Source: Phytoactinopolyspora mesophila (GTDB lineage: Bacteria; Actinomycetota; Actinomycetes; Jiangellales; Jiangellaceae). Taken from it: a stretch of DNA of 64,000 nt. Positions 1 to 64,000 of this stretch are shown one piece after another. Where the stretch lies: assembly GCF_010122465.1 (NCBI RefSeq), contig NZ_WLZY01000005.1:304901-368900 (forward strand), written 5' to 3'. Positions within the stretch are counted from its first letter, which is position 1. Each line of letters begins with the position of its first letter. Made by a program: the position numbers and the translations under genes. The notes beneath the pieces are model-generated. The model searched no databases and had not been told where the DNA came from. It saw only the letters and a list, made by a program, of their open reading frames with translations.

Positions 1-134
1 ATGCGATGTGCGGCTCGTCGTGCGTTTTGTGCAACGCTTTCGTACAAGACTTCGAAGGCGGCATCGTCACCGGTTCGAGCTTTGGTGAGCAATGCTGTTG
101 GCTCGTCTGTGTCCCCCCACTGAATCACGATCAT
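1..134 (-). CDS. Sigma-70 family (ECF-like) sigma factor, N-terminal part, runs off the window
   Basis: An open frame begins with ATG at 134 and reads leftwards out of the window, giving 44 codons. Residues 14-44 (ALLTKARTGDDAAFEVLYES, then VAQNARRAAHR) match the start of sigma region 2, where an acidic GDxxAFExLY pattern is typical of ECF and related sigma factors. It lies downstream of the Tad operon on the same strand with a gap of about 170 bp. No strong ribosome site is visible before the ATG. The rest of the gene is outside the window, so the subfamily is unknown. Confidence 0.5.
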   Translation of the reverse strand, partial: MIVIQWGDTDEPTALLTKARTGDDAAFEVLYESVAQNARRAAHR

Positions 135-303
135 GACTTTGCCCGTCAGTCAGCGTTCGCCGCGTCGTGGAGACCCACATACGTAGTGGTCAGGAGCCAC
201 GTACGTACCCTTGATTGCGACAATTCAGCCCGAATAGTCGCGCAGTTCTGGGCTTGGGGTATTTGCCCGGGGCTGACGTGGTCCGAAGATCGGCGTCGCT
301 CCA

Positions 304-747
304 CTACTCCAGGGGAACGACGGCGGTCGAACGGGCGGTGACCCGGAACGACGTCAGGCCGGAGGTCAGGTCTCCGGCGAGCATGAACGGGGTGGACGCC
401 GCCAGCTCGACGGTGACCCGCCCAGAGCCTGATTCGACCGCGACGTCCACGATGGCGAAGTCGTCGAGCCTCGACGTCAGGTTGGTGCGCACGGCGTAGT
501 CCGCCACCGCTTGGCGGGCAGCTGCCTCGGACAGCGGAAGCGTCCGGACCGACTCGCCGCCGTAGAGGTGTGTGTGGGATACCTGCTGGGCTGCCGCCGT
601 GACCGCGCCGTCTGCCCACGAGGCCAAGGACCTGCGTTCCAGGAAGACATTCGAAGCGTTGACGATGACAGCGACGGCCAGTCCCAGGATGATCGCCAAC
701 CCGATGATCAGAACAGTGATCTGGCCGGCCTCCTGGCGGCTCCACAT
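304..747 (-). CDS. TadG-like pilus assembly membrane protein
   Basis: The 147-residue product opens with a short charged stretch, then EAGQITVLIIGLAIILGLAVAV, a single N-terminal membrane segment of the Flp-pilus TadG-like type. The remainder should lie outside the membrane. It is the last gene of the Tad operon. A GTG at 822 overlapping the previous stop (GTGA) would give a longer form of 172 residues; I prefer ATG 747 because it places the membrane segment at the usual distance from the start. The role, a minor pseudopilin or assembly factor, is inferred from family and position. Confidence 0.7.
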   Translation of the reverse strand: MWSRQEAGQITVLIIGLAIILGLAVAVIVNASNVFLERRSLASWADGAVTAAAQQVSHTHLYGGESVRTLPLSEAAARQAVADYAVRTNLTSRLDDFAIVDVAVESGSGRVTVELAASTPFMLAGDLTSGLTSFRVTARSTAVVPLE

Positions 748-818
748 CAGGTTGTGTCCTGCAAGGTGAGCGTCATGGCCCTCGCTTTGCAGGACGCCGG
801 GAGGTGTGCGGTCCGGTG

Positions 819-1244
819 TCACTGCAGCGCCCGGTACCGGTCGACGACTGCCACGTGGGTGGCGCTGACGGGCACATGCGCGTGCGCCGAGCCGGCGAGC
901 ACGTCGGGCACCAGCGGGAGGGCGACGTCCGTGTCGACGACGACGGTGATCTCGGCGCCTGGCTGATAACACGGCGTGGCCGAGCAGGAGAAGACCACTG
1001 AAACGGCGTCCGCGTCGAGGCCTTGATCACGTAGGGCCACCTCGGCGGCAAGGCGGGCGGCATGCTGATCGCCAGTGGTGACATAGAGCCGGCCGGCTTC
1101 CCGAGCTGCCTGGGTCACGCCGTACGACGACCGCTGTACGTCCAGCACGGTCAGCAGGATGTAAACGACGGGCACGAGCAGCAGAAGCCCGAGGAGGTGG
1201 AACTCCACGATCGCGCCACCACGTTCGTCGCGGACCCGGCTCAC
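819..1244 (-). CDS. TadE-like pseudopilin
   Basis: The 141-residue protein begins MSRVRDERGGAIVEFHLLGLLLLVPVVYILLTVLDV. The (R)G.A.VEF motif followed by one hydrophobic segment is the TadE signature, where prepilin peptidase cuts before the conserved Glu region. GTG at 1244 overlaps the stop of the preceding gene (GTGA), which implies translational coupling. Two Cys residues in the exported part (SCSATPC) could form a disulfide. It is one of two adjacent TadE-like genes, probably forming a minor-pilin pair. Confidence 0.75.
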   Translation of the reverse strand: MSRVRDERGGAIVEFHLLGLLLLVPVVYILLTVLDVQRSSYGVTQAAREAGRLYVTTGDQHAARLAAEVALRDQGLDADAVSVVFSCSATPCYQPGAEITVVVDTDVALPLVPDVLAGSAHAHVPVSATHVAVVDRYRALQ

Positions 1245-1630
1245 GTTCCGGGCTCCGCAACCGCGTGCGCCGAGACACTCAGCCCTCGCTCCACCCCGAG
1301 CAGACCGGCCAGCGGCAGTGTTGTGGTGACGGTGATCTCGACCATGGAGGCTCCGCCGACATCGATCACGCGTGACTGAACGTCACCGCTGAGCCGTGGG
1401 GACAACGACTCAGCGATCAGCGCCTGCGTCCGCGCCGTGCCGTCGTGCGGTCCGCGGTTGGCGTTGGCGGCATATCGGGCACCTTCCGCGGCGCTGGCCA
1501 CCAGAGTGTTGCGCACGTGGATCACGAAGCCGAGCTGCAGGATCGCCAGAAAGAGGGTCAACAGCAGGACCGAAACGAGAGTGAACTCCACCACTGCAGC
1601 GCCGCGTTCCGGTGGCCGGCGGCGGGTCAC
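1241..1630 (-). CDS. TadE-like pseudopilin
   Basis: The 129-residue product starts VTRRRPPERGAAVVEFTLVSV and continues with a hydrophobic helix, the classic TadE motif RGAAxVEF plus one membrane segment. The annotated frame stays open further upstream to 1855, but that extension is low-complexity Arg/His/Pro and overlaps other genes. GTG 1630 is chosen because it overlaps the stop of the Flp-like gene (GTGA). It is likely a minor pilin that works with the following TadE homologue. Confidence 0.78.
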   Translation of the reverse strand: MTRRRPPERGAAVVEFTLVSVLLLTLFLAILQLGFVIHVRNTLVASAAEGARYAANANRGPHDGTARTQALIAESLSPRLSGDVQSRVIDVGGASMVEITVTTTLPLAGLLGVERGLSVSAHAVAEPGT

Positions 1631-1788
1631 GGCCGCACGAGATCCAGTGCGGTCTCGAGAACCTGCCGAAGATACTGCTCGGCGAAAGGCCACAGAACGG
1701 CGACGATGCCGGCGGACATGATCGTGATGAGGACCCAGCCGGGTACGTCGCCACGCTCGTCGCGGACCCGGTTTCGGAGTATGGACAT
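1627..1788 (-). CDS. Flp-like small pilin or pilus-associated membrane peptide (53 aa)
   Basis: This small gene encodes MSILRNRVRDERGDVPGWVL followed by a hydrophobic helix (ITIMSAGIVAVLWPF) and a charged amphipathic end. ATG 1788 has a strong ribosome site AAGGAAG five bases upstream, and the stop overlaps the next start. The short length, DERGD-type charged leader and single helix fit Flp-type prepilins and the small actinobacterial Tad peptides. A clear G/E prepilin-peptidase site is not evident, so it may be an accessory peptide rather than the major pilin. Confidence 0.65.
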   Translation of the reverse strand: MSILRNRVRDERGDVPGWVLITIMSAGIVAVLWPFAEQYLRQVLETALDLVRP

Positions 1789-1851
1789 GATGACTTCCTT
1801 TCGTTTGTTCGCGTAGGTGTGGACGACCCGTTCGCCCCGACAGCATGGAGG

Positions 1852-2799
1852 TCACGGGACGACGGTGCTGATCGCGATGAAGCCGGGGTAGAGCGCGAAG
1901 ATGATGGTGACCGGCAGAACGAGAAACACCACCGGCACAAGCATGGCGAGTTCCTTGCGGCTGCCGATTTCCATCAGAGAACGCTTGCGCAGCTCCCGGA
2001 CGTCGGCGGCTTGGGCACGCAGCACATCGGCCAAGGGGGTGCCGCGTTCCACCGCCACGGCGACGCCGTCCACGAAACGCGCCAGGGGCGTCAGGCTGGT
2101 CCGGTCGGCTATCCGGTCTAGAGCCTCGACCAGCCCGGCACCGGTGCGCGCGTCGGCCAGTGCCCGGTACAGCTCCCGGGCGAGCTCGCCGCGGCTTGAT
2201 CTGGCCACCCGCTCCAGCGCGCCAACGGCACCCTCCCCGGCGGCCACCGAGAGCGCGAGGAGGTCGGCGATGGTGGGGAACTCGGCCATCATGCGCCGTT
2301 CGCGTTCCCGAACAGCAGCGGAGAGCCGATGATCACAGGCGACGATGCCGCCGACGGCCACGGCCGCGCAGAAGATCACCAGGAGGACAGGAGAGCCGCT
2401 GTAACCCCGGAGAAGCATCACCAGGCTCATGGCGACCGCGCCGGTGCCGGCCACCGCGCCCCATATGAGTTGCTCGATGCGGAACTGATGCAGGGTCTGG
2501 TCGCGTCCGGCTTGTTCGAGACGCCGGCTGATCGATGCGCCGCCGCCCAGAACGCGTTCCAGTGAGGCGGCGCCTTTGGTGAGATACGGCCGCACGATCC
2601 GCTCAAGGGTGGGAAACGGAGTGACGACCTGGTCAGCCAGAAGGCGTTCCAGTCGATGGTCGGTAGGTGCACCGACGTACGGCGCGAGGCGATCGTCGAG
2701 GGTGGGACGGTTGCGGGCCGGCAGCCGGGCCCAGATCAGCAGTAAGCCGGCGCCGGCGGCCAACCCCAGCAGGGTTCCGGTGGTCCAGGTGGGGTTCAT
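1852..2799 (-). CDS. tadC: Type II/IV secretion F-domain protein TadC
   Basis: The 315-residue inner-membrane protein has an N-terminal membrane segment, two hydrophobic segments near residues 110-155, a T2SSF domain in the middle (FPTIADLLALSVAAGEGAVGALERV), and a C-terminal segment (LVPVVFLVLPVTIIFALYPGF). Together with TadB it forms the platform that the CpaF ATPase drives. ATG 2799 overlaps the tadB stop (ATGA). The open frame continues upstream to 3000, but that extension overlaps tadB and has shadow-like composition. Confidence 0.85.
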   Translation of the reverse strand: MNPTWTTGTLLGLAAGAGLLLIWARLPARNRPTLDDRLAPYVGAPTDHRLERLLADQVVTPFPTLERIVRPYLTKGAASLERVLGGGASISRRLEQAGRDQTLHQFRIEQLIWGAVAGTGAVAMSLVMLLRGYSGSPVLLVIFCAAVAVGGIVACDHRLSAAVRERERRMMAEFPTIADLLALSVAAGEGAVGALERVARSSRGELARELYRALADARTGAGLVEALDRIADRTSLTPLARFVDGVAVAVERGTPLADVLRAQAADVRELRKRSLMEIGSRKELAMLVPVVFLVLPVTIIFALYPGFIAISTVVP

Positions 2800-3656
2800 C
2801 GCAGTACCCGTTCCTCTCGCGGGAGCTGCCCGAGCCGCATCATCAACCGGTATGCCAGCAGACACAGCAGGGCGCCGCCGGCCAGTACCAGCCATCCGGT
2901 GGGTGCGTTGAACGCCTGAACCGACGCGGAGCGCAACGAGAGAAGAGCCAGCAGAACCCAGGGTGCCGCCACGGCGAGCCGCGCCGCATTGATCACCCAC
3001 GACTGCCGGCCCTCGAGTTCTGACCTGGTTCGGGCATCATCGCGCAGGAATGTGGACAGAGTGCGCAAGAGCCGGCCGAGGTCCGCGCCGCCCACATCGC
3101 GGGCGATCCGCAACGACTCAACGATGCGGTCTCCGGTGGGATCTGCCAGCCGCTTCTTCAGAGCGTCGAGACAGTCGTTGAAACGGCCGCTCGCACGGTA
3201 GTCCTCGCCGAAGCGCTGGAACGGCCGGCGCAACGGTACCGGGCCGCGCACGCCTAGTTGAGTCAGCGCCTCGGGCAGGGCCAGCCCGGCGCGGACCGCC
3301 GAGGCGAGATTGTCGATCGCGTCCGGCCAGAGGTCCTGGAGCTCGCGGCGGCGGGCGCGTGCTCGCATCCGGACGAGCGCCGTCGGGCTGTATCCGCCGA
3401 AGAAGGCAAACGCGAAAGCGATAGGCCAGGTGCCGGAGACGGCGAGGAACACCATGCCGGTGATCGTGGCCAGGCCGATGCTGGACAACAGCAGCTGTCG
3501 TGGTGTGACGGCTTCGAGGCCGGCCTCGGCGATCAGGTCGGTGAGCCGGCGTCGGATGCCGAGACTACGGCGTCGGCGTGCGCGCTCCGGGTACTGCCAC
3601 CCCTGCCAGATCAACAGCAGGCCGGTGCCGAGGGAGAGTCCTAGCAGCGCTCCCAT
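2796..3656 (-). CDS. tadB: Type II/IV secretion F-domain protein TadB
   Basis: The 286-residue protein has an N-terminal membrane helix, paired helices near residues 55-90, a T2SSF domain (LWPDAIDNLASAVRAGLALPEAL and VESLRIARDVGGADLGRLLRTL), and C-terminal helices at 225-270. It is the partner platform protein of TadC. The ATG overlaps the cpaF stop (ATGA), showing original coupling to cpaF. In this chromosome that upstream gene is broken by the prophage, so tadB now lies directly behind attL with no host promoter visible. Confidence 0.85.
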   Translation of the reverse strand: MGALLGLSLGTGLLLIWQGWQYPERARRRRSLGIRRRLTDLIAEAGLEAVTPRQLLLSSIGLATITGMVFLAVSGTWPIAFAFAFFGGYSPTALVRMRARARRRELQDLWPDAIDNLASAVRAGLALPEALTQLGVRGPVPLRRPFQRFGEDYRASGRFNDCLDALKKRLADPTGDRIVESLRIARDVGGADLGRLLRTLSTFLRDDARTRSELEGRQSWVINAARLAVAAPWVLLALLSLRSASVQAFNAPTGWLVLAGGALLCLLAYRLMMRLGQLPREERVLR

Positions 3657-3940
3657 CAGCTACGTCCCAGCAGCGTGCCGAGATCGAATCCGGCCCGCTC
3701 GAACCGCTCGGCATGCGGTGGGTACCCGTCGGCCCGGACCAGCCGGTCCTGCTGTCGAAGGTAGATCTGCTCGAGTTCGACGACCTCGTCCTCCACCCGC
3801 CCGGGCACGGCCACGATTTCCCGGACCCGCCGGTGCCCGTCGTGATCGAGTTCGACATGGACGACGAGGTCAACGCAGCCCGCGACGGTGGGCACCACGA
3901 ACCTGCTGCCGATGTTCTCACCGGCGAGTAGCGGCAGGGT
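3656..3940 (-). pseudogene. cpaF: cpaF/tadA, C-terminal 94 codons separated by prophage insertion
   Basis: Reading leftwards from the junction the frame gives TLPLLAGENIGSRFVVPTVA and continues to a stop overlapping tadB. GENIG..FV..TVA and the downstream strands match the end of CpaF/TadA secretion ATPases. Upstream of the Thr codon the frame enters phage DNA and stops after four more codons. Joined to the fragment at 44616-45572 it restores KMC-TLPLLAGEN in frame, giving a 407-residue ATPase of usual length. As it stands it has no start or ribosome site of its own. Confidence 0.92.
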
Positions 3941-3962
3941 CCATCCACTTCCCTAATAACCG
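3917..3962 (+). other. attL (host-phage junction of the serine integrase)
   Basis: Host cpaF sequence ends and phage sequence begins around GGCAG at 3933-3937; the same five bases recur at 44626-44630. One base further on, both sites share GT (3939-3940 and 44632-44633). The phage arm to the right, up to TAATAACCG at 3954-3962, is the inverted partner of CGGTTACTA at 44610-44618. The reconstructed attP half-sites agree at 15 of 22 positions, as expected for serine integrase sites. Choosing GT as the crossover is inference from this symmetry. Confidence 0.8.
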
Positions 3963-3963
3963 C

Positions 3964-3969
3964 TATACT
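3964..3969 (+). promoter_or_regulatory. Probable -10 element of the integrase promoter (leaderless start)
   Basis: TATACT lies eight bases before the integrase ATG at 3977, so transcription would start at or next to the start codon and there is no room for a ribosome site. The -35 region would fall at 3941-3946, immediately beside the crossover, and shows no consensus. DNA upstream of 3939 is host in the lysogen and phage in the excised circle, so promoter activity could differ between the two states. Confidence 0.5.
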
Positions 3970-3976
3970 ACACACC

Positions 3977-5485
3977 ATGACCACAGGCCGCGAGTACTTG
4001 CGTGTATCCGTCGATCGATCCGGGCGCCAGAAGTCCAACGATGAGCAGCAGGAAGACAACCGTCGCTGCTGGTCAGAGACGGATTTCGGCGAACCGTATC
4101 GTGATGTGGGGTCAGCCAGCCGTCACAGCCGAACGCGGCGAGACGGCTTTGATGACCTGCTGGATGATCTCCGAACCGACCGCTTCGGGGCAGAGCATCT
4201 GGTGCTCTGGGAGTCCAGCAGGGGTAGCCGCAAGGTGGGTGAGTGGGTCGAGCTGTTGGAGCTGTGTGAGCAGCGGTCGGTCAAGATCGCCGTCACCACG
4301 CACGGCCGGATCTACGACCCCAGCAATAGCCGCGACCGGAAAAGCCTCATCGAGGATGCGGTGGACTCCGAGTACGAATCGAGCAAGATCAGCACACGCG
4401 TCCGCCGTGATGCCGCCGCGCTGGCAGCGGCCGGTCACCCACATGGTCCCGTGCGGTTCGGCTACCGACGCCGCTACGACCCGGATACCAGGCGGATCGC
4501 AGGTGAGGAGCCAGATCCGGCTGAGGCTCCCGTCATCGAGGAGTTGTTCGCCCGCCTGGAGGCTGGCGATTCGCTGCGCGCAATCGCCACTGACTACGAG
4601 CGCCGGGGCATCACGACTCGCACCGGTAAAACGATGTCGCCGCAGTTCCTGCGACATTTCGCGACCAACCCCGCTTATGCCGGGCTGCGTCTGCACGTGC
4701 CAGGTCGCCGCAACGGTCGCGTCAAGCCCGGCGAAGGCTCGCTGACCGAGGGGCAATGGCCCGCGATCGTTAGCATGTCCCGGTGGCACGCAGTCCAGAA
4801 GCTGCTCGGTGATCCGACACGCAGGACCAACCACGGGCGAAACGTCCGTCGTGGCGCGGGCAGACACTTCCTGAGCATGATCGCGGTGTGCGACCCCTGC
4901 GGCTCCGTCCTCATCGTCGGCTCCGAGAACCGCACGAATCGCGCGCCGTTCTATAGGTGCCAGCAGGCCGGACATGTCCAGGTGAGCAAGGCCGGTCTAG
5001 ATGACGTGGCCGAGAGGCTGATTATCAGCTATTTACGTGATCGGCGAAACACCCACGTAGACCCAGGTGCCGACACCGAGCTAGCCGCGCTGCGTGATCA
5101 GATCGCAGCCATCCAGGTCGAGCTGGACGACCTCGCGGATCAGGTCGGGCGTGGTGATCTGACGGCAGCGCTTGCCGCTCGCGCTGAGCCCGGCATCCGG
5201 AAACGGCTAGAAACGGCTCAGCAGCGCGAGATCGAGCTGAGCACACCGGGCGTGCTCAGGCGGCTGTTGGGTCCTGGGGCCGACATCGCTGCTCGCTGGG
5301 CGGATATGCCGATGTCAGCGAAACGCGAAGCCGCGCGGCTGGTGCTGTCACCTGGATACGTCGGGCAGCTCCGTGTTACGCCAAACCCGGTGCCAGGCAG
5401 ACGAGGAACACCTGTCGAAGAACGAGTTGTGTTGCTGAGAAAAGAAACCAACGAATTAAACTCACCGAATTCAATTGAAGAGTAG
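3977..5485 (+). CDS. int: Large serine recombinase (phage integrase)
   Basis: This 502-residue protein catalyses site-specific integration between attP and the cpaF attB. The resolvase domain occupies about residues 5-150, with the nucleophile in YLRVS (Ser11) and the conserved R and D-rich positions after it (RRDGFDDLL). A recombinase DNA-binding domain follows (160-260), then a zinc ribbon with C305, C308 and C328, then a coiled-coil segment near 360-430 that in this family controls directionality. Length is typical for phiC31/Bxb1-type integrases. It lies directly next to attL, as expected. No recombination directionality factor was identified. Confidence 0.93.
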   Translation: MTTGREYLRVSVDRSGRQKSNDEQQEDNRRCWSETDFGEPYRDVGSASRHSRTRRDGFDDLLDDLRTDRFGAEHLVLWESSRGSRKVGEWVELLELCEQRSVKIAVTTHGRIYDPSNSRDRKSLIEDAVDSEYESSKISTRVRRDAAALAAAGHPHGPVRFGYRRRYDPDTRRIAGEEPDPAEAPVIEELFARLEAGDSLRAIATDYERRGITTRTGKTMSPQFLRHFATNPAYAGLRLHVPGRRNGRVKPGEGSLTEGQWPAIVSMSRWHAVQKLLGDPTRRTNHGRNVRRGAGRHFLSMIAVCDPCGSVLIVGSENRTNRAPFYRCQQAGHVQVSKAGLDDVAERLIISYLRDRRNTHVDPGADTELAALRDQIAAIQVELDDLADQVGRGDLTAALAARAEPGIRKRLETAQQREIELSTPGVLRRLLGPGADIAARWADMPMSAKREAARLVLSPGYVGQLRVTPNPVPGRRGTPVEERVVLLRKETNELNSPNSIEE

Positions 5486-5627
5486 TCCTAATATTCGGCT
5501 CGGCTTGACAATGCCAGTGCCAGTGCGCGAGCATTAATGAGGAAAGGCCACCGCACGAGTTGACATAGATCCCGGCCCAAGAAGCGACAGATGCGGCTAT
5601 CGCGAGGCAGTAGAGGATCTATGACGC

Positions 5628-5861
5628 GTGAGCAGTCCGACATCAATCAAGGGGCGCCTGGCGGCGACTATTCGTGCCAAAGGTGAAGGCCACCCAGAGG
5701 TCATAAAGCTGCGCGAGGAATTAGCGTATGCCAATCTCGACAAAACTATTCGCAGGGTTGTTGAGAGTGCGCCCCCGTTGACACAAGAGCATCGCGAGCA
5801 ACTCGCAGCTCTGTTGGGGCCAGTTCGTGCGCAGGCAGATCAGGGAGGGGATGCAGCATGA
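5628..5861 (+). CDS. Small helical phage protein, paralogue of 7153-7428
   Basis: The 77-residue product contains KLREELAYANLDKTIRRVVE then SAPPLTQEHREQLAALL. The same order (charged helix, then A-P-P/A-L-(S/T)-x-E-x-R-x-x-L) is found in the protein at 7153. I have seen this pattern in small unnamed actinophage proteins, but the function is unknown. GTG 5628 is used; the ATG at 5621 is in another frame and stops early. The stop overlaps the next start, so these genes form an operon. Confidence 0.65.
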   Translation: MSSPTSIKGRLAATIRAKGEGHPEVIKLREELAYANLDKTIRRVVESAPPLTQEHREQLAALLGPVRAQADQGGDAA

Positions 5862-6277
5862 TGAGTTACGAGGTTCCCACGATGGAATCAATTTTACGGG
5901 AAGCTAGCGTCGAAGACGTGTGTCTGCATAACGGGCGATTGCACTATATTTATAACAATTGCCTGGTCGAGCACGACGTTTCCACTCTGACGTATACGGT
6001 CGAGCATCGAATTCGGCGGATGAAATCTGGTGGGCAGAATCCGCCTAAAGTTCCGGAAAGTGATATTCATATTTTTTGTGGAATGCTGATCGACGCTGTC
6101 GATGCTGGGTACTATCCGTGGTCTGTCCGGGTGGTGGAACGCATCGTCGTTGGTGAGGTCAGGGACGGCGATAGGGTTATCGAGGGGTACCATCGCAAAT
6201 CGCGACTATACATTGTTAAACCGGTCGTCGGGCACGTAGACGATGACGGCGATTTAATCGAGGTGAGAAACAGATGA
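5858..6277 (+). CDS. Hypothetical phage protein
   Basis: The 139-residue protein has no motif I recognise. It is rich in beta-prone segments (GRLHYIYNNCLVEHDVSTLTY and KSRLYIVKPVVGHVDDDGDL) and lacks membrane segments. A strong ribosome site (GGAGGGG) precedes the paired ATG codons, and both ends overlap neighbouring genes by four bases, so it is co-translated with 5628 and 6274. GC content is lower than in the host flank. Confidence 0.65.
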   Translation: MMSYEVPTMESILREASVEDVCLHNGRLHYIYNNCLVEHDVSTLTYTVEHRIRRMKSGGQNPPKVPESDIHIFCGMLIDAVDAGYYPWSVRVVERIVVGEVRDGDRVIEGYHRKSRLYIVKPVVGHVDDDGDLIEVRNR

Positions 6278-6777
6278 GATACGCCATCCATGATGGATAT
6301 CGTGTCGAGCCGACGCCGGGTGCGAAAGGGGTTTGCCCATCGTGTGAAGGTTCTGTGCGCGCCTTCTGTGGTCAGCATCGAGAGTGGCACTGGCGGCACA
6401 AGCCCGCGCAGCCTAACTGTCCGCTGAGTGTGGCGGGGGCCGAATGCCTGGATGCGCGCGACCTGCCGCCCGACTGGGTGCAGCTCGACGTGGACGGCTG
6501 GCCAGCGTTCCTCGGACGTGGCGAGTTCGGCAGTCAGGCGCGCAGGTACGCGGGCTGGGCGGTTATACCCGAGGCGGCGCTGGGCGATCGTGAGCTGTGT
6601 GAGTGGCAGCATTGCATCGTCACAGGGCAAGGCACTGCAACCTACGTGGTGATCTTCGACCAGGAGGCCGCACAGCATTTAGAGCGGCTCATGGAGCACG
6701 CCAACGCGACCCTAGATAGAGCAGATCCCACGATTCGACGTGATCCAGCAACCGGCAAACTGATGACAAGTTTTTAA
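6274..6777 (+). CDS. Zinc-finger-like phage protein with CoiA-type N-terminus
   Basis: The 167-residue protein starts with CPSCEGSVRAFCGQHREWHW then RHKP and NCPL. A CPxC pair followed by H..W.W.H and a late Cys resembles the N-terminal zinc-binding region of CoiA-like competence/nuclease proteins, but the nuclease domain is not evident in the remaining 110 residues. ATG 6274 overlaps the previous stop and follows GAGGTGAG. The role is unknown; metal and nucleic acid binding is inferred. Confidence 0.6.
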   Translation: MRYAIHDGYRVEPTPGAKGVCPSCEGSVRAFCGQHREWHWRHKPAQPNCPLSVAGAECLDARDLPPDWVQLDVDGWPAFLGRGEFGSQARRYAGWAVIPEAALGDRELCEWQHCIVTGQGTATYVVIFDQEAAQHLERLMEHANATLDRADPTIRRDPATGKLMTSF

Positions 6778-6785
6778 GAGCGAGT

Positions 6786-6902
6786 ATGAGCAAAAGCGCA
6801 TTGTGTGCAGGCAGTCTGCACAAAGACTGTTACGAACGTCGGTGTGGCTGTATCTGCCACGACTTCGGTGATGATGAAGAGTTCGAACGCATTGGTTGCT
6901 AG
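6786..6902 (+). CDS. Cysteine-rich 38-residue phage peptide
   Basis: The ORF encodes MSKSALCAGSLHKDCYERRC then GCICHDFG and an acidic tail ending in Cys. Six Cys in 38 residues suggest a small metal-binding knuckle. It begins eight bases after the preceding stop with AAGAG upstream, and it is followed directly by a strong terminator, so it ends the first early operon. No family is recognised. Confidence 0.5.
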   Translation: MSKSALCAGSLHKDCYERRCGCICHDFGDDEEFERIGC

Positions 6903-6909
6903 CAAACGA

Positions 6910-6946
6910 GAACCCCTTTCGGTGAAAACCGAAGGGGGTTTTCTAT
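6910..6946 (+). terminator. Rho-independent terminator
   Basis: AACCCCTTTCGGT pairs with ACCGAAGGGGGTT around a short GAAA-type loop and is followed by TTTCTATTTT. It closes the 5628-6902 operon. Confidence 0.85.
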
Positions 6947-7067
6947 TTTGTGTGAGTATTTTCTGAAGAGTATTTGAAACCGGGTAGGCGATTTTCGAGA
7001 ATTTCTGGTGGGCCGCTGTACAGGCTGAGCTGCGGATTCATAAATTGCTGTTATCAGAATGGAACTA

Positions 7068-7114
7068 CCTTAACCTTGGTTGAGGTTGAAAACTGCCGCG
7101 CGCGCATATTGAAT
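7068..7114 (+). promoter_or_regulatory. Candidate promoter with inverted-repeat operator
   Basis: CCTTAACC (7068-7075) and GGTTGAGG (7078-7085) form an inverted repeat with one mismatch. Directly after it TTGAAA (7086-7091) and TTGAAT (7109-7114) are 17 bp apart, a fair -35/-10 pair. The site lies before the operon starting at 7153. The 200-bp stretch after the terminator holds no other gene that I can see. Confidence 0.4.
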
Positions 7115-7152
7115 ATTGCTAGGCATTAACCACGAGACCCGGAAAGGGCACA

Positions 7153-7428
7153 ATGTCTACCAGGATACCGAGCGCCGACGACCTGCATGTCCGAGACCAG
7201 CGCAGGATTAATGTCGCGATTGCGAGAGCTACCAAGGATGGCCGGATCGATGAGGCAAAAGAGCTGAGGCGAGATTTGAACGCACTGCAACTTGCCGGAT
7301 ACATCAACCGCTACCTGCGGGCTGAACCAGCCCTCAGTGTTGAGCAGAGAACGGAACTCTCGCGGATGATATGGCCGGGTGAGGTTACAACGGTCAGGTC
7401 TGCTGAACTGGAGGATGTCAACAGATGA
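7153..7428 (+). CDS. Small helical phage protein, paralogue of 5628-5861
   Basis: The 91-residue protein contains ELRRDLNALQLAGYINRYLR then AEPALSVEQRTELSRMIWP, matching the two-part pattern of the 77-residue protein 1.3 kb upstream. GGAAAGGG precedes the ATG. Immediately after it a 15-codon frame (7425-7472) overlaps in ATGA fashion but is too short to call. Having two divergent copies in one prophage hints at non-redundant roles; function is unknown. Confidence 0.65.
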   Translation: MSTRIPSADDLHVRDQRRINVAIARATKDGRIDEAKELRRDLNALQLAGYINRYLRAEPALSVEQRTELSRMIWPGEVTTVRSAELEDVNR

Positions 7429-7483
7429 GTGAGGTGGAAAATGTAGAGCAGACCCGACAGACACACGACTGATACGAGAGACT

Positions 7484-8347
7484 ATGTATCCAAGAGAGCT
7501 TCCGAAGCTACGTGATGAAGTTTTAGATGTGTATAAAAAGTTTCAGACCATGGACGAAGGTCATCATGGTGTCGTGAATCTACTTAAACGTGCTGACATG
7601 TATTATGTGACAGAAACAATGTCTGCACTAGCCGTACAGGCCGGGTCAGAGCTAGAGACCGAAGGATTTTGGGACATCAAAGCTCAGCCTAGTGATAACG
7701 GGTTCATCTTTTTTGACGGCGGCATAGGAAGCTTAGATTACCAGTTTCCCGGTACTCTCAGTAGGGTTGACATACCTATTCATGCGATCTGCTGGGGTAC
7801 ATCTGAACGTCTTGTCGGTAATCCCGCTGACACAGTAGGTGTGGAGTTGACCTACTACACAGATGGCAATCATGAGAGGAGTGTGAGCGGCAATTTATAT
7901 AGAGACGCCTTTGATCGATCGACGCTACGTCCAATTTTAGGTGACGTATTCCATCCGGTAGATGGTCCGGACAGTATGCACATGACTACCGTCTTGAAAA
8001 CTCTACAGGCACCCTGGCTTTTAATGTCTCAACCAGAAATCGTCGAACGTACTCAACATAAAGCGCGACGGAAGGTTAAGGGTGGGGCATCGCCACGAAA
8101 AAGACGTAACGATGTAGTTCTCATCGATGTACGAAAGAAGTACAGACCGACTGATGAGAACGCCGATACGGGAACTAAGTTCGGTCGAAAGTATAAACAC
8201 CGTTGGGTTGTGCGTGGACATTGGCGCAATCAACCATACGGACCTGGACGTAAACAACACAGACGTCAATGGATTGCTTCATATGTTAAGGGGCCTGATG
8301 GCGCGGAAGTCTTGCGTACAGAGAAAGTGAACGTATGGCGAAGCTGA
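7484..8347 (+). CDS. Conserved actinophage/ICE-type hypothetical protein
   Basis: The 287-residue protein ends in a basic domain, KYKHRWVVRGHWRNQPYGPG..RRQWIASYVKGPDGAE...VNVWR. That tail pattern (HWRNQ...W I..Y.KGPD..P) recurs in unnamed proteins of actinobacterial phages and integrative elements, and I recognise it only as such. The N-terminal two thirds look globular and acidic. Codon use is AT-richer than most of the prophage. Position between a small regulator-like gene and the replicase suggests an early function. Confidence 0.6.
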   Translation: MYPRELPKLRDEVLDVYKKFQTMDEGHHGVVNLLKRADMYYVTETMSALAVQAGSELETEGFWDIKAQPSDNGFIFFDGGIGSLDYQFPGTLSRVDIPIHAICWGTSERLVGNPADTVGVELTYYTDGNHERSVSGNLYRDAFDRSTLRPILGDVFHPVDGPDSMHMTTVLKTLQAPWLLMSQPEIVERTQHKARRKVKGGASPRKRRNDVVLIDVRKKYRPTDENADTGTKFGRKYKHRWVVRGHWRNQPYGPGRKQHRRQWIASYVKGPDGAEVLRTEKVNVWRS

Positions 8348-8358
8348 ACATGAGATGA

Positions 8359-8379
8359 CCCCGGTCTTGGGGACCGGGG
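8359..8379 (+). terminator. Strong GC hairpin between 7484 gene and replicase
   Basis: CCCCGGTC and GACCGGGG form a perfect 8-bp stem with a five-base loop. There is no T-run after it, so it may be a pause or processing structure rather than an intrinsic terminator. Confidence 0.45.
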
Positions 8380-8425
8380 CCGGACTGAAAGTCTGCGGGT
8401 AGCCACCGCTGATCTGATAACAACC

Positions 8426-8441
8426 GCTGGCGCTTGGGCCG
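8426..8441 (+). promoter_or_regulatory. 16-bp phage repeat element, copy 1 (before replicase)
   Basis: GCTGGCGCTTGGGCCG, 27 bases before the ATG of the replicase. It is one of five copies of GCTGGCGNWTGGGCCG in the prophage, all in intergenic leaders on the plus strand. Confidence 0.75.
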
Positions 8442-8468
8442 GGTTTGCCGTTATTTGGAGTATATCGT

Positions 8469-11400
8469 ATGCCCGACCAAGAAGCTATTTCTGTGACATG
8501 GCAAGATCTCCACGTTACCGACTCGATGAGCAGCATCGACGCAGCGGCGTATTATGCAACACTTGGCCTTAAAGTCTTTCCGACATGCGCGCCAATATTT
8601 GATAATGACGGCAACTGTGTGGGATGCACTTGCTACAAGAATAAACAGTGCCGTGTAGACAACGATGGTGAATGCACCAGTATCGGTAAGTGTCCGATGG
8701 TGAAATACACCGTAGACGCTTCAGATGATGCTCAAACCGTAATGAACATGTTTACACGCGCTAGCGTTGACGGTGTTGAACCAAATGTTGGCGTCCTCAT
8801 GGGTGAGCCACTTAGCTTGCTAGGTGAGGATGGTGAAACGAGATCTGAAGCAATCCTTCAATTGATAGATTGCGATTCTGAAGAAATCATCAATGGTGAT
8901 CAGGTAGAGACCATAGACGGAGAGTTGGTATTTCTCAACTTTTGCGCACAGCTTGGCCTAAGAGGAGAATCACCACCAGATACGCTGATCGGTATATCCG
9001 GGTCTGGTAACCCTCATTACTACATATTGCACACCGGATCTGAGCGGGCTAAAACTGCCAATCGCTGGAAACGATGCGTAGATGTGAAGGGCTGGCACCA
9101 GTACGGTGTCGTGTCGCCGAGCGTGCACGCCTCCGGCAGGAGGTACCAGTGGAAGAGGGCGAAGCCGCCTGCCGCACCTGGTCCGCTGCTGGCTAGGGCG
9201 CTAGAGACCGCAACACCAGACTGGAAAGCCGCCAACGGTAGCCATCGACGCGGGCGACTGCGCGATCTCGACACAGGAGGACTTCCCAGAGCGGTGGACA
9301 TCATCGCCCACGGTGCACCAGTGGGCTTGAGGGATGAGGCTGCGAACAAGGTGGCCCATGGTTGTCGGCTCAACGGCATCTCGGAAGATGACGCGAAAGA
9401 GCTGGTCACGCAAGCGTGGCAGAAGTTTGATCAACCTGAGGGCAAGCCACACAGAATCGAGGCCGCACTGGCCAAGGTCGGCTACGTCTATGGCAATCCG
9501 CTCATCAAGCCCAGGCCTGATGCAACCGGACGCTTCGAGGAAATCGCGTTCACAGCCGAAGAGCTAGAGGCTGTCAAGGCGGCACAGGCAGCTGGATACG
9601 GACGTCGCGAAAAAGGTAGCTTTCAAAAGAATGATGATCATGTTGTCCTAGACCCTGATACGCAAAGGCTCATCGAACAAGGGCGTCAGGAAAAGTTCAT
9701 CATGAAAGGTCTATACCTCATTCCGCTGATCTGCGGATGCCTGGTCTGGCGAGATGATCCAACAGTTGATCCATGGTTGGTCAAAGGGGAAACGTGCGGG
9801 TGTGTCCTAAATCCATCGCCAAGCCAAGATGACAGATCGACCAAACCAGAAGTCGACGTCACGAACCATAAACAGGCTGCTGACTGGCTTGCGGATGAGC
9901 TCGGCAAGAACGGTCTGTCAGGGTTTTTCTTAAGAGGTTCAGATCTGACCTACACACCAATGGAAGGTGAAAACGGATATAAGAATCCCCGAAGTGATGA
10001 GAAGCACGATGGGCCAGCGCAATTCAAAGTAGTTGAAAAGTCAGCTCCGATACTATCGAAAATCAGGGGATCATACAAAACGTTCGCGGTACAGAAGATA
10101 CCGAAAGAAGATCGCGAACCCAATGGACCCAAGGTGATATACCAAGCTCGACTGTTTCCGGCCGATTCGGTTGCTCACGTTATCGGCATTCCGGAAGAAT
10201 TGCCAAATTTGCGGTACCTCCGAGGCGTCACGCATACACCGATCATACGGAGCAACGGAACTGTGTTGTCCGAACCGGGATATGACGACGCTACAGGCTT
10301 GCTATACCTGCCTAACAGGGGACTTCAAATGGAAGAGATTCCCGAAGTGCCAACGAAAGTTGAAGTAAAGGAGTCGGCTGCCCTTATCCATGAAGCTATT
10401 GGTGAGTTCAAGTTCGTTAGCCAGGATCACTACGCCAACACAGTTGGCCTTCTACTGACTCCACTGCTACGGGAGTTGGTACCTCCGCCATACAAGTTGG
10501 CGGTAATCCATGCCAGTAACTCAGGTTCTGGTAAGGGGTACCTCGCTGGTATATCAGAAAGCCTGCATGGGCAGGTGTTCAGGGCTGCAAGTGTCCTAAC
10601 GAACAATCGAGAGTCTGACGATTCAGTGTTCAGTATTCTCAGAACGACTACCGCTCCTGTGGTGCTATTTGACAACTTCAGGTCTGAAAAGCCGCTTAGC
10701 AACCACGTCATCGAAGCACTCCTAACCAAGGCAACCTATTCCGGCCGTGTAAAGGGTGTGTCGGAAAACGAGTCTTTCGCAAATGACCGACTTTGGATGA
10801 TCACGGCAAACAACCTCAAATATGGAGGCGACCTCAAACGTCGGCTTCTGTGGGTGGATCTCGTACAGCAAAAGAATCGAAAGTTCACACATGACCTGCC
10901 GGTTTGGGTAGCTCGAAACAGGGCTGGGCTGCTTCGAGCACTTCTCACTCTGGTCCGACACTGGTATGTCAGTGGTGCTGAGCTGGCGGAGCTGCGAGGC
11001 AGCCAGGACGACTACACGAACTGGATTCGCACTGTGCAGGGGATTCTGGATGCTTGCGGGATCGAAGGCCGGTTCGGTGATGGGGAGCCGACGACCGGCA
11101 CCAACGGTTCCGGTCAGGACGCAGAGGCTGAGGGCTGGACGGCGTTCATCCACGCTCTCTACGAACGTCTGGGAAGTCAGGCATGGACGGTCAAAGATGC
11201 CCTGAGCCTGTTCGAGTTCGTGCCGGGGATGCCTGGCTCTAGTGGTGGTCTGTCCCAGGAGCTGTTACCTGATGACGAGTTGCAACAGCTTGCACTGGAC
11301 AAATCCCTGCTGTCAGTCAGTCAGAAACTCGGCAACCGGATCAGGGATCGGGCGAAGGTGGACTTCGGTGGTTTGGCATTTGTCCAAATGGTAGACGTAA

Positions 11401-11501
11401 AAGTTCGACGAGGAGCCAAGTCTTACAAAATTTTGAAAACTGACTCGCCGGAATTTGAAGATCTTCTCAGGTCGAGCCAGGAGACAGACGCTGATGCATA
11501 G
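8469..11501 (+). CDS. Phage replication protein: prim-pol plus helicase/ATPase
   Basis: The 1010-residue protein probably primes and unwinds phage DNA. Residues 20-240 form a bifunctional primase/polymerase domain: metal-binding DCD at 134-136 and the GSGNPH motif ending at H183. A zinc-like cluster (CVGCTCYKNKQC) is inserted near 50-61. The C-terminal ATPase has Walker A SNSGSGKG (about 683-690), Walker B VVLFDNF (about 728-734) and ANNLKYGGDLKRR, an arginine-finger region. ATG 8469 follows TTGGAG. Composition shifts within the gene, with GC-rich stretches at about 9060-9600 and 10950-11340. It is followed by an iteron array. Confidence 0.85.
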   Translation: MPDQEAISVTWQDLHVTDSMSSIDAAAYYATLGLKVFPTCAPIFDNDGNCVGCTCYKNKQCRVDNDGECTSIGKCPMVKYTVDASDDAQTVMNMFTRASVDGVEPNVGVLMGEPLSLLGEDGETRSEAILQLIDCDSEEIINGDQVETIDGELVFLNFCAQLGLRGESPPDTLIGISGSGNPHYYILHTGSERAKTANRWKRCVDVKGWHQYGVVSPSVHASGRRYQWKRAKPPAAPGPLLARALETATPDWKAANGSHRRGRLRDLDTGGLPRAVDIIAHGAPVGLRDEAANKVAHGCRLNGISEDDAKELVTQAWQKFDQPEGKPHRIEAALAKVGYVYGNPLIKPRPDATGRFEEIAFTAEELEAVKAAQAAGYGRREKGSFQKNDDHVVLDPDTQRLIEQGRQEKFIMKGLYLIPLICGCLVWRDDPTVDPWLVKGETCGCVLNPSPSQDDRSTKPEVDVTNHKQAADWLADELGKNGLSGFFLRGSDLTYTPMEGENGYKNPRSDEKHDGPAQFKVVEKSAPILSKIRGSYKTFAVQKIPKEDREPNGPKVIYQARLFPADSVAHVIGIPEELPNLRYLRGVTHTPIIRSNGTVLSEPGYDDATGLLYLPNRGLQMEEIPEVPTKVEVKESAALIHEAIGEFKFVSQDHYANTVGLLLTPLLRELVPPPYKLAVIHASNSGSGKGYLAGISESLHGQVFRAASVLTNNRESDDSVFSILRTTTAPVVLFDNFRSEKPLSNHVIEALLTKATYSGRVKGVSENESFANDRLWMITANNLKYGGDLKRRLLWVDLVQQKNRKFTHDLPVWVARNRAGLLRALLTLVRHWYVSGAELAELRGSQDDYTNWIRTVQGILDACGIEGRFGDGEPTTGTNGSGQDAEAEGWTAFIHALYERLGSQAWTVKDALSLFEFVPGMPGSSGGLSQELLPDDELQQLALDKSLLSVSQKLGNRIRDRAKVDFGGLAFVQMVDVKVRRGAKSYKILKTDSPEFEDLLRSSQETDADA

Positions 11502-11801
11502 TTCCGCATGGTTTGCTGACGTGCGAGGATGGCCAAACTATGCGAGATCAACATCTACTGTGACCTGCTACTTTATAAATATCTGCATAGTTACCATAGT
11601 TAGCATAGTTAGGAGAGAGGTTACACACAGGAGAGAATATTTTTACGGCTTTCTTTCCGTGTGTACCGTTCTCTCACTCACTCACACACGCCCCCGGCTC
11701 CTCCGCGCACCCAACTATGCTAACTATGGAAACTATGTAACCGCAGGTCAGGGGTAGCATAGTTTACGATTTGGAACTATGGGGGCAAAACGAAACTATG
11801 C
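11496..11801 (+). repeat. Iteron-like array AACTATG/CATAGTT, probable phage replication origin
   Basis: Eleven copies of the 7-mer occur in 306 bp. CATAGTT orientation: 11497, 11586, 11595, 11604 and 11758. AACTATG orientation: 11536, 11713, 11722, 11731, 11775 and 11794. Copies at 11586/11595/11604 and at 11713/11722/11731 are tandem with exact 9-bp spacing and face each other. Between them GAGAGAGGTTACACAC and GTGTGTACCGTTCTCTC make an outer imperfect dyad around an AT-rich centre, and GCAGGTCAGGG occurs twice (11743 and 11818). Lying just after the replicase, in a 400-bp stretch with no gene, this is a strong origin candidate. Confidence 0.7.
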
Positions 11802-11906
11802 GGATTTTTGTAAAACAGCAGGTCAGGGCGTTTTGACGAAAATCTGCTGATCGAATCGACGTCTAGTGTTGTTTGTAAAAAGTGAGCGAGAAAGGTGTTC
11901 AAGAAA

Positions 11907-12164
11907 ATGACAGCACAGATTGAAACCTTCGGACATTGGTTGTCCAGGCAGACCGGTAGGCGTTGGGCAGTAGGTGATCTAGCAAGAGATTTCATGACGC
12001 CTAATGAATGGGATGTCGTAGATACGGACGCTGACAAGATGAAGGCCGGTGTTAGGTATGTGTTGAGAGACCTAGACTGTCATCCTGCTATCGATGAAGC
12101 ATATGAAGCGTTCGATAGAGCTGTTATTGAGTGGGCTACAAATGTAAGTATAGGGAGTGAGTGA
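11907..12164 (+). CDS. Small phage protein, possible YozE/SAM-like fold
   Basis: The 85-residue product starts MTAQIETFGHWLSRQTGRRW and continues AVGDLARDFM, which resembles the start of YozE-type SAM-like proteins (F..WL..Q..R...GDLA.D). The similarity is by eye and short. ATG 11907 lies 11 bases after AAAGG; a GTG at 11895 overlaps that ribosome site and is less likely. First gene after the putative origin. Confidence 0.55.
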   Translation: MTAQIETFGHWLSRQTGRRWAVGDLARDFMTPNEWDVVDTDADKMKAGVRYVLRDLDCHPAIDEAYEAFDRAVIEWATNVSIGSE

Positions 12165-12168
12165 GCAA

Positions 12169-12402
12169 ATGAAAGCTGAGAGCGCAAGTGAGTTGATTGA
12201 AGCAGTCAAGACGATCACTTATGGCAGCAATAAGGGGGTAGGACTGGATGACATCCTAAAGGCTTTAGTTGGCAGAGAGGCTGAGTTCGGTAAGTCCTTA
12301 GCTGAGTCATCAGAAGAGCAAGCAGGAGCCTTGCAACATATCGGAGGACAGCTAGAACGAATCGCTGATGTGCTTGAGAATATGGGAGGAGCAAAGCAGT
12401 GA
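12169..12402 (+). CDS. Small helical phage protein
   Basis: The 77-residue acidic protein is almost entirely helical, with a heptad-like end (SSEEQAGALQHIGGQLERIA). No domain is recognised. AGGGAG lies 11 bases before ATG 12169; an upstream GTG at 12157 overlaps the previous stop and is an alternative. The last bases overlap the next gene, so the three genes 11907-12845 form one operon. Confidence 0.55.
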   Translation: MKAESASELIEAVKTITYGSNKGVGLDDILKALVGREAEFGKSLAESSEEQAGALQHIGGQLERIADVLENMGGAKQ

Positions 12403-12845
12403 GTGAAGAGAGTCCAGCAGAAGTCTCCAACCTAAATCCAACTCTGTCAGCAACCTGGGTAGGAGCTGGTGTGTATGAGAAAGATTATGAAACGACTGGT
12501 GAGTTGATCCGGTACCAAAACGCTCTATGCAGGGTAGCTCAGTCGGATGACGGTTCGTGTGTCATCAAACGGCATACGGTATCGAGTCTGTTCGTTCTAC
12601 TGGCAACGGTTGATATGCCTCATGTACAGGCGATGCTGGATGCACCGGACACGGTAGATGTTCCGGTAGTGCGCAGTGTGGTGTTGAAGCCCGTGCATGG
12701 GTTGGACGGAGAACTGATCGAACAGCCTGGGTATCTATCAGAGGTCCAGGTCTGGTATCAGCCGATAGACCTCAGCCAGACGGACAGCTACATGATAGTG
12801 AGAGGGGGTGAGGGCTTTGAGCTAGTCGAAAGGACGTTTGAATAA
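12399..12845 (+). CDS. Hypothetical phage protein
   Basis: The 148-residue protein looks globular, with beta-rich segments (PVVRSVVLKPVHGLDGE and EVQVWYQPIDLS). GTG 12399 overlaps the previous stop and follows GGAGGAG by about eight bases. No motif is recognised, and nothing in the context fixes a role beyond the replication region. Confidence 0.55.
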   Translation: MSEESPAEVSNLNPTLSATWVGAGVYEKDYETTGELIRYQNALCRVAQSDDGSCVIKRHTVSSLFVLLATVDMPHVQAMLDAPDTVDVPVVRSVVLKPVHGLDGELIEQPGYLSEVQVWYQPIDLSQTDSYMIVRGGEGFELVERTFE

Positions 12846-12885
12846 AGGCGGTTTGTTATAGGGGCAGCTAAGGACATGATCCAAG

Positions 12886-12999
12886 GTGAGACCAGGGGAC
12901 TTGAAAACCAAAAGCCGGCCAGCAAAGGTTGATGTTGCAATATTGGCGTTAGCGGTGGTGTTAGCTGTGGTGCATATCGCAGGGTTAATGGCGCGTTGA
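12886..12999 (+). CDS. Possible 37-residue single-span membrane peptide
   Basis: GTG 12886 reads VRPGDLKTKSRPAK and then a hydrophobic segment VDVAILALAVVLAVVHIAGLM. AAGGA lies 11 bases upstream. A basic leader followed by one membrane span is what a small phage inner-membrane peptide looks like, and in a prophage without a recognised holin it deserves note. Evidence is only ORF shape. The rest of the 410-bp stretch 12846-13255 holds a hairpin and direct repeats ACCCCATGG, but no other gene. Confidence 0.4.
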   Translation: MRPGDLKTKSRPAKVDVAILALAVVLAVVHIAGLMAR

Positions 13000-13012
13000 A
13001 ACTTTTAGTCGG

Positions 13013-13036
13013 GTCGGGGCTCACTGGAGTCCCGGC
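13013..13036 (+). terminator. Hairpin, possible terminator
   Basis: GTCGGGGCTC and GAGTCCCGGC pair with two G-U positions over a 4-base loop, followed by CTTCTCTGGCTTTG. It is placed to end the 11907-12999 operon. Confidence 0.45.
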
Positions 13037-13255
13037 CTTCTCTGGCTTTGTGGCTGAGCGAGCCAGAATCGGGCGCTGACAGGCGAACGGACCCCGGACT
13101 GGCACTCACCCCTTGGCACGGGGGTAGCGGCGCTTACAGAGGCGCTGAGCGCTTTTCGATTTAGGTTTGTAGACTGCTCGATATAGTGGACCCCATGGAA
13201 GATAAACCCCATGGGTGATGGACAGCTTAAGGGTGTTGACATAGTGAGGTAGTTG

Positions 13256-13921
13256 ATGGGTCACGGTGGATATCCCCTGGCTGATGACGAAAGATGTAAA
13301 GCGAAAAATCGTCAGGGTGACAGATGTGGTCGGAGAGTTGCGCCGGGTACCACGGTCTGTTCAAATCACGGTGGACGTAGCCCACAAGTTCGCAAACGCG
13401 CTGACATAATTGCTGAGGTTCAAAACTGGAGACTGAATACTCCAGAGGTTGACCCCGGTGAGCAACTGTTGCGGATGGTCGCTGTAACTGCTTACCGACA
13501 ACACTATTATTCGCGTCTACTCAGTCAGCAGATGGATTGGGACAACCCTGACGCCGACTTTGTGGACGAGATTCGCGGACTGGTTGGACATAAAAAAGGG
13601 ATTTCGAAAGATGGTGAAGCGATCCCGATTGAGGAATCCGTACGTGCTCTGGTTGGCTTAGAGCAAAAAGAACGTGAACTGGTGATGCAGTTCAGTGAGA
13701 AGTGCGTAAAAGCTGGCCTCAATGAGCGCCTGGTGAAACTAGCCGAGCAACAGGCACAGATGATGGCCGGTGCCATTGAATCGGTACTTGGCAAGCTCAA
13801 CCTTACTTCAGATCAGCAAGCTATCGCTGGTGAGATTGTGGTGTTGGAGTTGGAGAAACTGGCAAACGGCAACGTGCCGGAGGTTCCGGCCGAGGTATTA
13901 GAAAGCGTGGACACCATCTGA
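13256..13921 (+). CDS. Putative terminase small subunit (Cys/HGG zinc motif)
   Basis: The 221-residue protein begins with RCKAKNRQGDRCGRRVAPGT then TVCSNHGG. This C..K...G.RC.R....G...C..HGG motif is common at the start of actinophage proteins annotated as small terminase or hypothetical. The rest is helical with a long central coil (ALVGLEQKERELVMQFSEKC). ATG 13256 is preceded by GTGAGG. The large terminase is 3 kb away on the other strand, so the assignment relies on motif and helical nature only. Confidence 0.5.
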   Translation: MGHGGYPLADDERCKAKNRQGDRCGRRVAPGTTVCSNHGGRSPQVRKRADIIAEVQNWRLNTPEVDPGEQLLRMVAVTAYRQHYYSRLLSQQMDWDNPDADFVDEIRGLVGHKKGISKDGEAIPIEESVRALVGLEQKERELVMQFSEKCVKAGLNERLVKLAEQQAQMMAGAIESVLGKLNLTSDQQAIAGEIVVLELEKLANGNVPEVPAEVLESVDTI

Positions 13922-14124
13922 TGAGTGACGACGCCCAGCAAAGCCTGCTACAGGCCGTAGACCGCACCGTGAGCGCTGGCGAGCCTCCCCTGTGGTGTGC
14001 CGACCACCGCAGCGCGTACGTGGTCGCTCTGGCTCGATCAGCGGCTACAGGACAGCGCTGGCGCTCGGCGTATGACTCAGAGCACGAGCGCTGGTTTGCC
14101 GCGCCGGTTGATCTTGTCGAGTAG
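13921..14124 (+). CDS. Small hypothetical phage protein
   Basis: The 67-residue protein overlaps the previous stop by one base (TGATG), so it is translated with the 13256 gene. It has a central WCADH segment and many Trp/Arg residues (RWRSAYDSEHERWFAA). No family is recognised. Confidence 0.55.
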   Translation: MSDDAQQSLLQAVDRTVSAGEPPLWCADHRSAYVVALARSAATGQRWRSAYDSEHERWFAAPVDLVE

Positions 14125-14146
14125 TAGGAATAGTACCGCTCTCGCT

Positions 14147-14175
14147 TTGCAATGCCTGGCAGCGTGCAATATAGT
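14147..14175 (+). promoter_or_regulatory. Sigma-70-type promoter of the tyrosine recombinase gene
   Basis: TTGCAA (14147-14152) and TATAGT (14170-14175) are separated by exactly 17 bp. The start site would fall near 14182, inside the operator-like repeat, with about 38 bases of leader before ATG 14220. Confidence 0.7.
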
Positions 14176-14202
14176 ACCGAATGCGAGCCTTTTCGGTACT
14201 AT
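14171..14202 (+). promoter_or_regulatory. Perfect inverted-repeat operator overlapping the -10
   Basis: ATAGTACCGAA (14171-14181) and TTCGGTACTAT (14192-14202) are exact inverted copies with 10 bases between. A further direct half-copy ATAGTACCG lies at 14130-14138, upstream of the -35. The layout suits a dimeric repressor or recombinase binding site. Confidence 0.65.
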
Positions 14203-14219
14203 CCCTGCACGGAGCTGCC

Positions 14220-14831
14220 ATGCCCACGCCACCCACGAACGCCGGACGCAAATTCGTGCCGGAACCGCTGAGTCGGTCAGAGACTGACGTCCTGATCAAG
14301 ACCGCTTCTAACCGTTCGTCGTCGGGTATCCGGCTACGCGCCATCATCGGCGTGTTGTACGGCGCTGGCGTCCGGCTTCAGGAGTGCCTAGACCTCTACT
14401 CCAAGGATGTTGAAACCCAAGCCGGAACGGTGCGCGTGCGAGACGGCAAAGGTGGCAAGTACGGAACTGTGGGGATCACGCCACGTGGTGCGGACTTGTT
14501 GGACCGTTGGTTAGATCGACGCAAGACGTTAGGGCTCAACGGTCGGCACCCGATCTTCGCGCAATACACCATTGGCAAGGTGGGCGAGCCGCTAGATCCG
14601 CGCTACGTGCGAAGCGCTCTGGCCAGGCTTGGAGCGAAGGCCGGTATCGAAAAGCGCGTTCATCCGCATGGCTTGCGGCACTCGCTGGCTTTCCAGATGG
14701 CGCAAGATGGCGACTCTACGCACGAGATCCGCGATCAGCTTCGACACACATCACTTGCGATCACCGACCGCTACGTTCGGCAATTGCATCCGTCCGAGGT
14801 CATAGAAACGATGCGTCAGAAAGATTGGTGA
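14220..14831 (+). CDS. Short tyrosine recombinase / phage integrase-family protein
   Basis: This 203-residue protein is essentially the catalytic domain alone. Visible residues: Arg in GVRLQE, HPHGLRH (HxxR), LRHTSLAITDRYV, which supplies the second His and the likely nucleophile Tyr. The N-terminal core-binding domain of standard integrases is missing. GGAG precedes ATG 14220; an ATG at 14181 lies inside the operator. It is far from both att sites and the serine enzyme explains integration, so a role in multimer resolution, inversion or a second mobile unit is possible. Confidence 0.8.
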   Translation: MPTPPTNAGRKFVPEPLSRSETDVLIKTASNRSSSGIRLRAIIGVLYGAGVRLQECLDLYSKDVETQAGTVRVRDGKGGKYGTVGITPRGADLLDRWLDRRKTLGLNGRHPIFAQYTIGKVGEPLDPRYVRSALARLGAKAGIEKRVHPHGLRHSLAFQMAQDGDSTHEIRDQLRHTSLAITDRYVRQLHPSEVIETMRQKDW

Positions 14832-14839
14832 CATGCAAA

Positions 14840-14870
14840 TGGCCCGCCCGGCATCCAACCGGACGGGCCA
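14840..14870. terminator. Bidirectional terminator between convergent genes
   Basis: TGGCCCGCCCGG and CCGGACGGGCCA form an 11 of 12 bp stem between the recombinase (plus) and the 14886 gene (minus). Confidence 0.75.
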
Positions 14871-14885
14871 CCTTTGAAGCGCTAC

Positions 14886-15125
14886 CTATTCGCTCTGGTG
14901 CTCGCACTTCGAACCGATGGACGATTCGCAGCACGCCCACACGGTCACACCATCGGCGTTGCGTCGCGGGTACTCGCCTTCGCTGACCTCCTCAACGCTG
15001 TAGCCGCCGTACCTCAGCTCGTAGTCCATGCTCTGCGACGTATTGCGCACGAACCAGCTCAGCAGGCTGTCACCCTCGCTAAGCGTCGCCACGATCTTGC
15101 CGTCACGCTTGATGACTGTGTTCAT
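14886..15125 (-). CDS. Small hypothetical phage protein
   Basis: The 79-residue protein begins MNTVIKRDGKIVATLSEGDS and has a Cys pair near the end (ACCES...C). ATG 15125 is chosen because GAGGAGAGGA lies just upstream; the frame stays open to 15170 but without a ribosome site. It follows the 15200 gene on the same strand and is probably expressed from the minus promoter at 15408-15436. Function is unknown. Confidence 0.6.
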   Translation of the reverse strand: MNTVIKRDGKIVATLSEGDSLLSWFVRNTSQSMDYELRYGGYSVEEVSEGEYPRRNADGVTVWACCESSIGSKCEHQSE

Positions 15126-15199
15126 GATCTTGGTCCTCTCCTCGTATGGTGTGGGGAGAGGACCGGGCAACTATCCCTTGCCCGGTCCTCGCTGTTCGA

Positions 15200-15367
15200 T
15201 CAGGCGCTCATCTGACCGGTTGCGATCCGGTAGCAGTGCGCCGCCAGACGGCCGTACTCGAAGTGTTCGAGGTACACCTGGCGCTGCTCCTCGGTCAGGC
15301 TTAGGAACAGCTCTCGCTGCTTGCCGGATACGCCGCGCGGCACCTTGGTCTCTTCTGTCTTCTCCAT
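15200..15367 (-). CDS. Small hypothetical phage protein
   Basis: The 55-residue basic/acidic helical protein starts MEKTEETKVPRGVSGKQREL and contains SLTEEQRQVYLEHFEYGRLA. AGAGGGG lies eight bases before ATG 15367; the more upstream Met codons at 15397-15400 lack one. It is first in line behind the minus promoter of the divergent pair. Confidence 0.6.
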   Translation of the reverse strand: MEKTEETKVPRGVSGKQRELFLSLTEEQRQVYLEHFEYGRLAAHCYRIATGQMSA

Positions 15368-15407
15368 GGTCTGACCCCTCTCGTTTGCTTCGTTCATCAT
15401 GATACCT

Positions 15408-15436
15408 ACTATACCCCCAATGCGTAGCGTATGCAA
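15408..15436 (-). promoter_or_regulatory. Minus-strand promoter of a divergent pair
   Basis: On the minus strand TTGCAT (15436-15431) and TATAGT (15413-15408) are 17 bp apart. The start would be about 30 bases before the 15367 ATG. Confidence 0.75.
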
Positions 15437-15462
15437 GTTCGTTGACGACTTACGATTCGGAC

Positions 15463-15491
15463 TTGCATGTACCCGATCCGTAGCTTATGAT
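15463..15491 (+). promoter_or_regulatory. Plus-strand promoter of a divergent pair
   Basis: TTGCAT (15463-15468) and TATGAT (15486-15491) are 17 bp apart. The two -35 boxes share ACTTGCAT, forming an inverted repeat (15431-15438 and 15461-15468) that could serve as an operator controlling both directions. Confidence 0.75.
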
Positions 15492-15527
15492 GGAGACATC
15501 AACCGATCGAGAGAAGGGGCCACCACC

Positions 15528-15707
15528 ATGAACGCCAACACCACCACCGTCACCCGCAAGCAGCAGCACAAGCTGACCACCTACCGGATGATCAAGGGCA
15601 ACCTCGAAACCTTGCAGCGCTCGACCACTGCGAGCAAGGAGCAGATCGAGGTCGAGAAGAGGCTGTGGTACTCGCTGCAACGACTGGAGCACGAGTTGGG
15701 GATCTGA
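15528..15707 (+). CDS. Small basic helical phage protein
   Basis: The 59-residue protein MNANTTTVTRKQQHKLTTYR... is basic and helical, ending in a coil-like segment (EQIEVEKRLWYSLQRLEHEL). GAAGG lies upstream of ATG 15528, and the gene sits between its own promoter and a strong terminator, so it is a monocistronic unit. A DNA-binding or regulatory role fits this placement but is inference only. Confidence 0.6.
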   Translation: MNANTTTVTRKQQHKLTTYRMIKGNLETLQRSTTASKEQIEVEKRLWYSLQRLEHELGI

Positions 15708-15721
15708 TCCCCGCTCGTATG

Positions 15722-15746
15722 ACCCCCGTCATCGGACGGGGGTTTT
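15722..15746 (+). terminator. Rho-independent terminator
   Basis: ACCCCCGTC and GACGGGGGT make a perfect 9-bp stem with loop ATCG, followed by TTT. Confidence 0.88.
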
Positions 15747-15773
15747 GTCTATCCTGACCACCATGGAGGAAAG

Positions 15774-15977
15774 ATGATCAGGGCACTGAGCATGGCTGAG
15801 GTGGCACGCGCACTGGAGATGGAGACAGGTACCATCCGGACCTACCGCAAGCGCGGTGTGTTGCCAGACCCAGATGTGATGATCGGCGACGTACCCGGTT
15901 GGATGCCGGAAACCATCGATGCGTGGAACGCCAACCGGCCAGGACGCGGCAGACGACGCAAGGATATCGCCGACTGA
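15774..15977 (+). CDS. Small MerR/Xis-like helix-turn-helix protein
   Basis: The 67-residue protein reads MAEVARALEMETGTIRTYRK then RGVLPDPDVMIGDVPGWMPETIDAW. This is the winged HTH pattern of small excisionase/MerR-like actinobacterial proteins (helix, turn, GYLP-PD wing, then W..ETI..W). GAGGAAAG precedes ATG 15774. It may act as recombination directionality factor or as regulator of the following two genes, with which it overlaps. Which of these is correct cannot be told from sequence. Confidence 0.7.
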   Translation: MIRALSMAEVARALEMETGTIRTYRKRGVLPDPDVMIGDVPGWMPETIDAWNANRPGRGRRRKDIAD

Positions 15978-16207
15978 TGGGAGGTAAGAACCGCTATCGG
16001 CCAGACATAGCCGACCTGATACAGAAGCTCAAAGACGCAGGCTGGCGTGTCGATGAAGACCGCAACGGCTACCCTCGTGCCTACTGCCCATGTGACAGGC
16101 GAGATCACCAGGGCAGCATCCATCTCACGCCCAACCAGAACTATGCCAAGCGGCGATACCAGGTGCTCATGTCTATGATGGAAGAGTGCAAGGGAGGACG
16201 ACCATGA
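15977..16207 (+). CDS. Small protein with remote HicA-like features
   Basis: The 76-residue protein begins MGGKNRYRPDIADLIQKLKD with AGWRV, then CPCDRRDHQGSIHLTPNQNY. A helix followed by GW and a beta-hairpin ending in a basic H..IH.TP segment recalls HicA-type RNA-binding toxins, though the catalytic His context is not standard. The start overlaps the HTH stop (TGATG) and the end overlaps the next gene (ATGA). The three-gene order HTH, HicA-like, small acidic protein resembles a toxin-antitoxin cassette. Confidence 0.5.
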   Translation: MGGKNRYRPDIADLIQKLKDAGWRVDEDRNGYPRAYCPCDRRDHQGSIHLTPNQNYAKRRYQVLMSMMEECKGGRP

Positions 16208-16506
16208 TCCATCTTCAGATCGACGCCGGTTATGAGATCCCATCTGACGACGTTGAGACGCGGGTAGTCACCATGGACGCCATCGAAGAACAGTTGATAG
16301 ACCTCGAAGCTCAAGATCCATCGGTTCGTGACTCCACCGTGACGCTGTTTGGTTCCAAGCTCACGATCTCCCTGTTTGCCAGTGGCCAGACGGAGACCGA
16401 TGCACTACAGCGCGCATGGTCTCGATTGCATGCGGCCATCGGTGTCGCGTCTTACGACCTGGGCTTGGTCAACGCGAAGATTGAGCCAGCGTTGTCAGTC
16501 GCCTGA
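16204..16506 (+). CDS. Small acidic protein, last gene of HTH cassette
   Basis: The 100-residue protein MIHLQIDAGYEIPSDDVETR... has an acidic N-terminal half and an alpha/beta C-terminal half (STVTLFGSKLTISLFASG). Its ATG overlaps the previous stop, with GGAGGA upstream. Similar short alpha/beta proteins often accompany the preceding type of gene in actinobacteria, but I cannot name the family. An antitoxin or partner role is only inferred from coupling. Confidence 0.5.
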   Translation: MIHLQIDAGYEIPSDDVETRVVTMDAIEEQLIDLEAQDPSVRDSTVTLFGSKLTISLFASGQTETDALQRAWSRLHAAIGVASYDLGLVNAKIEPALSVA

Positions 16507-16520
16507 ATCGAAAACTTAAA

Positions 16521-16573
16521 GACGCTGGTCAGGCCAGGTTTCTATTTTCGATTCCCGGCTGACCAGCGTTTTT
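16521..16573. terminator. Bidirectional terminator
   Basis: GACGCTGGTCAG and CTGACCAGCG pair across a 26-base loop and are followed by TTTTT on the plus strand. It separates the convergent 16204 and 16578 genes. Confidence 0.75.
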
Positions 16574-16577
16574 GATT

Positions 16578-16835
16578 TCACACGTTGTACGGATCTTCCC
16601 ACGGCTCTAGCAGCCGCTCAGCCTCTGTGAACGCCTGGCAGATCGCACACTCCGGTTCTCTGTACGGCGCTCGTGAGCAGATGGCCATGTCCTGCCGGTA
16701 GAACCACGGCCGTAGCCAGTTGCGCAGGCGCTTCTTCGCTAGATGCTTGTCCGCGTGCTTGGCGAAGTTCAGCAAGATCGAGAGCGAATCAGAACTGACG
16801 ACTACGTTCTCGTCATCCGATTCTCGCGTGCTCAT
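16578..16835 (-). CDS. Hypothetical phage protein downstream of terL
   Basis: The 85-residue protein has an N-terminal acidic helix, a basic middle (HLAKKRLRNWLRPWFYR) and two Cys pairs' worth of residues (ICSRAPYREPECAIC). It may bind metal or nucleic acid. It is read in the same direction as terL, 46 bp downstream. No family is recognised. Confidence 0.5.
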   Translation of the reverse strand: MSTRESDDENVVVSSDSLSILLNFAKHADKHLAKKRLRNWLRPWFYRQDMAICSRAPYREPECAICQAFTEAERLLEPWEDPYNV

Positions 16836-16881
16836 GGCACCAGGATCTCACATCACGCCGGTCAGCTTGCCTGCCGTTTTC

Positions 16882-18555
16882 TTACCTCGACTGATGACGT
16901 TGCCAGCTCGGCTTACGGTCTCGGATTTTCGGCATAGGTGCCGATAACCGCTTACCGACCGCTGTCGTCTCGCCTCTGCCATCGTGCCCTGCTGACACTG
17001 GAGACCTCACGACCATCCGCTGACCACTGGACTCAGTGAACATCGCCTGCAGCACAGCATCCGCACGGTCAGTGGATCTGCCTAACCGTTTGCGGATTTC
17101 GTCCTTGGACTCAACTTGGATTTTGCCACCTGCCAGCACTTTCCACTTCGGCGCCACCAGCTCAGCTACCAACTCGTCATCGTCTGGCATCTCGATAGTA
17201 GACCCGTGGGAAGGGTCGAGTGCCTCTCTGGCTGACCACCACATCTCCGCCCGCTGGTTAGAAAACCCCATCGCGCCAGATCTGTCACGTGCGTGGCTGG
17301 CTCTGGACGCTACGAAAGCGCGTGCATCGCGGCCTAGCTCTCGGAGTCTCGATGCCACACCACCTCCGATACCGATCGCATCAACCACGATCGTTGCCGA
17401 TGGCGCTACTGCCGACACGTGATTAGCTACGGCCATCTCATCACCAGAAATGACTTCCAGTCGATCGATACGAGCACCGTGCTTGTAGGCGGCTACGGTC
17501 TCGTCTGCTCCCTCACCTGACACATCTAGCCCTAGCGCGCTTAGCTCCTCAACCGGCTTGTTGCGTTCTCTCCACCTGGCCTGTGCTGCTCTGATCCACG
17601 ACAGCGGTATGACGCTGTTCTCGCTGGAGTCTGCGAAGTTGCCTCGCACCTTGGAGATGAACAGAGGCGAGTCAACCTGCCAGGATCTGACTTTGTCAGC
17701 TACCCAATCGGCACTCAGGAGTAGATGACGGATGTTGTCTGGTACATACTCTCGCGAGTCCGGGCACTGACTGAGTAACAACTCTCGCTGTTCAACTTCG
17801 GCTTGGTTCTCTTCATCAACACCGTATTCGACATCATCCAACGCTTGCGCCATAGACCGTTTGTCGATGTTTGGCGTTTTCAAACCGTCGATGTGGATGC
17901 TGTTCCATCCGGAGCGGTTCTTGAAGAAGTTTTCGAATTCGCAACTGGGAACATCAGGGTTCCCGATGGCCAAAACTCTAGCGTCAGCGTTCGTCAGTAA
18001 CGACTCAACACCTGTCCACAGGTTTTTGGAGATACCCGAACTCTCATCCACAACGACGAGTACGTGTCTCGCATGTATACCTTGAAAGCTGGAATCGTCA
18101 TAGTCAGACGGCTTGCGTCCGAACCCCACTAGCTCACCATCGACGTACCACTTGGGGTATGGCGATCGAACGATGTTTCCGATCATCTTGCCGGACTTGT
18201 GCGCCTTACCGATCTCTCGCCAGAGGATGGACTCCACTTGCGCATGCGTAGGAGCGGTTGTGACTACGAACGCCTCACCTGGTTCGTGCACCGCGATCCA
18301 CCACGATACGATACGGCTTGCAATGTACGATTTTCCCGAGTCGTGACAGCTACGGACTGCGGTTTTTCTATTGCTGACTATGGACTCGCAGATCTCTTTT
18401 TGCTTACTCCAGAGATGTTCGCCTAGCTCTGTCTCTATAAAACCCACCGGATCGTTGACGAACTTGTTCTCTGGTTTAGGTCGAAAAAGGTCGGCTGCTA
18501 ACGCAAAAACATTGCGGTCTTGTGGCGATAGCTGCGGAGTGGGCATAGATTCCAT
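16882..18555 (-). CDS. terL: Terminase large subunit
   Basis: This 557-residue packaging motor has the ATPase domain first: Walker A CHDSGKS (70-76), Walker B VLVVVDES with D170-E171, then coupling motif AIGNPD. The nuclease domain follows with GLDVSGEGADE, VVDAIGIGGG and a final DRADAV acidic site, the RNase H-like pattern of TerL. ATG 18555 gives the usual length; Met at 18546 is an alternative. It is unusual in lying on the minus strand, opposite to portal and all other head genes, and 20 bp behind a terminator-like hairpin. Confidence 0.92.
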   Translation of the reverse strand: MESMPTPQLSPQDRNVFALAADLFRPKPENKFVNDPVGFIETELGEHLWSKQKEICESIVSNRKTAVRSCHDSGKSYIASRIVSWWIAVHEPGEAFVVTTAPTHAQVESILWREIGKAHKSGKMIGNIVRSPYPKWYVDGELVGFGRKPSDYDDSSFQGIHARHVLVVVDESSGISKNLWTGVESLLTNADARVLAIGNPDVPSCEFENFFKNRSGWNSIHIDGLKTPNIDKRSMAQALDDVEYGVDEENQAEVEQRELLLSQCPDSREYVPDNIRHLLLSADWVADKVRSWQVDSPLFISKVRGNFADSSENSVIPLSWIRAAQARWRERNKPVEELSALGLDVSGEGADETVAAYKHGARIDRLEVISGDEMAVANHVSAVAPSATIVVDAIGIGGGVASRLRELGRDARAFVASRASHARDRSGAMGFSNQRAEMWWSAREALDPSHGSTIEMPDDDELVAELVAPKWKVLAGGKIQVESKDEIRKRLGRSTDRADAVLQAMFTESSGQRMVVRSPVSAGHDGRGETTAVGKRLSAPMPKIRDRKPSWQRHQSR

Positions 18556-18569
18556 GCTAATGTAGATCC

Positions 18570-18608
18570 GAAGAAAAAGCCCCGCGACAGCGCTAACTGT
18601 CCGGGGCT
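18570..18608 (-). terminator. Terminator-like hairpin in the terL leader
   Basis: Read on the minus strand, AGCCCCGGACAG pairs with CTGTCGCGGGGCT (one bulged base) and is followed by TTTTTCTT, then 14 bases and the terL start. It would stop transcripts reaching terL from the right unless read through, so it looks like an attenuator or a boundary left by insertion of the neighbouring HNH gene. Confidence 0.7.
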
Positions 18609-18636
18609 GTGGTTGATCTTTGAGAGGAAGACCAAC

Positions 18637-19428
18637 GTGTCTGAGTCTAACGTACGTACATGCAAGACGTCTAATTGTGATAATACAAAGATACACGGCT
18701 ATGGCTGGTGCATGGCCTGCTGTGCATACTCAAGAAAATACGGATGGATAGATCCGTCTGTAAGGCCAGGATTACAACCCAAACCTAGCGTGTGTAAATC
18801 TGATGATTGCAGTAGAACAGACATTGAGGGACGCGGATACTGCCAGACTTGCTACGGATGGTCTAGGACACATGATTGGGCAGACCCATCAGGCAGAAGA
18901 CGGTTCCGTCTTAATGGTGATCTGCTAAGAGAGCTACGAGCAGCAGCTTATGCCGATATAGATAAATGTATCTATTTGGAAGGTTTCCAAAATCGACCTA
19001 GTGTGCACTTTCAAGGTAAGAACATGCTGGCATCAAGGTTCGTTTGGCTCGCTAGATGGGGCGATCCTGGCAAGCAGTCAGTACTACATACGTGCCGGAA
19101 TGGAATGAGTGGATGTGTAAACGGAAGACACTTAAAGCTAGGTGATCAAAGACAGAACATGCTAGATGTAGTGAACGATGGTTCCCAAAAAGGTGTAAAT
19201 AATCCAGCGTCAAAACTACAATTGAGCGACGTACATACCATAAGATCGCTAGCTGATATGGGCGTTTACCATAGACATATCGCAGAATGTTACGGCGTAC
19301 ATACAGAAGCCGTTGGGCATATATCCAGGCGAAGCAATTGGAAACACATTCCGGAACAAGCAGAACTTGAACGACTGGACGAAGAGATCAACGCCTATTA
19401 CGACCGGATATTCTTCGGAATGCCTTGA
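18637..19428 (+). CDS. HNH homing-type endonuclease
   Basis: The 263-residue protein begins with two zinc-knuckle-like repeats (C9..C14..C25..C28, then VCKSDDC...GYCQTC). The HNH core is VLHTCRNGMSGCVNGRHLKL then GDQRQNMLD, the H-C-C-N-HL-G-N-D pattern of phage homing endonucleases. The C-terminus has an HTH (TIRSLADMGVYHRHIAECYG then VHTEAVGHI) of NUMOD type. GTG 18637 follows AGAGGAAG. Codon use is AT-rich. It lies beside terL, a common landing site for free-standing HNH genes. Confidence 0.85.
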   Translation: MSESNVRTCKTSNCDNTKIHGYGWCMACCAYSRKYGWIDPSVRPGLQPKPSVCKSDDCSRTDIEGRGYCQTCYGWSRTHDWADPSGRRRFRLNGDLLRELRAAAYADIDKCIYLEGFQNRPSVHFQGKNMLASRFVWLARWGDPGKQSVLHTCRNGMSGCVNGRHLKLGDQRQNMLDVVNDGSQKGVNNPASKLQLSDVHTIRSLADMGVYHRHIAECYGVHTEAVGHISRRSNWKHIPEQAELERLDEEINAYYDRIFFGMP

Positions 19429-19651
19429 CCCCGACCGGAGGCACTACATATACTGGACGCAGCTCTTAACGTTTTTGACACGGGATTGTCCTTCGTTAAG
19501 GCTACGCATCTCGGATTTTTCCTTGATCGGAATCCGAGCATGTTCGGTAGAGATGGCCTCAGAAGTCTTCTGGCTTGTTCTTCTGGGGCCATCTCGCATT
19601 TCTGCCACTGGTATAGTGAAACCATCCATTAGTTTGCCCCTAATGGCGCCG

Positions 19652-19682
19652 GTGGTGAGGTCGCCTGCGGTGGCCTCACCAC
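19652..19682 (-). terminator. Hairpin at the 3' end of the HTH-nuclease gene
   Basis: GTGGTGAGG (19652-19660) and CCTCACCAC (19674-19682) pair perfectly around a 13-base loop; a second stem CCATTAG/CTAATGG (19626-19646) follows. Together they may end the minus-strand transcript. The stretch 19429-19651 holds no gene I can support. Confidence 0.45.
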
Positions 19683-20818
19683 TTAATGGGAACCAGACAA
19701 AACCGCTGCTCAATAGGTGTGCGGCCGGGCGCGTTTCCCTCTCCACGCAGCAGCAAAAATCCTCCCGGAACAGGACCGGAGTTCCGGTACTCTTCAACGG
19801 CACGGATCAGATCCAGGTCGTTATCTGGCAACAACAATCGCTGGACAGCCAGCACAACCAAGAATCCAAAGCCGGCTTTTGTGAATACTTTCGCACGCTG
19901 ATCGAGGCCATTCCTGACGCGTATGTCTGGACGTAGTCCATAGTGAAGCTCAATCGCGAGGTTGTCTACGGTGCACATGGTGACGTAATCGCCAACGGTG
20001 GTTCCCCGGCGTACATCGAAACCTGCGTCTAACAGAACCCGAACGACCCCGGCTGTGGCGACCTCGCGATATGCGCTGGCATCTCGCCCCTGACGTCTAC
20101 GCTCATAGCGCTCATCCAAGCTCAGCGCGGCTGTTGCCGCCGCTGTTGTTATCGCCTGCCGTTGTGCCTGCGCGACTGCTCGCTCTGCAGCATTGCGCGC
20201 CACTCTGCGTTCATAGCGCCGCCGCCGCGCTGGGGTCCGGCGTCTACGATCCTGGCGGATACGCATCCGCTCGGCGACCTCTGCTCTGGACCACTCGGGT
20301 ACTGGCACGGGTATGAGCCGCTGGCCACGCTGGGGCGGACAACCCTGCTCATCGAGCACGTTCTTGATGGTGTTCCAGCCGGTGGCGTATTGCCTGGCCA
20401 GCGCGTAGATGCTAGCCCCGGCCTCATACTGGGCGATGATGGTCTCGACTGGTAGCTGCGCCACCAGCTCACCTGGTCCCCTCATCTGTACACCCGCTGA
20501 TATCAGCCGGTCCCTGATCGGCGTACACGAGACCTGACAGGACTCAGCGATGTCATCGACGGATTCGCCTTCCTGGTATCGACGTACGATCTCGTCAGTG
20601 TCGAGATGTCGCAGAATACGACCGTGAGATCCTGGCTTCGTCTCGAACCGCAGCTTCGCGCACTCTGAGAAGGTCCGCCGGTCTACACCCAGCTCTTTGA
20701 ACCGCAACCGAATCAGACTGCCACTGACCCCCAACTGTTCGCCGACTTCTTTTAGTGTCAACCCGGATTGATAAAGCTCGATGGCCCGGTCTATATCGAT
20801 CTCGACTCTACGGCTCAC
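19676..20818 (-). CDS. HTH-array protein with C-terminal nuclease-like domain
   Basis: The 380-residue protein carries three successive helix-turn-helix units of Hin/resolvase type at about residues 5-45 (AIELYQSGLTLKEVGEQLGV), 70-112 (EIVRRYQEGESVDDIAESCQ) and 118-160 (TIIAQYEAGASIYALARQYA). A very basic linker (170-235) leads to a domain at 250-380 with TVDNLAIELHYG..PD.RVR...R...F..AGFGFLVVL, reminiscent of Vsr/DUF559-like PD-(D/E)xK nucleases. GTG overlaps the previous stop (GTGA). A site-specific nuclease, perhaps homing, is a reasonable inference; no named family is claimed. Confidence 0.6.
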   Translation of the reverse strand: MSRRVEIDIDRAIELYQSGLTLKEVGEQLGVSGSLIRLRFKELGVDRRTFSECAKLRFETKPGSHGRILRHLDTDEIVRRYQEGESVDDIAESCQVSCTPIRDRLISAGVQMRGPGELVAQLPVETIIAQYEAGASIYALARQYATGWNTIKNVLDEQGCPPQRGQRLIPVPVPEWSRAEVAERMRIRQDRRRRTPARRRRYERRVARNAAERAVAQAQRQAITTAAATAALSLDERYERRRQGRDASAYREVATAGVVRVLLDAGFDVRRGTTVGDYVTMCTVDNLAIELHYGLRPDIRVRNGLDQRAKVFTKAGFGFLVVLAVQRLLLPDNDLDLIRAVEEYRNSGPVPGGFLLLRGEGNAPGRTPIEQRFCLVPIKW

Positions 20819-21441
20819 TTCTGATCCTTGGCACGAAGCCGCTGGCTGTGCAGCTCTTCGGCACTCTCCTGGTGTTCAATAACGGTTTTGATTGTTCCGA
20901 CGTCCGTATCCAGGCGTTTTGCTATCGATCTGAGTGGATGGCCAGTTATATAGAGATGGACCACAAGAGCGCAGTTCAGATTTCCGAACGGGCACTCGGC
21001 GACACAGGACTCTGGCTGTTCCTGTTCCTGTTCCTGTTCCTGCTCCTGCTCTGGCCCCGCCTCCGGTTTCGGCCATACCCGTCTCGGTTCACTGGAATGA
21101 ATACCCGCTTCTATTAGGCGCTTTCTGACTGTGTCTTTGCATACATCGAAGTTTCTAGCGATTTCGGATATCGATTGACCGGATTCGTACATCTGTGAGA
21201 TTTGTTCGATATCAATGGTCTTACGGGGTGGCCCTCCGCCACTTTGTCGGACGGAAACTCCATGCAGATGCAGATATCGAAGAATCGTCCCAGCAGTCAC
21301 GCCGAACTCTTTTGCTATGTCTGTTGACGTTACGCCAGACTTATATCGCTGGACAATCTCCTCAAACTGTCCATCAGAGATCTTGCGATTCGCTCTCTCA
21401 ATCGCTGGAAGTTCTCCAAACCGCAACTGAATTTCAACCAT
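20815..21441 (-). CDS. HTH-array DNA-binding protein
   Basis: The 208-residue protein has three HTH units: about 26-58 (FEEIVQRYKSGVTSTDIAKE), 74-106 (ISQMYESGQSISEIARNFDV) and 155-190 (LVVHLYITGHPLRSIAKRLD). Between the second and third is a repetitive acidic linker PEQEQEQEQEQEQPES, encoded by a 6-bp tandem repeat at 21016-21052. The stop overlaps the start of the HTH-nuclease gene, so the two are one operon and together hold six HTH units. The role may be DNA recognition for the partner or regulation of the adjacent late genes. Confidence 0.65.
   Translation of the reverse strand: MVEIQLRFGELPAIERANRKISDGQFEEIVQRYKSGVTSTDIAKEFGVTAGTILRYLHLHGVSVRQSGGGPPRKTIDIEQISQMYESGQSISEIARNFDVCKDTVRKRLIEAGIHSSEPRRVWPKPEAGPEQEQEQEQEQEQPESCVAECPFGNLNCALVVHLYITGHPLRSIAKRLDTDVGTIKTVIEHQESAEELHSQRLRAKDQK
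21016..21052. repeat. Hexanucleotide tandem repeat (CTGTTC/CTGCTC)
   Basis: Six units of CTGTTC or CTGCTC in a row, read as Glu-Gln repeats on the minus strand. Changes in unit number would keep the frame and alter linker length. Confidence 0.85.
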
Positions 21442-21487
21442 CGCCACCACCACAATTCAGGATTCCTTGCTACGATAGTGGCAGATT

Positions 21488-21503
21488 GCTGGCGGTTGGG
21501 CCG
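21488..21503 (+). promoter_or_regulatory. 16-bp phage repeat element, copy 2 (before portal)
   Basis: GCTGGCGGTTGGGCCG, 38 bases before the portal ATG, in the gap between the divergent HTH operon and the head genes. Confidence 0.75.
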
Positions 21504-21541
21504 GATCGGGAGTTATAGCGTCTACCCGAGCCGGAGCAGTG

Positions 21542-22912
21542 ATGGTTAGTATTCCACTTCTCAATCGCAGAAGTTCTAACCTGATCGCGTCCGCGGTTGC
21601 ACTATCTGAGGCTACAAGGCCCGAACAACCAAAGGGTTTCTTCACCGCTGCCTCGCAAAGGCTGGCTCAAAAGATCGGCTGGAAGAAGAACACCAATTCC
21701 AGTTGGAGCGAGCTGGCGTGGAATTTCTACGATGATGTTCCGGAGTTGCATTTCGCTGCCAACTGGATCGGCAGAGCAATGTCTCAAGGCGTCCTCTATG
21801 CCGGTGAGATCCAACCTGACGGCAGCATCGGTGAAGCGCCCGATGGGCATCCCGCGCATGACGTCGTAGCGCAGATAGCAGAAAGCCCGGTTGGGCGTTC
21901 TCAATTCTTGCAAGCATTCGGACCGCAACTCGCTGTTGCTGGCGAGGCTTATGTAGCAGTCGTGGATGGACAGTGGTGGGTGCTGTCCAACCAGGAGCTA
22001 CGCGCTGAGCGCGGCCGGATCGTCGCCGAAGTCGACGGCCAGGAGATGACGATCCGCCAGGGCGAGGCCGAAGGCATCGACGCCTTCCGCATCTGGAAAC
22101 CACACCCGCGCCGACGCATCGAGGCCGACTCGCCGGTCAGAGCGTCGCTGGGTGTGCTCGATGAGCTGGGACTACTCGGCGCTGCGGTACAAGCCATCGC
22201 CAAATCTCGCGTTGCTGGGCGAGGCATCTTGCTGGTGCCGCAGGGGATCAGGCCACCGACCACACCTGGCCAGTCTGATGCACAAGATGACGCGCTGGCG
22301 GTGCTCCAGGAGGCGATGAGCACGGCCATCCGGGATCCGGATTCGGCTGCGGCCACGGTTCCGTTGATGTTCGAGGTACCCAAAGAAGCGATCGCGGAAA
22401 TCAAACACATCAAGTTTGAGTCCGAATTTGACAAGTTCTTGATGGACCTGCGGCAGGAATGCATTCGCAGATTCGCCGCTGGTATCGAACTGCCTGCTGA
22501 ATATCTGCTGGGATTAGGTGGCACGAACCATTGGTCGCTTTGGGCGCTATCGGAAGAAGCGATCAAGGCTGGTGTTGAGCCGCACCTGGCGACTGTGTGT
22601 GATGGGCTGACACGAGAAGTGCTGTGGCCAATCCTGGACTCAGAAACGGCTAAGAATTTCGTCGTTTGGTATGACACGTCAAAACTTCGGTCGCGGGCGT
22701 CCAAGGCGCAGACAGCCCTTGAGTTGTGGGATCGCGGGATCATCAACGACGAGGCGCTGCGTCGCGAGTCCGGTTTCTCGGACGACGACGCCGACCTGCT
22801 GTTCCCGCAGGGTCTGCCGACCGGGCGCAGACGCGGCCCATCGGCGCAGCTACCTGTCTCTGAGACGCACGAACCTCCGGCGCATGAGCGTGTTGCTCGG
22901 GAGGCCAGATGA
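21542..22912 (+). CDS. Portal protein
   Basis: The 456-residue protein forms the dodecameric DNA gate at one head vertex. Typical portal features: early W..FYDDVPELHFAANWIGRA, central PHPRRRIEADSPVRASLGVL, and a long C-terminal helix region (FDKFLMDLRQECIRRFAAGI then ELPAEYLLGLG). GGAG lies five bases before ATG 21542. It starts the rightward morphogenesis operon; the usual upstream partner terL is absent from this strand. Confidence 0.88.
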   Translation: MVSIPLLNRRSSNLIASAVALSEATRPEQPKGFFTAASQRLAQKIGWKKNTNSSWSELAWNFYDDVPELHFAANWIGRAMSQGVLYAGEIQPDGSIGEAPDGHPAHDVVAQIAESPVGRSQFLQAFGPQLAVAGEAYVAVVDGQWWVLSNQELRAERGRIVAEVDGQEMTIRQGEAEGIDAFRIWKPHPRRRIEADSPVRASLGVLDELGLLGAAVQAIAKSRVAGRGILLVPQGIRPPTTPGQSDAQDDALAVLQEAMSTAIRDPDSAAATVPLMFEVPKEAIAEIKHIKFESEFDKFLMDLRQECIRRFAAGIELPAEYLLGLGGTNHWSLWALSEEAIKAGVEPHLATVCDGLTREVLWPILDSETAKNFVVWYDTSKLRSRASKAQTALELWDRGIINDEALRRESGFSDDDADLLFPQGLPTGRRRGPSAQLPVSETHEPPAHERVAREAR

Positions 22913-23334
22913 GCCGATCCCCGTGCGCCGAGCTGGCACTGGCTGAGGCGATTGACGCCCTGATCCACTCAGCACTCACCTATGCGAATCACCGTTACTG
23001 GTCCCGGTTGGACCGTAGCACTCGCCCCGGACACAAACACGAGCTGGACATGGCGGGATTTCACACACAGCGCCGTGTCACCGAGCGCCACATCGGCGAC
23101 TTCAGGATGTTGGAGCACGCATGGCGTCGTGTCCCGGACGTGGCCGAGCGCTACAAACTCGACACGAACGCGCTGGTCAAGACGCTGGATGACTACACGC
23201 GCGCGCTGTTGACATTGGGACGTGCGCACTCATGGCGCAACGCCGTCGTGATGGCGCGACAGGTGCTCAGGGCTGCTGCTGGTCAGACAGCCGCCAGTGC
23301 CACCACTGCCAATTCTGGGCGGGTGCGTGTGTGA
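22909..23334 (+). CDS. Hypothetical head-gene-cluster protein
   Basis: The 141-residue helical protein overlaps portal by four bases and the MuF-protease gene by one. Segments such as RHIGDFRMLEHAWRRVPDVA and LVKTLDDYTRALLTLGRAHS suggest a helical bundle. Its fixed place between portal and MuF suggests a head assembly role, but no family is recognised. Confidence 0.6.
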   Translation: MSRSPCAELALAEAIDALIHSALTYANHRYWSRLDRSTRPGHKHELDMAGFHTQRRVTERHIGDFRMLEHAWRRVPDVAERYKLDTNALVKTLDDYTRALLTLGRAHSWRNAVVMARQVLRAAAGQTAASATTANSGRVRV

Positions 23335-26171
23335 TGGCTGCCCGTGATGACCTGTCGTTGATCGAGCGTCGGCTGCTCAACGCTGAAGATCGCGCCAACG
23401 AGCGCACCGAAGATTGGATCACCGAGCAGGTCGAGAACCTGTTTGACGAGGCGCGAGAGCTGATCACGAAGCGCGTCAATGGAGCGATTTTCGACGTCTC
23501 AGCCGCCGCATCGGTCGACCTGACCTTCCTGCTCAGCCTTGAGACGGAGTTCGCCGAGCTGTTCGACCGCATCATCCCGGCGCTGGTGGTCCCGTATGCG
23601 CTTGGTGCTGAGTCGACGGCCAGGTACCTGACCGGCGCTGACTGGGAGTCCTACCTCACCGGACTCGGCCAGCTCTACGACTCCTCACGTGTGCAGGAAC
23701 ACCTACGCACAGCGCACAACCGCCTACGTGACGCAGCCGCTGAGTTGTGGGGAGAGATCCGCGAAACGCTGGTTACCGGGGTTGAGCAGGGCCTGGGCTC
23801 CGAAGATCTAGCACGGTCGATCCAAGACACTTTCTCAGACGAACACGGTGACCTATCGCGTAGCCGGGCACGACGAATCGCCAGAACCGAAACCATTTCG
23901 GCAACCAACGACGCGAAACTGCAAACCGAACTTGACTTGCCTGAAGAGTTGAGACCTTCATATAAGCGCTGGATTGCGGCTGTCGATGAAAGAACTAGGC
24001 CCGAACATTTCGCAGCTGACGGTCAGACAGTCGAAATCGATGCGCCTTTCGACGTTGGTGGCGAAGCTCTGATGTTTCCGGGTGATCCTAACGCCAGTGC
24101 TGAAAACGTTATTCAATGCCGGTGCACTCATGTGGTTCTCGATTCGGTGGACGGAAATGCTCCACCGCCGCCACCTGACTCGGGACGCCAATACCTATCT
24201 GATGAACGTATCGACGAAGTGATTCGGTATTTCGAAGAGCAGGGTGTGACGCGAAATGCTTTCGTCGCCAGCTCTGGAGGAGCGAATATGAGTACTAAAG
24301 AAAAATTCACTGTTCGCGCGTTCGAGCGCGATAGAAAGCGCCATCAGATTTTGCATTTCGGGCGCCCATTGGCCGACCTGAAAGAGCTGACTGCGGATGC
24401 GATGTCCGAAACCGAGGTCACGATCGGCAGTGCCCGAATCCGTGCGGCAACACTGGTGAGTATCCCCGCGCTGATCGAAGCGAAAATTGAGCTGACCGGG
24501 CAGCCCGACAAAGACGGTTTCGTGGGCTGGTCTGGTGTGCTGGCCGTCGAAGGTGACCCGACCGGAGACGGGCGAGAGATCGCACTTGGCGCTCTGCGCT
24601 GGGAAAACTTGCCTCTCGACTTGCGTTGGACCAAGTTCGACCGTGGCGGGCATGACGATGCGGTTGTCGTCGGCCGCATCGATGAGATCGAACGCGTAGA
24701 CGGTCAGATCCTGGCGACCGGCGTGATCGACACGACCTTCGCTGAAGGTGCTGCTGTGGCAGCACTGATTGAGCGCGGCCTAGCTGGTGGCGTCAGCGTT
24801 GACCTGGATGACATTCCCGCTGATCAGGTGGTGTGGCACGACGATGAGTATGGAGCACCTGAAGCGCACGAACCGGCGAGCGTGGCGGCGACTGATGCTG
24901 TCGCGCAAGCTGCCAGCGCCGATGACGAGTTCGCGCTGGTCGGAGACATCAACTTGCCGATCAACGACGACCGGGAACGGGCGTGGAACGGCTCCGAAGC
25001 AGCCAGCCGAGTCTTGGCGTTCGCCACCGATGACGACGGTCAGGTTGATGCATCAGTCCTGAGACAGGCGTTCCTGTGGAGAGACGATGACGCTAACCCG
25101 GAAACGGTCGGCGCATACCGACTGGGCTACGCCGACGTGGTTGGTGATCGCCTGGAGATCATCGCCAGGGGCGTTTTCGCTGTGGCCGGGGTTCTCGAAG
25201 GCGCGATGGGTGGCGTGGATCTTCCCGAGGCTGATCAGGAACGCATCCGCACGCGCGTGACCAGCCTGTACGAAAAGCTAGCGGAACACTTCGATGACGA
25301 CTCCATCGTTGCTCCATGGGTGCGTGATGAGGCAGCAGCAGGCATCACCGACCTGGAAGATGCGGATGAGCTGGTTGCCAGCGCCTGGACAGAGTTCAAG
25401 AAATCCCCGCCGCTCCCGGCCGCGTGGTTCAAAGAGCCAACCGCTGAGCAGCTAGCAGCCAGTAACGGCCTGGTGGCCTGCGATGATGGCAGAATCTACG
25501 GCTGGATCGCGCAGAGTGGCGTGCCTCATGAGGGATACACCAGGCGCATCACCATCGAAGATTTCGGAAACGTTGACCTGACCGGGTTCCTGATGACGCC
25601 GAAAGAGCTGGACGACGGCTCAACAGTCAAGGTCGGCACGTTCACCATGAACGTCGGCCACCACCGAGACGGCGCGGAGTGCGAAACATCTGCCTGCCAG
25701 TTCGATGACTCCCGAACGGTGGCCGGAGTGGTCACTGTCGGCGTCAACGATGACGGCATGTGGTTCTCCGGAGCGGCTGCTCCGTGGTTGAGCGAGTGGG
25801 ACCGCCAGGTTTTCGAGTCTTGCCGTCCATCTTTGCATCTGAAAGAGCAAAACGGGCGTTGGAAGCTCAAGGGACTTCTTAGCGTTCCGAAACCTGGATT
25901 CTTGCCTGAAGTTGCGGCATCTGCCGTGATCGACCGATCGAATCATGCGTTGATGCCAGAAATGGAACTCGCCGCTTCTGCCATTCAAACACCACCAGCC
26001 GATAACGTCATCGATTACCGGCGACTGGCGTCGATGGTGGTCGATGAGATGGAGAGCCGAAAGCGCATAGAAGTTGAGAATCTTGCTAGAGTGGAAGAAT
26101 TGAAGGCTCGAATGAAAAATTTCGAGCCCGGCGAGCTTCGGCAGGTCGAGAAGAACGGGGTGGCTGCCTGA
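23334..26171 (+). CDS. MuF-like minor head protein fused to capsid maturation protease
   Basis: The 945-residue polypeptide joins two head functions. Residues 1-290 are a MuF domain: RIARTETISATNDAKL, W.AAVDERTRPEHFAADGQ and the end motif ASAENVIQCRCTHV. From about 330 a prohead-protease region begins (VSIPALIEAK, WSGVLAVEGDPTGDGREIAL, GGHDDAVVVGRIDEIER, GLAGGVSVDLDD), followed by a long region with PAAWF and SCRPSLHLKEQ. Such MuF-protease fusions are known in actinophages. ATG 23334 overlaps the previous stop (TGATG); a longer open frame upstream is a shadow. Confidence 0.82.
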   Translation: MAARDDLSLIERRLLNAEDRANERTEDWITEQVENLFDEARELITKRVNGAIFDVSAAASVDLTFLLSLETEFAELFDRIIPALVVPYALGAESTARYLTGADWESYLTGLGQLYDSSRVQEHLRTAHNRLRDAAAELWGEIRETLVTGVEQGLGSEDLARSIQDTFSDEHGDLSRSRARRIARTETISATNDAKLQTELDLPEELRPSYKRWIAAVDERTRPEHFAADGQTVEIDAPFDVGGEALMFPGDPNASAENVIQCRCTHVVLDSVDGNAPPPPPDSGRQYLSDERIDEVIRYFEEQGVTRNAFVASSGGANMSTKEKFTVRAFERDRKRHQILHFGRPLADLKELTADAMSETEVTIGSARIRAATLVSIPALIEAKIELTGQPDKDGFVGWSGVLAVEGDPTGDGREIALGALRWENLPLDLRWTKFDRGGHDDAVVVGRIDEIERVDGQILATGVIDTTFAEGAAVAALIERGLAGGVSVDLDDIPADQVVWHDDEYGAPEAHEPASVAATDAVAQAASADDEFALVGDINLPINDDRERAWNGSEAASRVLAFATDDDGQVDASVLRQAFLWRDDDANPETVGAYRLGYADVVGDRLEIIARGVFAVAGVLEGAMGGVDLPEADQERIRTRVTSLYEKLAEHFDDDSIVAPWVRDEAAAGITDLEDADELVASAWTEFKKSPPLPAAWFKEPTAEQLAASNGLVACDDGRIYGWIAQSGVPHEGYTRRITIEDFGNVDLTGFLMTPKELDDGSTVKVGTFTMNVGHHRDGAECETSACQFDDSRTVAGVVTVGVNDDGMWFSGAAAPWLSEWDRQVFESCRPSLHLKEQNGRWKLKGLLSVPKPGFLPEVAASAVIDRSNHALMPEMELAASAIQTPPADNVIDYRRLASMVVDEMESRKRIEVENLARVEELKARMKNFEPGELRQVEKNGVAA

Positions 26172-26326
26172 TGGCATGTAGTAAGTGTGGCCAGAAATCT
26201 AAGGCGACCGTTTACGAAGTTGTTCTCCCTAACGGCGCCGCAACTTACGAAACAACGAATCTGAAAACTGCTCGGACTATCTCCGAGCGTAATGCAGGCT
26301 CTAAGGTACGAAAGAAAACAGCTTAG
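26171..26326 (+). CDS. Small CxxC head-cluster protein (51 aa)
   Basis: ATG 26171 overlaps the protease stop and encodes MACSKCGQKSKATVYEVVLP with a basic end. Short CSKCG proteins of this kind sit next to capsid genes in many actinophages; their role is not established. It is the last gene before the leader of the major capsid gene. Confidence 0.65.
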   Translation: MACSKCGQKSKATVYEVVLPNGAATYETTNLKTARTISERNAGSKVRKKTA

Positions 26327-26344
26327 CAATTCACCACTGTTGGT

Positions 26345-26360
26345 GCTGGCGATTGGGCCG
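26345..26360 (+). promoter_or_regulatory. 16-bp phage repeat element, copy 3 (before major capsid)
   Basis: GCTGGCGATTGGGCCG, 28 bases before the major capsid ATG. Confidence 0.75.
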
Positions 26361-26388
26361 ACCTTTTAGCTACACGGAGGTAGGCACC

Positions 26389-28029
26389 ATGTCTTTTGAG
26401 ATCCCCACTGATCTCAGCGCCCTGACTGATGAGGATCTGTCGCAGGCGCTCACCGATGCCACCGAGGAATTCAACTCCAAGGTTGCGGAAACCAACGTTG
26501 ATGATGCGCATCTGTCTCGACTTACTGCGCTGGCCGATTTCGCTGATGCTGCTCGCGCTGAGCAGGGAAAACGAGTCGAGCTAGCCGAATCGACAGCCGA
26601 TCAGATCGCGAAGCTGTCCGACCGGTTCCACGGCAAAGCCGCGACTGCCCCGGCAGATGATGCTGGCGATGATGAACCAGGCGATGCTGATGCTGATGCT
26701 GATGGCGACGACGTCACCGCTTCGGCTGGCGCGGTTGAGCGTCGGCCGCGCATCAACATCGCGCCAGCGCTGAAGAACCGGCCGCTGACGGTCGCGAATC
26801 GCGGCGTCGAGTTCACTGCATCGAGCAGCGTTAATGGTTTCGCGCCGAACCAGGCGCTGGGTCTGGATTCGCTCAGCCAGGCCATTCACACCGCTGCGAG
26901 GTCAGTGCGCACAGGTGGCAAGTCGAGCCATAAAATCCTTGCCGCAACCTACGCGCTGCCGTTCGCATCTGATCTGATCTCGTCTGGCCCGGATGTGACC
27001 GAGGGGACCGAGCTGGTGCGCCACGCTGCCAGCCAGTCTCGCCTGCCTCAGAAAGATCTGGTGGCCAGCGGCGGCTGGTGTTCGCCATCCGAGACGATCT
27101 ACGATATCCAGCAGATCGCTTGTGCGGATATGCAGTGGAACCTGCCAGAAATTCAGCTCACCCGTGGCGGCCTGCAATTCTTTAAGCCGGTGCCTCTGGA
27201 CGCATCCGAGCTGGTGTTCGTCCACACCGAAACCGCCGACATCGCGGGTAGTGAGAAGCCCTGCTATCACATCCCGTGCCCCGACCCGGAGCACGTGCGC
27301 TGTGATGCGGTTGGCGTGTGCCTGGAATCCGGAATCCTGTCTGACAAGTTCTTCCCGGAGCGGATCAACTACTACCGCGAACTCGCGATGGTCGCGCACG
27401 AACTGCGACTTCGCAAACTGCTGTTCGACCAGGCTGTGTCCGAGGCCACCATCGTTGAGCTGCCGCAGACATTCGGCGCGTTCTCGGCGTTCTTCAACGC
27501 GGTTGCGCTCCAGGTCAGCGACTACACCGAGCGGTACTCGCTGTGCGACTCGATCGGTGTCGAGATCGTCGCACCTTGGTGGCTGCGTAACCAGATGCTC
27601 GCCGACATCGCACGCCGCAACGGTGTGTCCATTGATGAGGTCAACCCGGCTGTGATCACGCAGGCGTTCGCCCGCCTGGGCGTTGCCATCCAGTTCGCCA
27701 AGGGGCTCTACGTCGGCGACATATCGCCTCTCGGACGCGACGAACCGGCCACCGAATGGCCAGGTGGGGTCGATGTGCTGATGTACGCCGCTGGATCTCT
27801 CCAACTGGGCCGTGGCGAAGAGATCGAGCTCGGTGTCATCTATGACTCCGAGAAACTGAAGACGAACGACCACACGGCGCTGTTCTCCGAGGAGTGCGTG
27901 GCGCTAGTGGACCGCTCGCCTGAGGTTCGCCTGCTCAGAGTCCCGGTCTGCGCCGATGGCGTCACAGGTGGTCAGACGATCCTGGACTGCCCAGCGCCAG
28001 ACTTCGAGTCCATCGGCGCAGAGAGCTAA
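26389..28029 (+). CDS. Major capsid protein
   Basis: The 546-residue protein is placed directly after the maturation protease and has an N-terminal helical, acidic delta/scaffold region (about 1-125, including DADADADGDD), followed by an HK97-like shell region. Recognisable shell segments are SGGWCSPSETIYDI, ELRLRKLLFDQAV and APWWLRNQMLADIARRNGVS. An unusual Cys-rich loop (CYHIPCPDPEHVRCDAVGVC) lies near residue 300. ATG 26389 follows GGAGG. Confidence 0.85.
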   Translation: MSFEIPTDLSALTDEDLSQALTDATEEFNSKVAETNVDDAHLSRLTALADFADAARAEQGKRVELAESTADQIAKLSDRFHGKAATAPADDAGDDEPGDADADADGDDVTASAGAVERRPRINIAPALKNRPLTVANRGVEFTASSSVNGFAPNQALGLDSLSQAIHTAARSVRTGGKSSHKILAATYALPFASDLISSGPDVTEGTELVRHAASQSRLPQKDLVASGGWCSPSETIYDIQQIACADMQWNLPEIQLTRGGLQFFKPVPLDASELVFVHTETADIAGSEKPCYHIPCPDPEHVRCDAVGVCLESGILSDKFFPERINYYRELAMVAHELRLRKLLFDQAVSEATIVELPQTFGAFSAFFNAVALQVSDYTERYSLCDSIGVEIVAPWWLRNQMLADIARRNGVSIDEVNPAVITQAFARLGVAIQFAKGLYVGDISPLGRDEPATEWPGGVDVLMYAAGSLQLGRGEEIELGVIYDSEKLKTNDHTALFSEECVALVDRSPEVRLLRVPVCADGVTGGQTILDCPAPDFESIGAES

Positions 28030-28121
28030 GCCCATGAGCTGCTGGGCGGTGTCGCTGATCGTACCCCCCTGGTCTCGCACACGACACCGTCCAGCTCCAC
28101 TACCTCGATAGGAGGGCAGCT

Positions 28122-29021
28122 ATGCCTACCATCACCAAGCTGGTCGATGGCCCAGTTTCTACACCGCTGCCCTTCGGGCTGCTGTCGGTGGCGACCGTGG
28201 TCGATGTGGACGACGTACACGAGATGCTTGGCGTGTCGTGGATGGACACCACCTGTGGTCAGGCGTTCACCTGGGACGACGAGTGCATCGGGGACGAGTC
28301 TCCGGTGTACCCGGAATCGCCTGAGTCGCCCGAGTCACCAGGCGCGCCGGAGTCACCGTTCGACACGGCCAAGCAGTTCAACCGGCCTAGCGATCGAAGC
28401 GCTGATGCAATAAATGTCTACTACGGACACGAATGCAGCACTATGGGCGAGTCATTCAATGAGGCTCGCTCTGCTGCCCGTCAGGGTCTGTTACTTGGTG
28501 AACAACGCGCGCTGGAAGAAGCAGTGCTGGTCGACATTTTGGCAACAGGTGGAGACGGCCAGATCCCGGTACACGACCTGACTCCGGCCGGTGATGCTCC
28601 GCTCGGAGTGGTACAGGCGCTGGCCTACCTGGAAAACCAGCTTGCGATTGATTTCGGTGGCACGGGTGTGATTCACGTACCACCGGGTTTGAGCGCGTTC
28701 TTCAGCCGGTTTCATCTGGCACATCGCGAGGGTCAGCGCAAGATCACCGAGATGGGCCACCGCGTAGCGTTCGGCGCTGGGTACGGCTCGGCGAACATCG
28801 GCCCAGACGGGCAGCCTGCTCCACCAGGACAGGCATGGATCTATGCGACCGGGCCGATGATCGTTCGTCGCGAGCCAGCCAGCCTGGTACCCGATGACGA
28901 CTCAGCCGCCATCGACATCCGCACCAACGCCCGGATGGTTCTGGCTGAGCGGTCTTTTGTCGTCCAGGTCGCGTGTGTCGTAGAGGCGATCCGAGTCGAT
29001 ATCTCTTGTTGTGGGTGCTAA
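28122..29021 (+). CDS. Structural protein after major capsid, with PESP repeat
   Basis: The 299-residue protein has a short repeat YPESPESPESPGAPESP near residues 63-80 and a C-terminal segment rich in Cys (ISCCGC). The central part (VVQALAYLENQLAIDFGGTG, FFSRFHLAHREGQRKITEMG) looks like an HK97-fold-like structural domain. A strong AGGAGGG precedes ATG 28122. Decoration or a second capsid component is plausible from position; the family is not recognised with certainty. Confidence 0.6.
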   Translation: MPTITKLVDGPVSTPLPFGLLSVATVVDVDDVHEMLGVSWMDTTCGQAFTWDDECIGDESPVYPESPESPESPGAPESPFDTAKQFNRPSDRSADAINVYYGHECSTMGESFNEARSAARQGLLLGEQRALEEAVLVDILATGGDGQIPVHDLTPAGDAPLGVVQALAYLENQLAIDFGGTGVIHVPPGLSAFFSRFHLAHREGQRKITEMGHRVAFGAGYGSANIGPDGQPAPPGQAWIYATGPMIVRREPASLVPDDDSAAIDIRTNARMVLAERSFVVQVACVVEAIRVDISCCGC

Positions 29022-29516
29022 ATGGCTAAACAAATCGTGAGAGTGAAACCGCGTGATCGTCAAGCGTTCGCGAGATGGCTGGTTGCCAACAAATACAACG
29101 TGCGAACCGTCTCCTCTACCGAGTTCGGTTTGCCTGTGGGGCTGCTGTCTGTCGTACCTGAATATCTCTTAATGGGTGCGATTATCGACAGCAGGCCATA
29201 TCGGGGAGCTTCGCCAAGCTCTGTTCCGGCGACAAACGGCCAGGTAAGGCTTCGCAAGACCGAGGACGGTGCGGCCGAAGTGGTCGTGAAGTCGTTAGAT
29301 CCGGAGCCTGAGCCTCAAACGGCCGTCACACCTGATGAGCCTGCCGCTGAGCCAGAGACGGTTCAGGTGGAAACCGACCCACCGGCTGTACGAGACGACC
29401 TGACAGCAAAGCCAGTGAAAAAGGCTGCTCGCAAACGTGCTCCGAAGCCTGAGACAGAAACAGTCAGCGTGAAATTCGGTGAGCTTCCGGAGCCGTTCCA
29501 GAAGGGGGATGAGTGA
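29022..29516 (+). CDS. Hypothetical structural protein with disordered tail
   Basis: The 164-residue protein starts directly after the previous stop. Residues 1-60 look globular (AFARWLVANKYNVRTVSSTE), while 90-150 are a Pro/Glu then Lys-rich disordered stretch (EPEPQTAVTPDEPAAEPETV; KKAARKRAPKPE). It could be a head-tail or capsid-associated factor. Unrecognised family. Confidence 0.55.
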   Translation: MAKQIVRVKPRDRQAFARWLVANKYNVRTVSSTEFGLPVGLLSVVPEYLLMGAIIDSRPYRGASPSSVPATNGQVRLRKTEDGAAEVVVKSLDPEPEPQTAVTPDEPAAEPETVQVETDPPAVRDDLTAKPVKKAARKRAPKPETETVSVKFGELPEPFQKGDE

Positions 29517-30082
29517 TGGGATGCTGCAAGGCACCAATCATCATTGATACCGGCGGTGGAGAAGAATCTCCAGGTGGAGGACTCGTAGATAGCGTCACCG
29601 GAGAAGGAGTCATCGACGTGACACCGACTCAGGGTGATCCTGTTGTTAGTGTAGCTCCTGGAGCTGATGGAGAAGTTCTCGTTACCGACGGTACTACTGT
29701 TGAGTGGGCTAAACCATTTGATGCGGGAAGTCATGCACCAACATTCTCAAACGAGAATGGCGTGTCCGTGGCTATCGGGTACGACTATTCGTGGATTAGA
29801 GTGTATGACCGAGTCTTTGCGCACGGTTTTATTAGAGCAACAGTGGCCACTGCGAATGCGTTCTCATCTATCAGTGTAGATCTGCCCGTCCCTTCGACGG
29901 GCAGCAACAATCTGGTAACCGGTGTCATCACAGCCGTCCAGAATGTCGTTGATGCACCAGTGACAGTTGGATCTGTCAACTACACCCCTACCGACCCCCA
30001 AGTTGTGAACTTCTGGCTCCGGGCAGCTAACACAAACCAGCATAGTATTCACTACAGCTTCAGCTATCAAGCTGCTGTTTGA
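29516..30082 (+). CDS. Hypothetical virion protein, fibre- or decoration-like
   Basis: The 188-residue protein begins MGCCKAPIIIDTGGG and contains low-complexity beta repeats (GEGVIDVTPTQGDPVVSVAP, GADGEVLVTDGTTVEWAKPF) of the sort seen in phage fibre stems, followed by a beta-sandwich-like C-terminus. ATG 29516 overlaps the preceding stop. The second half is AT-richer than its neighbours, suggesting exchange. No family name is assigned. Confidence 0.5.
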   Translation: MGCCKAPIIIDTGGGEESPGGGLVDSVTGEGVIDVTPTQGDPVVSVAPGADGEVLVTDGTTVEWAKPFDAGSHAPTFSNENGVSVAIGYDYSWIRVYDRVFAHGFIRATVATANAFSSISVDLPVPSTGSNNLVTGVITAVQNVVDAPVTVGSVNYTPTDPQVVNFWLRAANTNQHSIHYSFSYQAAV

Positions 30083-30129
30083 CCGGTTTAAGCGATAGAT
30101 CTGCAATCACGAAGGCAAAGTAACAGGTT

Positions 30130-30145
30130 GCTGGCGAATGGGCCG
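30130..30145 (+). promoter_or_regulatory. 16-bp phage repeat element, copy 4 (before tail tube)
   Basis: GCTGGCGAATGGGCCG, 25 bases before the ATG of the 30171 gene. Confidence 0.75.
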
Positions 30146-30170
30146 AACCTTTCGAAAGAAAGGATCGGAT

Positions 30171-30887
30171 ATGTCCAATTGTCCGGCAATTATTAATCTC
30201 GATAAGGTTCGTATCACCAGGGTAGACAACTGTGGTCGGCCAGTGTGTGGCGCGAACAACGCGTTTGTGATGGAGTGCGTTGCTGAGCTGGGTATGACAG
30301 CTCGCATTAACGAGCCCGGTGAAATTCGCCTTACCGCAGCGAATGGTAAGACGTGTGGTCTTCGGGAACGCTGTGTCGAATTCGAAGGCTACGACGTCAC
30401 GCTGTCGTTTTTTGCCGCATCTCCGGAGCTAGTCGAGTTGCTGACAGGCAACGATGGCTATTTCGATGCACAAGGTAACGTTAAGGGATGGTGGGACACC
30501 ACCATCCGTTGCCGTGGTGGTATTGCTATCGAGGCATGGGCCGACATGTCGGAAGACGTCGCCTGCCCAGACGATGAGGACGAAGGCGAGGGCGTCTGGT
30601 TTTACTTCCTGCTGCCGTGGCTGACGAACGGTCGCCTCGGTGACCTGACTCTGGGCGATGACGGCGTGACCTTCACCTACACCGGTCGCACCAAGCGTGC
30701 GTCGCGCTGGGGCGTTGGTCCCTGGAACGACGTCGATCGCGACGAGAACGGCGACCCCGGCCCGCTGCTTCAGCCGGTGCCGGAAGACGCCCACCGTGGC
30801 GGATTCCCGACGACTGTTGCCCCGCCGGAAGCTGAATGCACGTATCTGGACGTGCCCTGCGAGAGCCCAGAAAGCCCGGAGAGCTAA
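30171..30887 (+). CDS. Probable major tail (tube) protein
   Basis: The 238-residue protein fits a siphovirus tail tube in size and beta-rich composition (GKTCGLRERCVEFEGYDVTL; FTYTGRTKRASRWGVGPWND). It has several Cys and a C-terminal tail CESPESPES. The last codons CCG GAG AGC TAA contain GGAG, which is also the ribosome site for the next gene. AAAGGA precedes ATG 30171. It comes before the connector genes rather than after them, an unusual order, so the assignment is moderate. Confidence 0.62.
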   Translation: MSNCPAIINLDKVRITRVDNCGRPVCGANNAFVMECVAELGMTARINEPGEIRLTAANGKTCGLRERCVEFEGYDVTLSFFAASPELVELLTGNDGYFDAQGNVKGWWDTTIRCRGGIAIEAWADMSEDVACPDDEDEGEGVWFYFLLPWLTNGRLGDLTLGDDGVTFTYTGRTKRASRWGVGPWNDVDRDENGDPGPLLQPVPEDAHRGGFPTTVAPPEAECTYLDVPCESPESPES

Positions 30888-30891
30888 ACAG

Positions 30892-31566
30892 GTGGATATT
30901 GTCATCCCGCTACGCAGTGGTCAGAACGAAGAGCTTCGGTACGCGCTGCGTAGTTGGGATGCCCACCTTTCATTCAGCAAGGTATGGGTGATCGGTGGAA
31001 AACCGGCTTGGCTAGCAAATGTGAATCACATTCGCACGTCGCAGGCCGGCTCAAAATACAAAAACACCACCACGGCGTTAAAAAAGGCGTGCGAAACTGA
31101 CGGCGTCTCTGAGCAGTTCATCTATTTGAACGACGACATGTTTCTGATGCGTGAGTTCGATAACGTTCCCGTGTATCACCGAGGATTAATGTCTGAGTTC
31201 GCCAAGAACAGGCGGCTCGCTGGTCCGTATTTGCGGGGCGCGAAAAACACGTTGAAACTGCTCACCGAGCTGGGACATCACCAACCGCTCTCCTATGAGG
31301 TTCACGTACCGATGGTCCTAGACAAAACGCTGATGCTCAAGGCGCTGGAGATCGGCAAGCATGTGAATCCTCTTCATAAGCGGTCGCTTTACGGAAATCT
31401 CGTTGGTCTGGGTGGTCAGCGGATTCAAGACCCAAAAGTGGCTACGAAGAGTGCGTTTGATCGTAGACGGCCAATCATCTCCACCAGTGACGATTCGTTC
31501 AAACGCGGGCAGGTTGGTGTGTTTATCAGACAGCGGTTTCCAGAACCGAGTAGGTTTGAGAGGTAG
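30892..31566 (+). CDS. Stealth/glycosyltransferase-like protein
   Basis: The 224-residue protein starts VDIVIPLRSGQNEELRYALR and contains FIYLNDDMFL at 77-86, the hallmark of the Stealth sugar-phosphotransferase and related glycosyltransferase domains, with the Asp pair as likely metal/nucleotide-sugar ligands. GTG 30892 uses the GGAG encoded in the end of the previous gene. Its place inside the structural operon suggests it glycosylates virion proteins or modifies the cell surface late in infection. Frames upstream of the GTG are shadows. Confidence 0.75.
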   Translation: MDIVIPLRSGQNEELRYALRSWDAHLSFSKVWVIGGKPAWLANVNHIRTSQAGSKYKNTTTALKKACETDGVSEQFIYLNDDMFLMREFDNVPVYHRGLMSEFAKNRRLAGPYLRGAKNTLKLLTELGHHQPLSYEVHVPMVLDKTLMLKALEIGKHVNPLHKRSLYGNLVGLGGQRIQDPKVATKSAFDRRRPIISTSDDSFKRGQVGVFIRQRFPEPSRFER

Positions 31567-31570
31567 GCCA

Positions 31571-32359
31571 ATGCTGACTACTGATGTCTGCCAGAAATGG
31601 CCAACAGACTACTCATGCACGAGTCTCGATCCGGAAAACGTTGATCCCGACCTGCTAGATCGTATGGAATGGATCGCCTCTCAAATCCTTTATGAGATGT
31701 CAGGTCGTCGGTTCGGTCCATGTCCAGCAGAGGTCCGGCCATGCCGTAAACGTTGCGGTGATACCCCCATCTGGGTCGGCAGTGGTGTGATGCAGCCATA
31801 TATTCAGGGTGGCAAGTGGTTTAACGACTACGGTTCGTGTGGATGCAAAACGCGTGATTCCTGCTCGTGCGTGGACATGTGCGAAGTCCAGCTACAGGCA
31901 CCAGTCGCGAGCATCACCGAAGTCCTCATCGATGGTGCCGTGGTCGATCCGGCTGATTATCGCGTCGACAGTCCAGCGTTGCTGGTCGCTCAGAACGGTC
32001 GCTGCTGGCCAGCGTGTCAGGACATGACGAAACCAGCTGGTGAGCCGGGCACGTTTGTTGTGCGCTACGAGCTGGGTCTGCCAGTTCCGGTGCATGGCGT
32101 CATGGCCGTGTCGATACTGGTGGCCGAGCTGATCAAAGCCTGCGAAGGCGACGACTCGTGTCGCTTGCCGTCGAACTGGGTCAGGATCACCAGGCAGGGC
32201 GTGACAGTCGAACGCGAACGCAACTCGACCAATGACCGCACCGGGATCTACGAAATCGACGCACTCTTTCTAGACCTGGTGAATCCGGAACGGCTTTCGC
32301 AACCAGCGCGTGTCTACTCGCCTGACCTGCCCCGATCTCGTCAGCAGGTGTGGCCATGA
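31571..32359 (+). CDS. Probable head-tail connector (adaptor) protein
   Basis: The 262-residue protein matches the adaptor layout: an N-terminal helical part (LLDRMEWIASQILYEMSGRR) and a C-terminal helix bundle (GVMAVSILVAELIKACEGDD). A Cys-rich insertion (CPAEVRPCRKRCGD; CGCKTRDSCSCVDMCE) is unusual and may bind metal or form disulfides. GAGAGG precedes ATG 31571. Confidence 0.65.
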   Translation: MLTTDVCQKWPTDYSCTSLDPENVDPDLLDRMEWIASQILYEMSGRRFGPCPAEVRPCRKRCGDTPIWVGSGVMQPYIQGGKWFNDYGSCGCKTRDSCSCVDMCEVQLQAPVASITEVLIDGAVVDPADYRVDSPALLVAQNGRCWPACQDMTKPAGEPGTFVVRYELGLPVPVHGVMAVSILVAELIKACEGDDSCRLPSNWVRITRQGVTVERERNSTNDRTGIYEIDALFLDLVNPERLSQPARVYSPDLPRSRQQVWP

Positions 32360-32928
32360 GAAACCACGACGACGTAGCGTTCCTGGCCGAACACCTACTG
32401 AGCTGCATCTGCTCATATCTCGATCAGGTCGCCGACCAGATCGAGCACTATCCAGGGTGCCCATCGAGTACGTGCGTGGTAGCCGGGACACCGGTCGATG
32501 ACGACTGTTGTAAGGACGGCGGTCAGCTTCGGGTATGGGTGGACTCGCTCTACCCATCGGACACGTTCCCGACGCCGAGCAACACCGTCCGACAACCTGC
32601 CGGGTGTGATCCGGCGAAATCCACGGCTGTCGTATATGGATACCGACTCACACGGTGTGCGCCAACTGTCAGCCGCCAGGGTGTCGCCCCGACATGTGAG
32701 CAGCTCAGCCAGCACGCGCTGACCATGCACACCGATGCACAGGTGCTTTACGAGGCTGTGCAGTGTTGCCTGGCACAGCCAGCGCTAGGCCGCAAACGCG
32801 TCTTTCCGCACCTGATCGGCCGAGTACAGGTAGCTCCACCAAACGGCGGCTGCTCCGCTGTGTTCGGAACCGTCACAGTTGATCTCGGTCGGCCGTGTGG
32901 CTGCCCGTCTGATAGCCCGGAGAGCTAA
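32356..32928 (+). CDS. Head-tail joining or tail terminator-like protein, Cys-rich
   Basis: The 190-residue protein overlaps the previous gene (ATGA) and contains 14 or so Cys (CICSYLDQ, DDDCCKDGG, VQCCLAQ, GRPCGCPSDSPES). Position between adaptor and gp10-like protein suggests a stopper or tail terminator. The final AGCCCGGAGAGCTAA is identical to the end of the 30171 gene and again supplies GGAG for the next start. Confidence 0.5.
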   Translation: MRNHDDVAFLAEHLLSCICSYLDQVADQIEHYPGCPSSTCVVAGTPVDDDCCKDGGQLRVWVDSLYPSDTFPTPSNTVRQPAGCDPAKSTAVVYGYRLTRCAPTVSRQGVAPTCEQLSQHALTMHTDAQVLYEAVQCCLAQPALGRKRVFPHLIGRVQVAPPNGGCSAVFGTVTVDLGRPCGCPSDSPES

Positions 32929-32930
32929 TC

Positions 32931-33230
32931 ATGGCCGTAACCATCAACGCCGACGCGTTCCGTCGCCTGACTACCGACCCGAGTGGCCCTGCTGGTCAGC
33001 GGCTGCTGGCCTATGTACGCCGAGTGCAGGCCGCTGCGGTCGCATCAGCACCGGTCGATTCTGGAAGATTGCGCTCAGACATCACCATTGATGGTCCAGA
33101 TGTCGGGACCGACTCAATAACCTACAAGGTTGTGGCTAACACGGATTATGCGATCTTTATCCACAATGGAACGAGATATATCGATGGTCGCCCATTTTTG
33201 ACTGATGCGCTTAGGAGCACCCGCTTCTAA
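32931..33230 (+). CDS. HK97 gp10-like tail completion protein
   Basis: The 99-residue protein contains AAVASAPVDSGRLRSDITID ... YAIFIHNGTRYIDGRPFLTD AL, the A.P...G.L...I......Y...V..GT....+PFL pattern of the gp10/minor capsid joining family. It fits between connectors and tail chaperone. Confidence 0.75.
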   Translation: MAVTINADAFRRLTTDPSGPAGQRLLAYVRRVQAAAVASAPVDSGRLRSDITIDGPDVGTDSITYKVVANTDYAIFIHNGTRYIDGRPFLTDALRSTRF

Positions 33231-33409
33231 CGTGCGCACTTTCTGACACATGAACGGAACTGCAACCCCGTCTCTACTTTGCGGTTGCGTCTTTCTCTCT
33301 GCTGCTTGATCACCCTAGAAAAGAACGAGTTTGGGTGTTCACGCAGACTCTTCTCTTCTTCGCGCAGGCGTATTCTGGAGAGATGCCTAATCTCCTGTAG
33401 TGCGGACAT
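33227..33409 (-). CDS. Possible small basic antisense gene (60 aa)
   Basis: On the minus strand ATG 33409 is preceded at optimal distance by GGAGG and reads MSALQEIRHLSRIRLREEEK then a very basic end (VIKQQRERRNRK...CVRKCAR). It fills the gap between two rightward tail genes, converging on the gp10-like gene by four bases. Strand, ribosome site and composition make it more than a random frame, but no family is recognised. Confidence 0.45.
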   Translation of the reverse strand: MSALQEIRHLSRIRLREEEKSLREHPNSFFSRVIKQQRERRNRKVETGLQFRSCVRKCAR

Positions 33410-33453
33410 GCCTACCTCCAGTAATTCCGGTTAGAATGATTGTAGTTCGGATG

Positions 33454-33469
33454 GCTGGCGTTTGGGCCG
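33454..33469 (+). promoter_or_regulatory. 16-bp phage repeat element, copy 5 (before tail chaperone)
   Basis: GCTGGCGTTTGGGCCG, 30 bases before ATG 33500. Confidence 0.75.
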
Positions 33470-33499
33470 CATCTCCGCTGTCGAGACCAGGGGATGTCC

Positions 33500-33976
33500 A
33501 TGGCCACTAAGAAGTTCGCTTACCGTACAGAGGAAATCTGTGCTGAGTTAGGCGATGGAATCAAACTCTATTTTCAGCCTACACCGGATGGCATCGAGAC
33601 TCTCGCGTCTTACGCAGAGTTCGAAGAAGCTCGAGAAAAGGCTGCAAAACTTGAGAAGGATGAAGAATCATCCAAGGCGGAGAAGACGCAAGCAAGTGTT
33701 GAGTTGATGCGCAAACTCCGAGCCCTACTCTCATCGATGATGACTCTAGAGAGTCGTGAACAGTTTGCCTCTTTGAGCATGCCCATTCCGTTACTCAGCG
33801 AACTGGTCCAGTGGGTGACCGAGGAACAGTCGGGAAAAGATGGTGGGTCGCAGAACGGCTCTGTATCGCCTGCATCCAAAGCTTCGAAAGCTTCGACTAC
33901 TGGTGTGTCAGCCACGGATTCGACCTCTACGGAGGACGACGAAGAGGAGGAGGAATACAGCTCGGAAGACTTCTGA
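33500..33976 (+). CDS. Tail assembly chaperone, short form (gpG-like)
   Basis: The 158-residue protein precedes the tape measure gene and has the usual helical body (LRALLSSMMTLESREQFASL) and a low-complexity acidic end (DSTSTEDDEEEEEYSSEDF). ATG 33500 is six bases after AGGGG; ATG 33494 overlaps that site. Part of its ribosomes should shift to the -1 frame at GGGAAAA to make the long form. Confidence 0.8.
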   Translation: MATKKFAYRTEEICAELGDGIKLYFQPTPDGIETLASYAEFEEAREKAAKLEKDEESSKAEKTQASVELMRKLRALLSSMMTLESREQFASLSMPIPLLSELVQWVTEEQSGKDGGSQNGSVSPASKASKASTTGVSATDSTSTEDDEEEEEYSSEDF

Positions 33977-34170
33977 GTCTTTTCGAGCAGTTCCTGCTGA
34001 ATAATCGGAAAGATGATGCAGCTCGCAAGAAATTCGAGCAACAGCTATATGCACCACCGAAAGGACTCAAACAGAAGCCGCAGAAACGCAAGCAGAGCAA
34101 GGCCGATATTTCGGCGTTCATGGCAGGCGTGGATGCTCCGCTAGCTGGTAAGAAGGTTAAGCGTAAATGA
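33500..34170 (+). CDS. Tail assembly chaperone, long -1 frameshift form (gpGT-like)
   Basis: The second frame, open from before 33811 to 34170, lies in the -1 frame relative to the short form and ends FEQFLLNNRKDDAARKKFEQ ... KADISAFMAG, with the K-rich end typical of gpT extensions. Its stop overlaps the tape measure start. The only canonical slippery heptamer in the overlap is G GGA AAA at 33832-33838, in the correct phase. A slip there gives a product of about 223 residues. A slip nearer the end of the short form is an alternative. Confidence 0.72.
33832..33838 (+). promoter_or_regulatory. Programmed -1 frameshift site GGGAAAA
   Basis: The heptamer reads TC-G GGA AAA in the short-form frame, so both A- and P-site tRNAs can re-pair after a one-base back step. 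The site lies 138 bases before the short-form stop, farther than usual. Confidence 0.65.
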
Positions 34171-37100
34171 GCGAAGTTGTTGGTAGCGCGAGCGTAGAGG
34201 TATCGCTCGATAGCTCTGCTGCCCAGCAAGAACTTCAAGCATTCTCGCGTCGACTCAGCGACGCTTTTTCTCGCCTATCGGACCAGGCTGCCAGCGAACT
34301 AAGCAACATCGGAAGCTCTGCTGATTTCTCGGGTATCTCTGATGCTGCCGAGCAAGCCGCATCGGACGCCGAGGCTGCCGTCAGTGGCCTAGCGAACACG
34401 GTTGAGTCTGAGGTTTCCGGCATCGACGGTGACTTTTCCGGTATTTCAGCCTCTGCCGAACAGGCGGCATCTGAAGCAGAGTCAGCCATTGACTCTATGG
34501 TGGGTGCTGTCGAATCAGACGTTTCCGGGATAGATGGTGATTTCTCGGGTATATCCAGCGGGGCTGAGTCGGCTGCATCTCAGTCTGAGGATGCTTTTGC
34601 TGGTGTTTCGAGCGCGATTGAGTCTGATCTGTCCGGAATTGACGCTGATTTCTCCAGTGTGCAATCCAGTGCGGAATCGGCTGCCGCAGGGACACAAGCG
34701 GCTTTTGATGGCGTCGGTGGAGATATCTCATCAGAGTTCGATGAGGCCGATGATGGGGCACGGTCCCTAGAGGGGTCAGTTACACGTCTCGTTGCGGCGT
34801 TCGCGACGATGGCGACGATTCGCTCAGCGGTATCTACTGTTGAGGCGATCAATACCGAGATGGCGCTGCTGGAAAATCAGCTCGAAAATACGGGAAACCA
34901 GCTTGGTCTGGTATCTGGCGAAATGGAACAATTCGCTCAGTCCGCATCACTGGAATTTGGCATCGACGTTTCCGAACTTATCGATGCGCAAGCAACTATT
35001 GCATCGTTCGCTGGCGACGTTGATATCGACTTCACCCGGATGCGTGAACTATCCATCGACCTGGCTGCTGAGATGGGTCGGTCTATACCGGACGCGGCGC
35101 GTGATTTAGGCAGGGCACTGGAAGATCCAGAAGCCGCGTTCCGGCGACTAGAGCGGCAGAATATCTTTCTTGATGATGCCACCAAGGATCTGGTTCAGTC
35201 TCTGGCTGAGGCGGGCGATACTGCTGGTGCACAAGCCGCGTTGTTCGAGGCACTGGAACAGCGTGTAGGGGGCGCTGGTGCAGCTTCGGCAGACTCAACA
35301 GATCGTATACGCCAATCGTTTCAGGCGCTGCTGACCGACCTAGGCGGGCCGCTCGTTAGCGTCATCGACGACAACATCGACAAGATCCAGGATCTTATCG
35401 CGGCTGCCTCACCATTGGCAGAGACACTGGGCGAAGTAGCCGGAGTCTCCCTCCAGGCGTTTCTCGCTCTGGCTCCCGCGATCGAGGCAGTAGCTGATGT
35501 GATCGGGCATATCCCATCAGAGGTACTGGCCGCAGCGGCCGGTTTTGTCGCACTACAACGCGCCGCTCGTGGCGCGGCGGGTGCATTGAATCTGCTGCGA
35601 GCACACCCGGCCATCGCGGCGTTGTCGGCGATCGCTCTCGGACTCGGCGCGATCAGCAAGCTGGGCTCGGATGCATCCGCCGAGATGCACGAGGTAGACC
35701 GCGCCCTGTCAGAGATCGCAGGTACGGGCGGTCAGGCTGCCACCGACCTGATGGGAAGGCTAGATGACCGGATCAACGCGGTTGACGACTCTTCGAAAAT
35801 CCTGTTCGTACGCTGGAACGATGATCCCTTCTCGGGGTGGACAGACCAGGGCGGAAATCTCGAAACAGTCCTGGGCGACATCAACGACGGGATCGTTCGC
35901 CTGGCAGCAACCGACCTGGACGCTGCCGAAGCTGCGTTCGAAGCCGTTCAGGAGAGTGTCGCTGGTGCCGGTGATGAGGTCCAGGAGATGGCCGAAGAGC
36001 ATCTCTCTCAGGCTGAGTATGCGCTGGACCAGGCGCGCGCCGCTGCGGAAGAGACTGCCAACGCGATTAATGATTTCGGGCAATCCACTGAAGAGGCGGG
36101 ACAAAAACTCGCCGCGTTCGATGTGTCCGGCACGGGGCAGGACTTTCTCGCGTTCGCTGAAATTCTGGAAGAATCAGAACACGCAGCTGAAGATTTCGAG
36201 GCAGCCGCTCAGAGGCTAGGCGTATCGGTTGAGACGCTAGAAAACGCGGTTCCTGGTGTGCAGGCAGAGTTCGAATCATTTTCTTCCACACTACAGTCAT
36301 CGATTCCTGGAATCGATGACGTTGTTTCTCGTTCGTTTGAGAATATGACGCAACGGTTCGATGGGTTTTTCGACAAGTTGAATGAACTGGAGCCAGGGTC
36401 TGAGGCTTGGGTAGCTGAAGTCCAGCGAATGGCTGAAGAAAACGACACTTTTGCGGACAATCTGTCTGGACTTGAAGTCGGTTCACAAGAGTGGATAGAA
36501 GCCGTCCAACGGATGAACGAGGCCGGTGGAGCACTCGATCTGTCCGATATTTCAGACGCGATTTTCGGTGTGCAACAGGATGCCGAAGATTTCGTCTCCA
36601 ATATGGACACGATCGTCTCCACGGGCATGACGGGTCTGGCCCAACTGGCAGCAGAATCGCCGGAGATCGCAGCCATCATCGCGGCGAACATCGATGACGA
36701 CGAAGCCCTGGCCGAGATGGAGGCCGGACTCCAGAAAATCAACGATCTCAACCGTAATGCCATGCTGGAAATGGCAGCTGAACAGGCGCTGGTTTCTCAC
36801 GCTGTAGGCGAGGCGATGAGAACAGGAACACTAGAACCTCTCAATCTGTTGCCTGGAGACATCAGAGATAATGTGATGCCCAGTGTTGCTGAGGCACTGG
36901 GAGTGTCTGAACCGCTAGAAAACGCGGCTGGTTCATCTGCCGAACTTGCTTCTGGTTCGTTCATATCTCGATTCCTTTCTGGAATCCAAGATGGGCAGCC
37001 ATCGTTGGTGAACCAGGCCGTTGACTCCACCGGAGCCGCTGTTGATGGAGCCACTAGCAAGGCAACAGAAGCCATCGGTGCCGGTACTGTCCTGATGGAC

Positions 37101-38243
37101 TCAGAGGCATCCGGTATCCGTGCCGGTCAGTCTGGAACGCAGTCGGTCATGGTCGGCGCAACCGGTGACATTATCGGTGCCGGTGAGCAGGCAGCCGCAG
37201 CCGCAACAGTCGTCGGTATGGCGGTCACGGCGGCATTCGCACAGGGGATGTCTAGGACTACCCGACTAGTGACTGTCGTAGCGAGGGGCCTCACACTGGA
37301 GGTAATCGAGGCCGCGCAACAGGCAGCAGCCTTTGCAAACGTGGCGGGCTCTGCTCTCACCGGAGCATTCGCCGAGGGCATCGCAGCGCGCGCAAGGATG
37401 GCAGCCACTGCTGGGCGCCTGGTCGCGTCGTCGGCCATCTCAGCGGCAGCCGGTTCGACTAGTGGCGCCTACTCAGTCGGCCAGGCCATCAGCAGCGGTA
37501 TCGCATCCGGCATCTCAGCCGGTGTTGGACGCATCATCTCAGCAGCGGTCGCAGCCGTGAGAGCGGCTCTAGCGGCGGCACGTGCAGCCGCTTCGATCGC
37601 ATCGCCATCGAAGTTGTTCAATGATGACGTTGGCTTGCCCATCTCCGAGGGCATCGCTGAGGGCATCCTCGCTGGAGAGCGAGACATCATCGACGCCACG
37701 AAACGGGTGGTGGATTCGGCTTCCAGGGCGGCACGAGACAACGTCAAGCTGCTCGATATTGAGGAATTCACCGATCGGGAGCTGTCGGCACTCAAGCGCG
37801 GTGACGTCGACGCGTATCTAGAACTCATCGCTCGTGGCATCCCGGATTCCATGTCGGACCAAGCTGCGCTCAATTATCTTGCAACAGAGAGAGCACGAGC
37901 TGAAAAGTTCATGCGGGAAGTTCTCGGAATAGACATCTTCCGTCGATATGCCTCCTCGATGAGCGCATCCGGCGATGTCTTGGAATCTGCTCGCCGCATC
38001 GCAGATACCGCTGCCCGCGAGATGCAGTCTGAGCTGGACCTACGTGCCGACATCAGCGCATCTGGACGACAGATCGCACTCAGCAGTAGTCAGTCATCGA
38101 GTGGTCCAGCGTTCGTAGCCAGCGATAGCGAATCGATGCGTCCGGTCACCAATAACAACAACATAAATGTGATCACTCCCGCTCAAGACCCCGAAATCGT
38201 GGCTGAAAAGGTCATGAACCGACTCGTGACATCGGGCAGGTGA
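34167..38243 (+). CDS. Tape measure protein
   Basis: The 1358-residue protein sets tail length. Its N-terminus has four copies of a 36-residue repeat with DFS at 53, 89, 125 and 161 and the pattern (V/I)ES(E/D)(V/L)SGIDGDFSGIS..AE.AAS. The middle has helical and Ala-rich hydrophobic stretches (e.g. ALAAARAAASIASPSKLFND) including the common phage motif SPSK near the C-terminal third. The last 60 residues are polar. It overlaps the chaperone long-form stop by four bases. Confidence 0.9.
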   Translation: MSEVVGSASVEVSLDSSAAQQELQAFSRRLSDAFSRLSDQAASELSNIGSSADFSGISDAAEQAASDAEAAVSGLANTVESEVSGIDGDFSGISASAEQAASEAESAIDSMVGAVESDVSGIDGDFSGISSGAESAASQSEDAFAGVSSAIESDLSGIDADFSSVQSSAESAAAGTQAAFDGVGGDISSEFDEADDGARSLEGSVTRLVAAFATMATIRSAVSTVEAINTEMALLENQLENTGNQLGLVSGEMEQFAQSASLEFGIDVSELIDAQATIASFAGDVDIDFTRMRELSIDLAAEMGRSIPDAARDLGRALEDPEAAFRRLERQNIFLDDATKDLVQSLAEAGDTAGAQAALFEALEQRVGGAGAASADSTDRIRQSFQALLTDLGGPLVSVIDDNIDKIQDLIAAASPLAETLGEVAGVSLQAFLALAPAIEAVADVIGHIPSEVLAAAAGFVALQRAARGAAGALNLLRAHPAIAALSAIALGLGAISKLGSDASAEMHEVDRALSEIAGTGGQAATDLMGRLDDRINAVDDSSKILFVRWNDDPFSGWTDQGGNLETVLGDINDGIVRLAATDLDAAEAAFEAVQESVAGAGDEVQEMAEEHLSQAEYALDQARAAAEETANAINDFGQSTEEAGQKLAAFDVSGTGQDFLAFAEILEESEHAAEDFEAAAQRLGVSVETLENAVPGVQAEFESFSSTLQSSIPGIDDVVSRSFENMTQRFDGFFDKLNELEPGSEAWVAEVQRMAEENDTFADNLSGLEVGSQEWIEAVQRMNEAGGALDLSDISDAIFGVQQDAEDFVSNMDTIVSTGMTGLAQLAAESPEIAAIIAANIDDDEALAEMEAGLQKINDLNRNAMLEMAAEQALVSHAVGEAMRTGTLEPLNLLPGDIRDNVMPSVAEALGVSEPLENAAGSSAELASGSFISRFLSGIQDGQPSLVNQAVDSTGAAVDGATSKATEAIGAGTVLMDSEASGIRAGQSGTQSVMVGATGDIIGAGEQAAAAATVVGMAVTAAFAQGMSRTTRLVTVVARGLTLEVIEAAQQAAAFANVAGSALTGAFAEGIAARARMAATAGRLVASSAISAAAGSTSGAYSVGQAISSGIASGISAGVGRIISAAVAAVRAALAAARAAASIASPSKLFNDDVGLPISEGIAEGILAGERDIIDATKRVVDSASRAARDNVKLLDIEEFTDRELSALKRGDVDAYLELIARGIPDSMSDQAALNYLATERARAEKFMREVLGIDIFRRYASSMSASGDVLESARRIADTAAREMQSELDLRADISASGRQIALSSSQSSSGPAFVASDSESMRPVTNNNNINVITPAQDPEIVAEKVMNRLVTSGR

Positions 38244-38247
38244 GAAA

Positions 38248-40986
38248 ATGCCGTACAAGGGTTGGTTTTCATTCGGTGGAATCGAGTTATTCAACGCTGA
38301 GCGTTTCTATAACTACGCTCCGCAAATTGCTCCGGGCTGGGACTTTTTGGCGTGTGATGAGTGTGACACGCTAGCTGAGGCACTCGGCGATGGTGAATAC
38401 CGATCGATTGTTCTTGATGAGCCTTCCTGGTTCGATCCGGACAATCCTGACACGTACCGGTTTGCTGGTTTTCTACCGCTGTCCATCGTCGGGCTGACCG
38501 ACTCCACCCGCACAGCTCCAGTGCTCTCCTCCACTCGTGACGGTGGCGTGATCGGTCGGGTACGTCACGGCGTACGAGAGATCAACGTGACCGGTGTCCT
38601 GCTCGGCGCAGACGATTGCGCGCTCGATGCAGGTTTCGAATGGCTGAAACGAGCGCTCGACGGAAATCCGTGTGCCGGGTGTTCAGGCTCTGACCTGTGC
38701 TTTTTCTCGTGCTGCCCGGACATCGCATCAGGCACGGTTGATCCAAACTCCGAACCAGTCGCGCACCCGGTAGAGCTGCGCTGGGGCTGGACCACCGAGG
38801 GTGGCCGTTGGCGATCGGGACACATCAGCGTGCAGGAGTTGCCGACCATCGCCACCGGCCCAGAGTTCGAGCCTCCGTGTGATGACACCACGTACGAGGT
38901 CACGTTTGACGATCTCCAGGATGGCCAGATCGTTGACGTCGCTGTCGTCAACGCCGATGGCGAGACCCTGGATGAGTCCGGTCCAATCGTGTTGCGACGT
39001 GACAACTGGGTACCGAACCCCACGTTCCGGCGCGACGCTGACCTGTGGGATGGCCACGCCAATACGATCACCAAGCTTGCCCATGAAGATGCTGGCCAGA
39101 TCAGCATCACAACCGACCTGGCCGAAGGCGATCCCATCGCGACCGGGCTGGCCAGGGCTCCAGGGCGTGCAGGCGACGAGTGGTCAGGGCGAGTCACGCT
39201 GGAGATCGACACCACGAGCACCAATCTGGTACCAAACCCGCGTGTCGGTTTCGCCAACGGGTGGTCGGTGCATGATATCCAGGCTTGGGACTTACATCGA
39301 TCTACAGACCAGTCCTTCTCCGGCACTTATTCGATGTATGCGGAAATAATCGGCGCATGGTTGGTAGACAGTGAAGTCTCACGTATGCAGGTAGGCAATG
39401 AACAACCGCCGTTTAGAATTAACGTAAATGGTGGTGGCGATTATTTCGTTGGTATTCATGCTTTCCCTGGTGAAGATGCAAGATCCGTACTTTCGGCAAC
39501 TTTCTACGACGCTGACGGCAACAACCTAGGCATTGAACATGCGGCTTTCCAGGTTGCGACACCTGCGGGAGTCTGGACCTACGTCAGCGGAACCGTCACT
39601 GCCCCGGCGCAGGCAGCCTATGTCACGCTACAGGCCACTCTAGTGACCGATGATGGCGCGGCTGCCACGGCCCGATACGCCTACTGGGACGGCGCAATCG
39701 TCACACCAACCGGTGACCCATTTGTGGACTATTTCGACGGAGGCATGCCGGGAGCTGCATGGACCGGAACTGCCGACATGTCGCCATCGGCGCTGGTCAC
39801 CGATACCGACGCGGAGATCTGCATCTCCGTGGGCACCGACGAACTGATCGGTGCCAGAGTGACTCTGCAACCAGGACAACCGGCCGAGGTTGCATTTACA
39901 GCCATTCCCGTCACCGGAACTCAGCCGCTGAACTTGGAGATCACAGCGTGTGGTGACGTACCAGCCGGGACTCTCGTGCGGATTTCACAGGCGATCATGA
40001 GCAGAGGAACAGCCGAAGTCGAATACTTCGACGGCGAGTCTGAGATCGACGGCTATGACGTGTCATGGCGCGGTGGTCCCGATCATTCGCGGTCGGTGAT
40101 GAGCCTTGCTGCCATGCCGGTCGCGGTGACAGCACCCGATGACTCAGGTCCGGTGCGTCCACAGGTGAGCGTGCTCGGTGGTGATGACGTACATGTGACA
40201 GAGGTCGTCGCACTATCCAGGCAGGTGATCGATCCGGCCGAGTGCGCAGAGCTGTACATCCGCACGATCAGAGACGTCACGGTCACCGAGGGTCCGGTGA
40301 TCTTAGAGCGTTTTGACGACGATGAATGCTCCGGGCGCGTGGCTCGCATCGAGTGGACCATGACCGCAGGTATCCCCTGGATATGGCGCACGCTGGCTCC
40401 CGAGTGGCAGCCAGCCGACACCGGCCAGGTCGTTCCGGCTGCCGACGACTGCCCACCGGATCAAGGGCCACCTCCGCCGTTGTCCGATCCGAACTGCCCA
40501 CAACCTCCTGACCCGCCACGTGCGCCGACGCCACCTGACTGCCTGGAGGATGTCACGACCTACAGACGCAGCACGGTTGTGATACCCGGTGACCTGTTGT
40601 CGCCATGGGAAAACGCAGTTCCCATTATCGAGCTGGAGAACCGGTCATCGACAGCGGTGAGACAGGCAAGGGTGAGGTTCTATCCGAATCCGCTTAATCG
40701 CACTGAGTTCACTGATCTCGACCCATGTGGATGGTGTGGCGAATTCATTGTTTCCTATATCCCTGGAAACTCAACGATGACGCTCGATGGAATGACGCAA
40801 AGGGTGTCCGTTGAGCGTCCAGGAGGACAGGAATTCACTGCTGACCATCTCATCTACGGCTCTGGCGGTGGTCCAATGACATGGCCCGAGCTGTCATGTG
40901 GATTGAGTTACATGATGACGGTCGATTTCGCACCCGATGACGCAGATGTAGTAACTACATCTGTTCAGTTGGCGGTGCGTTCATAG
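38248..40986 (+). CDS. Minor tail protein (distal-tail-like) with inserted carbohydrate-binding-like domain
   Basis: The 912-residue protein begins as a distal tail type (YKGWFSFGGIELFNAERFYN). Residues about 320-490 (STNLVPNPRVGFANGWSVHD, then SFSGTYSMYAEIIG...PAGVWTYVSGTVTAPAQAAYVTL) resemble CBM4/9-like jelly-roll modules that bind polysaccharides. A Pro-rich spacer (PPDQGPPPPLSDPNCPQPPD) precedes a C-terminal beta domain. The DNA at about 39290-39500 is notably AT-richer than either side, pointing to a recently swapped host-recognition domain. Confidence 0.75.
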   Translation: MPYKGWFSFGGIELFNAERFYNYAPQIAPGWDFLACDECDTLAEALGDGEYRSIVLDEPSWFDPDNPDTYRFAGFLPLSIVGLTDSTRTAPVLSSTRDGGVIGRVRHGVREINVTGVLLGADDCALDAGFEWLKRALDGNPCAGCSGSDLCFFSCCPDIASGTVDPNSEPVAHPVELRWGWTTEGGRWRSGHISVQELPTIATGPEFEPPCDDTTYEVTFDDLQDGQIVDVAVVNADGETLDESGPIVLRRDNWVPNPTFRRDADLWDGHANTITKLAHEDAGQISITTDLAEGDPIATGLARAPGRAGDEWSGRVTLEIDTTSTNLVPNPRVGFANGWSVHDIQAWDLHRSTDQSFSGTYSMYAEIIGAWLVDSEVSRMQVGNEQPPFRINVNGGGDYFVGIHAFPGEDARSVLSATFYDADGNNLGIEHAAFQVATPAGVWTYVSGTVTAPAQAAYVTLQATLVTDDGAAATARYAYWDGAIVTPTGDPFVDYFDGGMPGAAWTGTADMSPSALVTDTDAEICISVGTDELIGARVTLQPGQPAEVAFTAIPVTGTQPLNLEITACGDVPAGTLVRISQAIMSRGTAEVEYFDGESEIDGYDVSWRGGPDHSRSVMSLAAMPVAVTAPDDSGPVRPQVSVLGGDDVHVTEVVALSRQVIDPAECAELYIRTIRDVTVTEGPVILERFDDDECSGRVARIEWTMTAGIPWIWRTLAPEWQPADTGQVVPAADDCPPDQGPPPPLSDPNCPQPPDPPRAPTPPDCLEDVTTYRRSTVVIPGDLLSPWENAVPIIELENRSSTAVRQARVRFYPNPLNRTEFTDLDPCGWCGEFIVSYIPGNSTMTLDGMTQRVSVERPGGQEFTADHLIYGSGGGPMTWPELSCGLSYMMTVDFAPDDADVVTTSVQLAVRS

Positions 40987-42063
40987 ATGGCTATACCCGC
41001 AGAAGCACACACGGCATATTTGTACGATCGAAGCGGGATGGTCCGCATCGGTGAAATCACGGATGTTTCGGACCTGTCGTGGTCCCGAGAGCGCAACAGC
41101 GTCAGCTCGGCACAGGTGACCGTTATCAACCCAACGCCTGAGTGTTGCGGGCTACTGTCTAGGGTCGAGCCGTGGCGTAACGAGCTGGTGATCTATCGGG
41201 GCAACGAGCGGGTGTGGGATGGAGTCGTAATGACCCCACAGTGGTCGAGAGAGGCGGTCACGATCACCGCCCGCGACATGCTAATTTGGACGCAGCGGGC
41301 CATCCTGAAAACCGGCTACACCGACAACAGGCGTTCAGTGGTCGATAGATCCCGCCTGATCTTGCAAAGTGAGCTGGCCAGATTTGAAAATCTCAACCCA
41401 CCTATCAATGTGCTGCCATTTCTGCAAATTTATGCCAGCAACGTGACCCGGCAGAGCCGTGAGATTTTAGATTTTGAGAAATATGTGCTCGATGAGCTGG
41501 AAGACCTAGCGACCGCTGGCGCGCATTTCGCCACAGTCGGGCGCAGCATCTACATCTACAACCGCACCAGCGATGCTCTCGGATCGTCAGCCACGGTCAG
41601 CGAGAACGATTTCGTTGGTGACGACATCACCATCACAGCCCACGGCATGGACTTCGGCACCTACGCCGCCGTGACCGATGGGGAAGGCCACGCCGGAGAC
41701 GCTGGCGGGACCGATCCGTACTATGGCCTGGTCGAACGGCTCACCACGCAGCGTCCAGAAGGCCGCGACGATGGCGATCCGGTCGATACCGAAGCTCTAG
41801 CCGAGCAGGCCAGGCTCGATCTGGCCGGACGCAACCCGGTGCCGGTACGGCTGCGGGTCGGCTCCGGTGCCACGCTCGACCCCCGAACGGCGCTGACCAT
41901 CGATGACCTGGTGCCGGGCAGGCGCGTGCCAATCCGCACAGAGATGATGTGCCGCACCGTGACCTCTGAGCAGGTCGTAGACCGCGTACAGGTCACCGAA
42001 AACGCTGGTGGCGAGCGGATACAGGTCACGCTTGACCGAGCACCCTTCACAGGAGGCGACTAG
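40987..42063 (+). CDS. Minor tail / baseplate hub protein (Gp37-like)
   Basis: The 358-residue protein has the Gp37-like hub pattern: SWSRERNSVSSAQVTV, W.NELVIYRGNERVWDGVVM, ITARDMLIWTQRAIL, and a C-terminal half with LTIDDLVPGRRVPIR and VTENAGGERIQVTLD. It starts three bases after the preceding stop, implying translational coupling. Confidence 0.75.
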   Translation: MAIPAEAHTAYLYDRSGMVRIGEITDVSDLSWSRERNSVSSAQVTVINPTPECCGLLSRVEPWRNELVIYRGNERVWDGVVMTPQWSREAVTITARDMLIWTQRAILKTGYTDNRRSVVDRSRLILQSELARFENLNPPINVLPFLQIYASNVTRQSREILDFEKYVLDELEDLATAGAHFATVGRSIYIYNRTSDALGSSATVSENDFVGDDITITAHGMDFGTYAAVTDGEGHAGDAGGTDPYYGLVERLTTQRPEGRDDGDPVDTEALAEQARLDLAGRNPVPVRLRVGSGATLDPRTALTIDDLVPGRRVPIRTEMMCRTVTSEQVVDRVQVTENAGGERIQVTLDRAPFTGGD

Positions 42064-42263
42064 TGGATCTCACCAGCGAACCCGAAACGATGGACGGCTG
42101 GATGCGCCGCATGGAGAAACGAGTTGAATCGCTGGAGCGACACCGCCACCCGAGGCCAGCCACGCTCAGGACGCAGAGCTGGATTGTGCGCGAAGACGAT
42201 GACGGCAACCTTGTGGCCGAACCAGTCAACGGTGGCCCGGCAGTTGTGATCGCCTCGTCATAG
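42063..42263 (+). CDS. Small tail-operon protein
   Basis: The 66-residue product begins with a helical coil-like segment (MDGWMRRMEKRVESLERHRH) and a short beta end. GTG 42063 overlaps the previous stop. It is the last gene of the rightward structural operon and is followed by a terminator. In many phages an endolysin would follow, but none does here. Confidence 0.6.
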   Translation: MDLTSEPETMDGWMRRMEKRVESLERHRHPRPATLRTQSWIVREDDDGNLVAEPVNGGPAVVIASS

Positions 42264-42271
42264 ACGCGAAA

Positions 42272-42303
42272 GCGCCCCCGGTCCGGTGATGGACCAGGGG
42301 CGC
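42272..42303. terminator. Terminator ending the structural operon
   Basis: GCGCCCCCGGTCC pairs with GGACCAGGGGCGC (12 of 13), flanked by GCGAAA and TTTCGC, between the last tail gene and the convergent lipoprotein gene. Confidence 0.8.
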
Positions 42304-42322
42304 AAGTTTCGCCTACCTCAGC

Positions 42323-43198
42323 TCAAAAGCTGAGCTTGCAGTGAGGTTTATTAGATCCGGACGTATCCGCAGCAACGAGAATCTCAGACTCGCATGTATA
42401 GATTCGGCTATCGACTCGGATGACTAGATCTGGAAGCATCCATGCCTCACCATAGGCGAAGCTTAGATTCTCTGGATGCCAAAAATGAGGCGCAAGCCAA
42501 GCGGCAATGTCAGATTTTATTTCACTCGCCTCATAGGGACGGATAGTGTCAATCTTTACTGTCATCGTGAACCGACCTGGCGGGTTCATGGTGTTGAACT
42601 CGAACTTCTCCAGGCTATAGTCGAACTCGATCACATCATCCAGTTCGGAGATTAGTTTGTCTTCAATTTCTTCAAACTGAGCTGGAATAACCTCTACCAT
42701 CTCATCTTGACGCTTGATGTAGTCTTCTTCCGTCGGCGTCTCGGTGGGCTCAGGCTCTGTCGCTGTCTCTATTTCTTGTTCGTTGTCAGAGCATAGATCG
42801 CGAAAGAATACGTAGGTGGTCTTTGAGTCCCAGTGTGGTTGTAGCTCTTGTCCGATGTCCGAAGCTAAGAATTCGGCTGTAAAACTGTTCGAGAAGGGAT
42901 GCAACCCCATCGAGCGAACATCACCACAGATGTCTGTGCTGTCACCTAACCCAACCTCAAGTGCGGCCGTTGTGATCTCCTCATCGCTGTTTTCCGGCGA
43001 CATCCCGATCTCATTCCAAACGGGATCAAGTTCGGTCTCAACCGCCGTTGCTGTTTCTGTTTCTGTTGCTGCTTCGGTTTCGGCCGTGGAGATCGGCTCA
43101 GCGTTTGTGTTGCTGTCGTCATCCCCGCCGCATGCTGTCGCCACGAGCGCGGCGATGATTGCTAACCCAATTTTCCTCATTCTCATTCTCATTCTCAT
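42323..43198 (-). CDS. Prophage-encoded lipoprotein
   Basis: The 291-residue protein has a signal peptide ending in VATAC, a lipidation Cys followed by GGDDD, then an acidic Thr/Glu-rich linker and a globular domain. It should be anchored on the outer face of the membrane. Four in-frame ATG codons arise from a 6-bp repeat (ATGAGA) at 43178-43201; starting at the last (43180) gives the most typical signal peptide. The gene faces inwards from the right prophage end, the position of lysogenic-conversion genes. Superinfection exclusion or host surface change is a hypothesis. Confidence 0.75.
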   Translation of the reverse strand: MRMRMRMRKIGLAIIAALVATACGGDDDSNTNAEPISTAETEAATETETATAVETELDPVWNEIGMSPENSDEEITTAALEVGLGDSTDICGDVRSMGLHPFSNSFTAEFLASDIGQELQPHWDSKTTYVFFRDLCSDNEQEIETATEPEPTETPTEEDYIKRQDEMVEVIPAQFEEIEDKLISELDDVIEFDYSLEKFEFNTMNPPGRFTMTVKIDTIRPYEASEIKSDIAAWLAPHFWHPENLSFAYGEAWMLPDLVIRVDSRIYTCESEILVAADTSGSNKPHCKLSF

Positions 43199-43201
43199 TC
43201 T
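43178..43201. repeat. Hexanucleotide repeat CATTCT x4 at the lipoprotein start
   Basis: Four exact units encode Met-Arg repeats on the minus strand and provide four start codons with one ribosome site (GGAGAAG) upstream. Confidence 0.85.
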
Positions 43202-43527
43202 ACTTCTCCATCTTCTTTAACTGATTCAGATTTAATGACCAGAGCGCGTGCAATCATCTGCTCAAAAACGTCTGCGGCTGGCCGATTCGCCAGCTCTGCA
43301 ACGTTGGCAATGGCGAACGACGCGATTGAGGCCAGCACCAGCGTCACAGCGGCGACCTCTTGCGGAGATAGGCCGACCAACTGCGTTTTCGCCTCTTGCG
43401 TGATCATCTCCAGATCACCAGGGTGAAAGTCGTGGATATCGGTTGCCTTGATCACACTTCGTATCAAATCGACAGCGCGTTGAGCCGAGTTGTCAGAACT
43501 CACTGTTTGCCTCCGGGTGGTCGTCAT
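43195..43527 (-). CDS. Hypothetical prophage protein upstream of the lipoprotein
   Basis: The 110-residue protein MTTTRRQTVSSDNSAQRAVD... has a hydrophobic helix (EVAAVTLVLASIASFAIANV) flanked by polar helices. The stop overlaps the first lipoprotein ATG, so both are translated together. The frame stays open upstream to 43728, but that part overlaps another gene. Function is unknown. Confidence 0.6.
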   Translation of the reverse strand: MTTTRRQTVSSDNSAQRAVDLIRSVIKATDIHDFHPGDLEMITQEAKTQLVGLSPQEVAAVTLVLASIASFAIANVAELANRPAADVFEQMIARALVIKSESVKEDGEVE

Positions 43528-43532
43528 ATTTA

Positions 43533-43799
43533 TTACGATCCCGCATATCTGCGTCGAGCATCGACCAAGGCACTGAGAAGTCTCCCAAAACTCGACCAGC
43601 TCAACCGCATATGACCGGTCGCGATGATCATTGGCTGTGGTCGTCCATCGGCGTCGGCTACCAGCTCTACCGACAGCTCGTGACTGGTGTCGTCGCTGGC
43701 ATGGATCTTGGTGATGTACACCCGGCAACGCTCGCCGGGGTCGATGTGGACATGATCACACCATGGTGTGTGTCCTGATCTTTGTACTCTGTCTGGCAT
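43533..43799 (-). CDS. Hypothetical prophage protein
   Basis: The 88-residue protein is beta-rich (CRVYITKIHASDDTSHELSV ELVADADGRP) with a C-terminal helix (FGRLLSALVDARRRY). GGAGGCAGGG precedes ATG 43799. It is the first gene of a minus-strand set with 43195 and the lipoprotein, separated by five bases from the next gene. Confidence 0.6.
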   Translation of the reverse strand: MPDRVQRSGHTPWCDHVHIDPGERCRVYITKIHASDDTSHELSVELVADADGRPQPMIIATGHMRLSWSSFGRLLSALVDARRRYAGS

Positions 43800-43829
43800 G
43801 GTCCCTGCCTCCTACTAGGTGGGTTCCTA

Positions 43830-43863
43830 GGCCCTGTCTGGTGTGGACGCACCTGGCAGGGCC
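43830..43863. terminator. Hairpin between divergent prophage genes
   Basis: GGCCCTG (43830-43836) and CAGGGCC (43857-43863) pair, with a possible inner stem. There is no clear T-run, so it could be a regulatory structure. Confidence 0.35.
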
Positions 43864-43930
43864 GTTCTGTGTTTGGTCGTTGACGATGCACACGATACGC
43901 GCTTATAGGCGTGGACTCCACGCGGAGCGC

Positions 43931-44104
43931 ATGCTGATAAGCGTGGCACGTGGCAGAAACCTCAACCTGTACATCCGGGCGGATGATGAGCCGCTGTGGG
44001 CGTGGGCTGAGCAAGAAGCCGCCCGGCGACGTCTCGCACTGTCCCAGTTCATGGCCATGCTCATCGAGCGTTATCGCGACGACTCAGAGGGCAACGAATC
44101 CTGA
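43931..44104 (+). CDS. Small ribbon-helix-helix-like DNA-binding protein
   Basis: The 57-residue protein MLISVARGRNLNLYIRADDE PLWAWAEQEAARRRLALSQF... matches the RHH layout: one beta strand (NLNLYIR), then two helices (LWAWAEQEAARRR and SQFMAMLIERY). CGGAG precedes ATG 43931; a Met at 43886 would add 15 residues. Together with the 15774 HTH protein it is a candidate regulator of lysogeny. Confidence 0.6.
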   Translation: MLISVARGRNLNLYIRADDEPLWAWAEQEAARRRLALSQFMAMLIERYRDDSEGNES

Positions 44105-44244
44105 GCGCCGCTGTCTCCAGTACGCTCGGATACGAGCACGTCCAGGCGCACGACCTGCCGTTGCAGGTTCCAAAGCGCCGTCTGAACGGCAGCTTGAGCC
44201 TCGCTCACCCGGTCAACCTGCTCACGAATCTCAGGCGTGGTCAT
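44071..44244 (-). CDS. Small coiled-coil prophage protein
   Basis: The 57-residue frame MTTPEIREQVDRVSEAQAAV QTALWNLQRQVVRL... has heptad-like hydrophobic spacing. ATG 44244 overlaps the end of the preceding minus gene by 14 bases, and its 3' end overlaps the convergent RHH gene by 34 bases. Composition and coupling support it; function unknown. Confidence 0.5.
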   Translation of the reverse strand: MTTPEIREQVDRVSEAQAAVQTALWNLQRQVVRLDVLVSERTGDSGAQDSLPSESSR

Positions 44245-44527
44245 CGGCCGTCACCATCTCCCGGCACTCGCGCTCCGCGCGAAGACGCGCCAGCAGCTCA
44301 TCAGTGCGGGCGTTCGATGCATCGTCGTAGCGTCGAGCCTGAGTGACCAGCTCGGATCGAGCCTGATGCAGAGCCTGGATCATCGCGTCGATGGTCTCGA
44401 TGGAGTCGGTAGCCGCCTGGCGCTGGTGCGGGTTGTCGGGGTCGTAATCCCCGCCGTTCCAGGCGCTCAGCGCTGTGGCGAGACTTCGTACGGATGTCTC
44501 CAGTTCGGTGGTTATGGTTGTTGCCAC
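44231..44527 (-). CDS. Hypothetical helical prophage protein next to attR
   Basis: The 98-residue protein is mainly helical (SVRSLATALSAWNGGDYDPD then ATDSIETIDAMIQALHQARS) with a basic coil near the end. It is the last complete gene before attR, read inwards. No family is recognised. Promoter and ribosome site would be within the 90 bp between it and attR. Confidence 0.55.
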   Translation of the reverse strand: MATTITTELETSVRSLATALSAWNGGDYDPDNPHQRQAATDSIETIDAMIQALHQARSELVTQARRYDDASNARTDELLARLRAERECREMVTADDHA

Positions 44528-44609
44528 GGTCGGACCTCCCGAGTCCGCATCGAGGGACCGGCCAGCGGTGGAATTGCTGTGTCGGTCCCGTTGGACAATC
44601 GGAAGTAGA

Positions 44610-44655
44610 CGGTTACTAACGCAGTGGCAGCGTGCACATCTTGGTGACCGCCTCG
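44610..44655 (+). other. attR (phage-host junction of the serine integrase)
   Basis: Phage arm CGGTTACTA (44610-44618) leads to GGCAG (44626-44630) and the shared GT at 44632-44633; to the right is host cpaF. The phage arm is the inverted counterpart of the arm at 3954-3962 in attL. Confidence 0.8.
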
Positions 44656-45572
44656 CGGGCGTTGTTCGCGTGGATGCTGCACATTCCGGGTAGCCCGGAG
44701 TTGAGCGCGATCAGCAGATCGAGGCATTCATGTTGTCTGACCTCGCCGACCACGATGCGCTGCGGCCGCATCCGCAGGGCTTCCTTGATCAGCTGACGCA
44801 ATGTGATCTCGCCGGTGCCCTCCAGGCTGGCCTGCCTGGTTTGCATGCGGACGATATCCGCGATCGGTGCGCGAAGTTCGAAGACTTCCTCACATGTGAT
44901 CACCCTCTCCCGGGCCGGAACCGCGGAGACCAGTGAATTCAAGAGGGTTGTCTTTCCAGCTTGAGTGCCGCCGGAGACGATGATGTTCAGCCCCGCCGCG
45001 ACGGCGGCCTCCAAGAATGCCGCGGCCTGCTCGCTGAGGGAACGGAGCTTGACTAGATCATCGAGACCGGTGGCATAGAGCACGTGTTTGCGGATATTGA
45101 CTGCCCAGTGTTCTGAGGTGATATCCGGGATAACTACATGCAGGCGGCTGCCATCAGGGAGGGCGGCGTCGACAAACGGGCTGGAGAAGTCCACTCGCCG
45201 CCCCGAGCTTTTCAGCATCCGCTCCACGAGGCCACGGACCTCGTCGGCCGTGAGGATGGTGGTGGTCAGTTCACTGCGACCGCGGCGTGCAATGAAGATC
45301 CGGTCCGGCTGGTTGATCCAGATCTCCTCGACCTCAGGATCATCCAGGTATCGCTGAAGTGGCCCGTAGCCGGCCACGATGTCGGTCACCGAACGTGCGA
45401 CCGCGCCCGGGTCTTCTAGTGGGGGCAGCGGCCGGGCCAGACTCCTCTCGCCGTAGGCGTTGACGACGTCGTCCACTATTCGCCGGACGGCGTCACGTTG
45501 GGTTACCGGATCGATGCCCTCCCGGCGCACGACGTCGCGCACCTCGGCATCGATGATCTCGACTGCGCCCAT
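44616..45572 (-). pseudogene. cpaF: cpaF/tadA secretion ATPase, N-terminal part truncated by the prophage
   Basis: The reading frame gives 318 residues: an N-terminal domain (GYGPLQRYLDDPEVEEIWIN), Walker A GGTQAGKT (201-208), Walker B region IVVGE (273-277) and the His-box CSIHAN (298-303). At KMCTLPL it crosses into phage DNA and ends one codon later. The missing 94 C-terminal residues are at 3656-3940. CpaF is the hexameric ATPase powering Flp pilus assembly; loss of the C-terminal lobe should abolish hexamer function. It is the first gene of the pilus operon, so downstream genes also lose their promoter. Confidence 0.93.
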
Positions 45573-45775
45573 GACATGTTCTACCCACCGAAGAAGTCGA
45601 ATTGGCGATACAAGGCGTTGATCATGCCGTGAACGACCGACTCGTTCAACCCCCGATCCGGTTTATCCACAGGTACCGAGAATCAGTGATCATCAACGTA
45701 TATGTCGGATCTCAGGTGGCATTCGCGCCCCCGGAAAGGGATAAATGGAAGCGCCCGTAACCTCGCGCCCCCTGT

Positions 45776-45866
45776 CGGTGATCGTGAGCGGATTTTGGTT
45801 GTTCCGGCGGGTGCCCACCAGGCGCTTTGCTGCCGGGAAACAACCAAAATCCGCTCACGATCACCG
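45776..45866. repeat. Perfect 28-bp inverted repeat (large intergenic hairpin)
   Basis: The arms 45776-45803 and 45839-45866 are exact inverted copies, starting CGGTGATCGTGAGCGGATTT, with a 35-bp spacer. It lies in the 358-bp divergent gap between cpaF and prfB, which otherwise shows no gene. It may be a REP/MITE-like element or a regulatory cruciform. Confidence 0.8.
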
Positions 45867-45931
45867 GCACGCGGTGGCTGGGCCGGGCGACGTGGGTCGG
45901 GAGGGCGTTGAGACGCGTACCCTTGGGAGAC

Positions 45932-47050
45932 GTGGCAACACGCGATATTGACGCTGAGATCCAAGAACTGTCCCAAATGCTGGCCGGGGTCGAGCACGTC
46001 CTCGAGCCGGAGAAGCTCAAGGAGCAGATCGACGAACTCGAGGAGCAGGCCGCCGCGCCGGACCTCTGGGACGACGTCGACCGTGCCCAGAAGGTCACCA
46101 GCCGGCTTTCGTATGCGCAGGCCGAGCTGCGGAAGGTGAGTGAGCTGCGGCAGCGTGTCGAAGATCTGCCGGTCATGCTGGAACTCGGCCGCGATGAGGG
46201 AGACGCCGACGCGATGGCCGAGGTGAGTAAGGAGCTGGATCAACTCCAGCGCCTCATCGCCGATCTCGAGATCCGGACCCTGCTGTCCGGCGAGTATGAC
46301 GAGCGCGAAGCAGTTGTCACCATCCGGTCCGGCGCCGGCGGCGTCGATGCGGCCGACTTCGCCGAGATGCTGCTGCGTATGTACACCCGGTGGGCTGAGC
46401 GGCACGGCTATCGAGCCGACGTGCTGGATACGTCCTACGCGGAAGAAGCCGGCCTGAAGTCGGCCACCTTCGAGGTCAAGGCTCCCTTCGCATACGGGAA
46501 ACTCTCCGTCGAGGCCGGGACGCACCGTCTGGTGCGGATCTCCCCGTTCGACAACCAAGGCCGGCGGCAGACGTCGTTCGCCGCGGTCGAGGTGGTGCCG
46601 CTCATCGAGAAGACCGACCACATCGACATTCCCGAGGCCGACATCCGGGTTGACGTGTTCCGCTCGTCCGGCCCAGGTGGGCAGAGCGTCAACACGACCG
46701 ACTCCGCCGTCCGGCTCACCCACATCCCGACCGGCACCGTCGTGTCGATGCAGAACGAGAAGTCCCAGATCCAGAACCGTGCGGCGGCCATGAGGGTCCT
46801 TCAGTCCCGGCTGCTGCTCCTGAAGCGCCAGGAAGAAGAGGCGCAGCAGAAGGAGCTCGCGGGCGACGTCAAGGCGTCTTGGGGCGATCAGATGCGCTCA
46901 TACGTCCTCCACCCGTACCAGATGGTGAAGGACCTGCGGACCGAGTACGAGGTAGGCAACCCGCAGGCGGTCTTCGACGGCGACCTCGACGGGTTCCTGG
47001 AAGCTGGCATTCGGTGGCGCAAACAGCAAGAGGGCAACACCGACTCCTGA
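45932..47050 (+). CDS. prfB: Peptide chain release factor 2
   Basis: The 372-residue factor recognises UGA/UAA and triggers peptide release. Visible are the helical N-terminus ([20 protein letters not shown]), the SPF stop-codon motif in [15 protein letters not shown] and the catalytic GGQ in [19 protein letters not shown] 45932 follows GGGAG; the frame is open further upstream but passes through the inverted repeat. There is no programmed frameshift as in E. coli. In actinobacteria prfB is commonly followed by ftsEX, as here. Confidence 0.93.
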
Positions 47051-47297
47051 AACACCGGGTTTGGTCCGAACACCAGCGGGTGCTCCCGGCAGCCGGGGCA
47101 CGGGTGGCGACAGTGCGCATCGAGGTGAGTTGAGTCACATGCGCGGGAATCAGTTGCGGCAACAATAATTTTATGCCGTGTCGGATCTGGTGTCCGGTCC
47201 GTACCTTGTGTACAGTTCGGGCTGGTCGCCACAGTAGCGCGATCCAGGCCTTCGGGGGGCCTGCTTAGTAGCAGTATTTGAGAGGCCGGTATTTCGC

Positions 47298-48182
47298 ATG
47301 CCATCTTCTGTGACATCTACGCGCCCTAATAGGGGCCGATTAGCGCTTTCCGCGGGTATGGCCAGCCTGCTGACCGGTGGTGCGCTCCTGGCTGTAGGAC
47401 TCGTCTCGACCGCCTCGGCCGTGACCGCGGCAGACGGTCACGTTACACACGCGGACTTCTATGAATATGAGAAGCCCCATCCGAAGACCTGTGAGGAAGC
47501 GGGGCTTGACGGAGAACTGCTTATCCGGGTCGAGAGCGAGAACGGTGGCGGCGCGGACAACGCCGACGTCAAGGGCACCATTTCGGGTGATGACAACCAG
47601 TATCTCAACGTGGAACTGCTCAACGACGACAAGATCATTACGGGTGTGTTCATCAAGGCTGGCACTCCGTACCGCGTCTACACGGGCGGCGCCGAGAAAG
47701 ACATGACAGGGCCGCCGAAGTACGAGGGCGGAGATAAGTTCCGGGCGATCAGCAACTGGTTCGTCTGCGGCGAGGAAAAGCCGACCGAGACGCCGGACCC
47801 GACTGAGACGCCGGATCCCACGGAGACGCCGGACCCGACCGAGACGCCGGACCCGACCGAGACGCCGGACCCGACCGAAACTCCGGATCCCACGGAGACG
47901 CCGGACCCGACCGAGACTCCGGACCCCACGGAGACTCCGGATCCGACCGAGACGCCGGACCCCACCGAGGACCCCACGGAAGAGCCGACCGAGGACCCCA
48001 CGGACGAGCCGACCGACAGCCCGGAGCCGACCACACCTCCGGAGGATGACGAGGACAACGACGAGCAACTGCCGGACACCGGTTCGGCCGGCACGGCCTG
48101 GATGGTCGGTGGCGCGGCGCTGCTGCTGCTCGGCGGCGGCATGCTCGCCTTCGGTCGTCGTACCGCCGGTGGCATGGCCTGA
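47298..48182 (+). CDS. LPXTG cell-wall-anchored protein with PTETPD repeats
   Basis: The 294-residue surface protein has a signal peptide (hydrophobic core at 22-45, cut near ASA), a globular domain to about 160, eleven TETPDP repeats (about 163-228), an acidic spacer, then sorting signal LPDTG, a hydrophobic helix (MVGGAALLLLGGGMLAFG) and RRT. A sortase would anchor it to peptidoglycan. The repeat region spans 47782-47980 in DNA and could vary in number. Its ligand and role are unknown. Confidence 0.88.
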   Translation: MPSSVTSTRPNRGRLALSAGMASLLTGGALLAVGLVSTASAVTAADGHVTHADFYEYEKPHPKTCEEAGLDGELLIRVESENGGGADNADVKGTISGDDNQYLNVELLNDDKIITGVFIKAGTPYRVYTGGAEKDMTGPPKYEGGDKFRAISNWFVCGEEKPTETPDPTETPDPTETPDPTETPDPTETPDPTETPDPTETPDPTETPDPTETPDPTETPDPTEDPTEEPTEDPTDEPTDSPEPTTPPEDDEDNDEQLPDTGSAGTAWMVGGAALLLLGGGMLAFGRRTAGGMA

Positions 48183-48248
48183 TCAGCAACGACGCTCCAT
48201 CACACCGATAGCCGGTAGAGGTTCCCCTGCTCATCGGTAGTGGCCTAC

Positions 48249-48284
48249 GGCCGGGCGTCCCTCCTCTAGGAGGGGCGCCCGGCC
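48249..48284 (+). terminator. Strong hairpin terminator after LPXTG gene
   Basis: GGCCGGGCG.CCCTCCT pairs with AGGAGGGGCGCCCGGCC with a two-base loop. In the 300-bp gap 48183-48489 I see no gene besides this hairpin. Confidence 0.75.
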
Positions 48285-48489
48285 TGCTGTGCGCACCGCC
48301 CGGCCCATCGGCAATCTTGATTCGGGCCTGCGGTGCTCCGAGTGCAATCGCCACGGTGAGTCGTGAAACACGACGGTTCGGCCCGCTCGGCCGTGCCGTA
48401 TCACCGAAGACGACGTACACTCGGGTGCGGCGTTTACGCGAGCGACCAGTTCCGGACGTGGAAGATCCCCATATCGTCGGCGAGGCAAC

Positions 48490-49179
48490 GTGATCCGATT
48501 CGACACTGTCACCAAGGTGTACCCCACCCAGTCGGGGCCGGCTTTGGACAACTTGACCATGGAGGTCGAGCGAGGAGAGTTCGTCTTCCTCGTGGGCCCT
48601 TCGGGCTCTGGCAAGTCGACCTTCCTGCGCTTGGTGCTGAAGGAGGAACGGCCGACGTCGGGCCGGATCAGGGTGGCCGGCAAGGACCTGCACCGGCTGT
48701 CGAACTGGAAGGTGCCGCACCTGCGGCGCCGTATCGGCACCGTCTTCCAGGACTTCCGCCTGTTGCCCAACAAGACGGTCTTCGAGAATGTCGCTTTCGC
48801 GCTGCAGGTGATCGGCAAACCCCGGCGGCAGATCCTGCGGGACGTGCCCGCGGTGCTGGATCTCGTCGGGCTGGACGGCAAGCAAGACCGGATGCCCGAT
48901 CAGCTCTCCGGTGGTGAGCAGCAGCGGGTAGCGGTGGCCAGAGCGTTCGTGAACCGGCCGTTGATTCTGCTGGCCGACGAGCCCACCGGGAACCTTGACC
49001 CGGCCACAAGCGTCGGAATCATGAAGCTGCTGGACCGAATCAACCGGACGGGTACCACTGTCGTCATGGCCACACACGACCAATCGATCGTCGACCAGAT
49101 GCGCAAGCGGGTCATTCAGCTCGAGCACGGCCGGCTGGTGCGAGACCAGTCCCGGGGCGTGTACGGCTACACGCGCTGA
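48490..49179 (+). CDS. ftsE: Cell division ATP-binding protein FtsE
   Basis: This 229-residue ABC ATPase has Walker [11 protein letters not shown]-loop FQDFRLL, signature LSGGEQQR, Walker B LILLADEP and the switch His in ATHD. Its length and sequence are typical for FtsE. With FtsX it forms a membrane complex that activates peptidoglycan hydrolases at the septum rather than transporting a solute. GTG start; ftsX follows 36 bp later. Confidence 0.95.
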
Positions 49180-49215
49180 CCGCCAAGCCCTCTCTCACCC
49201 TTACGGAATCAAGCG

Positions 49216-50118
49216 ATGCGCTTCCAGTATGTCTTGTCCGAGATCGCGACCGGCCTCCGGCGCAATCTCACGATGACCATTGCGGTCGTCATCACCGTCT
49301 CCATTTCGATCGCCCTGTTCGGCACCGGGCTGTTGATCCGTGCCCAGTCCGAGGCGACCAAGGGCTACTGGTACGACAAGGTCGAGATCTCGGTGTTCAT
49401 GTGCAACGCCTACTCGGTTGCGGAGAACTGCGCCGGGGGTGAGGTCAGCGACAACGAGCGGGAGACGATTCTGCAGACCCTGGAGGGCCATCCCGAGGTC
49501 GCGGAGGTCTTCTACGAGTCTCAGCAAGAGGCGTACGACCGGTTCACCGAGCCCCTGGACGACCCGGTGGCAGAGGTCATCACTCCGGACCAGTTGCAAG
49601 AGGCATTCCGGGTCGCATTGGTCGATCCTGATCAATACGACGGCGTGGTCTCTGCCGTCGCGGGATTGCCGGGGGTGCAGAATGTCCATGATCAACGAGA
49701 AGTGCTGGGGCCGCTGTTCAGACTCCTGGACTGGTTCCAAGTCGGGGCTATTGTCATCGCGGTGATCCAAGTGGTGGCGGCCACATTGTTGATCGCTAAT
49801 ACCATCCGTCTCGCGGCGTTCAGTCGACGGCGAGAGACGGGGATCATGCGCCTGGTGGGCGCGTCGAACTTCTACATTCAGTTGCCCTTTATTCTGGAGG
49901 CCGCGATCGCGGGGCTCATTGGGTCCATTCTGGGCTGTGCGGCGGTGTTCGCCCTGCAAGAGGTGGCGGTATCGCGCCTGCTCGCGCCCAACTTCACCTT
50001 CACCGCATGGGTCAGTCAGGGTGACGTGTGGATGATGGTTCCATGGCTGTTGCTGACAGGTGTGCTCATCTCGGCCTTTGCGTCATTTATCACACTTCGC
50101 CGCTATTTGCGGGTCTAA
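49216..50118 (+). CDS. ftsX: Cell division protein FtsX
   Basis: The 300-residue membrane protein has TM1 at about 19-43, a large extracellular loop (45-165, with Cys pair CNAYSVAENC), then TM2 (172-196), TM3 (220-245) and TM4 (272-292), the FtsX topology. The loop binds and activates an outside hydrolase, most likely the product of the next gene. Confidence 0.95.
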   Translation: MRFQYVLSEIATGLRRNLTMTIAVVITVSISIALFGTGLLIRAQSEATKGYWYDKVEISVFMCNAYSVAENCAGGEVSDNERETILQTLEGHPEVAEVFYESQQEAYDRFTEPLDDPVAEVITPDQLQEAFRVALVDPDQYDGVVSAVAGLPGVQNVHDQREVLGPLFRLLDWFQVGAIVIAVIQVVAATLLIANTIRLAAFSRRRETGIMRLVGASNFYIQLPFILEAAIAGLIGSILGCAAVFALQEVAVSRLLAPNFTFTAWVSQGDVWMMVPWLLLTGVLISAFASFITLRRYLRV

Positions 50119-50279
50119 GTACGTGTGAATTCAGGGGGCCCCGCCCCCAACGTTTCGGGCAAATCGCCTCTACCATTCTCGGTGTGAGGTGCCTGCCCGC
50201 ATGCCGATTCCTCCGTACTTCTTCCATGTGCGTGTGAATGATGTTACGGTCGTGCACGTCTGGTACGGAGGAGTCAAGT

Positions 50280-51827
50280 GTGAATCGTGTGACTAACGGG
50301 GCCTCGTGGTACCGCCGAGGATTGGCGCTAGTGCTCACCTTGGGCGTGGCGTTCTCGGTGCTGAGCCCAGCATGGGCCGACAACCTCGAGGATCAGATCC
50401 GCGAGGGAGAAGAGCAACTCGAGGATACCGAGCGTGAGCTCGATGAGCTCCAGGAAGAGATCGCACACTCCACCCAAGAGCTGAACGAGGCGACTCAGGC
50501 GTTCGAGGAGGCCGTGAGTCAGATACCGGCGGCTGAAGAGAATCTGGCCAATGCCGAATCTGCACTGGCGGATGCGAACCGTGAGGTCGAGATCGCTGAG
50601 GGCGAGGTCATTGCCGCCCGGGCGGCCGACGCGAAGGCGGCTGAGAAACTGGCAGCTGCGGAGAAGCGGGTAGAGGACCAGAAGGTCCGCATCGCAGACG
50701 TCAACGAGCGTATCGACGGAAAACGGGCGTCCATCAGCCAGGTCGCCTCACAGGCGTACCAGCGTGGCACCGGCGGTGAGCTCGCCACTCTCGCCGCGGC
50801 CTTGCAGGCCACCGATCTTCACGAGCTTTTGACGACGGTCGAGGCCACCAGGGCGGTCGTCAATGCCGAGACCATGGTCCTGACCGACTTGCGAGACGAT
50901 CGAGCCGAACTCTCCAACGAACGTGTTGTTCTCGAGGACCTACAGGCTGAGGCCGAGGAGCTGCGCCAGCAGGCAGCCGAGCAACTCGAGGAGACCGAGC
51001 GGGCCGAGGCCCGAGCCCGGGAGATGCAGGCAGAGGCCGAGCAAGCCACGCAAGCCGCGGCCGACGCCAAAGCGGAGGTCGAGGCATTGGTCGAAGCGCG
51101 CGAGAACGCGCGGCTGGCGGCCGAGGCGGCCCGGGACGAGAACGAGCGGCAGTATCAGGCGCTGGAGTCCGAACGCAACAGCATCCAGAGCGATATCGAC
51201 CGACTCGAGCGTGAACACGCTGAACGGGAACGCGAAAGGGAGCGTGAGCGGGAACGCGAGCGGGAACGGGAACGCGAGCGGGAACGTGAGCGTGAGCGGG
51301 ACCGGGACAACGGCGGCGGTGACAACGGCGGCGGTGACAACGGTGGTGGTGACAACGGCGGCGGTGGCGGCGGCGACAACGGCGGCGGTGGTGGCGGCGA
51401 CAACGGCGGCGGCGGTGGCGGCAACGACGACGGCAACTCGTCGAGTGGTCTGCGGTTCCCGGTCTCGCAGCCATACGTGACCTCGCCCTATGGCATGCGT
51501 ACTCATCCAATCACCGGCGTACGCAAGCTGCACGACGGCACCGATTTCCGCGCATACTGCGGAACACCGATCCGAGCGTCGGCGGCGGGCACCGTCGAGT
51601 GGGCGTCATACCGAGGCGCGTACGGCAATCAGGTCGCGGTCAACCATGGCGGCATGGTGACCACCTACAGCCACTTGTCACGCTATGCCGTCGGTGCTGG
51701 TGCCCAGGTGTCGCAGGGACAGGTGATCGGCTACTCCGGTACCACCGGGATGTCTACGGCCTGCCACCTTCACTTCATGCTCTACGTGGGTGGCTCGCTG
51801 CGGAATCCCATGGACTATCTCGGGTAA
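50280..51827 (+). CDS. Coiled-coil M23 peptidoglycan hydrolase, probable FtsEX partner
   Basis: The 515-residue secreted protein has a signal peptide (1-33, AWA|D), a long coiled coil (34-320) like EnvC/PcsB/RipC, an Arg-Glu repeat helix, a flexible DNGGG repeat linker, and a C-terminal LytM/M23 domain with HDGTD (first metal ligands) and HLHF (HxH). GTG 50280 follows GGAGGAG. Coiled-coil plus hydrolase right after ftsEX matches proteins gated by FtsX. Active-site residues seem complete. Confidence 0.88.
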   Translation: MNRVTNGASWYRRGLALVLTLGVAFSVLSPAWADNLEDQIREGEEQLEDTERELDELQEEIAHSTQELNEATQAFEEAVSQIPAAEENLANAESALADANREVEIAEGEVIAARAADAKAAEKLAAAEKRVEDQKVRIADVNERIDGKRASISQVASQAYQRGTGGELATLAAALQATDLHELLTTVEATRAVVNAETMVLTDLRDDRAELSNERVVLEDLQAEAEELRQQAAEQLEETERAEARAREMQAEAEQATQAAADAKAEVEALVEARENARLAAEAARDENERQYQALESERNSIQSDIDRLEREHAERERERERERERERERERERERERERDRDNGGGDNGGGDNGGGDNGGGGGGDNGGGGGGDNGGGGGGNDDGNSSSGLRFPVSQPYVTSPYGMRTHPITGVRKLHDGTDFRAYCGTPIRASAAGTVEWASYRGAYGNQVAVNHGGMVTTYSHLSRYAVGAGAQVSQGQVIGYSGTTGMSTACHLHFMLYVGGSLRNPMDYLG

Positions 51828-51951
51828 CGAGCCGGCCCCCGGAACCGGCACGGCGTGGACACGTGCCCCCGGACCGGGTCCGGTGCCGGAGATGGGTGAC
51901 GCCGGCGAAATGGATTCGTGCTGGCGGCGTCGCAGATGAGATCCTGTGGTT

Positions 51952-52422
51952 ATGGCTCGCGAGCGCGGACGCACATTGGTGGCGCAGAACCGGAAGGCAC
52001 GGCACGACTATCACATTGATGCCACGTACGAGGCCGGCATGGTCTTGACGGGCACCGAAGTGAAGTCGCTCCGGGCCGGCAAGGCGTCGCTCGGCGACGG
52101 CTACGCCGAGGTTCGTGACGGTGAGGTTTGGCTGCGCAACGTTCATATCCCGGAGTACGACCTCGGGACCTGGACCAATCACGAGCCGCGCCGGTCGCGA
52201 AAGCTACTTCTTCGGCGGGACGAGATCAGCCGGCTGATAGGCAAGACGAAGGAGAAGGGCTTCACCCTCGTACCACTGTCCCTGTATTTCAAGGACGGCT
52301 ACGCCAAAGTCGAGATCGCGCTGGCTCGGGGTAAGAAGACACACGACAAACGGCAGGCCATCGCCGAGCGCGAGGCGAAGCGGGAAGCCGAGCGCGCCAT
52401 GTCGCGGGCCCGCCGCCGCTAG
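51952..52422 (+). CDS. smpB: SsrA-binding protein SmpB
   Basis: The 156-residue protein has the OB-fold core ([29 protein letters not shown]), the [24 protein letters not shown] segment and a basic C-terminal tail ending in RARRR. It delivers tmRNA to stalled ribosomes. ssrA lies 2.2 kb downstream on the same strand, with an oppositely directed gene between. ATG 51952 is used; GTG 51946 is possible. Confidence 0.95.
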
Positions 52423-52443
52423 CGCCGAGCCCGCTGCCAAGAG

Positions 52444-54453
52444 CTACCCAGGTGAGCGTGTCGACGGAAGCATACGGCGGGCGACGTTCTCCTTCGGGAT
52501 CGGATCGGGATCGGCGATCCACGGTCCGGTTCCTTCGCTGACGTCGAGCACCCCGGCTTCGAACCAGGTGTACTGGCCTTGCAGCACGGCCTTGGCCAGA
52601 GACTCGTCGGCGGAGTCGGTGTTGTGCCACAGCGCGCGGAATAGCCCTTCGGTCCGCAGCCGGGCCTGCCGGCAGAACACATCGGCCAGCTCTTCCGCTG
52701 TCTCCGCGGGACTCGCACCACCGTTCCCTGGGCCGTCGGAGCCGGTTGCCGCGACACTGAGAGCCAGGCCCTCCGGGTTGGAGCGCATGATGTTCGCCCG
52801 CACACAGACCGCTGCCATTGCGAACAGTTCAGCGCCGATATCGACGACCCGTGCCAGGAATCCCTGTTTCTTCTCCAGCTTGCCTTGCCAGCGAGCCATC
52901 CCGTAAAACGTCTGCCGGGCGAGCTTGCGTGAGGCCCGTTCGATGTAGCGCAGATGGGTGGCCAGCGTGCCGAACTCGCTGTAAGCGTTCGGTAGTTGTC
53001 CAGTGCCGGTGGCGAGTTTGGGGAGCCACTTCGCATAGAAGCCCGTTGCGCTCGCCGCGGCCTTGGCCTTGCCGGCAAGGGCGACGTCGGGATCGATGAT
53101 GTCACCGGCTGCCTGCAAATGCGCATCGACGGCTTCGCGTGCGATCAGCAGATGCATGATCTCGGTGGAGCCTTCGAAGATGCGGTTGATCCGCAGATCA
53201 CGCAGGACCTGTTCGGCCGGGACCGCCCGCTCGCCGCGCGCTTGCAAGGAGTCCGCCGTCTCGTAACCCCGTCCGCCCCTGATCTGGACGAGCTCGTCCG
53301 CCACCTTCCATGCGGTCTCACTGCACCACAACTTGGCCAGCGCTGCCTCGATCCGGATGTCGTGCCGGTTCTCGTCGGCCATGTGCGCTGACAGCTCGAG
53401 TATGGCCTCCTGTGCGAACGCGGTGGCGGTGATGTAGGAGATCTTGTGTGCGACGGCGGCGTGCCTGCCGACCGGCTTTCCCCACTGGACCCGTGCCGCC
53501 GACCATTCGCGCGCGATCTTCGCGCACCATTTGGTAGCCGCGGAGCAGGTGGCCGGGATGGCCAGCCGGCCGGTGTTGAGGGTGGTCAGCGCGATCTTCA
53601 AGCCGCCGCCCTCGGGGCCGAGGCGATTCTGCGCCGGTACCCTGACCCGGTCGAAGCGGGTGACACCGTTCTCGATCCCACGCAACCCCATAAAGGCGTT
53701 CCGGTTCTCCACCGTGATTCCTGGAGAGTCGGCCTCCACGATGAACGCGGTGATACCTCCCCGTTCGCCCTCCCGTTCCGGCGCCCGGGCCATGACGACC
53801 AGAAGCTCGGCAACCACGCCGTTGGTGGTCCAGAGTTTGACGCCGTCGAGTTCGTAGGCGTTGCCGTCCTCGATCGGTGTGGCGGTGGTGGCTAGCCGGG
53901 CGGGATCTGAGCCGACGTCGGGCTCGGTGAGTAGGAACGCGCTGATGGCCCCCCGGGCGCAGCGGGGCAAGTACTCCTGTTTCTGCTCTTCGGTGCCGAA
54001 CGCCTTGACCGGTTCGGGCACACCGATCGACTGGTGGGCGGAGAGTAGCGCGCCCAGGGACGGGTGAGCGCTGGTGGCCAGCCGGAGAGCTTCGTTGTAG
54101 GCAACCTGGGTCAGTCCGAGACCACCGTACTCCTCCGGGATCTTCATCCCGAACGCCCCGATGCGGGCCAGCGCCTTGATGCTCTCGTCGGGGATCCGGC
54201 CCTCGCGTTCGATGACGGCAGCGTCGAGCTCGGTGGTGCATACGGTGTACATCTGCTCGAGGAAGCGGGCAGCCCGGGCGGTGTCTTCGGCCGACAGGGT
54301 CGGGTGGGGGTGTATGAGGTCGAGCCGGAACCGGCCCAGGTAGAGCTCCTTCGCGAACGAGGGTTTGCGCCACTCCGTCTCACGTGCGGCCTCTGCGACT
54401 CGGCGTGCTTCTTGCTCATCGACGTGAACCGCGGCGGGTTGCGTCGTTGTCAT
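52444..54453 (-). CDS. Acyl-CoA dehydrogenase (VLCAD-like, 669 aa)
   Basis: The flavoenzyme should catalyse the first step of fatty-acid beta-oxidation. It shows GAFGMKIPEEYGGLGLTQVA, SAFLLTEPDVGSDPARLATT, the KLWTTNG FAD-region and IRGGRGYETADSL followed by INRIFEGSTEIMHL with the likely catalytic Glu. The extra C-terminal domain of about 220 residues makes it VLCAD/FadE-like rather than a short-chain enzyme. It converges on smpB with 21 bp between stops. Confidence 0.88.
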   Translation of the reverse strand: MTTTQPAAVHVDEQEARRVAEAARETEWRKPSFAKELYLGRFRLDLIHPHPTLSAEDTARAARFLEQMYTVCTTELDAAVIEREGRIPDESIKALARIGAFGMKIPEEYGGLGLTQVAYNEALRLATSAHPSLGALLSAHQSIGVPEPVKAFGTEEQKQEYLPRCARGAISAFLLTEPDVGSDPARLATTATPIEDGNAYELDGVKLWTTNGVVAELLVVMARAPEREGERGGITAFIVEADSPGITVENRNAFMGLRGIENGVTRFDRVRVPAQNRLGPEGGGLKIALTTLNTGRLAIPATCSAATKWCAKIAREWSAARVQWGKPVGRHAAVAHKISYITATAFAQEAILELSAHMADENRHDIRIEAALAKLWCSETAWKVADELVQIRGGRGYETADSLQARGERAVPAEQVLRDLRINRIFEGSTEIMHLLIAREAVDAHLQAAGDIIDPDVALAGKAKAAASATGFYAKWLPKLATGTGQLPNAYSEFGTLATHLRYIERASRKLARQTFYGMARWQGKLEKKQGFLARVVDIGAELFAMAAVCVRANIMRSNPEGLALSVAATGSDGPGNGGASPAETAEELADVFCRQARLRTEGLFRALWHNTDSADESLAKAVLQGQYTWFEAGVLDVSEGTGPWIADPDPIPKENVARRMLPSTRSPG

Positions 54454-54643
54454 TGTTCGCCTCCCAGCTTCGGCGGAGATCTACCATCAATTGTTACTCG
54501 CGAGTAGCCCTCAGCGAAACCTTCTTCCGCACGAATCATGGGGCGGGAATGTCGGTCGCCGGAAGGGTGTTGTTCCGTGTAGCCTTGTATCGCCTTGACG
54601 GCGTGGCCACTTCGCTGGTCGGCGAGGCATTGATAATTCAACA

Positions 54644-55011
54644 GGGGGTGAGCGGTTTCGACTTCGTACGATGAACCAGGGGAAGCGGGCCGAGGATGTC
54701 GCGTCATCTCGTAAACGATCGCGGCAAACGTTATAAGTGCCAACGAAAAGCGCACTGACTTCGCTCTTGCCGCCTGAGGCAAGAGACTGAAGTCTGTCGA
54801 CCCGGGAGTGCTTCCGTCCCGGTGCTCGGCATCATTGAGGAGGCTCACCTGCCGGCACGGCTACGGGGTCGGTAGGGACATGTACGTGGCTGGGCTCGTC
54901 ACGGTGACTTGCTTGCGTGATCACCGGAGCCAAGTAGAGGCATAGCAAGCTGCGCCCGGAGAAGCCCTGGAGAGGCGTCGAAGGACCCGAGTTCGATTCT
55001 CGGCACCTCCA
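54644..55011 (+). ncRNA. ssrA: Transfer-messenger RNA (tmRNA)
   Basis: The 5' end GGGGGTGAGCGGTTTCGACT and the 3' end with T-arm GACCCGAGTTCGATTCTCGG and CACCTCC pair as the tRNA-like acceptor (one G-U). CCA is not encoded. The tag frame at 54739-54777 reads ANEKRTDFALAA then TGA, with resume codon GCC. A -10 like GATAAT (54632-54637) sits seven bases upstream. It works with the smpB product. Confidence 0.95.
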
Positions 55012-55155
55012 CACCCTGTGAGGCGGCTGGCCAGAGTGTTTCTGGTCAGCCGCTTCGTCGTTCCTGCCACCACGTCGTCACCTCTCGCCGGCGTCGCGGT
55101 GCTCGTCGGGCTCGCCCTTCGGCATCGTCTCGCGGGACTCGACGACCAGCGCCTT

Positions 55156-55755
55156 CTACGAGCTAGCCTGTTTGTGCCACTGCCGGTCGATGCGGCGGAG
55201 CAGTGCCGGGTAGACCAAGAACCGGCGCAACGGGGCGATCCCGGCCAGGTAGATCGAGCCGAGCCGTCCGTTCGGCTTGACCAGGACGGTCATCTGGCCG
55301 TGGTAGGCGCCCTTCCCGTCCGGGATCCAGCCCAGGTGCATCACGGTGTGCACGGTCCGGTTGGCCATCTCGGCGGCGAATTCGTCGTCGAGATAGTAGA
55401 CGGTGGAGAACGGCTGGATGTCGATCTCTGGCTCGGTGGATATGCCGCGCAGCTCGTCGGGCAACCGATCCCGCAGTGACGGCGCGCTGGCGCCGAGTCC
55501 GTGTGATGCCTCGTCCCAGCCGAACAGTTTGCCGATCTTCCAGCGGGCGTTCCAGAGGAATCTCACGACCAACGGAGCCCCTTCGGGGAAGTTGTTGCCG
55601 AAGATCGCCGAGACAAGGCGAGGGAGTTCGCCGGCATCCCCCTGTGGTGGTAGGGCCCATACGTCCTCGATGGCGAAATCGGGGGCGAGTTCATGAATCC
55701 GCCAGGGCTGGGCGGTGTACGCGGTCTCCGGGAGTTTCATCCGACCTCGATTCAT
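55156..55755 (-). CDS. DUF2867-type protein
   Basis: The 199-residue protein contains MKLPETAYTAQPWRIHELAP DFAIEDVW and DIQPFSTVYYLDDEFAAEMA, with a conserved end KPNGRLGSIYLAGIAPLRRF. These match the DUF2867/SRPBCC-like family also found at the C-terminus of the gene at 56496. It is divergent from the TetR gene and probably under its control. Function is unknown. Confidence 0.75.
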   Translation of the reverse strand: MNRGRMKLPETAYTAQPWRIHELAPDFAIEDVWALPPQGDAGELPRLVSAIFGNNFPEGAPLVVRFLWNARWKIGKLFGWDEASHGLGASAPSLRDRLPDELRGISTEPEIDIQPFSTVYYLDDEFAAEMANRTVHTVMHLGWIPDGKGAYHGQMTVLVKPNGRLGSIYLAGIAPLRRFLVYPALLRRIDRQWHKQASS

Positions 55756-55787
55756 ACGGAAGCGTATATAAAGACTATCACCGAATG

Positions 55788-55803
55788 TACGGCGCCGTAT
55801 AAT
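55788..55803 (+). promoter_or_regulatory. TetR operator candidate overlapping a -10 box
   Basis: TACGGCGCCGTA (55788-55799) is a perfect palindrome, and TATAAT (55798-55803) overlaps its right end. A related ATACGGAAGCGTAT lies at 55754-55767. Both sit in the divergent gap, allowing control of both genes. Confidence 0.6.
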
Positions 55804-55840
55804 TGGTGCGAAGTGCCACTTTCACGAGCGGAGGCTGACA

Positions 55841-56407
55841 ATGGCGAAGGTCCGGACTCCACCCGAGGCGTGGATCGCCCAGGGGCTGCGAATGCTCGCC
55901 GCGGGAGGCCCGGATGCGGTGCGGGTCGAGACACTGGCGCACGCGCTTGGGGTGACCAAGGGCGGTTTCTACGGGCATTTCGCCGACCGCGCGGCGTTGC
56001 TCGAGGAGATGCTCGACACCTGGGAGCGAGGGGTCACCGATGCGATGATCGAGCACGTGGAGGGGGTCGCGGCCAACCAGGACGCGCGAACCAAGCTGCG
56101 CCGGCTATTCGAGGCCGTGGACGCCGTCGACGACGAAGCAACACTCGGGGTGGCCGTGGATCTGGCCATTCGCGAGTGGGCGCGGCGCGATGCCGTGATC
56201 GCGGAGCGAGTTGGTCGTGTCGATAACCGGCAGATGGCATACCTGCGTTCCTTGTTCGGCGAGTTCTGTGATGACGAGCTGGAGGTAGAGGCTCGTTGCC
56301 TGATGACGATGTCGATGCGCGTCGGTGACCATTTGATCCGGGCCGACTACTCCGACCGGCGACGTGCCGAGGTGATGGACAGAGTGTCCCGCCAGTTGCT
56401 GGCGTAG
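55841..56407 (+). CDS. TetR/AcrR-family regulator
   Basis: The 188-residue protein has an N-terminal HTH (GGPDAVRVETLAHALGVTKG then GFYGHFADRAALLEEML), the canonical TetR recognition helix. The C-terminal ligand domain is typical in length. GGAGG precedes ATG 55841. It likely represses itself and the divergent DUF2867 gene; the inducer is unknown. Confidence 0.9.
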   Translation: MAKVRTPPEAWIAQGLRMLAAGGPDAVRVETLAHALGVTKGGFYGHFADRAALLEEMLDTWERGVTDAMIEHVEGVAANQDARTKLRRLFEAVDAVDDEATLGVAVDLAIREWARRDAVIAERVGRVDNRQMAYLRSLFGEFCDDELEVEARCLMTMSMRVGDHLIRADYSDRRRAEVMDRVSRQLLA

Positions 56408-56495
56408 TGACCCACCGGCTCCTCGAGGCGGAGACGTCGTTGCCGAGGTTCACAATCCCGGGTAAGAAGGCGAGTGTGACTGACCCGGAGGAATG

Positions 56496-57962
56496 ATGCG
56501 CGTACTCGTTGCGGGGGCCACGGGGTACATCGGAACCAGATTGGTGCCTCGGCTGGTCGCCGATGGCCATGAAGTGCGTTGCCTGGCACGCGACCCGCGC
56601 AAGCTCCGTGACCTGCCTTGGTCAGCTGACGTCGAAGTGGTCAGGGGCGATGTGCTTGATGCCCAGAGCCTTGAACACGCCATGGCAGACGTGGACCAGG
56701 TCTTCTACCTAGTGCACTCGCTGAACTCGCAGCGGTTCGCCGATATCGATCGCCAGGCCGCTGAGACAGTCGCGCGAAGCGCACACCGGGCCGGTGTGCC
56801 GAGGATCGTCTACCTGGGCGGGCTACACCCACCGAACGAGTCTAAGCTCTCCGCGCACCTGGCTTCCCGGGCGGAAGTCGCGGACATATTCCTGCGTTCT
56901 CCGGTGCCAACAGTTGTGCTGCAGGCTGCTGTGATCATCGGTTCCGGTTCCGCCAGTTTCGAGATGTTGCGTTACCTGACCGAGCGGCTTCCCGTCAGCA
57001 TCACACCGCGTTGGGTGCATACCCGCACACAGCCGATCGCAGTCCGTGACGTGCTGAGATATCTCCTTGCCTGCGTCCGGTTCCCGTCCGATCTCAACCG
57101 CAGTTTCGACATCGGCGGACCCGAGGTGATGACGTACGCGGACATGATGAGGCGATATGCCAAGGTGGCCGGGTTGAGCAGCCGGCTGATCGTGCCGGTC
57201 CCGCTGCTGACACCCGGACTGTCCGCGTTATGGGTCAATCTGGTCACACCGGTGCCGAAGTCGATCGCCATGCCGCTCATCCAGTCTCTGGTGCATGAAG
57301 CCATCTGCACCGAACACGACATCGCCGCATACATGTCCGGCGAGGACGGTCTCACCTCGTACGAGCAAGCGGTCGAACTGGCGCTGGAGCGCATCCGCGA
57401 CGCCGAGGTCGAGAGCCGATGGTCCACGGCTTCGTCATCCGATGCTCCGTCGGACCCGCTCCCGACCGACCCCTCCTGGTCCGGGGGTTCAGTGCTCTCG
57501 GACCGGCGCACTCTGCGAGCGCCGGTGCCGCCCGCCGACCTGTGGCGGGTGGTCGAAGGGATCGGCGGGGAGAACGGCTGGTATTCGTTCCCGCTGGCAT
57601 GGTCGGTCCGGGGTTGGGCGGACCGGATGATCGGCGGTGTCGGACTGCGCCGGGGCCGTCGTGATCCGGCGCGCCTGCATCTGGGCGACGCGCTCGACTG
57701 GTGGCGGGTCGAAGAGGTCGATCACGGCAATTTGCTCCGGCTCCGGGCGGAGATGAAGGTGCCAGGCCGGGCTTGGCTGGAGATGAGGGTGACGTCGGAC
57801 GGCGACGGCTCGGTGTACCAGCAGCGTGCCGTCTTTGTCCCACGCGGTCTGGCCGGCCAGCTCTACTGGTGGATGCTCTGGCCGCTCCACGGGGTGATCT
57901 TCGGGGGGATGGCCAGGAACATCGTGCGCACGGCGGCTCGCTCGCCCGGCCAGCGGCCGTGA
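56496..57962 (+). CDS. NAD(P)-binding protein fused to DUF2867 domain
   Basis: The 488-residue protein starts MRVLVAGATGYIGTRLVPRL, a Rossmann NmrA/atypical SDR fold (GxTGxIG). This covers about residues 1-290. From about 335 a DUF2867 domain begins (TLRAPVPPADLWRVVEGIGG; FVPRGLAGQLYWWMLWPLHG). The fused arrangement is well known in actinobacteria. ATG 56496 is four bases after GGAGG; ATG 56493 is too close. It shares a domain with the 55156 gene, suggesting related roles. Confidence 0.85.
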   Translation: MRVLVAGATGYIGTRLVPRLVADGHEVRCLARDPRKLRDLPWSADVEVVRGDVLDAQSLEHAMADVDQVFYLVHSLNSQRFADIDRQAAETVARSAHRAGVPRIVYLGGLHPPNESKLSAHLASRAEVADIFLRSPVPTVVLQAAVIIGSGSASFEMLRYLTERLPVSITPRWVHTRTQPIAVRDVLRYLLACVRFPSDLNRSFDIGGPEVMTYADMMRRYAKVAGLSSRLIVPVPLLTPGLSALWVNLVTPVPKSIAMPLIQSLVHEAICTEHDIAAYMSGEDGLTSYEQAVELALERIRDAEVESRWSTASSSDAPSDPLPTDPSWSGGSVLSDRRTLRAPVPPADLWRVVEGIGGENGWYSFPLAWSVRGWADRMIGGVGLRRGRRDPARLHLGDALDWWRVEEVDHGNLLRLRAEMKVPGRAWLEMRVTSDGDGSVYQQRAVFVPRGLAGQLYWWMLWPLHGVIFGGMARNIVRTAARSPGQRP

Positions 57963-58003
57963 GCCACGGTGCGCGATGCCGCCGGTGCCGGTGACCATGA
58001 TGG

Positions 58004-59593
58004 TCACGCTTCCTCCTTCTCGGTGTGCGGGCCAGTGGCCGGCTCTTGATCGTCGTGGGTCTGACCGATGGGACGGACATGGCGCAGCAGCGTCATGGTC
58101 AGGATGGCGAGCCCTACGAGCAGCCCCGCGCTGACGGCTGAGGTGGTGTTCAATCCGTCGGTGAACGCCTTGCGAGCAGCATCCAGCATCTCGGCTCCCA
58201 GCTCTGCCGGCAGTTGTCCGGCGACGCTTGTCGCTCCGGCGAGGCTCTCCCGCGCCATCTCGGCCATCTCTGCCGGCACCGCGGCCGGCAGGTTGCCGGA
58301 TAGTCCACTGCTGTAGACGACGGTTCCGAGGCTGCCCAGGCTGGCGACCCCCATGGCGATCCCGAACTCGCCGCTCACCTCGGGCAAGGCCGCCGCGGAT
58401 CCGGCCCTCTCGGCAGGCGCGGTCGCGATGACCAGGTCGGTGCTCAGCACCATCAGCGGAGCTGTGCCGAGGAAGACGACGAACATTCCCGAAAGCAAGA
58501 GGCCCAGCCCGGGCGCACTGTCGACCTGCGTGAGAACCAGCAGACCTGCCGCCATGACGACGAGCCCGGTAGCGACGATGTGTGGTGGTGGCAGCCTGCG
58601 CGCCAGCAACGGAACCAGCACGGCGACGATCATCTCGAGCATCGCCGCGGGCGCGATGCGCAGGCCAGCCTGCAGCGGTGACAGCCCTTCGACCAGCTGC
58701 AGGTACTGGGTGACGAACAAGTAGACCCCACCGATGGTTCCCATCCCGATCAGCATGATCCCGAGCGCAGCGCTGAAGGACCGGTTCACGAACAAGCGCA
58801 GATCCAGCAGCGGATCGTCAAGGGCGAGCTGGCGGCGGCCGAACACAACGCCGACGACGGCCCCGGCGGCGATCAGAAGTATCGGCGTCGCGGCGAAGCC
58901 GTCTTTGGCCAGTTCCTTGAAGCCGTAGATGAACGGCAGGATGGCTGCCAACGAGAGCAGCACACTGGGGAAGTCCACCCGTCCGGCGTCGGGGTTGCGG
59001 TATTCCGGTAGCAGGAACGGCCCGAGCGCCAGCAGCAGAACCATCACCGGCACGCCGAGCAGAAAGACCGAGCCCCACCAGAACCACTCGAGCAGGACCC
59101 CGCCCACCACGGGGCCGAGGATGGCGCCTCCGGAGAACGCGGCCATCCAGACCCCGATGGCCAACGCACGTTGCTTGCGGTCGGTGAACATGTTGCTGAT
59201 CAGTGCGAGGCTCGACGGCATCAGTGTCGCGGCGGTGACACCAAGCAGCGCCCGGGTCAGGATCAGCATCTCGGCCGATGTCGAATACGCGGCAGCCAGT
59301 GAGGCGAGGCCGAAGGTTACCGCGCCGATCATCAGCAGCCGGCGGCGTCCGATCCGGTCGCCGAGCGTGCCCATCGTGATGAGGAAGCCGGCGATCATGA
59401 AGCCATAAATGTCCATGATCCACAACATTTGAGGGCCGGTGGGCTCGAGGTCGGCACTGAGATGGGGCAGCGCGAGGAAAAGAACCGTGTTGTCCAGCGC
59501 CAGCAACAGCACCGGGAGGAACAGAACGGCCAGGCCGAGCCACTCCCGTGTCCCGGCGCGTTCGCCGGATCGGGGCGGGTGGGCGACGGACAT
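58004..59593 (-). CDS. MFS drug exporter, DHA2 (14-TMS) family
   Basis: The 529-residue protein has many hydrophobic helices, motif A (GTLGDRIGRRRLLMIGA), LLALDNTVLFLALPHLSADL in the first helix region and motif C-like GPVVGG. Length and order match EmrB/QacA-type proton-driven exporters. ATG 59593 follows GGAG. Substrate is unknown. It neighbours a flavin reductase and a TetR regulator. Confidence 0.88.
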   Translation of the reverse strand: MSVAHPPRSGERAGTREWLGLAVLFLPVLLLALDNTVLFLALPHLSADLEPTGPQMLWIMDIYGFMIAGFLITMGTLGDRIGRRRLLMIGAVTFGLASLAAAYSTSAEMLILTRALLGVTAATLMPSSLALISNMFTDRKQRALAIGVWMAAFSGGAILGPVVGGVLLEWFWWGSVFLLGVPVMVLLLALGPFLLPEYRNPDAGRVDFPSVLLSLAAILPFIYGFKELAKDGFAATPILLIAAGAVVGVVFGRRQLALDDPLLDLRLFVNRSFSAALGIMLIGMGTIGGVYLFVTQYLQLVEGLSPLQAGLRIAPAAMLEMIVAVLVPLLARRLPPPHIVATGLVVMAAGLLVLTQVDSAPGLGLLLSGMFVVFLGTAPLMVLSTDLVIATAPAERAGSAAALPEVSGEFGIAMGVASLGSLGTVVYSSGLSGNLPAAVPAEMAEMARESLAGATSVAGQLPAELGAEMLDAARKAFTDGLNTTSAVSAGLLVGLAILTMTLLRHVRPIGQTHDDQEPATGPHTEKEEA

Positions 59594-59674
59594 GTCGGGC
59601 TCCTTCTGAGTACGGGGTCGAATTCTGGCTCGGCGCAGCACCGGGTGTGGGTGCGGGGATAGAAGAGGTGGAGA

Positions 59675-60271
59675 TCAGGCCGAGTCGGATGGGCGTGAGG
59701 CAGGCATCGGGGATACGTTGCGATGTTCGCGGAGCATCGCCGCCCAGCAGACCAGCTGGTCGAGCATGGTGGTGGCGGCAGCGCCGTGTTCGGCGTCGGG
59801 CTGGCCGCTACAGACGCGTTCGGCTTCGTCGCCGAGGCTGACTGATTGGCCGATGCCGACCGCACCCACCGCGGTGAATACCCGGTGAAGGTGGTCCACG
59901 GCGTGCAGCCCACGGGAGGCGCCGCCGTACGACACGAAGCCCACCGGCTTGGCCGCCCACTCCGCGTCGAACCAGTCGATGGTGTTCTTGAGCAAGGCCG
60001 GGAAGCTGGCGTTGTGCTCCGCGGTCACGACAACGAAGCCGTCGGCCGCCGCCAGCCACGGCGCGAGGTCCTGCACCGCCCGGGGGCGCCGTGTCCGGTC
60101 TTTGGAGATCAGCTCCGGCACGGCCTCGGGAAGCCAGGCGTCGGTCAGGTCGATCACGTCCACGTCGATGTCGCCGCGCCGGTTGGCGTGGGCGGCGAAC
60201 CAGTCGGCCAATCCCTGCCCGGTTCTGGCACTGCCGATGATGATCACGACACGTAGTCGCGTGTCTGACAT
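59675..60271 (-). CDS. NADPH-dependent FMN reductase family protein
   Basis: The 198-residue flavodoxin-like protein reads MSDTRLRVVIIIGSARTGQG LADWF, with GSxRxxxx for FMN phosphate binding, then VTAEHNASFPALLKNTIDWF and KPVGFVSYGGASRG, family signatures. The reading frame remains open far upstream to 61132, which is only the antisense of the regulator gene. It lies 81 bp upstream of the exporter gene and could form an operon with it. Confidence 0.88.
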   Translation of the reverse strand: MSDTRLRVVIIIGSARTGQGLADWFAAHANRRGDIDVDVIDLTDAWLPEAVPELISKDRTRRPRAVQDLAPWLAAADGFVVVTAEHNASFPALLKNTIDWFDAEWAAKPVGFVSYGGASRGLHAVDHLHRVFTAVGAVGIGQSVSLGDEAERVCSGQPDAEHGAAATTMLDQLVCWAAMLREHRNVSPMPASRPSDSA

Positions 60272-60420
60272 CTTTACCGCCCTCCTGACCATTCGGTTCG
60301 CCTCGCTGATGCCCAGTCTTCGAGCTGGCCGTGCGGGTTCACTGTTGGTTGGCTGGCGGTCCGCTGTTGGGTAGCGCTCGGTCGGCGGCGGCGGTGCCCG
60401 CAGAGCGCTAGCGTTGGGCC

Positions 60421-63400
60421 ATGCGCTTCGGGATGCTCGGCTCGTTGGCGGTGTGGTCCGCCGAGGGGCAACCGGTGACGGTGCCTGAGCTGAAGACGCG
60501 GGCGCTGCTGGCCGACCTGCTGGTCCATGCGGACCAGGTGGTCTCGTCGGAGCGGCTGATCGATGACGTGTGGGGTGACCAGCTGCCCCACAATCCGGCG
60601 AACGCACTACAGGGAAAGGTGTCGCAGCTGCGGCGCGCCCTGGAATCCGCTGAAGCCGGCGGGCGAGACCTGGTGGTTTCCCGAGCTCCCGGCTATGTGT
60701 TGCGGATCCCCGACGACGGCCTCGATGCGCAGCAGTTCCAGCGCCTGTTGACGTTGGCCCAGCGCACCGACGTCCCCCGCGCCAAAGCAGCTCTGCTGGC
60801 CGATGCGCTCGCCCTGTGGCGTGGGCCCGTGCTGGCCGACTTCGCCGACGCCGGTTTTGTGCGCTCTGCCTCCGTCGGGCTGGAAGAACAGCGGTTGATG
60901 GCGATCGAGGAGCAGGCGGCGGCCCGGCTCGAGTTGGGCGAACATCGCCTGCTGGTGGGTGAGCTGAGCGATCTGGTTGACCGTTACCCGCTGCGTGAGC
61001 GGTTGCGTGCGTTGCACATGCGTGCTTTGTATCGCTCCGGCCGGCAGAACGACGCCCTGGCCAGCTATGGCGATCTACGTGAGCGGTTGCGCGACGAACT
61101 CGGCCTTGATCCGAGCGCGCCGGTCGCCGCATTACATCAGGCGATCCTGCGGCAGGATGCGTCGCTGACCGTCCCGGTGGCGCCTGCGGTTACCGTCCGC
61201 CCCAGCCTGCCCACGCCGGTGACCGAGCTGGTCGGCCGCGCCGAGGCGGCTGCTGAGGTGGCGTCTTTACTGAAGACGAACCGTTTCGTCACGCTGACGG
61301 GGCCGGGTGGCGTGGGCAAGACCCGCCTCGCGCTGGAGGTGGCCACCCGAGCCGCGGAGACGTTGGCCGACGGCGTATATCTGGTGGAGCTGGCCGCGGC
61401 CGAGCGTCCGGGCGCACCAGGCACGGATTCCCTTGCCGAGTGCGAGGCAACCGTGGCGGAGATGGTCTTGACCGCGATGGGAATCCGCGATGATCCCAGA
61501 GCGAGCAATCCGGGCTCGCCCGGTTCCACCAGTGTGACCGAACGACTTGCCGGTGTGTTCGCCGATCGGCAGGTTCTGCTGATTCTGGACAACTGTGAGC
61601 ACGTGATCGACGCCGTGGCCGGACTGGCCGAGGTGCTGCTCACCTCCGCGGCAGAGCTTCGTATCGTCGCCACCAGCCAGGAACCCCTCCGGGCATCCGG
61701 TGAGGTGGTATGGCTGGTTCCGCCGCTCGAACTGCCGGACCCAGCGGCCGGCACCGATCCGGCGGTGCTGCGTCGGTCTCCGGCGGTGGACCTCTTTGTG
61801 GCGCGTGCCGCGGCCGCGGCACCAGGCTTCGTCCTCGACGCCGGCAACGCCGATGCGGTAGCGACCATTTGCCGCCGGCTGGACGGAATCCCGCTGGGTT
61901 TGGAGCTGGCCGCGGCACGAGTGTCCGCGCTGGGTGTGCACGAGCTCGCGGCCCGGCTGGACGACCGCTTGCAGTTGCTGACCGCCGGGCGCCGGCATGC
62001 GCCGCCGCGGCAGCGGACGCTTCGGGCCATGATCGACTGGAGCTGGGAGTTGCTGACCGACGACGAACGCACCGTCTTGCGCCGGCTCGCTGTTCAGCCG
62101 GGCGGGAGTACGTTGCCGGCGGCTGAAGCGATCTGCGGTGATGATCGCGTGGCCGCTGGCAGCGTTCCCGATGTGCTGGCGCGGCTGGTGGACCGGTCGC
62201 TGGTCACGGTGGCTCACGGCCCCCGCGGGGAGCGCCGATTCAGGTTGCTCGAAACAGTCCAGGCCTATTGTGTGCAGCGGCTGGAGGAAGCTGGTGAGCT
62301 ACCGGCTACCCGCCGCCGGCAGCTGCGCTTCTATACCGAACTGGCCGAGCGTGCCGAGCCGCACCTGTATGGAGTGGCGCAGCGGCAGTGGCTGGAACGT
62401 CTCGACGCCGAGACCGCCAACTTGCGTGCCGCGCTCGACGGAGCGGCTCAGCTGCCGGACTCGACGCTCGGTTTGCGCTTGAGTAACGCGCTGACCTGGT
62501 ACTGGGTGTTGCGTGGCCGACTGGGAGAGCTTGGCCGGTCGCTGGGGACGGCGTTGGCCGTTCCGGGGTCTGCACCAGCCACCGTCCGGTCTCGTGCCGT
62601 CGTGTGGCGGGCCGCGTTGGCCTTCGGTACCGGTGCGGAGCCGGACTGGGCCGGTATGAGTGATGAGGTTCTTTCGGCTCTCGAAGACCTCGATGATCCA
62701 CTCGATCGAGCACGCGCCGAGTGGGCCCTTGGCTACTGCCTGCTGAGCGTCGGAAGTAGTGCCGGAGGTATCGGCTCCGGCCTGCTCGAGCAGTCGTTGA
62801 CGACGTTCCGGGCCACGGGTGACCGGTGGGGTATGGCAGCGGCGCTCGTCGTGCGCGGCAGCTATCGTCTGCGCCAGGGTGCGGTCTCCTCGGTTGCCCG
62901 GGACGGCGAGCAGGCCATGGCGTGGTTCGAAGAGCTGGGTGATCAATGGGGTGTCGCGATGGCCGCCAGCCTTCTCGGCGAACGCGCGATCCTGACTGGT
63001 GATTTCGATGAGGCCGCCCGGCTGTACCGAACGTCGCTGCGCATCTCCGAAGAACTCGGGCTGTGGGCAGATGCGTGTTTCGTGCTCTGTGGCCTCGGCC
63101 AGATCGCGTGGCTGACCGGCGATAACGTGGCGGCCAAGGAATTCTTCGAGCGTGCCCGGCGGCTCGCCGGCGACCATTTCATCAAGGTGGCGATGGAGCT
63201 CGCGGAGGTTGGCCTCGGGGGTGTCGCCCGGCGTGATGGGGAGCTCGACACCGCGGAGGTTCGGTTGCGGGGCTGGCTCGACTGGAATCGCGGGATCCAA
63301 GCGCACGATCGAGTCGCCCACATTCAGACCGAACTCGGGTTCGTCGCGGTCCAGCGTGGCGACGTCGAAGCGGCGCTGGGGCTGTTCGGAGAGGGGCTGG

Positions 63401-63615
63401 ATGCGGCCAGGCGCGTGGGTGACCCCTGGCTGCAAACACGCGCGCTGGAAGGGATGGCCGGCGCGTACATGCTGGCCGGGCAGCACGACGACGCCGCCCG
63501 CCGGCTCGAGGCCGCCGCCGGGATCCGTTCCGCGGCGCACGTTCCCGTGGCCCCGGCAGAGCAGGCCGAACTCGAGCGCCTGAACGCGCGGGTGGGAGCG
63601 GCACGTAGGCGCTGA
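60421..63615 (+). CDS. BTAD/AfsR-like transcriptional regulator with NB-ARC-type ATPase and TPRs
   Basis: The 1064-residue protein has an N-terminal OmpR-type winged helix (ALQGKVSQLRRALE), a bacterial transcriptional activation domain (to about 245), an ATPase domain with Walker A LTGPGGVGKT (about 293-302) and Walker B LLILDNCEH, and a C-terminal helical/TPR region. Such regulators control secondary metabolism or stress genes in actinobacteria. It is divergent from the FMN reductase gene. Confidence 0.9.
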   Translation: MRFGMLGSLAVWSAEGQPVTVPELKTRALLADLLVHADQVVSSERLIDDVWGDQLPHNPANALQGKVSQLRRALESAEAGGRDLVVSRAPGYVLRIPDDGLDAQQFQRLLTLAQRTDVPRAKAALLADALALWRGPVLADFADAGFVRSASVGLEEQRLMAIEEQAAARLELGEHRLLVGELSDLVDRYPLRERLRALHMRALYRSGRQNDALASYGDLRERLRDELGLDPSAPVAALHQAILRQDASLTVPVAPAVTVRPSLPTPVTELVGRAEAAAEVASLLKTNRFVTLTGPGGVGKTRLALEVATRAAETLADGVYLVELAAAERPGAPGTDSLAECEATVAEMVLTAMGIRDDPRASNPGSPGSTSVTERLAGVFADRQVLLILDNCEHVIDAVAGLAEVLLTSAAELRIVATSQEPLRASGEVVWLVPPLELPDPAAGTDPAVLRRSPAVDLFVARAAAAAPGFVLDAGNADAVATICRRLDGIPLGLELAAARVSALGVHELAARLDDRLQLLTAGRRHAPPRQRTLRAMIDWSWELLTDDERTVLRRLAVQPGGSTLPAAEAICGDDRVAAGSVPDVLARLVDRSLVTVAHGPRGERRFRLLETVQAYCVQRLEEAGELPATRRRQLRFYTELAERAEPHLYGVAQRQWLERLDAETANLRAALDGAAQLPDSTLGLRLSNALTWYWVLRGRLGELGRSLGTALAVPGSAPATVRSRAVVWRAALAFGTGAEPDWAGMSDEVLSALEDLDDPLDRARAEWALGYCLLSVGSSAGGIGSGLLEQSLTTFRATGDRWGMAAALVVRGSYRLRQGAVSSVARDGEQAMAWFEELGDQWGVAMAASLLGERAILTGDFDEAARLYRTSLRISEELGLWADACFVLCGLGQIAWLTGDNVAAKEFFERARRLAGDHFIKVAMELAEVGLGGVARRDGELDTAEVRLRGWLDWNRGIQAHDRVAHIQTELGFVAVQRGDVEAALGLFGEGLDAARRVGDPWLQTRALEGMAGAYMLAGQHDDAARRLEAAAGIRSAAHVPVAPAEQAELERLNARVGAARRR

Positions 63616-63630
63616 GCAGGGGCCTTCCGG

Positions 63631-64000
63631 TCAGCCTTTGACGGCTCCCGCGACCAGCCCGGTGGTGAGCCGTTTGTGCACGAACAGGAAGAACACCACC
63701 ACCGGCAGGGTGAACAGGAGCGATGCGGCCATGATCGCGCCGTGGTCCACCCGTTCCTGTTCGACGAAGAAGGCCAGCCCCACCGGCAACGTGCGCAGTG
63801 ATTCGCTGCGCACGAACGTCAACGCGAACAGGAACTCGTTCCACGCCGCGATCCAGGCGAAGATCGAGACGGCGGCGATGCCTGGCCCGGCGAGCGGGAG
63901 GACGACCCGGCGCATGGCACCGAACCGGGTGCAGCCGTCGATCAAGGCTGCTTCCTCGAGTTCGTTCGGAACCGACAGGAAGAAGCCGCGCAGGATCCAG
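63631..64000 (-). CDS. Carbohydrate ABC transporter permease (MalG-like), C-terminal part
   Basis: The frame is open to the window edge. It contains the EAA loop EEAALIDGCTRFGAMRRVVL PLAGPG and a final membrane helix (MAASLLFTLPVVVFFLFVHK), ending TTGLVAGAVKG, typical of the CUT1 MalG/LacG permeases. The likely start and the partner genes lie outside. It is an inner-membrane channel half for a sugar. Confidence 0.9.
   Translation of the reverse strand, partial: WILRGFFLSVPNELEEAALIDGCTRFGAMRRVVLPLAGPGIAAVSIFAWIAAWNEFLFALTFVRSESLRTLPVGLAFFVEQERVDHGAIMAASLLFTLPVVVFFLFVHKRLTTGLVAGAVKG

Follow-up and report, generated by a model that had tools for sequence, protein, structure and literature searches.

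ERIC sequences and MITEs are palindromic intergenic elements of about 50–130 bp. REP sequences comprise the GTAG and CGTC super-families, and the GTAG REPs have been tied to RAYT transposases, according to the passages of Di Nocera et al. (2013; PMC3733652) on which we draw. In these passages REP and BIME elements are palindromic, occur in many copies and as inverted dimers with several types per organism, and lie in convergent or unidirectional gaps near gene 3' ends, where their terminus often gives the stop codon; in all these respects they resemble the family F1 described below. REPINs, in the parts of Bertels and Rainey (2011; PMC3116915) used here, are like F1 non-autonomous inverted pairs of short units. 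The inverted USS pairs in Haemophilus terminators (excerpts of PMC5217627) share with F1 a short repeated word, an arrangement as dyad pairs and a place at gene 3' ends.

Here we describe a hairpin from the window, by which we mean the whole stretch of 64,000 nucleotides analysed. The original prediction took it for a REPIN/MITE-like element or for a control site of one of its two flanking genes. Our results suggested that it is probably a copy of a non-autonomous, REP-like interspersed palindrome, which would be copied by a factor acting in trans, would persist at gene 3' ends, and is present in the window as a minority insertion.

The inverted repeat between cpaF and prfB

The left arm reads CGGTGATCGTGAGCGGATTTTGGTTGTT, and the right arm is its exact reverse complement (Table 1), which confirmed the reported perfect 28-bp inverted repeat with a 35-bp loop. 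A repeat search extended the pair to arms of 36 nt at 92% (45768-45803 and 45839-45874). We folded 45760-45880 as RNA and obtained -85.9 kcal/mol on the + strand (z -11.4) and -78.3 kcal/mol on the - strand (z -8.3), with 0/200 shuffles as good in either case; both strands fold far more stably than shuffled sequence. The element lies, as predicted, in a divergent gap, between prfB on the + strand and an ORF for a secretion ATPase on the - strand. No known RNA family was matched: the best Rfam hit over the element scored 28.1 bits, where the gathering score is 63. An origin from a plasmid or phage was likewise rejected, with no match to plasmids or phages at E 0.01 and no exact F1 pattern in viral contigs.

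Table 1. Parts of the inverted repeat and the two adjacent genes, in window coordinates
Feature	Coordinates	Strand	Basis
Left perfect arm, 28 bp	45776..45803	+	sequence and repeat search
Right perfect arm, 28 bp	45839..45866	-	sequence and repeat search
35-nt spacer	45804..45838		no middle half-site at <=2 mismatches in the window copy, unlike FFR/FRR copies
Half-site core F, GTGATCGTGAGC	45778..45789	+	core scan
Half-site core R, GTGATCGTGAGC on the - strand	45853..45864	-	core scan
Imperfect outward extension, left arm	45768..45775		36-nt arms at 92%; complementary flanks in the 86-87 bp class
Imperfect outward extension, right arm	45867..45874		36-nt arms at 92%; complementary flanks in the 86-87 bp class
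prfB, peptide chain release factor 2	45932..47050	+	TIGR00020, 496 bits; start as script-called
CpaF/TadA-type secretion ATPase ORF	44616..45572	-	PF00437 above cut-off, TIGR03819 below its cut-off

The surroundings contain a prophage-like insert of about 40.7 kb (window 3944-44620), which splits the cpaF/tadA gene and cuts off its 3' part. The congener G003 is continuous across it, and window matches to that genome stop at about 3943 and restart at 44621. Just within the left edge of the insert, at 3977-5485, lies a serine integrase (PF00239, PF07508). No long att word common to both edges was found, the longest shared word near them having 5 bp. This integrase, 40 kb from the element, is the sole recombinase identified in the window. 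The ORF list for 42000-50000, which gives ORFs without individual annotation, is consistent with the earlier statement that no transposase lies near.

Family F1 and its relatives

In order to count copies, we searched with a 20-mer taken from the arm, tolerating up to 3 mismatches. It is expected by chance 0.02 times in the window and was found twice, as the two arms; in the 6.5-Mb source genome (G000) it occurred 27 times forward and 37 times reverse, 64 in all, against 0 for the reversed control. The inverted pair GATCGTGAG...CTCACGATC, in a first pattern allowing spans up to 83 bp between the 9-mers, was found 51 times with 0 in the control, and so the search for further copies proposed with the prediction was positive. 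Fifty listed pairs correspond to 43 distinct places, since the four-site (FFRR) elements count twice. Stretches of the same genome selected independently of F1, 280 kb in all, contained no exact core, which is below what the whole-genome counts predict. The hairpin next to prfB therefore has dozens of fellow copies in the genome and is not peculiar to prfB or cpaF.

We then read 58 F1 elements of the source genome, allowing <=2 mismatches in the core. Their layout is modular. The half-site is GTGATCGTGAGC-N8-G[CT], that is, the core, eight free bases, G, and then C or T, and the main lengths follow 54 + 33n (about 54, 87 and 120 bp). Thirty-five elements have 86-87 bp, 17 have 119-120 bp, and 6 have 54-61 bp. 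The shortest are F-R; those of 86-87 bp run forward..reverse (F..R), with a recognisable third half-site in some copies (FFR or FRR); the longest are FFRR. In the FFRR class the inner half-sites mostly meet at GTCGCTATAGCGAC or near variants, and the outer ones mostly run on as GCCC(T/C)C. The layout scan had no span bound and was made on loci from the arm-hit and span-bounded pair searches, as a consequence of which the 54-bp forms may be under-counted. Among exact 12-bp cores in the loci fetched for F1, 99/107 are matched by an exact inverted copy no more than 130 bp away, and for this reason we ruled out a word of the uptake-sequence type. A degenerate F1-type region at L097:3252-3436 of the source genome contains a stretch of Ns that probably marks an assembly gap in repeat sequence.

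The two larger classes differ in the pairing of their arms. In the 86-87 bp class, 25/36 pairs change on both sides, giving 163 cells against 83.7 in shuffles (0/500); kinship of the sequences can itself exceed shuffles, and partners slid by 1-3 columns gave only 39-65 cells. The free bases of this class (positions 13-20) are complementary within a copy at 0.79 against 0.57 permuted, the first outer flank at 0.56 against 0.47, and the TGATC..GATCA ends are paired in 35/35 sequences (set A1). In the 119-120 bp class no arm covariation was found, and it fits protein sites better than a hairpin for that reason. On this difference in covariation, the 86-87 bp elements resemble a hairpin or perfect palindrome that is being maintained, and the 119-120 bp elements a bipartite protein site.

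Next to F1 stand several sister families. The exact F1 pair was found, among 99 genomes, only in the source genome (51), in G003 (4), and in a distant member of the class, G086 (6). The exact 22-base pattern occurred among genome contigs only in the MAG Actinomycetota BP_173, which corresponds to G086 (the source genome is possibly excluded from that set). The strict 16-base centre GGTCGCTATAGCGACC was found phylum-wide only in the source genome, once, among 396. In G003 the element is present with different cores (GTGATCGTTGCC, GTGATCGTCGCC), in 54-, 87- and 120-bp forms, and the centre GTCGCTATNGCGAC occurs 56/53 times; with different arms this centre is present in G005, G033, G034 and G055. 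The interiors are lineage-specific. Families F3 (TGATCATGAACA...) and F4 (TTGATCATGGGC...) were found in the source genome as well.

Family F2 (GTGATCATTGGCTTTTGACTACCG-GATC-...) is a 52-bp palindrome of G003. Its half-site matched 105/101 times there, 13/8 times in G000, 2/3 times in G004, and 0 times in G001, G002 and G005, and about 100 of the G003 copies are near-identical. Among F2 pairs read from fetched stretches, 32/35 have <=2 mismatches per half-site while their flanks differ; in the two singles left, the second arm is degenerate. In each copy the left flank is C-rich and the right flank G-rich, and over 38 copies the two flanks of a copy match as complements at 0.81, against 0.62 after permutation (z 9.7). 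Three G003 copies (L193, L199:5459, L204) have flanks self-complementary for the 16 bases shown and different from copy to copy. Single half-units of F1 and F2 (4 tested) fold no better than shuffles.

A more general pattern, TGATCATN{30,60}ATGATCA, selects inverted TGATCAT ends 30-60 bp apart. Such pairs are present in 21/22 genomes of the bacterial family, with 7-214 each (153 in the source genome, 214 in G003); none was found in G007, which is 81% complete, and the control pattern matched in 2/99 genomes. Among 148 genomes drawn from the class, 72 had a match, including 11/11 of the bacterial family; counts below about 5 mean little, because the pattern catches chance matches in coding DNA. 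Outside the bacterial family, 16/137 class genomes have five or more pairs. We inspected 7 of these 16: in G026, G050, G077, G092, G482 and G492 the pairs look mostly palindromic, with interiors mostly their own, G492 having FFR/FRR-like layouts as well; those of G514, like those of many low-count genomes, are not palindromic-looking. F1 is one family of a superfamily of TGATCRT-bounded palindromes, of which several are co-resident in these genomes. The TGATCAT form is present in nearly the whole bacterial family and patchy elsewhere in the class.

Gene ends, orthologous sites and competing explanations

Gene context was assigned with a home-made codon-usage gene caller trained on ORFs of the source genome, and the following figures rest on its calls and not on curated annotation. 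Of the 58 F1 elements, 26 fall in tandem gaps, 21 in convergent gaps and 9 in divergent gaps; 1 overlaps an ORF, and 1 is unclear. For 159 palindromes of all families, from fetched stretches of the source genome and G003, the numbers were 78 tandem, 56 convergent and 16 divergent, 7 being within called ORFs and 2 unclear. Tandem palindromes are nearer the 3' end in 65/78 cases, at a median of 19 bp from the stop and 81 bp from the start. The background of 20 G003 stretches comprises 7504 convergent, 32874 tandem and 13473 divergent intergenic bases. Gene 3' ends are preferred; the palindromes are strongly over-represented in convergent gaps and under-represented in divergent ones, and the window copy belongs to the minority type.

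This distribution could be read as that of host terminators, namely two-way hairpins without a U-tract whose similarity would come from a recognition motif at the base of the stem. The 3'-end position and the excess in convergent gaps agree with this explanation, as does the finding that for 13/58 F1 elements the TGA of the element is the stop codon called for an adjacent gene. In 43 convergent gaps of G003, taken from stretches picked because they hold elements, a TGATC-type palindrome is present in 18 and a different inverted repeat in 10, and 15 hold none above score. Different palindromes also occupy the same orthologous gene end: F3 in G000 and F1 in G003 at L159:9278, an F1-type element in G000 and F2 at L200:7114, and at L067:4059 a 120-bp element in one species and a 32-bp mini-hairpin in the other. 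Such cases, which speak against our main reading, could also mean a host function. However, terminators would require neither an invariant 12-bp core nor fixed 33-bp steps, and 16/159 copies are divergent. In 45500-46000, around the window copy, there were 0 terminator-like sites with a GC-rich hairpin followed by a U-tract. Wobble pairs showed no overall sense-strand asymmetry in 48 tandem elements paired at >=75% (G-T 45 against A-C 37); the counts were 25 against 10 for F1 alone and 79 against 53 in an unfiltered first pass. We consider a role in termination plausible from position, and unlikely that the elements are primarily host terminators.

The palindromes could alternatively be immobile binding sites of a conserved actinobacterial DNA-binding protein of nucleoid or architectural type. 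The bipartite half-site with its free N8, the 33-bp spacing and the FFRR class without covariation would suit a protein, and so would the centre GTCGCTATAGCGAC common to G005, G033, G034 and G055. Against this, copy number swings between congeners and is zero in many genomes, the F2 copies are near-identical though their flanks differ, and the site upstream of prfB is absent in 4/4 congeners. We regard this explanation as quite improbable.

Presence and absence of elements also differ between species. Two FFRR copies are orthologous between the source genome and G003 (L099/L106, 111/120 identical; L164/L154, 108/119) and clearly vertically inherited, and hence some copies are old and conserved, which counts against our main reading. 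At L066/L156 (88/119) and L096/L159 (85/116) a long element is present in both species with no more likeness than random pairs (median 86 matches in 204 cross pairs), and L095/L105 (95/120) is in between. By eye, no palindrome was found in the other species for L094:2018, L094:6695, L097:1981, the window copy and the F3 element at L161:2164. The same holds for the G003 F2 copies L154:11028 and L200:1327, which have no counterpart in the aligned G000 sequence; G000 also lacks the C-rich and G-rich flanks there, and the gene end itself is altered at L154:11028. These unoccupied F2 sites support insertion. The synteny comparison gives cases and not rates, since the presence of an element was the ground for selecting most of the G003 stretches.

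Two further observations were made in G003. At L159:11025-12144 a 338-aa gene with an AbiEi_4-type N-terminus (25.0 bits, at cut-off) lies between two direct-repeat F1 elements, and the source genome aligns there as one element without that stretch. On L199 (C34:535000-545000), three F2 copies lie within 6 kb, each at a synteny break, with intervening segments that match different contigs of the source genome; these breaks could be due to recombination at palindromes or to an assembly artefact.

Another candidate explanation is that the elements are classical MITEs, derived from a DDE transposon that shares their terminal repeats. Like MITEs, the elements are short and multi-copy and have terminal inverted repeats, F2 looks burst-like, and there are unoccupied sites in G000. 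Yet none of the G003 F2 half-sites that were listed or read was seen to belong to an autonomous transposon with the same ends, and no target-site duplication was visible at the two unoccupied F2 sites, whose flanks are too diverged for exact insertion ends. The arms make up nearly the whole element, and the F2 singles have a degenerate second arm. A MITE origin in the strict sense is thus very unlikely.

A control site evolved for prfB and/or cpaF is a highly improbable explanation. Proximity favours it, with the called prfB start 67 bp past the outer end of core R and the called cpaF start 205 bp from the element, and in G001 an unrelated inverted repeat with 13-bp arms (L181:6874-6917) stands in the same cpaF-prfB gap. 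However, 4/4 congeners have no F1 element upstream of prfB, dozens of copies stand at other genes, and only 9/58 of the source genome's elements are in divergent gaps; in G004, cpaF is not a neighbour of prfB. Local control was rejected on the absence in congeners and the copy number, and this half of the original prediction was not supported. In its divergent gap the window copy would be a minority insertion that most likely serves neither prfB nor cpaF specifically. Movement as a REPIN by a RAYT (Y1 transposase) is hardly credible despite the two inverted half-units, the 3'-end location and the high copy number, and was rejected, since PF01797 was found in 0/12 genomes, high-copy ones included, while the control was positive in 5/14 known genomes. 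Single half-units (4 tested) moreover fold no better than shuffles.

Proposed spread and comparison with known systems

Of the REPIN/MITE-like label, what survives is a multi-copy, mostly intergenic inverted repeat with relatives in other species, so that a single copy without conservation no longer comes into question; the narrower sense of a true REPIN, with its RAYT and its layout, is not supported, and a classical MITE, for which neither parent transposon nor target duplication was seen, is very unlikely. For the REP-like interspersed palindrome that we favour, the following course can be proposed. F1 itself is a dyad of half-sites GTGATCGTGAGC-N8-G[CT], with further half-sites placed around a central 54-bp pair in 33-bp steps. 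The elements would spread by copying through a putative trans-acting factor that reads the conserved TGATCRT ends together with the dyad. We infer such a system because the elements carry neither REP tag and because PF01797 was found in 0/12 genomes; Y1_Tnp was the model tried, and no mobilising enzyme was found with it. Persistence just behind stop codons may reflect either the little harm done there or a use as two-way 3'-end structure, as terminator or roadblock.

A broader proposal is more tentative. The TGATCRT superfamily in this class of actinobacteria could perhaps be spread by a putative novel trans-acting system distinct from Y1/RAYT, which would recognise the bipartite dyad, write new perfect palindromes with copy-specific self-complementary flanks, and thereby supply interchangeable 3'-end elements. 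We hold this to be possible and rather doubtful at present. Mobility of the elements would imply an undiscovered mobiliser, to be sought through comparative genomics. Should the elements terminate transcription, they would go some way to explaining how such high-GC genomes end transcripts without U-tracts.

No report of these palindromes was found among the literature matches listed, as judged from titles and the openings of abstracts, most subscription journals being outside the search. The words 'actinobacteria', 'streptomyces' and 'GTGATC' do not occur in the main text of PMC3733652. In comparison with the uptake words of Haemophilus, as excerpted from PMC5217627, the F1 word is rarely single (99/107 exact cores paired in the fetched loci). 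In comparison with the REPIN/RAYT system, in the parts of PMC3116915 cited, the Y1 transposase was found in 0/12 genomes. The likeness to ERIC and MITEs is one of general description, with neither parent transposon nor duplication found here.

The closest likeness is to REP sequences. Their location, mostly intergenic, in convergent or unidirectional gaps and close to 3' ends, is also that of the present elements. Differences lie in the build. According to the cited portions of PMC3733652, members of the GTAG and CGTC super-families are hairpins of 20-40 bp that end on one side in an unpaired tag, whereas here the TGATCRT ends are paired, the F1 and F2 half-units do not form hairpins better than shuffles (4 tested), and the elements are dyads of about 50-120 bp with 33-bp steps. 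Taken together, the present elements are a variant of the REP-like kind, with different ends and no RAYT found, whose layout and distribution are of interest. Tagged REP repeats have been described mainly from proteobacteria, as far as those portions of PMC3733652 go, and we present here an apparently analogous set from a group of actinobacteria, with a modular 33-bp architecture, several co-resident families and up to some hundreds of copies.
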